Assembly: GCF_001433995.1 (NCBI RefSeq)
Contig: NZ_AZCX01000015.1
Span: 1 to 38,296, forward strand
From: Secundilactobacillus kimchicus JCM 15530
GTDB taxonomy: Bacteria; Bacillota; Bacilli; Lactobacillales; Lactobacillaceae
Length of the DNA: 38,296 bases
Direction: 5' to 3'
Position 1 is the first letter of the stretch. Every line of letters starts with the position of its first letter. Below the pieces are notes generated by a model that was not told the origin of the DNA, did not search any database, and saw only the letters and a list, made by a program, of their open reading frames with translations. This document shows, one piece after another, positions 1 to 38,296 of this stretch. The position numbers and the translations under genes were made by a program.

Positions 1-31
1 TAGGCATTAAAAAATCAAAATTTTCCTTCAT
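1..31 (-). CDS. 5' end of a gene cut by the window edge
   Basis: Only the first ten codons are inside the window; they read MKENFDFLMP. The start is supported by an AGGAG ribosome binding site nine bases upstream (complement of 41-45) and by a good promoter further up (68-96). Ten residues are too few to assign a family. The gene is transcribed leftwards out of the window. Confidence 0.55.
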   Translation of the reverse strand, partial: MKENFDFLMP

Positions 32-67
32 TAGTAAACACTCCTCACTATTCCTTAAACCGCTTTC

Positions 68-96
68 AATATACCATTCACTTGAGTTTGTGTAAA
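68..96 (-). promoter_or_regulatory. sigma-A type promoter for the partial gene at the left edge
   Basis: On the minus strand a -35 TTTACA (91-96) is followed by a 17-bp spacer and a -10 TATATT (68-73). It points at the AGGAG site and ATG of the edge gene. The rest of 97-399 holds no gene I can support: the only open frames there have no convincing start site or family resemblance. Confidence 0.6.
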
Positions 97-399
97 TACT
101 TCACAATTTTAATAAGCAGTAACATCCTGTTAAATGCTTGCTAAATCAAGTATTTAACGTGGCTCAAAAAACTCTAAAAGCTTCTGTTCATCCGATTTTC
201 CCTAGATATCGGTGCCACGAATTTTAAATCCTGGCTTCCTAGCGCCAAAATCAACAGGGACATTTTAGACTGACTTGTGAAAACGATTATTTGCAAACGT
301 AAATCCATGCATTTCTTGCTGCCATCGGCTAGAATTAGGTGTTGGAGTAAATTAAAAAGCCAGCCTGATCGACTGACTTTCTTCAATAATTATGATAAA

Positions 400-759
400 T
401 TAGTAGGTCACTTGATCAAGCTTACCATTAATCACTTTTTTACCCAGAACCTCCGCTAGTTTTTCTAAGGCCGCTTCCCGGGTCGTGATTTGATCCATGT
501 CCCAAATGATCGCATCAATCTCGCCACCCGCAAAGTCAAACTTTTCGGTATAAATGTAGCGTTTGGCGTCAGCATCTAAGAAGTACCGGTCAACTTTTTT
601 CCCAAAGCCGACGGCCCATTCTAAGTCCTGCATTTCAGAAATTTCCTTGCGGGAGACATACCCCTGCTTGGCAATCAGGTCGGCAGCTTTCTTCACTAAT
701 GCGTCTGGAAAATCAAACGTTTTCTCCACTGCTTTAGGTTCTGCACTTTTTGTTGCCAT
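400..759 (-). CDS. hypothetical protein, 119 aa
   Basis: A small soluble protein of 119 residues, rich in Lys, Asp and Glu, with no signal peptide or membrane segment. The N-terminal 15 residues are a charged, probably flexible tail. The remainder alternates helix-like stretches (around FPDALVKKAADLIAK and TREAALEKLAEVLGK) with a central strand-like part containing YIYTEKFDF and AIIWDMDQI. The ATG is preceded by AGGAG about ten bases upstream. It stands alone, divergent from the CBS-domain protein at 922. I do not recognise a family; the compact alpha/beta look suggests a small cytoplasmic protein of unknown role. Confidence 0.75.
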   Translation of the reverse strand: MATKSAEPKAVEKTFDFPDALVKKAADLIAKQGYVSRKEISEMQDLEWAVGFGKKVDRYFLDADAKRYIYTEKFDFAGGEIDAIIWDMDQITTREAALEKLAEVLGKKVINGKLDQVTY

Positions 760-865
760 TCTTAAGATCTCCTAATTAATGGAATTGAATACAACTTAAT
801 AGTAGCACTAATGGTCTGAAAAGTTAAAATTGTCGTCAGGACTTAAAAAAGAAGCTTGCAAGCTG

Positions 866-871
866 TATAAT
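866..871 (+). promoter_or_regulatory. probable -10 box for the CNNM/CorC-type gene
   Basis: A perfect TATAAT lies about 50 bp before the start codon, next to the 12-bp palindrome AGCTTGCAAGCT (853-864). A weak -35 (TTAAAA, 844-849) sits 16 bp upstream of the -10. The palindrome inside the spacer could be an operator. Confidence 0.4.
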
Positions 872-921
872 TTGAGGTAGACTTCTTATACTAGGATTTT
901 TTTAGGATTTAATGAAATGAA

Positions 922-2337
922 ATGAGGAATGAATTTTTGGATAGTGGTCAGATAATAATTAATCTAATCGTTATTTTAATCACGTTCTTCTTTGCGGCAT
1001 TTTTCGTTGCCTGTGAGTTTGCCCTCGTGCAAGCCAGGCCCAGTGCCCTTGAAGAATTAATTGAAAATGGGGAAGGCTCTCAAAAGCGCCTCAAGCGTTC
1101 GCTTCACATGGTCAAAAATTTGAACGAATACCTGTCAACGACTCAGGTTGGGGTGTCCCTGGCTGGGATCATCCTTGGGTGGTTAGGAGAATCAACAATC
1201 TCGGCCATCTTAATGGACGTCATGAACGTGACCCATACCAATCCGGGTGGGGCAGCCGCTCACGCGATTGGTGCCGTTGTTGGTGTGATTTTACTAACGT
1301 ACTTAGAAGTGGTGTTTACCGAAATTGTTCCAAAGAACATTTCAATTGACATGCCCGTCAAAGTACTGCGTTACATCACATCTCCGCTGCACTACTGTCA
1401 CGTCTTGTTCTATCCGTTTGTTTGGTTACTCAACGTTTCAGCCAACGGTGTCGTCCGGATGTTAGGCCTGCCAGTAGCTAATGAAAGTGATGAGGTCTTC
1501 TCCCAAGCCGAAATTTTATCCCTTTCAAAAAATGCCGTCGAAGGCGGTGAATTGGAAAAAGACGATTACGTGTACATGCAACGCGCCTTTGAACTTAATG
1601 ATAAAGTCGCCAAAGATATCATGATTGACCGAACAGCCTTAATTGTGATTGATATCGAAACGACAGTTAAAGAGGCCATTAAGGTCTACCTCCAAGAAAA
1701 GTTTAGCCGCCTACCAGTTGTGGCGGACGGCGATAAGGATAAGATACTAGGTTACGTTTACAACTACGATCTCATCCGCCAACAACAAGTGAACCCGGAC
1801 ATCCGGGTTGATAAGTTATTGCGCAACATCTCCACGACCCCTGAATCAACACCCATCACTCAGGTCTTGCAACAAATGATCCGTAAGCGGACCCCAATCG
1901 TGGTCGTCGTGGATGAATACGGCGGAACGTCTGGAATTATCACCGACAAGGATATTTACGAAGAACTGTTCGGGACCGTTCGCGATGAAATTGATCCAAC
2001 GGTTAATGAAGACATCTTTAAGCAACCGAACGGCACCTATCAAGTCAGTGGTAAAATGACAACTTACGACTTCGAACGCTACTTTGACGTTGATATCAAG
2101 GAATTTGAAAAAGGCGAAACGGTCACGATTGCCGGATCAATTTTGGATAACCATCCTGATCTCCGTCAGGGCGAAGTGATCAAGATCGAAAACTTCGACT
2201 TTAAGGTCTTAGATTACGAAAATTCATTTGTTAACTGGTTCGAAGTGACTGTCCACGAACCAGTAGTCGAAACTGACGAGGACGAAGACGATAAATCACG
2301 TCGCGATCGCCATAAACGTGACGACGATAATCATTAA
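922..2337 (+). CDS. CNNM/CorC-family CBS-domain membrane protein (hemolysin C-like)
   Basis: A 471-aa integral membrane protein of the DUF21/CNNM transporter family, often annotated hemolysin or magnesium/cobalt efflux CorC. Residues about 10-200 form the DUF21 membrane domain (starts INLIVILITFFFAAFFVACEF, with the family-typical STTQVGVSLAGIILGWLGE). Residues about 225-355 are a CBS pair (DIMIDRTALIVID, FSRLPVV, PIVVVVDEYGGTSGIIT). Residues about 375-450 are the CorC/HlyC C-terminal domain. The tail is a highly charged Asp/Arg/Lys stretch. Family knowledge suggests divalent cation (Mg2+) efflux or homeostasis; the substrate cannot be read from sequence. The ATG at 922 has a poor ribosome binding site, while an in-frame TTG at 937 has GAGG eight bases upstream, so the true start may be 937. 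Confidence 0.9.
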   Translation: MRNEFLDSGQIIINLIVILITFFFAAFFVACEFALVQARPSALEELIENGEGSQKRLKRSLHMVKNLNEYLSTTQVGVSLAGIILGWLGESTISAILMDVMNVTHTNPGGAAAHAIGAVVGVILLTYLEVVFTEIVPKNISIDMPVKVLRYITSPLHYCHVLFYPFVWLLNVSANGVVRMLGLPVANESDEVFSQAEILSLSKNAVEGGELEKDDYVYMQRAFELNDKVAKDIMIDRTALIVIDIETTVKEAIKVYLQEKFSRLPVVADGDKDKILGYVYNYDLIRQQQVNPDIRVDKLLRNISTTPESTPITQVLQQMIRKRTPIVVVVDEYGGTSGIITDKDIYEELFGTVRDEIDPTVNEDIFKQPNGTYQVSGKMTTYDFERYFDVDIKEFEKGETVTIAGSILDNHPDLRQGEVIKIENFDFKVLDYENSFVNWFEVTVHEPVVETDEDEDDKSRRDRHKRDDDNH

Positions 2338-2353
2338 CAACTTATCTCAAAAA

Positions 2354-2398
2354 GGGTCTACTCGACAGCGGTTACCGCCGTTGAGTAGACCCTTTTTT
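2354..2398 (+). terminator. bidirectional intrinsic terminator
   Basis: GGGTCTACTC and GAGTAGACCC form the ends of a long stem, with six T after it on the plus strand and five A before it. It lies between the convergent CNNM/CorC-type gene and the TetR gene and can serve both. Confidence 0.85.
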
Positions 2399-2407
2399 GT
2401 CACCCTG

Positions 2408-2989
2408 TTATGAGAGATCCAAGCCCTCAGGTTTTAGGACGAATTCTTGCAACCGGTCACCAAACCGAATGACGGCATCATTCTTTCCGTGGCGTAACTG
2501 CCACATCAAGAACATGATGACGTTACTGGCATACAACTCACTCAAGTAATCCATCGGTAAGTTAGTCCGATCTGCCAAGCGAATTTTAGCAAAGTAGTCA
2601 GCGGCCGTTTTCTTCAAAATCTGCTTAAAATTCCGCTCTAAATCTGCCGTCTCCGTGTGTAGGTTAAATAGTAACAACAGGTTTTGCCGGTACTGGGTCA
2701 ATGCGACAATCAAGACCCGCACGGTATTGGACCCGATCTCCGGCGTTTGGATACTGAACCGCTGCTGGACGATATCTTGAAAAATGGTGGAGTAATCCCG
2801 CACGAGCGATTCCAGCAGATCGTATTTATCGTAATAGTGACTATAGAACGTGGAACGACCAACCTTTGCCCTTTGGCTGATGTCTTGGACCGTCAATTCG
2901 TTGAATGGTTTGGTCTTCAATAACTCGAAAAAGGCTTGTTCAATCTGAGTTCGCGTTCGCCGAATTCGTAAGTCTTCGTGATCTGCCAC
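2408..2989 (-). CDS. TetR/AcrR family transcriptional regulator
   Basis: A 193-aa TetR-family repressor. Residues about 8-55 are the DNA-binding domain: helix IRRTRTQIEQAFFELL, then the helix-turn-helix LTVQDISQRAKVGRSTFYSHYYDKYDLLESL, typical of the family. The C-terminal half (about 60-193) is a helical ligand and dimerisation domain of the type often paired with DhaS-like regulators. AGGGGAG lies just upstream of the ATG. It is divergent from the NrdI-like flavodoxin at 3143 with 153 bp between, containing a 6-bp inverted repeat (3011-3025) that is a natural operator candidate. The ligand is unknown. The likely target is itself and the adjacent flavodoxin gene. Confidence 0.9.
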   Translation of the reverse strand: MADHEDLRIRRTRTQIEQAFFELLKTKPFNELTVQDISQRAKVGRSTFYSHYYDKYDLLESLVRDYSTIFQDIVQQRFSIQTPEIGSNTVRVLIVALTQYRQNLLLLFNLHTETADLERNFKQILKKTAADYFAKIRLADRTNLPMDYLSELYASNVIMFLMWQLRHGKNDAVIRFGDRLQEFVLKPEGLDLS

Positions 2990-3010
2990 GTTGTCACACT
3001 CCCCTTAAAA

Positions 3011-3025
3011 ACAATTCCAAATTGT
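3011..3025. promoter_or_regulatory. candidate TetR operator
   Basis: ACAATT-CCA-AATTGT is a perfect 6-bp dyad with a 3-bp centre, located just upstream of the TetR gene in the divergent intergenic region. Its role is inferred from position and symmetry only. Confidence 0.4.
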
Positions 3026-3078
3026 CACTATTTTAGCGTACAATGGTAATGCTACACGAGCTTTGCAATCAAAATTAA

Positions 3079-3107
3079 TTCAAAATTAAAGCAATTCCAA
3101 CTATAAT
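3079..3107 (+). promoter_or_regulatory. promoter for the NrdI-like gene
   Basis: A TTCAAA -35 (3079-3084), 17-bp spacer and perfect TATAAT -10 (3102-3107) stand 35 bp before the start codon at 3143. Confidence 0.6.
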
Positions 3108-3142
3108 AAAAAGACTGATTCAATCTATCGGAGGTCTCAAAA

Positions 3143-3613
3143 ATGGAAAATATGCGCATTTTATTTATTTCAATCGAAGGCAACACCCGGTACTTCGTTA
3201 ATAAGCTGACAGCCTACGCCGCCGGTCAGCATGACAAGAACAAGGGATTACCCACCATCAGTGCCACAGAAATCTCTGAACAAACTGATTTTACAGATGA
3301 GGTTGACCCTTACTTCTGCTTTGTTCCCACTTACCTCGACGGTGGAAACGGTATTGATAGTGGGGTAAAGGAACTCATGACCAACGTCATGGGCGAATAC
3401 ATTGCCTTTCACAACAACGCCCGCAAGTTGATGGGCGTTGTCGGCAGCGGTAACCGGAACTTCAACGAGCAGTATTGTCTGACCGCTAAGCGCTACGGTA
3501 AGCTTTACGATGCCCCGTTTGTCGCCGATTTCGAACTCCGAGGAACAGCAGCCGACGAGATTCGGGTGTATCGGCAGTTAGTCGAAGCCATGCAGCTCTA
3601 TGAGGCTAAGTGA
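3143..3613 (+). CDS. nrdI: NrdI-like flavodoxin
   Basis: A 156-aa protein of the NrdI flavodoxin-like family. NrdI delivers oxidant to the manganese cofactor of class Ib ribonucleotide reductase. The family pattern is visible: an N-terminal strand plus FMN phosphate loop (ILFISIEGNTRYFV, about residues 5-18), a middle loop with FVPTYLDGGNG (about 60-70), and a C-terminal GVVGSGNRNFNEQYC (about 98-112), matching the NrdI G-N-R-N-F motif. GGAGG lies eight bases before the ATG; an in-frame ATG at codon 4 is possible. Unlike classical nrdHIEF operons there is no nrdE or nrdF beside it. It stands alone, divergent from a TetR regulator. The 3' end overlaps the convergent DUF421 gene by 16 bp. Confidence 0.85.
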   Translation: MENMRILFISIEGNTRYFVNKLTAYAAGQHDKNKGLPTISATEISEQTDFTDEVDPYFCFVPTYLDGGNGIDSGVKELMTNVMGEYIAFHNNARKLMGVVGSGNRNFNEQYCLTAKRYGKLYDAPFVADFELRGTAADEIRVYRQLVEAMQLYEAK

Positions 3614-4245
3614 TCCGGATACCCAGAAATCACAAGTTGATTGTTTCTGAATTCTGCTAAATACACGTCTTTGATTGATGAGACCCCCTGCCGGCGTAGG
3701 TTTTCCTCCAGCCAAGGGAGGTCTTTTTCCATCAGTTCCAACACATCAAGGTCGACGGTGCCATCCGTGATGACCGGAAATTTCACGTTTGTATCCCCGT
3801 AGTTAACAACGGTCAATTGACCACTCGGTTCCAGAATCGCCCGCTTGACAGCACTCGCATCAACCACCCCTGCCATGCGTAACTTCAGCGTCACGTCCTT
3901 TGCAGATAGGTTTGCTCGTAGACAGTTTTCAACCAGTATCTCACCATTACGAATAATTACCACTGGTTCACCGTTCAAGAACTTTTGAATAAATTGGACG
4001 TGGATGGTCAAGTACCGCATCACCAAAATAAGTAGCGACCAGAGTAGTAGGATAATCACGAACTTAATCAGCGTGATGTCTGGGTTATATAAGACCCCAC
4101 CCACGATGCCCCCAAGGACGTAGTTTTGAATCTGGTCCATGGGAGACGTTGGGGCTAAATTTCCCTTTCCCATGAGATTAATGAGCACGGTAATGAATAA
4201 AAAGCCCACGATTAATTTGATAAAGACGTCACTGTATCCTAGCAT
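3598..4245 (-). CDS. DUF421 membrane protein (YetF/YcaP type)
   Basis: A 215-aa protein with three N-terminal membrane helices (about residues 5-25, 40-55 and 58-80, including IKFVIILLLWSLLILVM) and a soluble C-terminal domain holding the family-typical GEPVVIIRNGEIL and LRMAGVVDASAVKRAILEPSGQLTVV segments. DUF421 proteins are widespread in Firmicutes; a role in spore or envelope stress has been suggested for Bacillus homologues, but the molecular function is unknown. Its ATG overlaps the stop codon of the DUF3290 gene by one base (TAATG), so the two are translationally coupled. The DUF3290-DUF421 pair is common in lactobacilli, which supports a two-protein membrane complex. Confidence 0.88.
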   Translation of the reverse strand: MLGYSDVFIKLIVGFLFITVLINLMGKGNLAPTSPMDQIQNYVLGGIVGGVLYNPDITLIKFVIILLLWSLLILVMRYLTIHVQFIQKFLNGEPVVIIRNGEILVENCLRANLSAKDVTLKLRMAGVVDASAVKRAILEPSGQLTVVNYGDTNVKFPVITDGTVDLDVLELMEKDLPWLEENLRRQGVSSIKDVYLAEFRNNQLVISGYPDHLAS

Positions 4246-4706
4246 TACGATTCCCCCACAACGTTCATTTTATTTCGATTGAGTTGGACCTGAATCTTCT
4301 CGGTAATGAATCCGGATTGGTCGCTATTAAAGATCACCCGGTAATACTGGCCGCTCTTAATATCACGGACCAGCATCCCGTCCGTCGCCGTCGTTGAGTC
4401 CGATTGCAAATGACTGGCCTTGACGTGGTTTTGACTCGCCACTTCACGTAGGACGCCAACCACGGCCGTACTCTGATTTTTAGAATCCTTCAAAAACGAG
4501 TAATCCTGGTATTGAAACCCAATCATCAGCAGACTCCCGATTAGGAAAATAACCGCTAGATCTCGGTATTTCACCGACGATCGGTGCCGGTAGTACAGAA
4601 ATAACACGACCACAGCTGCAATAAGTAGCACGCTGAGGCCCGCAATCCGGAGATAAGTCCCCGAGTAGTTTTGATTACTGAGGTACTTATAAGTATAAAA
4701 TGTCAT
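4245..4706 (-). CDS. DUF3290 membrane protein
   Basis: A 153-aa protein with two membrane helices (about residues 20-40 and 48-67, AVVVLFLYYRHR and LAVIFLIGSLLMIGF) followed by an extracytoplasmic or cytoplasmic domain ending in a strand-rich QYYRVIFNSDQSG region. This matches DUF3290, which regularly precedes DUF421 genes. The start MTFYTYKYL at 4706 is chosen over an upstream ATG because a GGGAG ribosome binding site lies directly before it. It is first in a two-gene unit, divergent from nfrA with only 44 bp between. The biochemical function is unknown. Confidence 0.82.
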   Translation of the reverse strand: MTFYTYKYLSNQNYSGTYLRIAGLSVLLIAAVVVLFLYYRHRSSVKYRDLAVIFLIGSLLMIGFQYQDYSFLKDSKNQSTAVVGVLREVASQNHVKASHLQSDSTTATDGMLVRDIKSGQYYRVIFNSDQSGFITEKIQVQLNRNKMNVVGES

Positions 4707-4750
4707 CTTGCTCCCTCTTCTCCCACACATCATTGAAAGGATGAATTATT

Positions 4751-5500
4751 TTGGATAACTCTATTTTGCCACAACTTTTCAATCACCGCAGTATTCGCCA
4801 ATTCACAACTGAGCCGTTGACGGCTGACGAGGTCACGACCCTCGTCAAAGCTGCCCAGCACGCACCAACCAGCACCTTTTCTCAACAATACAGCCTTTTA
4901 AGCATTACCGATCCAACGCTTAAGCATGCAATCGGTGACATCACTGGCCACCATTGGTTAGAAAGCGCTGGTCACTACTTCATTGTGATTGCAGATCAGT
5001 ATCGAAATCGCCAACTTGCTCAGCAAGCTGGCGTCGATCCGGCCATTCTTCACAGTACCGACAAGTTTTTAGCAAGTGTCTTTGATGCGGCCATTGCGAC
5101 CGAAAACATTGTTATTGCTGGCGAAAGCATGGGATTAGGCAGCACTATCATGGGAAGTATCCTAAACGACGCTGGCCGCCTAATTGAGCTATTGCACCTG
5201 CCCGAACTGACTTTTCCACTTTTAGGCATTGCCATTGGGCATCCCGAGCACACGCCCGACTTAAAGCCGCGATTACCCGAACCACTGGTTCACTTCACCA
5301 ATCAGTATCAGCTTCCAGAGAACTTCGATAATCAGCTGATCGACTACGATGCACAACTCGCCGCTTACTACCAAAACCGGGATAGCCACCGCCGAACCGA
5401 AACATTTAGCCACCACATCACTGCGGAATTGTCACGAGATCCAAAAGTCCGCGCGGAACTGGCCACGTTGATTGGCCAGCAGGGATTTAAATTGGCTTAA
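4751..5500 (+). CDS. nfrA: NADPH-dependent nitro/flavin oxidoreductase (NfrA type)
   Basis: A 249-aa member of the nitroreductase (FMN-binding) superfamily, NfrA/SsuE-like branch. The N-terminal HRSIRQFTTEPL (about residues 12-23) carries the FMN-contacting Arg residues of the family. AAQHAPTSTFSQQYSLLSI follows, then the GLGSTIMGSI FMN-phosphate region (around 128) and LLGIAIGHPEHTPDLKPRLP (about 160-180), the classic G-hP substrate loop. These enzymes reduce FMN, quinones or nitro compounds with NADPH. Translation should start at TTG 4751: AAGGA stands about ten bases upstream and the nearby ATG at 4741 is out of frame. It is a single gene followed by a strong terminator. Confidence 0.9.
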   Translation: MDNSILPQLFNHRSIRQFTTEPLTADEVTTLVKAAQHAPTSTFSQQYSLLSITDPTLKHAIGDITGHHWLESAGHYFIVIADQYRNRQLAQQAGVDPAILHSTDKFLASVFDAAIATENIVIAGESMGLGSTIMGSILNDAGRLIELLHLPELTFPLLGIAIGHPEHTPDLKPRLPEPLVHFTNQYQLPENFDNQLIDYDAQLAAYYQNRDSHRRTETFSHHITAELSRDPKVRAELATLIGQQGFKLA

Positions 5501-5608
5501 GGAGTGGCTGACATTAAAATCAAAAAGCGACAGGTCTAATAAGTCTACTTTAACAAGTATTTTCTTGGGTGGACTAGTACCAAAGCTCATGTTTCAGTCG
5601 TATTGTCC

Positions 5609-5649
5609 AAAAAAAACCGATTCCGACAAGCTTGTCGGAATCGGTTTTT
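5609..5649. terminator. bidirectional intrinsic terminator
   Basis: A perfect 12-bp stem (CCGATTCCGACA at 5617-5628 with TGTCGGAATCGG at 5633-5644), flanked by eight A and five T. It ends nfrA and may also end the minus-strand flavodoxin/MFS unit. A run of eight or more G (from 5649) follows. Confidence 0.85.
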
Positions 5650-5700
5650 GGGGGGGGATGTCCTGAAACCTCCCGAGTTTTATCACAAGCTCATTTCAAT

Positions 5701-6462
5701 TCACCGTCTACGATGCTTCACGACCGTAAAGAAATGCAAAATAGCGGCCAACAAGACGTAGAAGATGAAGACAAACGACGCATAGTGAAGCCAGAATCCG
5801 GTTGTCGGCGTTAAATGGAAGACCACTTGAATGCCCATGGTCAATAAAGCCATCAGAGCAACCATAAAAAAGAGCTGAATATAGCGTTTCATTGTCGAAT
5901 CATCCTTTTTGATCTTAGTATTAAGCCGATTGCCCCACTTTTGACATTCGCGGGCCTTGGCTTCCGGTAGCGCCTCAAGCCCCCAGGTATTAGTCAACAC
6001 CAACTCGTGAATCTTAATGACCCCAGCAGCAGACATGACCTTGTCAATCGTTCGAAAGGCTTGATCAGTCACCCCAGTGACCCAGTTTTCAATCGGGCTA
6101 GCGTAACAGTTCGTCAGGCTAAGATAGTGCTTATCCTTAAACCGATCCGGGTGTGTGCCACCCTCGTGGTCAAACCGGACTAGCCGTTGACGCATACAGT
6201 CAAAAAAGTTCTTCATTTCGCCTGATAACGCGCCCCAATACGTCGGTGCCGCAATGACCCAAATATCGCTGGCCAGCATTTTAGCTTCCAACTCATCGAG
6301 CACCGGATCGCGCTGGTCACGGGTATCCGGCTTAAAGTTGTAATCTTCTAAGTAAATCGTTTCCGTTTCATTTGGTGCTTTCACGCCGCCTAGCACCGCA
6401 TCCAACATCATGGCCGTTGCGCCATCGTTTCGGTGGGCGCCAAGTATGCCGAGGATTTTCAT
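5701..6462 (-). CDS. NAD(P)H-dependent FMN reductase with a C-terminal membrane tail
   Basis: A 253-aa protein. Residues 1-185 are a flavodoxin-like NADPH-dependent FMN reductase: MKILGILGAHRNDGAT at the N terminus is the FMN phosphate loop, IWVIAAPTYWGALSGEMKNFFDC (around 75-97) is the family FMN isoalloxazine motif. Residues about 190-253 add two membrane helices (IQLFFMVALMALLTMGIQVV and LHYASFVFIFYVLLAAIL) and a basic tail, which would tether the flavin domain to the membrane. The ATG at 6462 follows GGGAGG and overlaps the stop codon of the upstream MFS gene (ATGA), so it is co-translated with it. Possible roles are quinone or drug reduction coupled to the exporter; this is inference. 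Confidence 0.85.
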   Translation of the reverse strand: MKILGILGAHRNDGATAMMLDAVLGGVKAPNETETIYLEDYNFKPDTRDQRDPVLDELEAKMLASDIWVIAAPTYWGALSGEMKNFFDCMRQRLVRFDHEGGTHPDRFKDKHYLSLTNCYASPIENWVTGVTDQAFRTIDKVMSAAGVIKIHELVLTNTWGLEALPEAKARECQKWGNRLNTKIKKDDSTMKRYIQLFFMVALMALLTMGIQVVFHLTPTTGFWLHYASFVFIFYVLLAAILHFFTVVKHRRR

Positions 6463-7625
6463 GCTGAAGTCCTCCCACTCTTTAAGTAATGTCCTATTGT
6501 CCATGCTACCATAAGTACCATGGCAATGGTAATCGTTAAAAAGAGTGACTGGTAACTGAAGTAATCAATCATGAGACCTCCAAACAACGGTCCCACGGCC
6601 CGGCCGAGCGAGATAGAGATGTTGTAAAGCCCCTGAAACTCACCCTTGGGTGCATCTAACGATAAACTGTCGACCCAAGCAGGGAGGCCCGGGAACCCGA
6701 TCATTTCGCCAATGGTCAGCACGATCATAATGACCACAAAGGTCCAGTACTGACTGGCAAATGTCAGGAGGAAAAAGGAGCTCGCGAATAATAGCGTCCC
6801 GCCTGCAATCTGCCCTGGCAATGACCGATGGGCAAACAGTCGGTTCATGATGGGCTGACCAATCACAATCATGAGTCCGTTCAACGTCCAGAGTAGGCTG
6901 TAGTCGTGAAAGGCAATGTGCAGATTCGTCATATGAACGGATAGCACACTTTCCCACAGCGAATAGCTCGCGTAAATGGTGAAGACCATCCCACACAAAA
7001 TCCAGATCTGATGCAGGTTAGGCTTTGCCAGATGGTATTTCTGCCGATCACTACGCTTCACAACTGGCAGGTCAATGCGAAATTCCGTGACCATAATGAG
7101 GAACAGCGCCACGTAACACGCCGTCGTCACAACAAACACGACCGTGATGCCAAGGGCTAACAGATACCCCACCAAAAGGGTTCCAATCACCACGCCGACA
7201 TTTAAGGCAATGTATAGCGCATTGAACACCTGACGGGTCGTATGGTGCTTAATGGTCGCACCAAACGAATTACTAACGGTAAGGCTAATCCCGTCGCCAA
7301 ACCCAACAACGACCAGGAGAATCCCAAACATCGGCCAACCATGGCTAAAAATAAGGGCAATCATCGCTGTCAGCGAGAGGCCCGCGCCCAACAACCCCGT
7401 CTTATAAGGGGACCAGTGGTCAAAGAGCCGACCACCAACGTAGTTCCCCACCATCATCATCAATGACATGATGAGCAAGGTCATTCCAGCGGTGGTTAGT
7501 GATTTATGAAGCATTTTATTCATGTAAATCGTGGTCAGTGGCCACATAAAAGCGGCCCCGGCGTTCAGCAGTAAGGTCGCTAAAAACAACATGGGGAGCC
7601 GGATTTCATGACGGACTTTAATCAT
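6459..7625 (-). CDS. MFS transporter, drug-efflux type
   Basis: A 388-aa major facilitator protein with twelve predicted helices. The loop after helix 2 has GGRLFDHWSPYKTGLLGAG, a version of the MFS motif A (G-x-L-x-D-r-x-G). The second half contains GFPGLPAWVDSLS and GLYNISISLGRAVGPLFGG, typical of multidrug/DHA1-like transporters. The start at 7625 (MIKVRHEI) is preferred because GAGG lies six bases upstream and the gene overlaps the dehydrogenase stop codon by eight bases. It is the middle gene of a dehydrogenase-MFS-flavodoxin unit; such units usually deal with reactive or toxic small molecules. The substrate is unknown. Confidence 0.88.
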   Translation of the reverse strand: MIKVRHEIRLPMLFLATLLLNAGAAFMWPLTTIYMNKMLHKSLTTAGMTLLIMSLMMMVGNYVGGRLFDHWSPYKTGLLGAGLSLTAMIALIFSHGWPMFGILLVVVGFGDGISLTVSNSFGATIKHHTTRQVFNALYIALNVGVVIGTLLVGYLLALGITVVFVVTTACYVALFLIMVTEFRIDLPVVKRSDRQKYHLAKPNLHQIWILCGMVFTIYASYSLWESVLSVHMTNLHIAFHDYSLLWTLNGLMIVIGQPIMNRLFAHRSLPGQIAGGTLLFASSFFLLTFASQYWTFVVIMIVLTIGEMIGFPGLPAWVDSLSLDAPKGEFQGLYNISISLGRAVGPLFGGLMIDYFSYQSLFLTITIAMVLMVAWTIGHYLKSGRTSA

Positions 7626-8634
7626 GAGCCGCCTCACCGGTCACACCACCACTGATGACTAGCTTGCCAACCATGTGACCGGCTGAAACAGTCGCATGAG
7701 CCTCGGTTAGTGTTGACGCGCTAATCCCTGCGTCAATGGTGGTTGTTAAGGTACTAACGAGCACGCCTGCGTCGAATAGCCGAGCCGCTTGCGCCAAGAT
7801 CTCCCCCTGAGTCTCAACGCGGTACCCAGCATCCGACTTAGCGAACATGTATTCGAAGTCGAAACTAGCTGCCTTATTCTTAATCTGATACATCGGTAAT
7901 TCAACAGGCCGTCCCACAATGCTGCCGATGTGGCCAAACGGCCGAATGAGTGCGGCTGCAACATCAAAATACAGGTCTGGCGCTAACAATAACGCCACCC
8001 CATCAACGGTGGTGAAGCCCAGATCGTGCACCTGTTGAATAAGATCATCGTGATAATCCAGCACGTGATCGACCCCGTGATTTTTGAGCCAATCAAAGTT
8101 CTTGGGACTACTCGTCGCTAACACGGTCAGACCCGCCCAGTGAGCAAGCTGTGTCAGGATTGAGCCCACACCACCAGCCCCATTCACAACCAGTAACGTG
8201 GCCCCAGAATTGGCATTGGCCGCCGCGGTAAAGCCCATTTTTTCGAACAGTAATTCGTAAGCCGTCAACGTGGTCAGTGGCATCGCTGCCGCAGCAGCAT
8301 CCGTTAACCGTTCTGGTGCCAGGCTAACCAGTCGCTCATCAACCAGTTGCTTTTCTTGGTTACTCCCCGCAACTTGGGTACTACCGGCGTAGTAGACCCG
8401 GTCACCAACCTTAAACTTAGTGACGTCGGGCCCCACTTCCGCAACAACGCCCACTGCGTCATAACCGAGAATTTTAGGGGCCGTTAATCCTTCCTTTAGT
8501 TTCGTATCAACCGGGTTAACCGAAACGGCACTCACTTCAACGAGAATCCCGTGGTCCGTCACGGCCGGCTGTTGAATCAAGACGTCTTCAAACGTCTTAG
8601 CATCAGTCGCTTGGACTGCTTTAATTTCGACCAT
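7618..8634 (-). CDS. NADPH:quinone reductase-like zinc-independent alcohol dehydrogenase
   Basis: A 338-aa medium-chain dehydrogenase/reductase of the quinone oxidoreductase group. The N-terminal GroES-like domain has VSVNPVDTKLKEG and ILGYDAVGVVAEVGPDVTKFKVGDRVYYAG (about residues 37-90). PLTTLTAYELLFEKMG and the nucleotide-binding LLVVNGAGGVGSILTQLA (about 145-160) follow. No structural zinc cysteines are seen, as in quinone reductase-like members. The start at 8634 has an ideal GGAGGGG. Two further in-frame ATGs lie upstream without ribosome binding sites. It heads a three-gene unit with MFS and flavodoxin genes. The likely activity is NADPH-dependent reduction of enones or quinones. Confidence 0.88.
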   Translation of the reverse strand: MVEIKAVQATDAKTFEDVLIQQPAVTDHGILVEVSAVSVNPVDTKLKEGLTAPKILGYDAVGVVAEVGPDVTKFKVGDRVYYAGSTQVAGSNQEKQLVDERLVSLAPERLTDAAAAAMPLTTLTAYELLFEKMGFTAAANANSGATLLVVNGAGGVGSILTQLAHWAGLTVLATSSPKNFDWLKNHGVDHVLDYHDDLIQQVHDLGFTTVDGVALLLAPDLYFDVAAALIRPFGHIGSIVGRPVELPMYQIKNKAASFDFEYMFAKSDAGYRVETQGEILAQAARLFDAGVLVSTLTTTIDAGISASTLTEAHATVSAGHMVGKLVISGGVTGEAAHD

Positions 8635-8743
8635 TTTGATCCCCTCCATTTTCTTTGACACTTTGATTGTATCGTAGTTTGCTAGTAAGTGGGAACCATT
8701 GGTTTGAAGATTGACTGTTCCTTATTTAACCGTTCAGAACATA

Positions 8744-8782
8744 ATAAACCCGGAATGTTCGCCATGAACATTCCGGGTTTAT
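8744..8782 (-). terminator. intrinsic terminator
   Basis: A 17-bp perfect stem (ATAAACCCGGAATGTTC and its complement) with a five-base loop, downstream of the secreted protein gene on the minus strand and about 110 bp before the dehydrogenase start. It separates the two transcription units. Confidence 0.8.
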
Positions 8783-8821
8783 CGTTGGAACTGATTGCTT
8801 GACCAGTCCCGATTGATTCAA

Positions 8822-9571
8822 TTACTTGTTAAGTGTAAAAACGTAGTGGCCAGCCGGCGCCTTGCCAAAGCTCATCTTCACTGCTTGGTTCTTGCTGTTA
8901 ACTAGGATAAACTTGTTAGCAGCCGTGTAGCGAATATAGAAGGTCGTCTTTGCACCACCCTTTGCCCGAACATTGATTGCCCAAAACGTTGGTGTCTTAG
9001 CATCAACGCTGTAAGCGGCGTTCGTCAGTGGCGCCGCCGTCTTCTTACCAAGGTAAACCCGTTGGTTCAAGCCCGTTGACTGCCGGAATGAAACGGCCAT
9101 CTTGTAACCCTTGTAGGTGTTAGACGTCCATAGGCCCGTTGGGGTTGCTGGCGCCTTAAAATTTGCCGTCTTTTGTGTCCCGTTTGAAGGGGTCGTCGCA
9201 CCCTTGTTGCTTGAAGTCGTGCTCGTTGTTGTGTTGGTTGCTTGGACCGTCATAATTCGGTAAAAGTAAGCCTTCGTTGAACTGTTACGAGCATAAACGT
9301 ACAACTTAGTGCCCGCTTTTTGCTTAGCTGGTAACGTCACTTTGAAAGCACCAGTCTTGGCAGATGCCTGAGCATTAGCCAACGTCTTCTTACTAACGGA
9401 CCGAACAATAATGCGAACGCCTTTAGTCGCCTTCCCCGTCACAATGGTGCTTGATGCGGAAATCGGGTTCACACTTAAGCTAGGGCTAGTGGCAGCCGAC
9501 GCAACCTGACCAGCTCCGAAAAGGCCTAGAGCAAGCCCTAAACCTGCTACAAATCCAAATAGTTTTTTCAT
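8822..9571 (-). CDS. secreted Ig-like-domain protein
   Basis: A 249-aa exported protein. The start MKKLFGFVAGLGLALGLFG follows AAGGAG and forms a signal peptide with cleavage expected after VASA (residue about 26). Residues about 30-110 resemble a bacterial Ig-like domain (ISASSTIVTGKATKGVRI, AKTGAFKVTLPAKQKAGTKL). A Ser/Thr linker (about 115-140) leads to a beta-rich C-terminal domain (about 145-249). There is no LPxTG or membrane anchor, so it is probably released or held non-covalently at the wall. The function is unknown; Ig-like modules suggest binding to the cell surface or matrix. It has its own promoter and terminator. Confidence 0.82.
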   Translation of the reverse strand: MKKLFGFVAGLGLALGLFGAGQVASAATSPSLSVNPISASSTIVTGKATKGVRIIVRSVSKKTLANAQASAKTGAFKVTLPAKQKAGTKLYVYARNSSTKAYFYRIMTVQATNTTTSTTSSNKGATTPSNGTQKTANFKAPATPTGLWTSNTYKGYKMAVSFRQSTGLNQRVYLGKKTAAPLTNAAYSVDAKTPTFWAINVRAKGGAKTTFYIRYTAANKFILVNSKNQAVKMSFGKAPAGHYVFTLNK

Positions 9572-9604
9572 GAAAGTCGCTCCTTTATTTTGAGTACAAG
9601 GATG

Positions 9605-9633
9605 AGTATAACCGGTGCTTGTCGTAAAACCAA
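9605..9633 (-). promoter_or_regulatory. promoter of the secreted Ig-like protein gene
   Basis: TTGGTT (9628-9633), 17-bp spacer, TATACT (9605-9610) on the minus strand, about 34 bp before the start codon. Confidence 0.6.
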
Positions 9634-9643
9634 CCTTTTTAGA

Positions 9644-9679
9644 CAATCCTTAGCCATTTTTAATCCTGCTTAAGGATTG
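9644..9679. promoter_or_regulatory. dyad upstream of the secreted-protein promoter
   Basis: CAATCCTTA (9644-9652) and TAAGGATTG (9671-9679) form a perfect 9-bp inverted repeat, with a further partial copy TAATCCT between them. It lies 11 bp upstream of the -35 box, the position expected for an activator site. The binding protein is unknown. Confidence 0.4.
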
Positions 9680-9760
9680 CTTGAGCGGGGCAGTAACCGT
9701 CACTCCTTAGCCCTTGAAAAGCGAGTCCGATTTTTGGCTGAGACCACCAGAAAATCACCA

Positions 9761-9815
9761 AAAAGGCACTTCACCCAACCACTTATCTTCATAAGTTGCT
9801 CGGTGAAGTGCCTTT
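9761..9815 (-). terminator. intrinsic terminator of the aromatic operon
   Basis: AAAGGCACTTCACC and GGTGAAGTGCCTTT enclose a second inner stem (ACTTAT/ATAAGT). It ends right at the stop codon of the 88-aa gene and closes the aro operon. Confidence 0.8.
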
Positions 9816-10080
9816 AATTCGGTTTCGGCGGTTCCTCGGTCAGCATCAGTCGATAACGCCGCCCATTTGCTTCAAAGGGTTGCGATAAACGCTGATCTTG
9901 ATCGAAGTAAACCTCAATTTTTTGGTAAACCTTACCCTTCTTATCCAGTAAGTCCAGGTGGACGCCGTACTGATTCAGTTCAAATGGGTTGCGGTTGACC
10001 ACGTATCCCATACTGGTGCCATCGCGATACCGCTGCTTGATGTAGCGGTTAAGCTGCAAGGGCAGCGAAATAATTTCCAC
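9814..10080 (-). CDS. hypothetical protein, last gene of the aro operon (88 aa)
   Basis: A small soluble protein of 88 residues with no known motif that I recognise. It alternates strand-like stretches (GYVVNRNPFELNQYGVHLDLLD, KVYQKIEVYFDQD, RRYRLML), suggesting a compact beta-rich fold. The start codon appears to be GTG at 10080; the nearby ATGs are in another frame. A GGGG stretch lies about ten bases upstream. It is 20 bp downstream of aroK and directly before the operon terminator, so it is co-transcribed with aromatic amino acid genes. A role in that pathway is possible but unsupported by sequence. Confidence 0.7.
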   Translation of the reverse strand: MEIISLPLQLNRYIKQRYRDGTSMGYVVNRNPFELNQYGVHLDLLDKKGKVYQKIEVYFDQDQRLSQPFEANGRRYRLMLTEEPPKPN

Positions 10081-10100
10081 GTCTCATCATCCCCAGTTCA

Positions 10101-10613
10101 CTAACCATGGTTAGTTGCGTGAATGGCTGTTAGAACGGCGTCGACAACCTCTTCCGGGGTTAAATCATCCGTCGCAATTTCAACATCACTCACTTCATGA
10201 TACCGACTATCCCGTTCACCTTTCAAGTCCACCAGTCCGCCGAGCCCTAACTTTTTAACTAGCGGACGAACATTATCCCCACTAAGACGGCTCAGGATAG
10301 TGGCTGGCGCGACGTCTAACAAGATGACTGGCACGTTACTGGCTTGCAACAGCGCCATGTTGGCCGCCTGGATTGGGGTACCACCCCCCGTTGATAAAAT
10401 ACCGTCGTCAGCCAAGGCGTCCTTTAACACTTGGTGTTCCATCGCTCGGAAGGCTTGCTCACCATCGTCATCGAAAATTTGCTGAACGGGTTTGCCCGCC
10501 CGTTCCACAATCATATCATCTAAGTCCCGGTGCGCTGTTTGCAGCTCATCAGCCAATAGCTGACCCACCGTGGTTTTGCCGCTCCCCATAAACCCAACTA
10601 AAATTGCTCGCAT
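10101..10613 (-). CDS. aroK: shikimate kinase
   Basis: A 170-aa shikimate kinase, which phosphorylates shikimate with ATP at the 3-hydroxyl in the cytoplasm. The Walker A loop GFMGSGKTTVG is at residues 7-17. The shikimate-binding Asp lies in HRDLDDMI (about 28-35). An Arg follows in EQAFRAMEH (about 52-60). The Walker B-like GGGTP is at about 77-81. The lid Arg lies in RPLVKKLG. AAGGAAG precedes the ATG. It sits 21 bp after tyrA in the aro operon. Length and motifs are normal for the family. Confidence 0.95.
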   Translation of the reverse strand: MRAILVGFMGSGKTTVGQLLADELQTAHRDLDDMIVERAGKPVQQIFDDDGEQAFRAMEHQVLKDALADDGILSTGGGTPIQAANMALLQASNVPVILLDVAPATILSRLSGDNVRPLVKKLGLGGLVDLKGERDSRYHEVSDVEIATDDLTPEEVVDAVLTAIHATNHG

Positions 10614-10634
10614 GAGCTCACTTCCTTTTCTGAA

Positions 10635-11483
10635 TTAATTCAACGTTTGACGGGCCCGTTGCGCCTGATCAAAAAATGCGTGAATGGCCGCTTGGTCCCC
10701 TGATTCAATCGCCTGCCGCAGCGTCGCAAGTTGTGCTTCAAAGGCGGTTAGTTCACCTAAAATGGCCTCGCGATTGCTGGTCATAATCGCCGTCCACATG
10801 GTCGGATCGGCCGCTGAAATCCGCGTGGTATCCCGAAAGCCACCAGCAGTACCGGCATGCCAGTTGGGTTCTCCGGCCAACTGCTGCTGCGCTGTATTCA
10901 TCAACGTAGCCGCCACAACGTGTGGTAAATGACTGGTCGTGCTCACGAGTTGATCGTGGCGGTCAGCCGATAGTTCAATGTAGTGAAACTGGGCGGGCGC
11001 CAATAAGCCCTTAAGTATGTCGAGCTGCGCCTCTGTCGCCGTTCCCGGGACTAAAAAGTAACTGGCGTGCATAAAGAGCTGAATAGCGCCCGCTGCACTC
11101 CCAGTTTTGTGGGATCCTGCCATCGGATGGCCGCCCAAGAAGGCCACGTGGCGATCCATCAACGGCTGAGCAGCCGCCAGCACCGCGGCTTTGGTACTAC
11201 CGACATCAGTCACTAGGACCCCCGGTTTTAAGTTCAGTCGCGCTAACGTTGCGAGTTGCGTTGTAATCACCGAGACCGGACCGGCCAGGATAATCACGTC
11301 AGCTTGAACCGCGCCAGTTTCAAAGTCGATTCGGTGATGCATCAACTGGTGGTCCAGCATAAACTGACTGGTATCCGAGTCTGGATCACTTCCCAACACC
11401 GTTGCGTCCGGCTTGCTTTTCCGAATCATCCGGGCAAGCGAACTGCCAATTAAGCCTAATCCGCTAATCAACACTGTCGTCAT
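10635..11483 (-). CDS. tyrA: prephenate dehydrogenase
   Basis: A 282-aa prephenate dehydrogenase that makes 4-hydroxyphenylpyruvate, the tyrosine precursor, from prephenate using NAD(P)+. The N-terminal Rossmann loop is GLGLIGSSLARMI (about residues 8-20). The catalytic and substrate region is GGHPMAGSHKTGS (about 116-128), with the conserved His and Ser. The C-terminal helical dimerisation domain contains HDQLVSTTSHLPHVVA. There is no C-terminal ACT domain, so feedback inhibition through that domain is not expected. Its ATG overlaps the aroA stop codon (ATGA). With the upstream chorismate mutase domain it completes chorismate to the tyrosine keto acid. Confidence 0.94.
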   Translation of the reverse strand: MTTVLISGLGLIGSSLARMIRKSKPDATVLGSDPDSDTSQFMLDHQLMHHRIDFETGAVQADVIILAGPVSVITTQLATLARLNLKPGVLVTDVGSTKAAVLAAAQPLMDRHVAFLGGHPMAGSHKTGSAAGAIQLFMHASYFLVPGTATEAQLDILKGLLAPAQFHYIELSADRHDQLVSTTSHLPHVVAATLMNTAQQQLAGEPNWHAGTAGGFRDTTRISAADPTMWTAIMTSNREAILGELTAFEAQLATLRQAIESGDQAAIHAFFDQAQRARQTLN

Positions 11484-12787
11484 GGCTGACCCACTTCCTT
11501 AGGGAGTAACGTCGCTAAGTCGGCGAAAAAGTTGGGGTAAGAGATCCCGACACTTTCCTCGCCAGCTAACCGCAACGGCGTTGCCACTAGCAGCGACGCA
11601 ATCGCCAGCACCATCCCAATCCGGTGATCGTTATGGGCGTCAAGATTGGCATCCGTGACGTGCCACGGCTGGCGGCCGTCAATCACAAAACCATCTGGTC
11701 GTTCTTCAATGGCAATCCCCAGTTTCTTAAATTCAGTCACCACCGCGCTGATTCGGTCGGTCTCCTTGACCCGGAGTTCCGAGGCCCCAATAATGGTCGA
11801 AATCCCATCAGCCTTAGCAGCTAACAATGCGACAAGTGGCAGCTCATCAATCACGGCAGGAATCGCCGTTTCACCGATTTCAATCGGCTTTAACTGGGCG
11901 GTTTCAATCGTCAAGTCCGCGACTGGTTCACCTTTGCTGGACCGCGGTACGACGGTCACTTGGCCGCCCATCCGCTGCAAAATATCTAACAAGCCCGTTC
12001 GCGTAGGGTTCATCCCAACGTTTTCCAGGGTTACTTTTGACCCGGGAACCAGGCTAGCGGCGACCATGAAAAACGCAGCCGATGACATATCCCCAGGAAC
12101 GGTCATGGTTTGACCATGCAGGGTCGGATGAGGTTGCACCGTAATGGTGATGCCATCGCTAGCAGTTTGAACATCGGCGCCAAATGCATTGAGCAGGCGT
12201 TCCGTATGATCCCGAGTGGGTAACTGTTCCACGATAGTACTTGGTCCATCCGCCTGTAGCGCTGCTAGAATTAACGCACTCTTCACTTGCGCACTCGCCA
12301 CTTGGAGGCGGCCGTTAAACGCGGTCAGTTGACGACCATGAACCGTGACTGGTAAATGCCCGTCGCTAGTTTCAATTTCAGCGTGCATGGCACCTAACGG
12401 GTCACTCACCCGGCGCATAGGGCGCTTTGAGAGGCTGGCATCACCAACCAACGTGCTGTCAAAGGTCTGACCAGCTAATAACCCCATGATCAAGCGGGTG
12501 GTCGTGCCAGAGTTGCCCATGTCTAACGGCGTTGAACTACCTGACAGCCCATTAAGCCCCACGCCTTCAATCGTCACCGTGTCCCCACTCCGAGAGATGG
12601 GGACGCCGAGTTGCTGAAACGCCGCTAACGTTGAGAGACAGTCAGCCGATGTTAAAAAATGGTGCAACACCGTTTGTCCCTGACTAATTGCGCCAAACAT
12701 GATGCCCCGGTGGGAGATACTTTTGTCCCCCGGTACCGTTAAATGGCCTTGGAGCCCCGCCTGTGGTTTTGAATTAAGTGTCTTCAT
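11480..12787 (-). CDS. aroA: 3-phosphoshikimate 1-carboxyvinyltransferase (EPSP synthase)
   Basis: A 435-aa EPSP synthase, the sixth step of the shikimate pathway, joining shikimate 3-phosphate and phosphoenolpyruvate. Visible signatures are PGDKSISHR near the N terminus (about residues 19-27), LDMGNSGTTTRL (about 87-98), the GDMSSAAFF segment near the middle, and the C-terminal RVKETDRISAV (family signature) and NDHRIGMVLAIA. GGAGAG precedes the ATG. It lies 16 bp after aroC and overlaps tyrA by four bases. Confidence 0.96.
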   Translation of the reverse strand: MKTLNSKPQAGLQGHLTVPGDKSISHRGIMFGAISQGQTVLHHFLTSADCLSTLAAFQQLGVPISRSGDTVTIEGVGLNGLSGSSTPLDMGNSGTTTRLIMGLLAGQTFDSTLVGDASLSKRPMRRVSDPLGAMHAEIETSDGHLPVTVHGRQLTAFNGRLQVASAQVKSALILAALQADGPSTIVEQLPTRDHTERLLNAFGADVQTASDGITITVQPHPTLHGQTMTVPGDMSSAAFFMVAASLVPGSKVTLENVGMNPTRTGLLDILQRMGGQVTVVPRSSKGEPVADLTIETAQLKPIEIGETAIPAVIDELPLVALLAAKADGISTIIGASELRVKETDRISAVVTEFKKLGIAIEERPDGFVIDGRQPWHVTDANLDAHNDHRIGMVLAIASLLVATPLRLAGEESVGISYPNFFADLATLLPKEVGQP

Positions 12788-12803
12788 AGCCGTCTCTCCT
12801 TGC

Positions 12804-13970
12804 TTAGTATTGGTTAAATTCGTCGCGGTAAGCGGCCAATTGGGCTTTCAACCGAGTCATATTGCTGCCATCAAAAGTATCCGTAATCGCCTTTGCTAAC
12901 TCAATGGCAACAACACTTTCAATAACGATTGAGGCTGGCACAATGGCTGTTGTATCCGAACGTTCGACGCTGGCTTTTTTAACTTCATGGGTGGTCACAT
13001 CAACGCTTTGAAGTGGCTTGTATAAGGTTGGAATCGGCTTCATAGCAGCCTTGATAATCACCGGCATTCCGTTCGTCATTCCACCCTCAAAGCCACCAAG
13101 ATGGTCCGAGTCCCGCGAAAACCCGGCGTCTTGTTGCCAGTCGATCTCATCCATGACCTGACTACCTAAGCTCGTGGCGGCCGTGAACCCGTCGCCAATC
13201 TCCACGCCCTTCATGGCGTTAACACCCATGACGGCGGCCGCTAACTTTGCGTCCAGCTTCGTGTCCCAACTGATGTAGCTTCCCAGACCGGCTGGGACGT
13301 TGGTCGCAACGACCCGGATAATGCCGCCGAGGGTATCCCCGTCTTTTTTGGTTTGGTCGATCAACGCGTGGATGTCGCCCACTTTGTCGTTTTCAACGAC
13401 TCGTAAGTCGTTTTTTGTGATTGCCGCTTCAATCTGGTCGACATCAACTGGATTTGTGGTGTCCGCCGCAACCGGTCCAATTTGCTGAACGTAACCGACT
13501 AACTGAATGCCCAATTGTGCTAATAGCTGCTTCGCCACTGCCCCGATGGCGACTCGAATGGCCGTTTCTCGGGCCGATGACCGTTCCAACACATTTCGTA
13601 GGTCGCGGTGCCCGTACTTCATACCACCAACAAGGTCGGCGTGGCCCGGCCGTGGTCGCTCAACCTTTCGCAGGGTATTTTCAGCTGATTCTTCGGCGGT
13701 TGGGTCCATAATTTTAGACCAGTGCGCGTGATCGCGATTGTTCACCACTAAAGCAATCGGTGAACCCAGAGTCATCTGATGCCGAACGCCACCCACGATT
13801 GTGACTTGGTCATGTTCGATTTGTTGGCGGTTTCCGCGGCCGTAGCCGCCTTGTCGGGCAGCTAACTGGGCGTTAATGGCCTCGATATCAAGTTTTAAGC
13901 CGGCCGGAATGCCTTCGATGATTCCCGTTAGTTGTGGTCCGTGTGATTCTCCTGCAGTTAAGTAGTTCAT
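12804..13970 (-). CDS. aroC: chorismate synthase
   Basis: A 388-aa chorismate synthase, which converts EPSP to chorismate with reduced FMN. The start MNYLTAGESHGPQLTGIIEG at 13970 is the family N terminus, with AAGG upstream; longer in-frame extensions are not used. The other signatures GYGRGNRQ, RPGHADLVGGMKYGHRDLRNVLERSSARETA (given in parts: RPGHADL, RSSARETA) and the C-terminal RSDTTAIVPAS are all present. The gene begins one base after the stop codon of the MFS-chorismate mutase gene, so translation is probably coupled. Confidence 0.96.
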   Translation of the reverse strand: MNYLTAGESHGPQLTGIIEGIPAGLKLDIEAINAQLAARQGGYGRGNRQQIEHDQVTIVGGVRHQMTLGSPIALVVNNRDHAHWSKIMDPTAEESAENTLRKVERPRPGHADLVGGMKYGHRDLRNVLERSSARETAIRVAIGAVAKQLLAQLGIQLVGYVQQIGPVAADTTNPVDVDQIEAAITKNDLRVVENDKVGDIHALIDQTKKDGDTLGGIIRVVATNVPAGLGSYISWDTKLDAKLAAAVMGVNAMKGVEIGDGFTAATSLGSQVMDEIDWQQDAGFSRDSDHLGGFEGGMTNGMPVIIKAAMKPIPTLYKPLQSVDVTTHEVKKASVERSDTTAIVPASIVIESVVAIELAKAITDTFDGSNMTRLKAQLAAYRDEFNQY

Positions 13971-13971
13971 G

Positions 13972-15474
13972 TTAAGCATCCTTTCCGTTACTCGTTTGAA
14001 GTGCACCGCGGCCATCCTGACTGAGGTCAGCGTCGGTCCGGGCATTAGATAAATCATGTTGGTAGTCACGTGAGGCACTCATGACAGTCTTGTAAATTTC
14101 TTGCATGTACGGTTTTGTTCGCTGGTTCGGATCAAAGTGGGCCACCCGTTCGAGTACCCGCTCTTCTCGACTTGCATCTAGTACGGGCAAGTGGGCTTCT
14201 TGTTTGGCTTCATTAACTGCTGTCACAGCATCAAACCGCTTGGCCAGCAACCGAACAATCAGCCGGTCCAGGTGATTAATGCGTTGACGAGCAGCTGTTA
14301 ACGACGTTTGTTTCCCCAGAGCCCACCAGACAATCAGCACCATGACCAACCCGATAATACCGACCAGGATGTCTGACCCAAGGGCGCTAGCAATGCTTTG
14401 CTTCGACAGCCAACCCGTGAAAATCGGCACGGTAAAGGTCGCAATACTGCCGAAAGTGAAGTAAGTTCCCGTAACCAGTCCTTTGTGAGCGGGATAGAGT
14501 CGCAAGAATAAGTTTAAAGCAACTTGCATCATCCCCCCTGCCGCCGTAAACCCAAAGATAAAGGCCGCAGCAGCCGTTAACCATTCCTGATGGGTGTTCA
14601 ACATGACAACCAGTGCTAACAACGAGACGGCATTGGCAACGACCAACAAGCGCGTTTCTGAAACTTGCCGCCGCAACAGGATGAAAATAACGATAACCCC
14701 CGTGATTGAGCCAATGCTGTAGAGTGACAGCAACCCGTGAGCAACAATCCCGCTGTAACCCAGTTCATTTGTCGCAAACAAAGTGATCCACTGAGTGAAC
14801 AAAATCATAATGGCCATGGTTGTGTACCCATAGATTGAAAGGGCAACGGTCGCCAACCAACGTTGGTTTTTAGGGAGTTGTGTGGCGGTCACAACGTCTT
14901 GCTGATCCGTTCGATTTCGCTCAGGGAAGGTGACCCGTGTCACTAATCCCAAGTTAATCACCAAAATGGTCGCCGCTAACATGAATGACCAACCATACCA
15001 CCAACTCCGAGCTTCAAGCAGCGTCACCAGTAGCGGTAAGATGAACTCACCCAGTGACATGAAGGCTTTAATGAAGACGTTTGAAGCACTTTCCTTTCCA
15101 CCCATTTCCATGAACGTGGGGTAAGTTCCCGAATCAAGGGCGGAATTAGCAATTCCGGCTAAAATAGCTAACCCATAGGCCGCCGTAATGTTAGTCACAA
15201 GTGGCATTCCCAAGAAGAAGACCAGATAAGTTAAAATCCCAACGTAAATCAAAAACTTGCGGCCAAACCGGTCTGACAGGTACCCAAACGTAAAGTAAGC
15301 CAGCAAGCGGCCAATTCCAATCCCCGATACCACGTAGGAAACGGTCGCAATAGGCACATTCCAAAAGTGACCTAGTGCCTGCATATTTTGAGTCAAGATA
15401 ATCAGGCCAATTCCGTGGACGAGGTAGTTCAGGTAAAGGCTGATGGCTAAAGCTTTCTTGTTGGTAGTTGTCAT
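13972..15474 (-). CDS. MFS transporter fused to an AroQ-type chorismate mutase domain
   Basis: A 500-aa fusion. Residues about 5-385 are a complete twelve-helix MFS transporter, with FGYLSDRFGRKFLIYVG as the motif A loop after helix 2. Residues about 393-472 match type II (AroQ) chorismate mutase: ARQRINHLDRLIVRLLAKR, then a second helix with NEAKQEAHLPVLD and SREERVLERV. Residues aligning with the catalytic AroQ set are R396, R413, K424 and R436/E437-E438. A polar 30-residue tail follows. The start at 15474 has GGAG upstream. It is the first structural gene of the aro operon, immediately before aroC, and follows the attenuator leader. The likely role is transport of a shikimate-pathway related compound plus chorismate to prephenate conversion; the transported substrate is unknown. 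Confidence 0.9.
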   Translation of the reverse strand: MTTTNKKALAISLYLNYLVHGIGLIILTQNMQALGHFWNVPIATVSYVVSGIGIGRLLAYFTFGYLSDRFGRKFLIYVGILTYLVFFLGMPLVTNITAAYGLAILAGIANSALDSGTYPTFMEMGGKESASNVFIKAFMSLGEFILPLLVTLLEARSWWYGWSFMLAATILVINLGLVTRVTFPERNRTDQQDVVTATQLPKNQRWLATVALSIYGYTTMAIMILFTQWITLFATNELGYSGIVAHGLLSLYSIGSITGVIVIFILLRRQVSETRLLVVANAVSLLALVVMLNTHQEWLTAAAAFIFGFTAAGGMMQVALNLFLRLYPAHKGLVTGTYFTFGSIATFTVPIFTGWLSKQSIASALGSDILVGIIGLVMVLIVWWALGKQTSLTAARQRINHLDRLIVRLLAKRFDAVTAVNEAKQEAHLPVLDASREERVLERVAHFDPNQRTKPYMQEIYKTVMSASRDYQHDLSNARTDADLSQDGRGALQTSNGKDA

Positions 15475-15501
15475 GATGGTCACTCCGTTCATTTTATGTA
15501 G

Positions 15502-15540
15502 GAAAAAGAAAAAACCAGCTAGAGCGCACTCTAGCTGGTT
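15502..15540 (-). terminator. attenuator terminator (segments 3:4) of the aro leader
   Basis: On the minus strand AACCAGCTAGAG and CTCTAGCTGGTT (15513-15524 with 15529-15540) form a perfect 12-bp hairpin with a four-base loop followed by a run of T interrupted once. It lies between promoter and first gene, so it is a regulated leader terminator. Confidence 0.85.
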
Positions 15541-15569
15541 GGTTTTATCCCGTAAGAGACTTTTATTCA

Positions 15570-15594
15570 CCAGCTAGATCTCACGTCTAGCTGG
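15570..15594 (-). promoter_or_regulatory. attenuator hairpin (segments 1:2) of the aro leader
   Basis: CCAGCTAGA and TCTAGCTGG form a perfect 9-bp hairpin. Its 3' arm is also fully complementary to the 5' arm of the terminator hairpin at 15513-15540. Pairing 2:3 would therefore exclude the terminator, the standard attenuator logic. Confidence 0.75.
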
Positions 15595-15670
15595 CACACA
15601 ACAAAACATACGGCATGCTGGCTTTAGACGCGAACGCGTAATCCTTGCGCCCGCATCATCGTTGCGGACG

Positions 15671-15730
15671 CTATCTAAAGAAATAATAGCCGTAATAAAA
15701 GCCGTTAGCGTTTTGCCAAGTTGTTGTCAT
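15671..15730 (-). CDS. aromatic-rich leader peptide (attenuation)
   Basis: A 19-codon ORF reading MTTTWQNANGFYYGYYFFR followed by TAG. It contains one Trp, three Phe and four Tyr, eight aromatic residues in total, seven of them in the last nine codons. It has a GGGAGGG ribosome binding site nine bases upstream and begins about 24 nt after the predicted transcription start. A GC-rich hairpin (GCGTCCGCA pairing with TGCGGGCGC) starts at its stop codon. This is the composition and position of an amino-acid-biosynthesis leader peptide whose translation senses charged tRNA-Phe and tRNA-Tyr. It is too short for ordinary gene finders. Function is inferred; the ORF, its SD and the downstream hairpins are seen directly. 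Confidence 0.8.
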   Translation of the reverse strand: MTTTWQNANGFYYGYYFFR

Positions 15731-15760
15731 GTTGAAGTCCCTCCCATAAATGTTATTTTT

Positions 15761-15789
15761 ATTAAAACATACTACCAAAATCACGTCAA
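15761..15789 (-). promoter_or_regulatory. promoter of the aro operon
   Basis: TTGACG (15784-15789), 17-bp spacer, TTTAAT (15761-15766) on the minus strand. It starts 13 bp past the folP stop codon and about 31 bp before the leader peptide start. No terminator separates folP from it. Confidence 0.7.
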
Positions 15790-15802
15790 CCCTAATTTAA
15801 TT

Positions 15803-16942
15803 TTAATTTTCTTCAGGGGTCCAGTATCCCGCCTGGATTCGGTCAAACAACGTGACCAGTTGCTTAGTCTCTAAGACATCGTGAACCCTCAAGATTCGTC
15901 CACCTTGCTTCATCATCAAGGCCTCGTTCACCAGGGTCATTGGGAGCCGTTCGGTCTTTTTTAAGTCCAGTAATTTGGCTAGATATCCCTTATTAGAGAT
16001 TGCAATCATGAGTGGCCGATTAAAGTCGTTAAACCAGGCCATGTTTCGCATCATTGGGTAGTCCAGCTGTGAATCAGCCACGTTCGAAAACCCAATGCCA
16101 GGATCCAACGCAATCCGCCGTTCGTCAACTCCCGCTGCTTTAAGTTTTTGGAGGTTGTCTTTGAAGAATTGCCGCATTTCCGCTGTCAGCCGGGAAAAAT
16201 TGTGCTGCCGCATGTTCAACATCGTCAACACGCCAACCGTGCTTTGACCCATCATGGTTAATTTAATCGGATCGTCATCAAAACTATTGATGTCGTTCAT
16301 GATATCAACGTCCGCATCAAGAGCCGCCGCCATAACTGCTGGTTTATAGGTATCAATGGCCACTAAAACGTCGCCAAACCGTTGCTTAATGGCTTTAATG
16401 TACGGAATTGTGCGTTGAATCTCGACTTCTGGTGAGACCTCTTCATACCCCGGCCGCGTTGATTGGCCGTTGACTTCAATCACGTCAGCGCCTGCTGCCA
16501 GCATGGCGTCGACGTGGCTGAGAACCGCGTCTTCGGTCGTATAACGGCCGCCGTCGTAAAAGGAATCTGGTGTGATGTTCATAATGGCGTAAATTAACCC
16601 GTGGTTCGTCAGATCAAGACGACGGGACCCCACTTGCCAGATCAATTGGTGCCGGGCCAAAATTGCCGCCAGATCGGTGGCACCATCAGCATCTTGGAAC
16701 CAATCGGAAAAGTGGTCCCGCAACTGACTAATAGCGGGTGACGGTAATAAGACCGTCAGTGGCGTTTGAGTCACAAAAATAGCATCCAGCTGGGCCAACC
16801 GCAAATGCAGGCGGTCAGCTTCGGTGGTGCTGACATCTAGGAAGCATAATGCCAATAGCTGTTGCTGACTCATAAGCTGGCGAAACGCGGATTGTAGCCC
16901 TGATTGCTCGCCAATTGTCGTGGTCACATCGGTAATTTGCAT
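15803..16942 (-). CDS. folP: dihydropteroate synthase with an N-terminal extension
   Basis: A 379-aa dihydropteroate synthase, joining 6-hydroxymethyl-dihydropterin pyrophosphate to p-aminobenzoate; sulfonamides target this enzyme. The catalytic domain starts at about residue 115: YAIMNITPDSFYDGGRY, EVNGQSTRPG (canonical form DxGGESTRPG), AIDTYKP, NDINSF, LDPGIGF and the C-terminal RVHDV. Roughly 115 residues precede it, where the usual enzyme has almost none. The extension is acidic and helical and contains no motif I recognise. The gene begins two bases after the HAM1-like gene and is last in the folate operon. The substitution of N and Q in the EVNGQSTRPG loop is unusual but within the variation of the family. 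Confidence 0.93.
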   Translation of the reverse strand: MQITDVTTTIGEQSGLQSAFRQLMSQQQLLALCFLDVSTTEADRLHLRLAQLDAIFVTQTPLTVLLPSPAISQLRDHFSDWFQDADGATDLAAILARHQLIWQVGSRRLDLTNHGLIYAIMNITPDSFYDGGRYTTEDAVLSHVDAMLAAGADVIEVNGQSTRPGYEEVSPEVEIQRTIPYIKAIKQRFGDVLVAIDTYKPAVMAAALDADVDIMNDINSFDDDPIKLTMMGQSTVGVLTMLNMRQHNFSRLTAEMRQFFKDNLQKLKAAGVDERRIALDPGIGFSNVADSQLDYPMMRNMAWFNDFNRPLMIAISNKGYLAKLLDLKKTERLPMTLVNEALMMKQGGRILRVHDVLETKQLVTLFDRIQAGYWTPEEN

Positions 16943-16944
16943 GG

Positions 16945-17544
16945 TTAATCACCCTCCTGAGTTAAACTTGCAACTAACTGCTTGGCAGCCCGACCACGAT
17001 GCGTTAACGGAATTCGCGTTTTATCCGACAATTCCGCCAGGGTCGGTCCGCCCAACGCTAACGTGAAGATTCTGTCAAACCCAGTGGATTGATCACCAAC
17101 TGGGGCTGGGGCAATATAGCCTGATACCGTGCCAGTAGCGGTCGTTAACCGGCCATGAGGTGTCACGGCGACCAGGGTACACCACATCGTAGCACGGCGG
17201 TCTGACTGACCAGCTAAAGCGGCCAAAATAGCCTGATTATCACTAAGATTCGACTGTGCATGCAGCGTCCGCTTGGTCGTCACCCCCAAAGCAGATTGTC
17301 CAAGCGCCGCTAGTGTCAAACCACTATCATCAGCAATCACACCAGTATCTGGGACCAAGGCCGCCAGATACTTGACCTTTGCTGTCGCGTTGTCTTGGTA
17401 GCTCGTCACGCCTTCTTCTGGGAATGCGACGGGCGCCATCAGCGTCTGATACGAGGCCGCTGACAACCCGTAGTAGGCCAACGCTAGTTGCAAGTCAGCC
17501 GTTTTATATAAATTATTAGAGGCAATGAGCCAGTTAGTCATCAT
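16945..17544 (-). CDS. HAM1/RdgB-like nucleoside triphosphate pyrophosphatase in the fol operon
   Basis: A 199-aa protein of the Ham1/ITPase family, which cleaves pyrophosphate from non-canonical NTPs. The family signatures are degenerate: SNNLYKTADL (usually S-x-N-x-x-K-x-x-E), DDSGLTLAAL, GFDRIF (usually GYDPIF) and THRGRAAKQL (usually SHRxxA). The start is ATG-ATG at 17544, overlapping folC by eleven bases. Its place between folC and folP, together with the lack of a Nudix FolQ in this operon, suggests it may remove pyrophosphate from dihydroneopterin triphosphate, a step with no other candidate here. That function is inference; house-cleaning of ITP/XTP is the alternative. Confidence 0.82.
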   Translation of the reverse strand: MMTNWLIASNNLYKTADLQLALAYYGLSAASYQTLMAPVAFPEEGVTSYQDNATAKVKYLAALVPDTGVIADDSGLTLAALGQSALGVTTKRTLHAQSNLSDNQAILAALAGQSDRRATMWCTLVAVTPHGRLTTATGTVSGYIAPAPVGDQSTGFDRIFTLALGGPTLAELSDKTRIPLTHRGRAAKQLVASLTQEGD

Positions 17545-18871
17545 GATCAGCTGCCCCGGTTGCCAGTTCAGCCACCTCACGAGCCACGTAAAAGGACCCG
17601 CTGACAACCACGAGGCCGTCCGGTCCAGCTAACTGACGACCATGCTCGAGTGCTTCAGCCATACTCGTCGCTGCCGCCACTCGGGCACCAGGCGTCTGCG
17701 CCAGGATACACTTCGCCAAGGTCACCGCCGACATTGCCCGTTGCGGGTTATCCGGGGTGACTGTAATGATGGCCTTTGCTGCTGGCGTCACAATGGCGAC
17801 CATATCGGCGACCGCCTTGTCTGCCAAGACACCTAGGATCCAAATAATCGGTTTATCAGCCGCCAGCATCGACACGCTCTGAACAAGGGCCGTCATCCCG
17901 TCCGGATTATGGGCCACATCCAATAGGGTCAACGGTCGCTGCCCAATGGGTGTCAGCCGATCTGGTAGCTGAATTTGTTGAAGTCCCGTCCGCACCGCAG
18001 CGTCTGAGATGGCGGCTTTTTTCTGGCGTAACACCGACAAAACTGCTAGCGCCAATCGTAAATTTTGAAGTTGAAACACACCGATGACGTTCAACCGCAG
18101 ATTAGGCCAGGACTGGTCATCTCCAGTGACGTTAACGGTCATTTCATCATCTGAAATCGCCTGAACCGTGATGTCGGCCTGGGCTAAGATGAGGGGCACC
18201 GCCTGTTTAGTGGCCTCTTTTTGCAGGACCCTTAACGCATCTGGCGCCTGATCTCCCAACGTTACCACGGTTGTCCCGGGTTTAATAATCTTGGATTTTT
18301 GGATCGCAATTTTTTCAATGGTGTCCCCTAAAATCTGCATATGGTCCAACGCCACTTTATTAAAAACGGTCAACTGGGGGGCACTGATTGCATTTGTCGC
18401 ATCCGTTTTCCCACCTAATCCCGCTTCCAAAATCATATAGTCCACGCGCTGATTACGAAACCAAACAATGCTAATGAGGAACTGCCACTCAAAGATGGAA
18501 ATGGCATTCACACTGAGCCCCATGTTTTGGACCACTGGCAAGATTTCCGTATAAGTATCAATAAAGTCCGCTTCCGAAATCCACTGATTATTGATCTGAA
18601 TTTGTTCTCGATCATCTAAAATGGCAGGGCTACTAAAGCGCCCGACCTTAAATCCAGCCGCTTGTAAAACCGCCGCAAGCATGGCCCCCGTTGATCCCTT
18701 CCCGTTAGTTCCAGCGATGTGAATAACGTGGGCGTGTTGTTCGGGATGACTTAAAGCAGCCACCAGACGGCGCAATAACGGCACCCGATTAACGTTGCCG
18801 ACGAGCCGGTCCTGATTAAACTGGCCGATCAGTGCTTGGTACATTTCGTGAATGGTTTGCTTGGTTGGCAT
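17534..18871 (-). CDS. folC: folylpolyglutamate/dihydrofolate synthase
   Basis: A 445-aa Mur-ligase family protein that adds glutamate to folates (and possibly to dihydropteroate). The ATP-binding loop is HIAGTNGKGSTGAMLA (about residues 50-65), followed by GRFSSPAILDDREQIQIN, the family folate-site motif SPH-like loop, and LEAGLGGKTDATNAI (about 145-160). LLDVAHNPDGM (about 315) is the second-domain signature. The ATG at 18871 is preferred over an in-frame GTG at 18880 that overlaps the folE stop codon. The upstream GGGTG fits the ATG, though only moderately. The overlap with folE and the HAM1-like gene shows tight operon packing. Confidence 0.92.
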   Translation of the reverse strand: MPTKQTIHEMYQALIGQFNQDRLVGNVNRVPLLRRLVAALSHPEQHAHVIHIAGTNGKGSTGAMLAAVLQAAGFKVGRFSSPAILDDREQIQINNQWISEADFIDTYTEILPVVQNMGLSVNAISIFEWQFLISIVWFRNQRVDYMILEAGLGGKTDATNAISAPQLTVFNKVALDHMQILGDTIEKIAIQKSKIIKPGTTVVTLGDQAPDALRVLQKEATKQAVPLILAQADITVQAISDDEMTVNVTGDDQSWPNLRLNVIGVFQLQNLRLALAVLSVLRQKKAAISDAAVRTGLQQIQLPDRLTPIGQRPLTLLDVAHNPDGMTALVQSVSMLAADKPIIWILGVLADKAVADMVAIVTPAAKAIITVTPDNPQRAMSAVTLAKCILAQTPGARVAAATSMAEALEHGRQLAGPDGLVVVSGSFYVAREVAELATGAADHDD

Positions 18872-18876
18872 ATTTA

Positions 18877-19446
18877 TCACCCAATCGTTCGTTGTAAAAA
18901 CTCACTTTTCAAGGCATTATTCGTTTTAAATTCACCGGTGTAATAGCTGGTCTCAGTGTGGGAACCCGTCTTTTCAACGCCGCGCATTTCCATGCACATA
19001 TGCCGCGCTGAGACCGCAACTGCAACGCCTTTGGGGTCCAAAATCCGCGTCAATTCGGCGGCAATGTTAACGGTCATTCGCTCTTGAACGTTTGGCCGCT
19101 TGGCGCAGTAGTCAATTAACCGGGGAATCTTACTTAACCCCATGACTTGCTTGTGGTTAGGAATATAGGCCACATGAACGACCCCGAAAAACGGTAGTAG
19201 GTGATGTTCACACATTGAGTAAAACGAGATGTCTTTGATCAGCACCATTTCAGTGGTTTCCTCAACCGGAAATAGTTTGTAGTTATCAAAGGCTGGTGCG
19301 TTCAACGAGGAAAACACTTCCTGATACATTCTAGCCACTCGAGCCGGGGTTTCTTGCAGGCCATCACGAGTCGGATCTTCACCCACGGCTTCTAAAATCA
19401 TCTTGACCGCCGTTTCAATTTTTGCTTGGTTTTCTTCATTAATCAT
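18877..19446 (-). CDS. folE: GTP cyclohydrolase I
   Basis: A 189-aa GTP cyclohydrolase I, first committed step of folate synthesis: GTP to 7,8-dihydroneopterin triphosphate. Signatures are EDPTRDGLQETPARVARMY (about residues 19-37), the zinc and active-site segment SMCEHHLLPFFGVVHVAYIP (about 77-96, with Cys and His ligands) and RPNVQERMTVNIA. A further Cys follows in ARHMCMEMRGV. The start overlaps the end of folK by eight bases. Complete and normal in length. Confidence 0.96.
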   Translation of the reverse strand: MINEENQAKIETAVKMILEAVGEDPTRDGLQETPARVARMYQEVFSSLNAPAFDNYKLFPVEETTEMVLIKDISFYSMCEHHLLPFFGVVHVAYIPNHKQVMGLSKIPRLIDYCAKRPNVQERMTVNIAAELTRILDPKGVAVAVSARHMCMEMRGVEKTGSHTETSYYTGEFKTNNALKSEFLQRTIG

Positions 19447-19942
19447 AGTGTAGGGTCACTTCTCCTAGCTTTTTGATCCAGCTCTCGTCGCCGCCAGTTG
19501 CTAAGAACCGGTCGACAAGGTTGCTAATATCCGGATCGTCAATCGCAATATCTTTAATCGGTCGCAATACAAAATTGCGTTCACTAGCCCGCGGATGGGG
19601 AATCTCCAGGTCGCGCGTATGAATCGTTTGAAGTCCCCAATAAATAATGTCTAAATCAATTGTCCGGGGTCCCCAATGCTCATGCCGAATACGGTGGAGA
19701 CCTCTTTCAATTTCATGAAGAACTGTTAACAGCGCCTCGGGGTCTAGGTCGGTCGTAATGGCAACCGCAATATTATAGAAATTTTCCTGATCCAGTAGCC
19801 CCCAAGGTTGCGTTTCGTACACGGGGGACACACGAACGACCGTGATGTGTTCGTTCGCGTTTAATTCACGCAGCGCGTCGTTAAGCCGAGCCGCGCGATC
19901 ACCAATATTTGAGCCAATACTAAGATAAATTCGTTCAGCCAT
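19439..19942 (-). CDS. folK: 6-hydroxymethyl-dihydropterin pyrophosphokinase
   Basis: A 167-aa HPPK, transferring pyrophosphate from ATP to 6-hydroxymethyl-7,8-dihydropterin. The N terminus YLSIGSNIGDRAARL, VSPVYETQPWG, the Mg-binding and signature block RHEHWGPRTIDLDIIYWG, and IPHPRASERNFVLRPI are all classic. The start MAERIYLSIG at 19942 has an ideal GGAGG five bases upstream. A longer in-frame extension is not used. It overlaps the folB stop by eight bases. Confidence 0.95.
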   Translation of the reverse strand: MAERIYLSIGSNIGDRAARLNDALRELNANEHITVVRVSPVYETQPWGLLDQENFYNIAVAITTDLDPEALLTVLHEIERGLHRIRHEHWGPRTIDLDIIYWGLQTIHTRDLEIPHPRASERNFVLRPIKDIAIDDPDISNLVDRFLATGGDESWIKKLGEVTLHYD

Positions 19943-20297
19943 TTTGTCCTCCTGAAACTTCGATTTCGACATCGTCAAAAATTCCCGGCATCGGGACACT
20001 ATACTTGCGGATCTTCAGCGTCACGCGTTCTGCCGGAAACTGATTTAACAGGGCCTTCAATAATTCGTTGGCCAGCGACTCAATTAACTTATAGGAATGC
20101 TCGTGCACGAAACGGTCAATCACATCACGCACATCCGCATAACTGATGGTTGTACTCAATTCATCATCATGCACCCGGGTTTCAATCGGATAATCCAAAA
20201 AAACGTCAATTGCGAGTTGCTGACCGTTTCGCCGCTCCTCTGGCAAGACACCATTAAAGGTATGGAACCGTAAATTATGAATGCGAATAACTCCCAC
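19935..20297 (-). CDS. folB: dihydroneopterin aldolase
   Basis: A 120-aa dihydroneopterin aldolase, which makes 6-hydroxymethyl-dihydropterin from dihydroneopterin. The family N terminus IRIHNLRFHTFNGVLPEERR includes the active-site Glu. HSYKLIESLANELLKALL follows, with LKIRKYSVPMPGIFDDVEIEV carrying the catalytic Lys region at the C terminus. Translation most likely starts at GTG 20297: AAGGGG stands eight bases upstream and this yields the normal family length. The open frame extends 13 codons further, but without a ribosome binding site. It is the first fol gene. Confidence 0.92.
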   Translation of the reverse strand: MGVIRIHNLRFHTFNGVLPEERRNGQQLAIDVFLDYPIETRVHDDELSTTISYADVRDVIDRFVHEHSYKLIESLANELLKALLNQFPAERVTLKIRKYSVPMPGIFDDVEIEVSGGQNG

Positions 20298-20364
20298 GCT
20301 GTCGTCCCCTTCGTTATTTCTAATATAGTCTATCACGTCTCACAGCTACCGTCAGATACGCGGT

Positions 20365-20868
20365 CTAGCGGCGCGGCACCGTCAGGGCATCGTAGAGAAG
20401 GTCAACGTCTTGCGTTAACGTCTCAGCCACCGCATCATAGCGTTTTTCGGCCTTGGCAACGGGATCTCCGTCGCGAACGGCTTGCGCATAGTCCATCGCT
20501 AACCGACTGACATCAGCAGCGTCCAAGATGGCTTGCGTCGCACTAGCGGCGTTGATTCCCCGATAATGCCGCAGTTCGTTAAAGGCCTTGTCCCGCTCTT
20601 CTTTCAGCCCTTCTGTTCGCAGCTGGCGGTCGCTCGCCACGTCTTGACCGGGCTTTGCATCATGGACAATTGAATCGGCAACGGCCCGAGTCGCTTGTAG
20701 GTTGGCCAATAACAGATCACGAACGACCTGACCGCTAACGTCTCGCTTTTGAATCGTTACTTCCCCATCAGCCGGTGTGTGTGGCTCACGGTGCGGTGAC
20801 TGAGCGTTGCTACATCCAGCCAACAGGCCAGACGTCAGTATTGCGACCATTATCAGTATCCGTTTCAT
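20365..20868 (-). CDS. putative lipoprotein
   Basis: A 167-aa protein with a lipoprotein signal: MKRILIMVAILTSGLLAGC, lipobox LAGC with Cys at residue 19. The mature part is Ala/Asp/Arg rich and strongly helical (about residues 45-165), likely a coiled bundle. I recognise no family. GGAGG precedes the ATG. It lies 67 bp upstream of folB on the same strand with no clear terminator between, so it may be transcribed with the folate operon, though a functional link is not evident. Confidence 0.78.
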   Translation of the reverse strand: MKRILIMVAILTSGLLAGCSNAQSPHREPHTPADGEVTIQKRDVSGQVVRDLLLANLQATRAVADSIVHDAKPGQDVASDRQLRTEGLKEERDKAFNELRHYRGINAASATQAILDAADVSRLAMDYAQAVRDGDPVAKAEKRYDAVAETLTQDVDLLYDALTVPRR

Positions 20869-21044
20869 GACGAACCTCCAAGCGCGATAAGTTTTAAAAC
20901 TCTATAGCACCAATCATACCAAAAATTCCATCCTTTGACGTCCTAGTCTGGCCGGTTTTTCTATTTTAGTGCACTGGGGGTGCATTTCTGTCAAAAGTTG
21001 TTACACTAGAAAGAGCCGAACCAAATTGGAAAGGAAGCGTCGAA

Positions 21045-21548
21045 ATGAATAATCCAAACTTCAAATACCCTGATACTGCGGCCTACAACTTCATCATGCA
21101 GTACCTCGAACAAAAGCAGATTCACATTGCTGATATCGCTTCAATCACCTACAATATCCAAAAACAGTACCTGCCACAGCTAACAGAGGAAGAAGCCGTC
21201 TCTGCGGTGGTTGACGTGCTGCATAAGCGGGAAGTCATGAACAACGCCATGGTCGGGATTGCGCTGGATCAAGCGGCCTCAGCCAACCAACTCCCAGAAC
21301 CTCTCCAGGCCATCGTAGAAAATGACGCGGGCGTCTTTGGCGTCGACGAACTGTTAGCCGAAGGTGGGATTTCCGGAATATACGGCAAGATTGCCACCAC
21401 AAACTTCGGTTATTTAGATAAGGAAAAACACGGCATCTTAAAGCGCCTGGACACCGTAAAGGGCAAGGGCGTCAATACGTTCTTGGACGATATTATAGCG
21501 GCGGTGGCAGCGGCGGCGGGAGCGAAGATAGCGCATAAGTACGCATAG
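21045..21548 (+). CDS. pgpA: phosphatidylglycerophosphatase A (PgpA/YutG type)
   Basis: A 167-aa PgpA-like protein. Family features in order: a helical N terminus with IADIASITYNIQKQYLPQLT, VLHKREVMNNAMVGIALD (about residues 60-80), ENDAGVFGVDELLAE (about 95-110, the acidic cluster used for catalysis), and TNFGYLDKEKHGILKRLD (about 124-142), the characteristic C-terminal segment. It resembles Bacillus YutG. It would remove phosphate from phosphatidylglycerophosphate, although soluble YutG-like members have less certain substrates. GGAAAGGAAG precedes the ATG. Its TAG stop overlaps the first base pair of the structured repeat array downstream. Confidence 0.85.
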   Translation: MNNPNFKYPDTAAYNFIMQYLEQKQIHIADIASITYNIQKQYLPQLTEEEAVSAVVDVLHKREVMNNAMVGIALDQAASANQLPEPLQAIVENDAGVFGVDELLAEGGISGIYGKIATTNFGYLDKEKHGILKRLDTVKGKGVNTFLDDIIAAVAAAAGAKIAHKYA

Positions 21549-21930
21549 AGTGTGGAGCAAGGCGGTTAAACCGCAGAATGTAAGGGGGATAGGTAGAAAC
21601 TCTGGGCTTTGAGTTTTTGCCTATTCCCCTTACATGGCCGCGGTTTGCCTTGCGGAACACGTTTAGAGTGTGGAACAGCACGGTTAACTCCCGGAGTATA
21701 AGGGCGATAGCCGGAAGCTCCCGGACCTGGAGGTTTTGGCTATCGTGCTTATACAGGAGGGAGTTGCGCTGTGGAGCACGTTTAGAGTGCGGAACAAGAC
21801 GGGTTGATTGCGGAGGGTAAGCGGGGAACTCGGAAAATCCCGGGCTTGGATTTTTTGAGTTTTTCGCTTACCTAGTAGCAATCAGTCTTGTGGAGCACTT
21901 TTAGAGTGTGGAACAGCACGTTTATAGTGC
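21547..21930 (+). repeat. tandem array of three structured repeats, about 119 bp each, plus a fragment
   Basis: Units begin with AGAGTG(T/C)GGA at 21547, 21665, 21784 and 21903, spaced 118, 119 and 119 bp. Each unit is one long interrupted hairpin whose stems differ in sequence but keep the same position. Unit 1 pairs 21558-21563 with 21647-21652, 21568-21574 with 21640-21646, and the ten bases 21578-21587 with 21626-21635. Unit 2 pairs 21686-21692 with 21759-21765, 21696-21702 with 21748-21754, and 21705-21712 with 21738-21745. Unit 3 pairs 21794-21800 with 21885-21891, 21805-21811 with 21878-21884, 21816-21823 with 21865-21872, and 21834-21840 with 21848-21854. The loops share a GG(G/A)C core. 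The fourth unit is a short remnant. No T tract follows the units, so they are not ordinary terminators. Confidence 0.85.
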
Positions 21931-22000
21931 AGACAATATTCTCCGCCAAAGCCCTAAAAACATCTCAAATCAAAGGAACCCATCACATGTCAAACCATCC

Positions 22001-22032
22001 AAAAAATTCCCACTACGTCAATGTAGTGGGAA
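22001..22032 (-). terminator. intrinsic terminator
   Basis: TTCCCACTAC and GTAGTGGGAA (22007-22016, 22023-22032) with a six-base loop. On the minus strand six T follow. It ends the mini-MerR gene. Confidence 0.8.
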
Positions 22033-22067
22033 CTCGTTCACGCGACCACTTAAGGTTTCAACGTGGG

Positions 22068-22283
22068 TTAAAGCTGGGCCGCTTCGCAAAGTGGCATTAG
22101 ATCCTTGAGGTCGTCAACAGATGACCCATTTTCCATGAAGCAATTAACCATATCTAGCCAATAAAGGTCTTTGTCTGAGAAACCGGCGCTTGCATCCTTT
22201 GTTGGGAGCAAGCCAGCGGCTGTATACGTCGCAATTTTTTCTGCCAGCACACCAGACTTGGCTGCTAATTGTTCCAGAGTCAT
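22068..22283 (-). CDS. MerR-type DNA-binding domain protein, 71 aa
   Basis: A 71-aa protein consisting only of a MerR-like winged helix: MTLEQLAAKSGVLAEKIATYTAAGLLP (helix-turn-helix and the position where classical members have RYYE), then AGFSDKDLYWLDMVNCF and GSSVDDLKDLM (second helical part). It lacks the usual C-terminal coiled coil and effector domain. A moderately good AGG-rich ribosome binding site precedes the ATG. It is divergent from the CynX-like MFS gene at 22416. Either it is a mini-regulator of that gene, or the remnant of a longer regulator. Confidence 0.75.
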   Translation of the reverse strand: MTLEQLAAKSGVLAEKIATYTAAGLLPTKDASAGFSDKDLYWLDMVNCFMENGSSVDDLKDLMPLCEAAQL

Positions 22284-22415
22284 AGCCCTACCTGTCCTTT
22301 CCTAAATTCAAGAACAGTTTACTCTGATTTTAGTGAAAAGCAACCCTTTTAATGGCGGGCTCATGCCCTCCCAATGAATCACCCATTAACCACGTTATTT
22401 AAAGGATCTGATTAT

Positions 22416-23576
22416 TTGAAAAAACACAGCAAATGGCTTATTTTAGGCATTGTATTACTAGGTGCCAGCATGCGAATGCCTATCACCATGATTTCACCCT
22501 TATTAGACCAAATTGCTCACGGATTTAACCTGCAATCTGGTGTGTTAGGTGGAATTACAACAATTCCGTTACTCTGTTTTGCCATTGTTTCGCCCCTAGC
22601 ACCACGGCTCGCCGCAAAGTACAGCAATGAAGTCGTGATGTTTGGCGCAATGATCATTTTAGCGATTGCTAACTTTCTTCGCGTCTTCACCCCAAGCGCG
22701 CTCTTTATCGGGACGCTGTTCATTGGCATTGCAATTGCCATGCTAAACGTCCTGCTACCCGCCACGATTGCAGAAAAATATCCGCAACGAATTGGGCCGG
22801 TCACCAGTATTTACACCTTTTCAATGACCCTATTTTCCGCCATTACTGCGGGGCTGAGTGCCCCTGTGGCCGGTAAAATTGGCTGGCCATCCACGCTTCA
22901 AAGTGTGTCCGTCATTGTGGTGATTGGCCTTCTCGTATGGCTACCCAATCTGCGGTACCGAGAAACTGAAACGGTGGAAGAGGCCCAGATGACTCGCTCC
23001 GTATGGCGGGTATCAGGGGCTTGGTTTTTGACCATTTATATGGGGATTCAATCCCTAATTTTCTACACCACGGTGACGTGGTTGCCGACCATCTTAATTA
23101 ATCACGGTCTGACCCCCAATATGGCCAGCTTGATGTTGGGACTATCTCAACTCGCCTCACTGCCAGCCGCTTACTTTGTTCCAATCTGGGCCGCTAAACG
23201 ACCACGTCAGACTGGCTTGATTACGACGATCGCCGTCTTTTACGTCATTAGCTTACTGCTACTCATGTTGCCAACAACCTCGTTAGTGGTGGTCGTCGCC
23301 GTGGCACTGCTGCTTGGGATTACAGGTAATGCCACATTTACGTTGGCTATTGCGATGTTTAGTCTCAAAACATCCACCCCACGTGAAACGGCTGCGATTT
23401 CTGGAATGGCCCAATCAGGGGGCTATTTGTTGGCTGCCGTAGGCCCACTTGGCTTTGGTCTCATTCACGACCTCACCCACAGTTGGGTCATCCCACTATT
23501 GGTTTTAATTATTTTACTTGGCATTATGGCCGTTGCCGGACTGGCCGTCGACCGTAAGAAAACCGTTTTCGATTAA
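22416..23576 (+). CDS. MFS transporter, CynX/NimT-like
   Basis: A protein of 386 aa (400 if begun at the ATG at 22374) with twelve membrane helices, of the CynX/NimT-like MFS group. The N-terminal LILGIVLLGASMRMPITMISPLL (about residues 6-28) is typical of that group. VAGKIGWP and ISGMAQSGGYLLAAVGPLGFGLIHDLT near the C terminus also fit. The TTG start at 22416 is preferred because AAAGGA stands ten bases upstream, while the ATG at 22374 has no ribosome binding site. Homologues move cyanate, 2-nitroimidazole or are uncharacterised; the substrate here is unknown. Confidence 0.85.
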   Translation: MKKHSKWLILGIVLLGASMRMPITMISPLLDQIAHGFNLQSGVLGGITTIPLLCFAIVSPLAPRLAAKYSNEVVMFGAMIILAIANFLRVFTPSALFIGTLFIGIAIAMLNVLLPATIAEKYPQRIGPVTSIYTFSMTLFSAITAGLSAPVAGKIGWPSTLQSVSVIVVIGLLVWLPNLRYRETETVEEAQMTRSVWRVSGAWFLTIYMGIQSLIFYTTVTWLPTILINHGLTPNMASLMLGLSQLASLPAAYFVPIWAAKRPRQTGLITTIAVFYVISLLLLMLPTTSLVVVVAVALLLGITGNATFTLAIAMFSLKTSTPRETAAISGMAQSGGYLLAAVGPLGFGLIHDLTHSWVIPLLVLIILLGIMAVAGLAVDRKKTVFD

Positions 23577-23599
23577 TTTTCTTTCAAAAACGTTTTATT

Positions 23600-23620
23600 T
23601 TATGAAAGCAGTTTTCATAA
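23600..23620. promoter_or_regulatory. perfect 8-bp dyad upstream of zwf
   Basis: TTATGAAA-GCAGT-TTTCATAA, about 86 bp upstream of the zwf -10 box and 24 bp after the MFS gene. There is no T tract, so a protein-binding site is likelier than a terminator. Confidence 0.35.
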
Positions 23621-23705
23621 GCGTTTATCAACCTATTTTTAGGTTACCTTAACAAATGACCCGACAAATTTTCGTATACCCCCTTTTTTTAGTGGGGATT
23701 TGTTA

Positions 23706-23711
23706 TATAAT
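23706..23711 (+). promoter_or_regulatory. probable -10 box of zwf
   Basis: A perfect TATAAT, about 102 bp before the zwf start codon. The -35 region is T-rich and poor, so the promoter may need an activator. The about 100-nt 5' leader up to the TTG start shows no riboswitch I recognise. Confidence 0.45.
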
Positions 23712-23812
23712 GATTTGTGGATAAGTGGTCTAGACGAAGCAACCATTAACTTCGGCGGATCACAAAAGTCGATTTGTTGTGGCGACCTACTACTATTAAG
23801 GAGTGAATCTGA

Positions 23813-25285
23813 TTGGCTACAGAACGAACTTCACTATTTATTTTCTTCGGGGGCACTGGGGATCTCGCTTACCGGAAACTTTACCCATCAATGTTTAACT
23901 TATATAAGCGCGGTACGCTGCGCGAGCACTTCGCGGTTATCGGGACTTCTCGTAACAAAATGACCGATGAAGAATTTCAAGATGCTGTTCGCAAGTCATT
24001 GGGCACAGCTAAGAGCGACAAGGATGCTGAAAAATTCATTTCACACTTTGCCTACGAAGCTCATGACGTTACCGACAAAGCCCACTACAAGGTTTTGAAG
24101 GATCGGGCGGACGAACTCGATAAGAAGTTCAAGCTGGAAGGCAATCGGATTTTCTACCTTTCTCTTTCACCGAACTTCTTCGGGACCGTTGCTGGCTTCT
24201 TGAAGACTGAAGGTTTGACTGATTCACAAGGCTTTAACCGTTTAGTGATCGAAAAGCCATTTGGACGGGACTACGATTCAGCTGCTCAGTTAAATGACGC
24301 GTTAAGCACAGCCTTCAACGAAGACCAAGTTTTCCGAATCGACCATTACTTAGGTAAGGAAATGATTCAAAACATCGAAGCACTCCGCTTCGGTAACACC
24401 ATTGTTGAATCGCTTTGGAACAACCGTTACATTGACAACATTCAGGTAACCCTTTCAGAAAAATTAGGGGTTGAAGAACGGGCCTCCTACTATGATAACT
24501 CGGGTGCTTTGCGAGATATGGTTCAAAACCACATTATGCAAATCGTCAGCTTGTTAGCCATGGAACAACCCGTGGCCTTCACAGATGTTGATATCCGGGC
24601 TGAAAAAGTGAAAGCATTACGGTCATTGCGCGTTTACAACGTTGCAGATGCTTCAACTAACTTTGTTCGCGGCCAATACGGCGCTGGTAACAAGCAACGG
24701 GCTTACCGTGATGAAGACAACGTCCCACACGATTCTAACAACGAAACATTCGTTGCTGGAAAGTTGTTATTTGACAACTACCGTTGGTCAGGCACGCCAT
24801 TCTACATCCGGACGGGTAAGGAATTAGCCGACAAGTTCACTCGCGTGGACGTCGTCTTCAAGAAACCACTCGTTGACATCTTTGCTTTCCCTCAAAACGC
24901 TAACGCGCCATTGGAAGCCAACGTTTTAACGATGTTCATCGAACCAAAGGCCGGGTTCTCACTCCGCCTGAATGCTAAGACCAGTGGTCAAGGGTTCCAG
25001 ACCGCCCCAATCAACATGGACTACTTTGTTGATGCGGCTGGCGAAAAGGCCACTCCAGAACCATACGAACGCTTGATTCACGACGTGATGAAGGGTGACG
25101 GTACCAACTTCTCAAGTTGGCCAGAAGTCTCATACGCATGGAAGTTTGTTGACCAAATCCGCAAAGTTTGGGATCTCCAACAACCAGCGTTCCCGAACTA
25201 CACACCAGGTTCAATGGGACCTGCAGCCGCAGACGAGCTGATTCAACGCGATCACCGCGAATGGGTCTACCGGCTTAATCAATAA
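23813..25285 (+). CDS. zwf: glucose-6-phosphate 1-dehydrogenase
   Basis: A 490-aa G6PD, oxidising glucose 6-phosphate to 6-phosphogluconolactone and giving NADPH (or NADH). The dinucleotide-binding loop is FIFFGGTGDLAYRKLYPSMF (about residues 8-27). FNRLVIEKPFGRD (about 142-154) and the active-site signature FRIDHYLGKEM (about 176-186) contain the catalytic His and Lys. The protein starts at TTG 23813, with AAGGAG nine bases upstream. It is a single gene with its own terminator. With gnd at 30.8 kb it forms the oxidative pentose phosphate branch that heterofermentative lactobacilli use as their main route. Confidence 0.97.
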   Translation: MATERTSLFIFFGGTGDLAYRKLYPSMFNLYKRGTLREHFAVIGTSRNKMTDEEFQDAVRKSLGTAKSDKDAEKFISHFAYEAHDVTDKAHYKVLKDRADELDKKFKLEGNRIFYLSLSPNFFGTVAGFLKTEGLTDSQGFNRLVIEKPFGRDYDSAAQLNDALSTAFNEDQVFRIDHYLGKEMIQNIEALRFGNTIVESLWNNRYIDNIQVTLSEKLGVEERASYYDNSGALRDMVQNHIMQIVSLLAMEQPVAFTDVDIRAEKVKALRSLRVYNVADASTNFVRGQYGAGNKQRAYRDEDNVPHDSNNETFVAGKLLFDNYRWSGTPFYIRTGKELADKFTRVDVVFKKPLVDIFAFPQNANAPLEANVLTMFIEPKAGFSLRLNAKTSGQGFQTAPINMDYFVDAAGEKATPEPYERLIHDVMKGDGTNFSSWPEVSYAWKFVDQIRKVWDLQQPAFPNYTPGSMGPAAADELIQRDHREWVYRLNQ

Positions 25286-25302
25286 TTCAACAATCGTTAA
25301 AT

Positions 25303-25338
25303 AAAAGCATTCCAGACCACGTGGTCCGGAATGCTTTT
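25303..25338. terminator. bidirectional intrinsic terminator
   Basis: AAAAGCATTCC with GGAATGCTTTT, and GACCAC with GTGGTC inside, between the convergent zwf and the iron-binding lipoprotein gene; six T follow on the plus strand. Confidence 0.85.
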
Positions 25339-25385
25339 TTGGGTCTGTCTGAGTTAAATGACAATAACCGGATACAACCGCTGCC

Positions 25386-26339
25386 CTACTTCGCCTTAAT
25401 CATTGCATCCACAATTAGCTTCATCTGACCATAGACTGCATCCGGATCAAAGTAGTACATCTTATTAAACGGCAGTTGAACGACATGGTTGGCCTTCACT
25501 GCCGCCAGTTTTCGCCAATACGGGTCCCGCTTTAAATCAGATAGTGCTGACTTATCTTGAGAGGTGCCAGTTGTTTGTGAAAAGAATAGCCAATCCGCCG
25601 CGTATTTGTTGACGGATTCGAGAGAAATTTGCTTATACCCCGCGCCTTGATCAAGCGTCTCGAAGGCTGCCGGGAGACTGAAACCTAATCCCGTGGTCAG
25701 CGCCTGACCGCCGCGACCCCATTTTGCGCCGTCAACGAACAGCTTGCCATTTTGCAGATCAAATAGCCCAACACTAGTTTTCTTGGGGTCGATACCAGCC
25801 TTAGTCAGACGCGATGCTTGTGTCTTAGCCTGCTGATCAAAGCGTTTAATCCAATCCGTTGCTTGCGCTTTGCGGTTGATTAAATTGCCAAACTTCGTGG
25901 CGGTCTGTTTAATATCGCCTGTGGAACCATACGCAACATAGACCACTGGGGCGATCTTCTTGAGCGCCTTCACGTCAGCCTCGTTGCTGGTAACAATCAG
26001 ATCCGGTTTTAATTTCAAAACCGCTTCCTGCTTCAAAGTTAGGCCCAGATCCTTAATCCCAGCCCTCGTCTTTTTTGACAGATAGGGACTCTGTAAATCC
26101 GTCGATGTTGCCCCAACGACATGCCCACCAAGTGAAAGAACATCACCGGTATACACGTTAGTAACGATCCGCTTTGGATGAACGGGAACCTTCACACTGC
26201 CACCACTGGTCGTCACCGTTCGCGTCGCCGTTGTCGAAGTTGTCTTGGCACTATGACTGCCACACGCTGCAAGGGTAACCGTTAAAACCGCCATCCCTGC
26301 CAACATCAGCAGCCGTTTCATAGTCTTTGTTCGTTTCAT
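25386..26339 (-). CDS. iron/siderophore ABC transporter substrate-binding lipoprotein
   Basis: A 317-aa lipoprotein of the FhuD/FecB (TroA-like) class III binding-protein family. The signal peptide carries lipobox LAAC with Cys at about residue 26. Then come VPVHPKRIVTNVYTGDVLSLGGHVVGAT (family N-lobe start), LKLKPDLIVTSN, a long connecting helix, and YWRKLAAVKANHVVQLP with YYFDPDAVYGQMKLIVDAMI at the C terminus. The start at 26339 is chosen because GGGGG lies upstream; it overlaps the permease stop codon by one base. It is last in an ATPase-permease-permease-binding protein operon. The ligand (ferric siderophore, haem or cobalamin) cannot be read from sequence; ferric siderophore is the usual case. 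Confidence 0.9.
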   Translation of the reverse strand: MKRTKTMKRLLMLAGMAVLTVTLAACGSHSAKTTSTTATRTVTTSGGSVKVPVHPKRIVTNVYTGDVLSLGGHVVGATSTDLQSPYLSKKTRAGIKDLGLTLKQEAVLKLKPDLIVTSNEADVKALKKIAPVVYVAYGSTGDIKQTATKFGNLINRKAQATDWIKRFDQQAKTQASRLTKAGIDPKKTSVGLFDLQNGKLFVDGAKWGRGGQALTTGLGFSLPAAFETLDQGAGYKQISLESVNKYAADWLFFSQTTGTSQDKSALSDLKRDPYWRKLAAVKANHVVQLPFNKMYYFDPDAVYGQMKLIVDAMIKAK

Positions 26340-27355
26340 TAGTGTGTCCCCCTGTTTAAAGTTGTTCGTTGACTAAATAGTTGAAAAATAAAGTACGGCA
26401 TCGTAATCATCGCGACCACTAGTCCCACCGGCAAACTCATTTTGCCCAACACGTTGGTTGCAATAAATTCGGCGATCACCATAATGAGCATTCCCATGAT
26501 CCAACTAAGCGGCACTAACCAGCGCATCCGCAAACCGACGAATCGCTTCGCAATATTGGGCGCCATTAATCCCACAAAGCTAATAGCACCACCTACTGAA
26601 ACGGCAATGGTTGTCAAGCCAATCGCAAGTGCCATTAATACCCGCTGGGCCATTTTGACGTTCACGCCGATACCTTCCGCCATCCCTGGACCGAGTGTTA
26701 ATCCCGTCAGAAGTGGAATTGTCAGGCCGGTAGCCAATCCCAACCCGACTGCCAACCAAAAGTGCCAGGTCAAAAAAGTCAGATTTGTGTTCCAAAAACT
26801 CCCACTCAGCCAAATTAACGCTTGCGAAAAGTCAAACTGGTTAAGTTGAAGCTCAATTAATAAAATAAATCCGTTCATCACAGCAGTGAGCGCCACTCCG
26901 CCCAGCAAAATCCGAATGGCATTTTGCTGGCGGTTGACCAACATCACCAGCGTACAGCTGACCAGTGCACCGACCAACACGGCAAGCGACAACTGACCAG
27001 AGGTGTAATGGGTGCCAATCATTCCGGCCACTACCATAAGGGTGACAGCCCCCAAACTTGCGCCAGCGTTGATGCCCAAGATGCTGCTATCAGCTAGTGC
27101 GTTTTGCGTCAGCGTCTGCAGCAACAGACCTGCTAGCGCTAACGTACTGCCAGTAATTAAAGCGGCCAATAACCTGGGAAACCGAAGTTGCCAAATCACG
27201 AAATTGGCCTGAAAGTCGCTTGATTGACCAAGAAGAACCCGGATCGTCGTGGCCGGAGATAAGGATATATCACCGACAGACAAAACGGCGATCATCGCCG
27301 CTACTAGCAACCCCGCAACCCCAATTAATTCAAACCAATGCCAATGTCGTGTCAT
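26339..27355 (-). CDS. FecCD-type ABC transporter permease
   Basis: A 338-aa permease of the BtuC/FecCD family with nine or ten membrane helices. Signatures include WQLRFPRLLAALITGSTLALAGLLLQTLTQNALADSSILGINAGASLGAV (parts RFPRLLAALI and LADSSILGINAGAS), LLGGVALTAVMNG and, at the ATPase-contacting end, SFVGLMAPNIAKRFVG. The ATG overlaps the stop codon of the other permease by four bases. It forms a heterodimer with that permease. Confidence 0.92.
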   Translation of the reverse strand: MTRHWHWFELIGVAGLLVAAMIAVLSVGDISLSPATTIRVLLGQSSDFQANFVIWQLRFPRLLAALITGSTLALAGLLLQTLTQNALADSSILGINAGASLGAVTLMVVAGMIGTHYTSGQLSLAVLVGALVSCTLVMLVNRQQNAIRILLGGVALTAVMNGFILLIELQLNQFDFSQALIWLSGSFWNTNLTFLTWHFWLAVGLGLATGLTIPLLTGLTLGPGMAEGIGVNVKMAQRVLMALAIGLTTIAVSVGGAISFVGLMAPNIAKRFVGLRMRWLVPLSWIMGMLIMVIAEFIATNVLGKMSLPVGLVVAMITMPYFIFQLFSQRTTLNRGTH

Positions 27356-28323
27356 AATCGGATCACCTTCTGTCCGAAGGCGACGAGTCCAAAGAGCGCA
27401 ATGCCACCGATAATCGCACTAAGAGCAGCAAGGGGCAACTCGGTCCCGGCAACGAAACCTTTAACGCAAAAATCAGCCAGCGTCATAAACCCGGCCCCTG
27501 TCAGTAGCGTCGGGCCAAGATTTTGTTTGAATGATCCCGGAATAATGGCGTTCACCAGTTGGGGTACACCCAGACCAACAAACCCAATGTTCCCCGCCAC
27601 AGCAACGCTACTTGCCGCCGCAACCATAATCACGATGGTGGTTAACCCCCACAAAACCGGCAGTGAAGCACCCAGGCCCTTAAACGTTTCATGGTCAAGA
27701 GCCATCAGCGTGAACGAGGCCCGATTCAACCACGTTAGCCCAACCACAATGACCGTGGCAACCGCCAACAGACTCACTTGACCATAATCAACACCCGAAA
27801 ACCCGCCAATCAAAAGGTTTCGAAACGCTTGAGTGGTATTAGTCACGACGCTAATGGCATATGTAAGACAACTAATAAATCCTGAAAAAACCGTGCCACC
27901 CAGCAACAGCCGTAAGGGATCCACACCCGTCCCGGCAACCGCCAGGAGGAGAACGATCACGTAGGCTAAACCAGCACCAATAAGCGCCAATAAGGCAGCG
28001 TGGCCGACGGTGAGTGCGACCCCACTCACACCACCAATCACGAGTGCCAGCGTCGCTCCGGCATTAATACCTAGGATGGACGGGTCCGCAATCGGATTAT
28101 GGGAAACCGTCTGTAACAGCAAGCCACCAACGGCCAACAATGCACCCACCATCAGCGCACATAGCGTTCTTGGGAATCGCATTCCCAGTAAGACAGCTTG
28201 ACTCGTTCCCGGTGAGATAACGCTCAGTGGCGAGAACCAGTGAGCCCCACCAAATAGATCCAAGCCAATCGCAACTAATAAAAGCCCGGTCACCAACAGG
28301 TTGAACCGCCCCCGCCGCGTCAT
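27352..28323 (-). CDS. FecCD-type ABC transporter permease
   Basis: A 323-aa permease, second member of the pair. MRFPRTLCALMVGALLAVGG, ADPSILGINAGATLALV and GNIGFVGLGVPQLVNAIIPG are the family landmarks. The start MTRRGRF at 28323 overlaps the ATPase stop codon by four bases; a longer reading frame would extend into the ATPase gene without need. The overlapping starts and stops of all four genes show one translationally coupled operon. Confidence 0.92.
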   Translation of the reverse strand: MTRRGRFNLLVTGLLLVAIGLDLFGGAHWFSPLSVISPGTSQAVLLGMRFPRTLCALMVGALLAVGGLLLQTVSHNPIADPSILGINAGATLALVIGGVSGVALTVGHAALLALIGAGLAYVIVLLLAVAGTGVDPLRLLLGGTVFSGFISCLTYAISVVTNTTQAFRNLLIGGFSGVDYGQVSLLAVATVIVVGLTWLNRASFTLMALDHETFKGLGASLPVLWGLTTIVIMVAAASSVAVAGNIGFVGLGVPQLVNAIIPGSFKQNLGPTLLTGAGFMTLADFCVKGFVAGTELPLAALSAIIGGIALFGLVAFGQKVIRL

Positions 28324-29120
28324 TGGGCCACCGCAGCCATTGGCTGACAATTTGTCAGTTGGGGCCGTTGCGTGTTGGCGTTGAGTTCGATATCGGCCGA
28401 GACGTGAAAAGCAGTGGCCAATAACTCGTGCGTCAGCACCGCTTTGGGGGTTCCCACTGCGTTAACTCGTCCCTGAGTCATGCAAACCAACTGATCACAG
28501 TACGTTGCGGCTTGATTCAAATCGTGTAACACCACAATAATGGTTTTTTTGTGGACTTGGTTCAACTGACGAAGTAAGGCCAAGGTCTCTAGCTGATTGG
28601 GGAGATCAAGGTAGGTGGTGGGTTCGTCGAGCATCATTATGGGGCTATTTTGCGCCAGCGTCATGGCGATAAAGGCCCGCTGTCGTTGGCCCCCAGATAA
28701 CTCACTGACCAAGGTGTCTTTGAATGCCGTCAGATGAACCGTTGAAATTGCTTCCGTTACCGAGATCTGATCCCGCCGTCTTAACCAGCCGAGCCCCTTA
28801 CTGTGACAGTAGCGACCATAGCTAACAAGTTCGGCGACTGTAATTCCTTCAGGCGCAACGGGATGTTGCGTAAGACACGCAATTTCAGCTGCGCGTTGCT
28901 TGTGATTAAACGTTGACAGCGGTCGATCTTTTAACAATACCCGACCCGCTAACGGGGCTCGAAACCCGTTCATCACGTTTAATAACGTCGATTTACCGCT
29001 CCCGTTAGGACCAATTAACCCGGTGATGACCCCCGCTTCGATCGTTAACGTTTGATCATTAATAATGGTAGTTCGACCATATCCCGCCGATAAATGTTGC
29101 ACAGCCATAATCGTGCTCAT
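28320..29120 (-). CDS. iron/siderophore ABC transporter ATP-binding protein
   Basis: A 266-aa ABC ATPase of the FecE/FhuC type. Walker A is GPNGSGKST (about residues 36-44), Q-loop ACLTQHP, signature LSGGQRQR (about 136-143), Walker B MMLDEPTTYLD (about 157-167), H-loop VLHDLNQA. The start at 29120 has AGGAGG directly upstream, the strongest in this area. It is the first gene of the importer operon, which is divergent in orientation only to the flanking zwf. Confidence 0.93.
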   Translation of the reverse strand: MSTIMAVQHLSAGYGRTTIINDQTLTIEAGVITGLIGPNGSGKSTLLNVMNGFRAPLAGRVLLKDRPLSTFNHKQRAAEIACLTQHPVAPEGITVAELVSYGRYCHSKGLGWLRRRDQISVTEAISTVHLTAFKDTLVSELSGGQRQRAFIAMTLAQNSPIMMLDEPTTYLDLPNQLETLALLRQLNQVHKKTIIVVLHDLNQAATYCDQLVCMTQGRVNAVGTPKAVLTHELLATAFHVSADIELNANTQRPQLTNCQPMAAVAQ

Positions 29121-29190
29121 CCGACTTCCTCCTTCCATGAATCAATTCTTGTTCAATAGTATAGCGCAAAAAATGAAAGGATAGTGAGGA

Positions 29191-29246
29191 AATTATGCCT
29201 TTATACGGTAAATCAGGGTATCACCTTATACACTAATGGCATAATT
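29191..29246 (-). terminator. weak terminator-like stem after ilvA
   Basis: AATTATGCC and GGCATAATT form a perfect 9-bp outer stem around a 38-base loop, between ilvA and the importer operon. The T run after it is short, so terminator function is uncertain. Confidence 0.4.
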
Positions 29247-29260
29247 TTGAACGATTCTAA

Positions 29261-30295
29261 TCATTTCTCTGATGATAATGAGTCATCCAGCGTCACGATG
29301 CTTGCTAACCGGGCCAAGTCCACGTTACCACCCGAAACAAGCGCTACCACTTTTTTATTTTTCAACCAGAAATCATCAATTTTATGCGCTTCAAGGGCAG
29401 CGGTGGGCAGTGCGCCCGCACCCTCCGTAACAATCTTCGTACGCTTCAACAAATCCTTCATGGCGTGGGCAATCTCACGTTCAGTGACCAAAACGACTTC
29501 GTCCACCAACCGACGACAGATTTCAAAGGTCATGTCACCAGGAGTGGCCACATCCGTGCCGTCCGCCAGGGTAAAGTCAGCATGCTGGGTGACAATATGA
29601 TCAGCCATGATTGACGCGGCCATACCATGAACGTTTTGAGACTGCACGCCCACCACGTGGATGCTCGGGTTATAGGACTTTAACGCCGTGGCGACACCAG
29701 AAATCAGACCCCCGCCACCAATTGGGACAATGACTGTGTCAACATCCCACATATCCTCTAAAATTTCGAGGCCAATTGTGCCTTGTCCTGCAATGACGTC
29801 CCGGTCATTAAAGGGTTCAATGACGGTTTTCCCGTCCTGTGCAGCGCACTCAAGCATCCAAGCATGAGCCGCATCAAAAGCGGCGCCGTGAATCACAACT
29901 TGAGCCCCATAGCTCGCGGTAGCCACCCGCTTTAGCTCTGGCGTTTCTTCAGGCATAACCACCGATGTCTCAATTCCAAGTAACTGACCAGTCAGGGCCA
30001 CTCCCTGGGCGTGATTACCCGCCGATGCAGCGATGACGCCACGCTGTTTTTCACTAATTGTCAGGTGGTTGAGCTTGTTATTGGCCCCACGGAATTTAAA
30101 AGAACCGGTCAGTTGCGTATTTTCTAATTTAAGGAACACGTCACCACCCGTCACGTTTCGGCTCAAAAACATCGACTGAATCAGTGGCGTCTTACGCGCA
30201 GTCGAGCGCAGGATCGTACGGGCCTCTTGGATATCATACATGTTGACTAAATTATAAGTTGCAGCGACGACACCATTAACGTTGGTATTGATCAT
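29261..30295 (-). CDS. ilvA: threonine ammonia-lyase (threonine dehydratase)
   Basis: A 344-aa PLP enzyme converting threonine to 2-oxobutyrate and ammonia. The PLP lysine lies in the family motif TGSFKFRGANNKL (about residues 64-76). ASAGNHAQGVALTG and PIGGGGLISGVATALK (the glycine-rich PLP phosphate loop) follow. The enzyme has the short catabolic-like length without the C-terminal regulatory ACT domains of biosynthetic IlvA. The ATG at 30295 has AAGGAG eight bases upstream. A T-box leader controls it, so it is tied to amino acid starvation, most simply isoleucine supply. Serine dehydratase activity is a possible alternative. Confidence 0.92.
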   Translation of the reverse strand: MINTNVNGVVAATYNLVNMYDIQEARTILRSTARKTPLIQSMFLSRNVTGGDVFLKLENTQLTGSFKFRGANNKLNHLTISEKQRGVIAASAGNHAQGVALTGQLLGIETSVVMPEETPELKRVATASYGAQVVIHGAAFDAAHAWMLECAAQDGKTVIEPFNDRDVIAGQGTIGLEILEDMWDVDTVIVPIGGGGLISGVATALKSYNPSIHVVGVQSQNVHGMAASIMADHIVTQHADFTLADGTDVATPGDMTFEICRRLVDEVVLVTEREIAHAMKDLLKRTKIVTEGAGALPTAALEAHKIDDFWLKNKKVVALVSGGNVDLARLASIVTLDDSLSSEK

Positions 30296-30333
30296 GACAG
30301 TCACTCCTTCAAATAAAGATTCATTTTAGACCA

Positions 30334-30595
30334 TAAAAAAACGCCCACAAACTCCAATGAGTTCATAGGGCGTTTCCGCGGTACCACCTATTGCTTGCTT
30401 TTAATAAAGCCTCAAGTCTACGTCACTTTTTCATGAGATAAACCGGCGCAATAATGGGCGCACCCATTGGAAACTATGACCGTTTCCACCACTCCAAGAC
30501 GATATTCGAGTATGACGCCACCCCACCCTTTCACCAGCCGGTGGTCGCTTTTTGATGGCGTCAGAATCTACTGTTCTTTTCAACGTGTTGAGATT
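30334..30595 (-). promoter_or_regulatory. T-box leader of ilvA (probably isoleucine)
   Basis: On the minus strand the T-box core AGGTGGTACCGCG lies at 30377-30389, followed by a terminator (arms ACGCCC 30341-30346 and GGGCGT 30368-30373) and seven T. Stem I is visible: TGACGCC pairs with GGCGTCA, with the specifier loop beyond it. The loop reads CGAATATCG; the triplet ATC (30501-30503 on the plus strand as GAT), followed by a purine, is the best specifier, i.e. isoleucine. The core and terminator are certain; the specifier assignment is inference. Confidence 0.92.
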
Positions 30596-30623
30596 AAAGT
30601 TTTATTTGTTTTATTATCAAAAA

Positions 30624-30652
30624 ACAATAATACTTTTGTCTTATAAAGTCAA
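30624..30652 (-). promoter_or_regulatory. promoter of the ilvA T-box transcript
   Basis: TTGACT (30647-30652), 17-bp spacer, TATTGT (30624-30629) on the minus strand, just upstream of the T-box. Confidence 0.65.
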
Positions 30653-30744
30653 TTTCTTTTTAACACCTGCGAATAGGCTGAATGATGGTTTGTGAAACAC
30701 TCGCTATGGAGTGGAACAAATTTCCAAAACTCAGGTCTTTCGAC

Positions 30745-30763
30745 TTCACAAACTTATTGTGAA
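30745..30763. promoter_or_regulatory. dyad in the gnd upstream region
   Basis: TTCACAA-ACTTA-TTGTGAA, perfect 7-bp arms, 56 bp before the gnd start; a further TTGTGAAA occurs around 30690. TACACT about five bases beyond the dyad (in TGTTACACT) may be the -10 box, putting the dyad over the -35. Binding protein unknown. Confidence 0.4.
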
Positions 30764-30818
30764 ATGTTACACTTAGCGTGTGTTTTGAAATCACTTTTTA
30801 AATAAAGGAAGGTTTGTA

Positions 30819-32255
30819 ATGGCTGATAAAACTGCAAATATTGGTGTTGTCGGAATGGCTGTTATGGGTAAGAACTTAGCCCTTAACATTGAAAGCCGCG
30901 GATTCACAGTTGGAATTTACAACCGGAGTTCCGCTAAGACAGAACAAGTAATGAAGGACCACGCTGAAAAGAAGCTGGTACCTAGTTACACGATTGAAGA
31001 TTTTGTTAACTCATTGGAAACACCTCGCCGGATTTTATTGATGGTTAAAGCCGGTGCACCAACTGATGCTGTGATTGAAGAGTTATTGCCACTCCTCGAC
31101 AGAGGCGACGTCCTCATCGATGGTGGGAACACGAACTTCCATGATACGATGGCCCGGAATGCTAAGCTCGATGAATCAGGAATCAACTTCATTGGGATGG
31201 GGGTTTCTGGTGGTGAACTTGGTGCCCTTCAAGGCCCTTCACTGATGCCAGGTGGCCAAAAAGAAGCCTACGATTTGGTTGAACCAATCTTGACTCAAAT
31301 CGCGGCTAAGGCCCCTCAAGATGGCAAGCCATGTGTCACTTACATCGGCCCTAACGGTGCCGGTCACTACGTTAAGATGGTCCACAACGGAATCGAATAT
31401 GGTGACGAAGAATTAATTGATGAAAGTTACAACATTATGCGTAACGTTCTCGGGATTTCAGTCGACGAAATGGCTGACATCTTCAAGGATTGGAACGATG
31501 GTGAATTAGACAGTTACTTAATTGAAATCACTGCTGATATTTTGACTCGGAAAGACGACCTTGGCGACGACAAGACGAAGCCAATCGTTGACATGATTCT
31601 GGACCGTGGGAACAACAAAGGAACTGGTAAGTGGAGTTCAGAAGATGCTTTGAACGTCCAAGTCCCACAATCCGTCATTACTGAAGCTGTTTACGCCCGT
31701 TATATCTCAATGATGAAGAACGAACGGGTAGCCGCTTCTAAAGTCCTGAGTGGGCCAAAGGTTGACCTCTCATTCGATGACAAGCCAGCAATGGTTGAAA
31801 AAATCCGCCAAGCCCTCTTCTTTAGTAAGATCATGAGTTATGCGCAAGGATTCGAACAACTTCGGTTCGCTTCAGAAGCTAACAACTGGGACTTGAAGTA
31901 CGGCGAACTCGCCCAAATTTGGCGTGCCGGTTGCATTATTCGGGCCCGATTCTTGCAAAACATCACCGATGCTTACGACAAGAAGCCAGACCTGACAAAC
32001 TTGTTGCTTGATGATTACTTCAAAGACATCGCTGCTCGCTACCAAGAAGCTACTCGTGAAGTGGTTGCCTTGGCCGTTAAGGCTGGTGTCCCAGTACCAT
32101 CATTCAGCGCTGCTATCACTTACTACGATTCATATCGTTCAGAAGTCTTACCAGCAAACTTGCTGCAAGCCCAACGTGACTACTTCGGTGCTCACACTTA
32201 CGAACGAGTTGACCGCGAAGGTAACTTCCACTATCCATGGTATGAAGAACAATAA
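30819..32255 (+). CDS. gnd: 6-phosphogluconate dehydrogenase, decarboxylating
   Basis: A 478-aa 6PGDH, oxidising and decarboxylating 6-phosphogluconate to ribulose 5-phosphate. The Rossmann loop is [16 protein letters not shown] (about residues 9-24), YNRSS (about 34-38) marks NADP preference, [21 protein letters not shown] (in two parts: [11 protein letters not shown] and GPSLMPGG) and the active-site [16 protein letters not shown] (about 186-201) with catalytic Lys and Asn are clear. AAAGGAAGG precedes the ATG. Single gene with its own promoter region and terminator, and the partner of Zwf. Confidence 0.97.
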
Positions 32256-32267
32256 TTTTAGCGATTT

Positions 32268-32303
32268 TAAAAGCGTTGAAAGCCGCGGCTTTCAACGCTT
32301 TTT
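32268..32303. terminator. bidirectional intrinsic terminator
   Basis: GCGTTGAAAGCC and GGCTTTCAACGC form a 12-bp stem around GC (32273-32298), with four A before and five T after. It serves gnd and the convergent vanZ gene. Confidence 0.85.
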
Positions 32304-32312
32304 ATTTTCATT

Positions 32313-32846
32313 TTACTTCACCGTAAACCAATCAACGACTCGCTTGAAAGGCGTCTCCTGCAAAATAGTGAGAACTCCATATCCAATTAAAAACCCAACC
32401 ATGTTGGTTAACACATCGTTAATATCTACCCAGCGAGCCAATCCAAACAACCAATCAATCATGAACTGAATCATCTCAATGCCCAGTCCAATCAGCACGC
32501 TTGCCAGAAAGATGCGGCTGTTTCGCCAGTTTGTCACCAACGCTGCATACACTCCCATGGGGATCATCATCACGACGTTCAAATAAAAATCTAAGGACAA
32601 CCCGCTAAACGGAAACGGATTTGTCGGAACCGGACCAACCCAGACCGGGTTCGTCGTCGGAACTTCACCAAACGCGTATGACGTGGGGGTAAGTGTCAGA
32701 TACCCGACAACAACCAGATAGACGCCCAACGTCACAATGGTGATTAACTCACCCGACTGGCGCTTTTTTCCGGTTGCCAGCCCTATTCCAATTAAAACAA
32801 CCATGACCCATGCCAGATATGGGATCCACTTTGTTAACTCCATCAT
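32313..32846 (-). CDS. VanZ family membrane protein
   Basis: A 177-aa protein with four or five membrane helices. Family marks are YLTLTPTS near residue 45-55, the NP-PF segment, the long helix DFYLNVVMMIPMGVYAAL, and IEMIQFMIDWLFGLARWVDINDVLTNMVGFLIGYGV. VanZ proteins of glycopeptide-resistance clusters lower teicoplanin sensitivity, but most chromosomal members have unknown functions. The start at 32846 has GGGGAG eight bases upstream. Nothing nearby is a resistance gene. Confidence 0.88.
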   Translation of the reverse strand: MMELTKWIPYLAWVMVVLIGIGLATGKKRQSGELITIVTLGVYLVVVGYLTLTPTSYAFGEVPTTNPVWVGPVPTNPFPFSGLSLDFYLNVVMMIPMGVYAALVTNWRNSRIFLASVLIGLGIEMIQFMIDWLFGLARWVDINDVLTNMVGFLIGYGVLTILQETPFKRVVDWFTVK

Positions 32847-32910
32847 TTTAATGACTCCCCAACACCGTTCGTTTTTTCGATAATATGGCGCTCCAAATAG
32901 TTTACCACAC

Positions 32911-32954
32911 AAAAACATCTACCCGAACAGTCATAGTGACCTTTCAGGTAGATG
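32911..32954 (-). terminator. intrinsic terminator
   Basis: CATCTACC (32916-32923) and GGTAGATG (32947-32954) with an inner TCA/TGA pair. On the minus strand five T follow. It ends the transcript that carries the 70-aa gene and the structured repeats. Confidence 0.75.
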
Positions 32955-32967
32955 CTGAATTGATTAA

Positions 32968-33245
32968 TTTAACCGCCTTGTTACGCACTTTGTTCTAATC
33001 CGGCTCTTCAAGGCTGACCGCTACTGCGTAAGCCAAAAGCCCAAAGAATCCAAGCCCGGGATTCTCCAGTCTTCTGCCTTACGCTCCGCGGTCTAACCGC
33101 CTTGTTCCGCACTTTGTTTTAATCCGGCTCCTCAAGGCTGACCGCTACTGCGTAAGCCAAAAGCCCAAAGAATCCAAGCCCGGGATTCTCCGGTCTTCTG
33201 CCTTACGCTCCGCGGTCTAACCGCCTTGTTCCGCACTTTGTTTTT
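32968..33245 (-). repeat. second locus of the structured repeat family: two near-identical 124-bp units plus a fragment
   Basis: AACCGCCTTGTT recurs at 32971, 33095 and 33219 (period 124). The two full units differ at only about three positions. Read on the minus strand they have the same plan as the 21.5-kb array: opening AGTGCGGAACAAGGCGGTT, then stem pairs 33133-33138 with 33223-33228, 33140-33145 with 33212-33217, 33150-33156 with 33202-33208, and 33170-33175 with 33183-33188, with a central GGGCTT loop as in unit 3 there. The array follows directly after the stop codon of the 70-aa gene. Confidence 0.85.
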
Positions 33246-33458
33246 TTACTGTAACGTTTGGCCGCCATGGGATCGACCCAGTATTGCGGCATTTAACGTC
33301 ATTTTTAGCCATTGTGGCGTTTGTTGCTCATACGCCTGATTAATCACATTAACCGTCTCTGGCGTTGGCTCAGCCACGCGAATTGGTCCAAACGTAGGAA
33401 CTGATTGCATCACAACTAAGCGGGTCTCGATTGGTTCAATCAACAATTGTTTTGCCAT
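33246..33458 (-). CDS. hypothetical protein, 70 aa
   Basis: A small protein starting MAKQLLIEPIETRLVVMQ, with GGAGGG nine bases upstream of the ATG at 33458. There is a strand-like first half and a helical PETVNVINQAYEQQTPQWLKMTLNAAI second half; no signal peptide or motif I recognise. The stop codon is followed at once by the structured repeat array. Alone in its transcript. Function unknown. Confidence 0.7.
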   Translation of the reverse strand: MAKQLLIEPIETRLVVMQSVPTFGPIRVAEPTPETVNVINQAYEQQTPQWLKMTLNAAILGRSHGGQTLQ

Positions 33459-33545
33459 TGGGATCACCCTCCAGTTCAAACTGCTGGCTGTCTTCGACTA
33501 TCTTAAGTCTATCAGATCCCTACCAGGACGTCACTTAAAATGCGT

Positions 33546-34181
33546 TTAGCGGATGGCCGCTTCGATTGGCGTGTCTCCCGCCTTCATCGGAATGGTTCGC
33601 TTAATGGTTGCCGGTTCATGAAGAACCGCTACTGCTGCTGCAGCAACGTCTGCCCGAGCAATTCGACCGCCTTCAAGGTCGTCAGTTGAAATTTGACCAG
33701 TTGGCTCATCAAAAGTCAGCGCACCCGGTTCAAGAATCGTATAGTCTAGCGTTGTCCGATGACGTAGCCACTCGTCTGCGTAAAACTTAGCGACGTAGTA
33801 GGGCCGAATCTGATCCCCCCACCGATTACGGTCTTCGGCATGCATGGCGCTCACCATGACGTAACGCTTAACACCCGCAATCTCTGCGGCCTGCATACTC
33901 TTAACAGCACCGTCGAGGTCGATTAGAAGGGTCATATCATCCCCTGTTTTGCCACCAGATCCAGCAGTGAAAACAACGGCGTCAAAGCCATCCAGCAAAA
34001 CGCCCATTTCTTCTGGCCGACCCAAGAGGTCAAACTCGGCAGTTTCAATTCCCATATCAGAAAATTCGTGCGCCTGCTCTGGCTTACGAATTCCAGCGAC
34101 CACTTCATCGCCCTTTTCCTTCAATTGTTGAACCAATAACCGTCCCACATTTCCATGGGCACCGATGACAAACACTTTCAT
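33546..34181 (-). CDS. NAD(P)-binding atypical short-chain dehydrogenase (YwnB/NmrA-like)
   Basis: A 211-aa NAD(P)-binding Rossmann protein of the atypical SDR group. The N-terminal loop is IGAHGNVGRLLV (about residues 6-17), AGIRKP (around 35) sets cofactor preference, VVFTAGSGGKTGDDM is the adenine-side segment, YVMVSAMHAED and YYVAKFYADEWLR (Y-x-x-x-K, active site) follow, then LDYTILEPGALT. The start at 34181 has GGAGG nine bases upstream. It starts 14 bp after the glycosyltransferase gene and is probably co-transcribed. The substrate is unknown. Confidence 0.9.
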   Translation of the reverse strand: MKVFVIGAHGNVGRLLVQQLKEKGDEVVAGIRKPEQAHEFSDMGIETAEFDLLGRPEEMGVLLDGFDAVVFTAGSGGKTGDDMTLLIDLDGAVKSMQAAEIAGVKRYVMVSAMHAEDRNRWGDQIRPYYVAKFYADEWLRHRTTLDYTILEPGALTFDEPTGQISTDDLEGGRIARADVAAAAVAVLHEPATIKRTIPMKAGDTPIEAAIR

Positions 34182-34195
34182 GTCTAACGCCTCCA

Positions 34196-35161
34196 TTACG
34201 CTTGATAATCGTTATTTAGCTTAGCTTTTTCCTTAACACCGTGCCACTTAAACAGCACCGAAATACCCCACGAGCGAAACGCCCGAAAATCAGGTTGATG
34301 CGCTTTATAAAACGCAAAAACACGCTGGATAACTGCCTTGTCCCGAATCCGCCCTAAGCTAATCATTAACAACCAACCGACAATGTTTAGATTATAACTC
34401 ATTAACGCCTTTTTTAAGTGTTCAAAGTTCAATCGATCCTGATGCGTCAAAAGTTGGTCCATGACAGCTTCTTGGACCTCAATCCGATCGCTAACCAACC
34501 GGTCGCAATGCTTCAAAAAAGCCCCGTTAAACGATGACTTCAAATGAAAAACATAGTGGTATCCCACCGAGTTTACATACAGAAAATGGTCAGCCTTCAA
34601 CACGGCCCGAACACAGAAATCTAGATCCTCAAACAGGGTATCCTTGAACGTCATTTTTTCAATAAGCGACCGCTTAAATAATTTGTTCCATAGATAGCCA
34701 GCTGATGATCGCTTCCCATTTAGTTCAAGCACCGTATTCAGCGCGGCCTCGCGGGAAATTTCACCACTTGCTTTACCAATTGAGACCCGCCGCATTTGCG
34801 CCTTGTAGTCGAAAAAAACAATATCGGCCTGCTGATTTTTAATCGTTGGTAAAATGACCGACCGAAACTCAGGTTCCAGCCGATCATCGCTATCCATAAA
34901 ATACACGTAGTCCCCACATGCTTCTTGCAATCCTAGATAGCGTGAATCCGACTGTCCCTTGTTCTTATCTTTTAACTTCAAAGTCACGTTATCGGCCTCA
35001 CCAAATGCCGTTGTCAGCACTTCCCCTGTGCCGTCCGTTGACGCGTCGTCAACGATGATGATTTCAACGTTTTGCGTGGCCAAAAAAGGGGCCAAATCAC
35101 GCTTTAAATTAGCTACATAGCGTTTACTATTATAGGTTGGAATAATGACTGTCAAGTCCAT
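34196..35161 (-). CDS. glycosyltransferase family 2
   Basis: A 321-aa GT-A fold glycosyltransferase. LTVIIPTYNSKRYV at the N terminus, IIIVDDASTDGTGEVL (about residues 33-48), NKGQSDSRYLGLQEACGDYVYFMDSDDRLEPEF with the metal-binding DSDD (about 89-92), and a later FEDLDFCVRAVLKADHFLYV with the ED catalytic-base region (around 160). The C-terminal 100 residues are helical with one hydrophobic stretch. Family 2 enzymes decorate surface polymers or lipids. The start MDLTVIIPTYN at 35161 has only a weak AAGAG upstream. No other envelope genes flank it. Confidence 0.9.
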   Translation of the reverse strand: MDLTVIIPTYNSKRYVANLKRDLAPFLATQNVEIIIVDDASTDGTGEVLTTAFGEADNVTLKLKDKNKGQSDSRYLGLQEACGDYVYFMDSDDRLEPEFRSVILPTIKNQQADIVFFDYKAQMRRVSIGKASGEISREAALNTVLELNGKRSSAGYLWNKLFKRSLIEKMTFKDTLFEDLDFCVRAVLKADHFLYVNSVGYHYVFHLKSSFNGAFLKHCDRLVSDRIEVQEAVMDQLLTHQDRLNFEHLKKALMSYNLNIVGWLLMISLGRIRDKAVIQRVFAFYKAHQPDFRAFRSWGISVLFKWHGVKEKAKLNNDYQA

Positions 35162-35267
35162 CGCATTACCGCTCTTTCTACTCATCCAATTAGAATTAAT
35201 CTTTATAACTTTAACACAAAAGCAGCCATCGACGCGACCCCAGGTATTTCCAAAACAATATTGGGCC

Positions 35268-35300
35268 TTTAAGCTTCGTTTAAGCTAGTCCATGTATTCT
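35268..35300 (+). promoter_or_regulatory. CiaR-type direct repeat with -10 box
   Basis: TTTAAG (35268-35273), five bases, TTTAAG (35279-35284), ten bases, TATTCT (35295-35300). TTTAAG-N5-TTTAAG just upstream of the -10 is the published consensus for the streptococcal response regulator CiaR, which drives small csRNAs. The 11-bp period fits any OmpR-type regulator. Confidence 0.55.
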
Positions 35301-35306
35301 AGTCAT

Positions 35307-35466
35307 TGTCATCAACTTCTTGATGATGACGACAACATGGACAACGGAAGATTCGGTTTACTAGGCAAACCCGTCTCTTTCCACTAATCAATCTTCCCCT
35401 AGATTGATTGGACTAAATCTACTTTTCAACCCCCAAACAAAAGCGACCGCTACCACGGTCGCTTTT
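35307..35466 (+). ncRNA. candidate small RNA behind the CiaR-type promoter
   Basis: The stretch between the glycosyltransferase gene and the 116-aa gene has no ORF but three successive hairpins: GTCATCA/TGATGA (35308-35327), GGTTT/AAACC (35355-35370) and AATCAATCT/AGATTGATT (35386-35394, 35401-35409). It ends in a strong terminator (35439-35466). A transcript of about 160 nt would start near 35307. The linker CTTCCCCT in the third loop could pair with ribosome binding sites. This is inference from structure and promoter; no known RNA family is recognised. Confidence 0.45.
35439..35466. terminator. bidirectional intrinsic terminator
   Basis: AAAAGCGACCG and CGGTCGCTTTT, a perfect 11-bp stem, directly after the stop codon of the 116-aa gene (minus strand) and at the end of the candidate small RNA (plus strand). 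Confidence 0.85.
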
Positions 35467-35469
35467 CTG

Positions 35470-35820
35470 TTATAGACCTGACGCTAACTGGTCATGTTGG
35501 GCTTCGTACCAACTCTCCCAAGTGCCGTCGCTTAGTGCCCCATTGCTCATAAATCCTTGGTTTAAAGCACTAATAATTCGACTGACTAGCGAACGATCGT
35601 GTGCAACTAACTGGTCCACCAACTCTTCAGGCTGCCGACTCTGATTTAATACAACATCATGGTTGACCTGTTCCATTTCGTATTGAACCGGATAGGCGCT
35701 CAAGATTTCGAGGCTGTTGGTCCGGAAACGATTCAAGTAAAACTGCAGAAACGACTGAACCGCTCGTCGTTGAGCCTCCTCATCAAGTTGATCGAACAAC
35801 ATTGCTTGCTGCATCACCAT
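35470..35820 (-). CDS. hypothetical protein, 116 aa
   Basis: A soluble, mostly helical protein of 116 residues with no motif that I recognise. It begins MVMQQAMLFDQLDEEAQRRAVQSFLQFYLNRF, acidic and Gln-rich, and ends in a Trp-containing GTWESWYEAQHDQLASGL segment. AAGGAG lies six bases before the ATG at 35820; longer in-frame starts have no site. The promoter is probably the TATACT box around 35868-35873 with TTATCA 17 bp upstream of it, followed by an ACAGA-TG-TCTGT dyad. Single gene with its own terminator. Confidence 0.72.
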   Translation of the reverse strand: MVMQQAMLFDQLDEEAQRRAVQSFLQFYLNRFRTNSLEILSAYPVQYEMEQVNHDVVLNQSRQPEELVDQLVAHDRSLVSRIISALNQGFMSNGALSDGTWESWYEAQHDQLASGL

Positions 35821-35926
35821 TGACCACTCCTTTAACTTGTACAACACTACAGACATCTGTCTTAAGTATAGTGCAAAAACCGCCAAGTGATAAGTCATTC
35901 AATGTAAAAACTCATGAGCACGGGGC

Positions 35927-35955
35927 TTGCCAAAGCGGTTTTAGGCAGTTATACT
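35927..35955 (+). promoter_or_regulatory. promoter of the M-box transcript
   Basis: TTGCCA (35927-35932), 17-bp spacer, TATACT (35950-35955), ten bases before the start of the aptamer. Confidence 0.7.
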
Positions 35956-35965
35956 AATAGTTGTA

Positions 35966-36140
35966 GATGATAGAAGCCGTTAGGTGAGGCTCCTATACGG
36001 AAAACGCTACTGCTCAGAAACGTCGAAAAACGCCAATGAGTCAGCTGTCCGGGTTAAAAGAAGGCCCAGTCTAATGTAGCTGTTACTAAACTAACTACGC
36101 CGTATAGTGCTAAAGCTCAACGATTGGCTAACCAACCCAT
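35966..36140 (+). promoter_or_regulatory. M-box (ykoK) magnesium riboswitch
   Basis: The conserved elements of the M-box are clear and in order: GTTAGGTGAGGCTCCTATA near the 5' side, CGCTACTGCTCAGAAACG, CGCCAATGAGTCA, and GCCGTATAGTGCTAAAGC then ACGATTG at the 3' side. Magnesium binding closes the aptamer and permits the terminator at 36167-36199 to form. Normally such switches precede Mg2+ transporter genes; here none follows. Confidence 0.92.
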
Positions 36141-36166
36141 GAAGGGTTCTTAAAGTGCAGTTAATG

Positions 36167-36199
36167 CGCTCAGCCAGTTGTTCGGGCTGAGCGTTTTTT
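36167..36199 (+). terminator. expression-platform terminator of the M-box
   Basis: CGCTCAGCC (36167-36175) and GGCTGAGCG (36185-36193) followed by six T. It is placed directly after the aptamer, as expected for magnesium-induced termination. Confidence 0.85.
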
Positions 36200-36234
36200 G
36201 CACCTAACGCACGACATTGAATGGAGGTGAGACT

Positions 36235-36336
36235 ATGACAACCGAAACCTATGATCCTGGAGCGTCGTCTTATTACGCGAGCCAGGGAAAGCGAGCTGCC
36301 AAGTCTCACCCGGTACTAGCTCAAGTGAGCGTGTGA
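36235..36336 (+). CDS. 33-aa ORF after the M-box
   Basis: Starts MTTETYDPGASSYYASQGKR and ends in AQVSV with TGA. GGAGGTGAGACT places a good ribosome binding site seven bases upstream of the ATG. No membrane segment or family is evident. Its second half overlaps the nested stem structure 36284-36372, so it may be a regulatory or leader peptide rather than an end product, or a truncated remnant. It is the first ORF that an M-box read-through transcript would translate. Confidence 0.45.
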   Translation: MTTETYDPGASSYYASQGKRAAKSHPVLAQVSV

Positions 36337-36812
36337 TTTTACCGAGTGGCATCACTAGCACTTGCTTTCCCTAACCCCACCAATAAGATTGGTGACTAAA
36401 ATGACTGATGGCTACCTCAAGGCTGTATATTGGTTTGCGAGTGACGTTGTAATCACTCATAAGCAAACCGCCTGAAAGAAATCGTTAGCTAGAGCAACGC
36501 CATCATCCGATTGAACTGGGAAACAAGGGTTAGTAGTGCCATCTCGGTACACCACGTTGCAAAAACGACCGTGACAGGTCGGCGGCGTGACCAATGTGCT
36601 TCACCGCTTAGGGAACTTTGCGGGGAGGTGTGCGATCACTAACTTCAGCAATTACTCCATTGCGTAAGGAACCTCATTTTAGCATCTTAAAGACGACTTC
36701 AATTTAACCTTTTACTATGACGCTGACGATTGTCTGGAACGGTTTGCACAGCCACAGCTTGATGGGAATCAACCTAAAGCTGTGACGGACCAATGATGAT
36801 GATCACGGCACC
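36284..36812 (+). ncRNA. hairpin-rich, gene-less stretch downstream of the M-box
   Basis: No plausible gene lies here beyond the 33-aa ORF. Nested, collinear pairs at the start suggest a folded RNA domain: 36284-36292 with 36364-36372 (AGGGAAAGC/GCTTTCCCT), 36297-36301 with 36347-36351, 36311-36315 with 36340-36344, and 36319-36323 with 36326-36330. More hairpins follow: 36378-36394 (CACCAAT/ATTGGTG), 36432-36469 (GGTTTGC/GCAAACC with GAGTGA/TCACTC inside), 36566-36581 (CGACC/GGTCG) and 36582-36607. It ends in a terminator. It could be a structured RNA or the remnant of a gene; I recognise no Rfam-type family. Confidence 0.4.
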
Positions 36813-36847
36813 AAAAACCCGCTAGTCGATGGACTAGCGGGTTTTTA
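36813..36847. terminator. bidirectional intrinsic terminator
   Basis: AAAACCCGCTAGTC and GACTAGCGGGTTTT around GATG, followed by T. It ends the M-box transcript and the convergent symporter gene. Confidence 0.88.
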
Positions 36848-36852
36848 TTTGA

Positions 36853-38133
36853 TTATTTTTGATTGAACGATGCCGCAAAGGCGGCCGCTTTATCAGCGTC
36901 AAATTCCTTTTCGGACTTCCCAATAATCACGGCTGCTAAGGAATTACCAACCACGTTAACCGCCGTTCGACCCATATCGACCAACCGGTCAATTCCAGCG
37001 ATAAAGGTTAACCCAGCAACGGGCACGCCAATTGTCGAAATAGTTGCTAACAAAACGACAAAGGATGCCCCAGGCACACCAGCCATCCCCTTGCTCGTAA
37101 TCATCAGCACCACCAGCAACGTAATTTGCTGCCCGATGCTCAGATTAATGTGATAGGCCTGGGCTAAGAACAACGCAGCTAGCGATTGATAAATCGCTGA
37201 ACCATCAAGATTAAACGTGTAACCGGTTGGAATGACAAAGGATACAATACCTTGACTCACCCCAAAACGGTCCATTTTATCAATGATTTTAGGCAAGGCC
37301 GCCTCTGAACTTGCCGTAGAAAACGCTAAGATAGCCTCTTCTTTGATAACCTTCAACAACGTGAAGATGTTCAAGCCAAAAGCCCGAGCCACAAGTCCCA
37401 TTACAACCACAACAAAGACAATCATTGTCGCGTAAGCCAATAGAATGAAATATCCTAGTGGGGCTAAGGCCGAAATGCCCATTTGAGCAACCGTGACCCC
37501 AATCAAGGCACACACCCCAATAGGCGCAACGTGCATCACCCAGTTAGTCACTTTAAACATCACTTCAGAAACCGCTTGTAAGACATCAATGATCACTTGA
37601 CCTGGCTTACCAATAGCCGCCGTTCCTAAACCGAAAAAGACGGAAAAGAAAATAACCGGCATCATATCGCCTTCACCAAGCGACTTGAAAATATTAGTTG
37701 GAATAATGCCCATTAGAGTCGCCCAGATTCCACTACTTTCCTTTGCCGACTTGGCAGTGGCAACGTACTGACTAATATCTTGTGAGTGCAGCGCGTGGAT
37801 GTCGATAAAATCACCCGGTCGAAAAATATTAGCGACAATTAACCCGAGAATAATGGCGACTGTTGTCATTAATTCAAAGTAAATTAGTGTTTTACCACCA
37901 ATTCGTCCTAATTTTTTCAAGTCCCCCATATTCGCAATTCCGACCGTTAAACACGAAACCACGATTGGTAGAACAATCATTTGGATTAGACTGATAAACA
38001 TGGTCCCGATATTTTGCATGCTTGTTATGGCCACTTTATTGCCGTAAAACACAACGCCTAAAATGATTCCCAAAACAAGCCCAATCAGGATCTGCCAGCC
38101 TAACGTTAACCGATATCCTCGATAGTGCTTCAT
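36853..38133 (-). CDS. dicarboxylate/amino acid:cation symporter (DAACS, GltP-like)
   Basis: A 426-aa glutamate/aspartate/dicarboxylate symporter of the DAACS family, with eight membrane helices and two re-entrant hairpins. The serine-rich hairpin is STASSEAALPKIIDK (about residues 270-284), FVIPTGYTFNLDGSAIYQ (about 300-317) is the ion and substrate motif, and GVPGASFVVLLATISTIGVP is the second hairpin. Family members import glutamate, aspartate, C4-dicarboxylates or cystine with Na+ or H+; the substrate here is open. A GAGGG ribosome binding site lies about ten bases before the ATG. Single gene. Confidence 0.93.
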   Translation of the reverse strand: MKHYRGYRLTLGWQILIGLVLGIILGVVFYGNKVAITSMQNIGTMFISLIQMIVLPIVVSCLTVGIANMGDLKKLGRIGGKTLIYFELMTTVAIILGLIVANIFRPGDFIDIHALHSQDISQYVATAKSAKESSGIWATLMGIIPTNIFKSLGEGDMMPVIFFSVFFGLGTAAIGKPGQVIIDVLQAVSEVMFKVTNWVMHVAPIGVCALIGVTVAQMGISALAPLGYFILLAYATMIVFVVVVMGLVARAFGLNIFTLLKVIKEEAILAFSTASSEAALPKIIDKMDRFGVSQGIVSFVIPTGYTFNLDGSAIYQSLAALFLAQAYHINLSIGQQITLLVVLMITSKGMAGVPGASFVVLLATISTIGVPVAGLTFIAGIDRLVDMGRTAVNVVGNSLAAVIIGKSEKEFDADKAAAFAASFNQK

Positions 38134-38230
38134 CCTCTATTATCCCTCGCATTCTATGTACGATTAAAACCGTCCTTATTATTTTATCATATTCTAACTT
38201 GTCCGGTTAGCAAATTAACGAGTAAAACAA

Positions 38231-38259
38231 AAAGTCGCCGGTCAATGACCAGCGACTTT
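38231..38259 (-). terminator. intrinsic terminator of the rRNA operon
   Basis: On the minus strand AAAGTCGCTGGTC and GACCGGCGACTTT form a 13-bp stem (one wobble or mismatch) with a three-base loop, just after the 5S rRNA 3' end and followed by T. Confidence 0.85.
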
Positions 38260-38265
38260 CTTTTT

Positions 38266-38296
38266 GCGTGGCAACGTCCTACCCTCGCAGGGGGCG
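38266..38296 (-). rRNA. rrf: 3' end of 5S rRNA (cut by the window edge)
   Basis: The reverse complement of the last 31 bases begins CGCCCCCTGCGAGGG and ends GGACGTTGCCACGC, the 3' end of 5S rRNA in lactobacilli and related Firmicutes. The terminator at 38231-38259 follows at the expected distance. The rest of the rRNA operon lies to the right. Confidence 0.9.

Follow-up and report, generated by a model that had tools for sequence, protein, structure and literature searches.

How a short peptide-coding leader could govern an aromatic amino acid operon from a distance is the question raised by the region between the end of a gene at 15803, which we take to be folP-like, and the start at 15474 of a gene encoding an MFS transporter fused to chorismate mutase. 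The region lies on the minus strand of the window, the whole 38,296-nt stretch of a Secundilactobacillus kimchicus JCM 15530 contig analysed here. The initial annotation proposed a Tyr/Phe leader-peptide attenuator, and pointed out that the gap of about 77 nt between the peptide's stop codon and the attenuator, with a hairpin at the stop codon, needs explaining. Our answer, held with good confidence, is a transcription attenuator worked by the ribosome, in which a relay of mutually exclusive RNA pairings reports on charged tRNA-Tyr/tRNA-Phe. Comparison among genomes supplies the leader ORF, the pathway-matched codons, the terminator and the coevolution of seven pairings; the ribosome-dependent states we infer.

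The promoter (15761-15789) was read directly as TTGACG (15789-15784), a 17-nt spacer and TTTAAT (15766-15761) with an extended TG; it is missing from the list of a consensus promoter scan because that scan requires the second hexamer to have A as its second base. In the same-genus sequences that were read, TATGTTTTAAT precedes the leader, with AATGTTTTAAT instead at locus L004. The Shine-Dalgarno sequence GGGAGGG (15739-15745), also read directly, serves a 19-codon leader ORF, MTTTWQNANGFYYGYYFFR (15671-15730, with stop TAG at 15673-15671), whose Tyr and Phe codons occupy 15700-15677. These elements, together with the hairpins at 15570-15594 and 15513-15540, the latter followed by T, were all found on the minus strand at the positions first assigned to them. 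Among the 33 ATG ORFs of 12-40 codons in the window that have an SD-like tetramer, the last 10 codons of this one include seven for aromatic residues, against two in the runner-up; seven were attained in 0 of 200 first-order Markov windows, on which ground a chance ORF was rejected.

The final leader codons include element A (15675-15694), made up of TACGGC (15694-15689) and CTTTAG (15680-15675) and pairable with element B. Hairpin H1 (15647-15671) begins at the last base of the stop codon, with H1a, GCGTCCGCA, at 15671-15663 and H1b, TGCGGGCGC, at 15655-15647. Element R, GCGTTCGC (15630-15637), is a near copy of H1a and an alternative partner of H1b in its place. Overlapping it is element B (15609-15632), which comprises CGCGTCTA (15632-15625), pairable with arm 1, and CTAAAG (15627-15622) plus GCCGTA (15614-15609), pairable with element A. 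Arm 1, CCAGCTAGA (15594-15586), starts 77 nt past the leader stop codon and forms hairpin 1:2 (15570-15594) with arm 2, TCTAGCTGG (15578-15570); TAGACGTG at 15589-15582, in the arm 1 region, is an additional possible partner of R/B. Arm 2 may also pair with arm 3 as an antiterminator. The intrinsic terminator 3:4 (15511-15540) consists of arm 3, AACCAGCTAGAG (15540-15529), arm 4, CTCTAGCTGGTT (15524-15513), and a T run. It has the longest stem among the sites listed by a window-wide terminator scan, which found seven sites against 6.7 in shuffled sequence and thus no excess overall. The 269-nt leader folds with z = -4.9 relative to shuffles.

That an aromatic amino acid operon follows was borne out by Pfam, which supports the order MFS-CM, aroC, aroA, tyrA, aroK, all on the minus strand: the MFS transporter fused to chorismate mutase type II (13972-15474; MFS_1 and CM_2), chorismate synthase (aroC, 12804-14078 as the listed ORF; PF01264), EPSP synthase (aroA, 11480-12787; PF00275), prephenate dehydrogenase (tyrA, 10635-11483; PF02153/PF20463) and shikimate kinase (aroK, 10101-10613; PF01202). 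The true start of aroC is probably near 13970, since the Pfam match begins at residue 31 of the reading. Besides the window, S. collinoides has the chorismate mutase fused to the MFS protein; in 10 of the genus's other genomes (L002, L007-L014, L020) it has a short gene of its own. That the terminator is simply the end of the upstream gene was considered and rejected: both the promoter and the leader ORF precede it, and its arms coevolve with arms 1 and 2. Elsewhere in the window, the only T-box match on its contig (30363-30592, minus strand, 80.7 bits, Rfam cut-off 93) lies upstream of a gene at 29261-30304, presumably threonine dehydratase-like, and an M-box magnesium riboswitch (RF00380, 121.5 bits) is found at 35969-36135 on the plus strand.

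Within the genus Secundilactobacillus leaders were read in 13 of 15 genomes, and in all 13 the leader precedes either the MFS gene or a chorismate mutase gene standing alone. A covariance model built from 12 same-genus leaders, R1, matches 14 of the 15 genomes (none in G008) and, at E <= 0.1, 138 of the 350 Lactobacillaceae genomes searched, spread over 23 of 40 genera; a second model, R2, built from 100 aligned matches, finds 159 of 350 genomes in 24 of 40 genera (E <= 0.001). Beyond the family, R1 matches 16 of 295 genomes of the order (own genome included), three of them from another family, with leaders ending in FYYGYFR, YFYGYFR and MYFSYFR, and R2 matches 27 of 398 genomes of the class (own genome included, E <= 0.01). 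Fourteen of the 19 new loci from the class search were read, and each of the 14 carries an aromatic-ended leader ORF; at 13 of them the next gene looks by eye like one for a TrpX-like substrate-binding protein, and at the remaining one, L152, it is an MFS gene resembling the window's. The initial annotation expected a Tyr/Phe stalling leader to be unusual in lactobacilli; the device is not confined to this organism.

For closer comparison 111 loci were used, comprising the same-genus loci and choices among the matches listed for R1, and so not a random sample. A leader ORF was found by a stated rule at all 111 (doubtful at L093, L095, L106 and L120), though part of this peptide conservation was selected by the search because R1 includes the last eight leader codons. 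An SD-like tetramer lies ahead of the chosen start at 102 of the 111, the choice of start being partly SD-based, and a terminator was located by the finder at 109.

Coevolution was assessed by a swapped-partner test, in which native partners were compared with partners taken from other clusters, using loci drawn from the 111 with L095 and L106 left out; 98 loci in 27 clusters entered, or 97 in 26 where arm 3 is involved, and 11 of the 111 lie outside these tests, the alignment A3 and the fold energies given below. The native pairing was better for A:B in 23 of 27 clusters (p = 9.4e-6), for H1a:H1b in 23/27 (p = 1.9e-6), for H1b:R in 24/27 (p = 1.5e-6), for R/B:1 in 22/27 (p = 2.3e-6), for 1:2 in 21/27 (p = 2.0e-5), for 2:3 in 24/26 (p = 1.3e-5) and for 3:4 in all 26 (p = 1.5e-8). 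Control pairings gave no native advantage (H1a:1, p 0.95; A:2, 0.14; R:3, 0.66; H1b:2, 0.74). All seven pairings also hold among the 81 Tyr-type leaders alone (22 clusters, p 2.4e-7 to 0.0021), where the controls again fail. In A3, with its 98 distinct rows, two of the pairings, R/B:1 and H1b:R, stood outside the model that produced the alignment. R/B:1 pairs up in 91.4% of cells, slid versions reaching no more than 38.8%, and it has 41 double-change cells against 16 in shuffles; the number of its pairs with double changes (3) and of its pair types is not above shuffles. H1b:R is paired in 92.7% of cells (slid, at most 66.1%), with changes on both sides at 7 of 8 pairs. For the two pairings that the alignment's model included, the figures are 95.3% of cells and both-side changes at 9 of 9 pairs in H1, and 94.9% and double changes at 6 of 8 pairs in 1:2. 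The alignment of leaders from related lactobacilli, the check originally suggested, therefore came out in favour of the attenuator, with the F/Y-rich short ORF kept and the hairpins covarying across genera, and the alternative pairing of the arms noticed in the window stands in the coevolution of 1:2, 2:3 and 3:4.

A sequence of events that would link these pairings can be proposed. With no ribosome on the leader, A:B would form, leaving arm 1 to pair with arm 2 and the terminator 3:4 to form. When amino acids are plentiful, a ribosome at the stop codon would mask H1a, so that H1b:R forms and R/B is trapped; 1:2 and 3:4 would then form and transcription would end. When Tyr or Phe is short, a ribosome stalled on the aromatic codons would mask A and leave H1 intact; R/B would be free to pair with arm 1, 2:3 would follow, and the operon would be transcribed past a terminator that does not form. 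The hairpin at the stop codon would thus act as the discriminator between a stalled and a finished ribosome, and element B would carry the signal across the gap of about 77 nt. The initial annotation asked for an explanation of that gap and its hairpin: the coevolving A:B, H1b:R and R/B:1 would bridge the gap, and it would be explained if the arms are reached through relay pairings. Of the original proposal that stalling shifts pairing to 2:3, the shift itself stands, 2:3 and 3:4 both coevolving, but the arms are probably reached via the further pairings and not directly.

These states were compared by fold energies, calculated for 97 loci in 26 clusters with the ribosome set to cover 12 nt, counted from the A-site codon's first base, and with the upstream RNA omitted; they are equilibrium values for single strands, negative meaning toward antitermination, and their absolute signs are weak. 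Antitermination is most favoured with A-site codons -9 to -3, where most Tyr and Phe codons are located, and least with the A site at -2, -1 or the stop codon, or with no ribosome. A stall at -4 differs from the stop-codon state by -2.5 kcal/mol (20 of 26 clusters, p = 0.004; in the other six the stall is not more antiterminating) and from the ribosome-free state by -4.1 kcal/mol (25 of 26, p = 2e-7), the stop-codon state itself being somewhat more antiterminating than none (-1.6 kcal/mol, 16 of 26, p = 0.016). Antitermination is favoured at 67% of the 97 loci for the stall at -4, 45% for the stop codon and 37% without a ribosome. A stall at Phe -2, the best-kept aromatic codon (94 of 97 leaders), brings no gain (+0.1). 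For the window's own leader every state is negative -- none -0.7, stop -1.8, stall -8.3, the lowest by far. Blocking H1b at 90 loci moved the stop state by -4.6 kcal/mol toward antitermination (21 of 24 clusters) and the stall state by -1.2 kcal/mol (19 of 24), in a calculation where H1a was anchored on a misplaced stop codon at some loci (20 of 100 in the set); modelled shifts like these would follow if H1b:R contributes to termination in the stop-codon state. Full-length minimum-energy folds frequently take a nested 1:4 plus 2:3 form, which makes the outcome depend on kinetics.

Three other readings of the leader have been weighed against the relay. In a classical trp-type attenuator, stalling would act straight on 1:2, 2:3 and 3:4, and the middle segment would be a spacer or a hairpin at which the polymerase pauses. 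The three hairpins do coevolve as in classical attenuators, and H1 could act as such a pause hairpin; but a ribosome's footprint is shorter than 77 nt, so that arm 1 starts outside it, and A:B, H1b:R and R/B:1 coevolve within the middle segment, which rejects a simple spacer, since a spacer would need no such pairings. This reading is accordingly considered unlikely. A T-box or TRAP-type leader, bound directly by tRNA or protein with the ORF incidental, comes to mind because both are common in Firmicutes, and T-box matches at E <= 0.001 number 43 in the genome itself, of which 10 exceed the family cut-off. A T-box at the leader was nevertheless rejected, no covariance-model match to RF00230 being found there, and the Tyr/Phe content of the leader ORF tracks the downstream genes, leaving this possibility with next to no weight.

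A nascent-peptide arrest like that of TnaC would place the sensing in the peptide: a C-terminal F-R-stop would stall at the stop codon upon free Tyr or Phe, mask H1a and force termination. The C-terminal end is indeed kept, with Phe at -2 as noted above and Arg at -1 in 56 of the 97 leaders, and with H1 at the stop codon the occupancy of that codon would be a distinct state. Arg is, however, replaced at -1 by Ser (20), Lys (12) or Met (5); the Phe codon at -2 is TTT in 104 of 104, with TTC at -3 in 24, so that codon choice appears to follow pairing, pointing to the RNA rather than the peptide; and leader ends with Tyr plus Phe and with Phe alone share one RNA layout. Peptide arrest is thus judged quite improbable, and attenuation by a relay of pairings is the reading carried forward here.

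As to its place among known attenuators, the leader has, at the level of sequence, a short ORF with a ribosome-binding site and regulatory codons, codons that fit the downstream pathway, and a mutually exclusive antiterminator and intrinsic terminator; its regulatory codons lie neither in nor beside arm 1, as they would in the classical layout, which is of the trp type and not universal among attenuators. Ribosome-mediated attenuators of the trp, phe and his operons are known from enterobacteria. For Firmicutes, accounts include the rli60-ilv attenuator of Listeria (PMC5864092), the leader-peptide attenuator of Staphylococcus aureus ilv (PMC5794164) and predicted his leader-peptide attenuators in bacilli (PMC2965389). 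With trp/phe/his, rli60-ilv and S. aureus ilv the window's leader shares a short ORF rich in regulatory codons and an exclusive antiterminator and terminator before biosynthetic genes; it differs from them in its aromatic specificity, the roughly 77 nt from stop codon to attenuator hairpins, the three-partner relay segment, the hairpin at the stop codon and the occurrence of its class in many Lactobacillaceae and beyond.

Neither the leader in the window nor 16 of its relatives match any Rfam family above threshold. RF01743, the Leu/phe leader that PMC2864571 lists for Lactococcus lactis only, is another leader element from Lactobacillales, its name pointing to Leu and Phe; a search of the window's leader with it gave no match at E <= 10. 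The uORFC-13-1 motif (aroF, Acholeplasma, 24 representatives; PMC8632094) resembles the leader in having a Phe-bearing uORF and an adjacent terminator ahead of an aromatic-pathway gene; it belongs to other bacteria and another gene, and the passages that describe the motif there do not include a relay. The trpB ncRNA motif RF04312 shares tandem hairpins ending in a terminator and scores 28.8 bits on 15593-15503, below its cut-off of 59 and covering the last two hairpins of the window's leader only. At L162 (1490-1599, minus strand) the same motif scores 47.4 bits against the cut-off of 59, and it may be kin to the leader class. The open-access literature that was searched yielded no report of a three-partner relay of this kind and no paper for six leader-peptide strings. 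The principle -- ribosome-mediated attenuation -- is ordinary, and the relay layout, the amino acids and the spread are new as far as the searches reach.

The first downstream genes, sorted by blastp clusters, with Pfam run on cluster representatives only, comprise 72 MFS and/or chorismate mutase, 11 aroE, 15 TrpX-like ABC and 7 PheA-like genes and 6 others, which leave 6 of the 111 loci unclassified by downstream gene. All 83 leaders preceding MFS/CM or aroE genes have Tyr within their last 11 residues, and all 22 preceding PheA-like or TrpX-like genes have Phe without Tyr there, some of the 22 carrying Tyr farther upstream. Six additional loci all had leaders too: three, in front of TrpX-like genes, were of the Phe type, and the other three had Tyr. 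The Phe-only rule for TrpX-like genes fails outside the 111 loci: in other families and at the Lactobacillaceae places matched by RF02863 (below), the leaders of such genes have Tyr, mostly plus Phe. Taken with the conserved F/Y-rich ORF and the covarying hairpins, a codon content that tracks the downstream genes supports, from sequence comparison, the Tyr/Phe leader-peptide attenuation of the original proposal.

TrpX-like ABC transporters stand behind Phe leaders with no Tyr near the end at L096, L110, L113 and similar loci, and the leader codons suggest phenylalanine as their substrate; the ABC protein matches the NCBIfam TrpX model below its cut-off (318 vs 390 bits). The short PheA-like proteins (HTLGP..TDS) at L111, L115, L120, L123, L128, L135 and L072 likewise follow leaders without Tyr near the end. 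Of the seven, two were searched: neither has a Pfam match at E <= 0.001, and one has a weak match, 0.022, to the NCBIfam prephenate dehydratase. A PDB search with a PheA-like protein found no relative, and the PheA-like label is a tentative one, drawn from sequence motifs plus that weak match. At L192 a similar leader (MQQLSHTLKSMYFSYFR) is followed by a gene for a membrane protein which, judged by eye, does not resemble the downstream genes of the other loci.

One of the PheA-like loci, L120, has a reduced form of the leader in which arms 3 and 4 are absent and the peptide, MTLLASTLLFR, has Leu in place of Phe, with one Phe only. Here the T run belongs to hairpin 1:2, and arm 1 has an 11-nt pairing with R/B, so that R/B:1 would itself be the antiterminator; this layout is consistent with R/B:1 signifying read-through.

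The class also touches a catalogued small RNA of Enterococcus faecium, sRNA_2410 (Rfam RF02863), described as a 195-nt RNA with two transcripts on Northern blots (PMC5593968); words beginning "leader" or "attenuat" are absent from the main text of that paper. RF02863 matches one relative of the leader above its cut-off (L167, 1430-1612, minus strand) and nine more below it; the relatives that it matches include L193-L198. In Lactobacillaceae it matches 16 of 101 genomes, four of them above cut-off. Each of the eight matches read in those four genomes (seven above and one below cut-off) has an aromatic-ended leader ORF, with endings such as RFYFSYFR or RYYYSYFR and the stop codon 14 nt into the match, and by eye all stand before a TrpX-like gene. 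Its below-cut-off matches overlap R1 matches at four places (G057:C31, G027:C1, G029:C34 and G066:C24), while its above-cut-off places are absent among the matches listed for R1 and R2; searched for in the window's leader (E <= 10) and in the window's own genome (E <= 0.01), it was found in neither. The ORF in all eight makes RF02863 appear a branch of the same attenuator class, though RF02863 is catalogued as a small RNA and the window's leader is not. On this sequence evidence the catalogued RNA is probably an attenuator leader, and its two Northern transcripts fit a terminated and a longer form.

Taken broadly, it seems on balance probable that relay attenuators for Tyr and/or Phe are widespread in Bacilli, with a hairpin at the stop codon and a three-partner segment, serving at least four kinds of operon (MFS/chorismate mutase-aro, aroE-aroD, the PheA-like gene and TrpX-like ABC transporters), that the substrates of many TrpX-like transporters are Phe and/or Tyr, and that sRNA_2410 is a terminated leader. 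Lactic acid bacteria would then gain a second large system for reading aromatic supply beside their T-boxes, with a mechanism open to arm-by-arm testing. The leader codons suggest substrates for the transporters that follow them, and a function is suggested for an Rfam family that at present counts as a small RNA. The three-partner relay would show the position of a ribosome acting on a terminator far past its own footprint.
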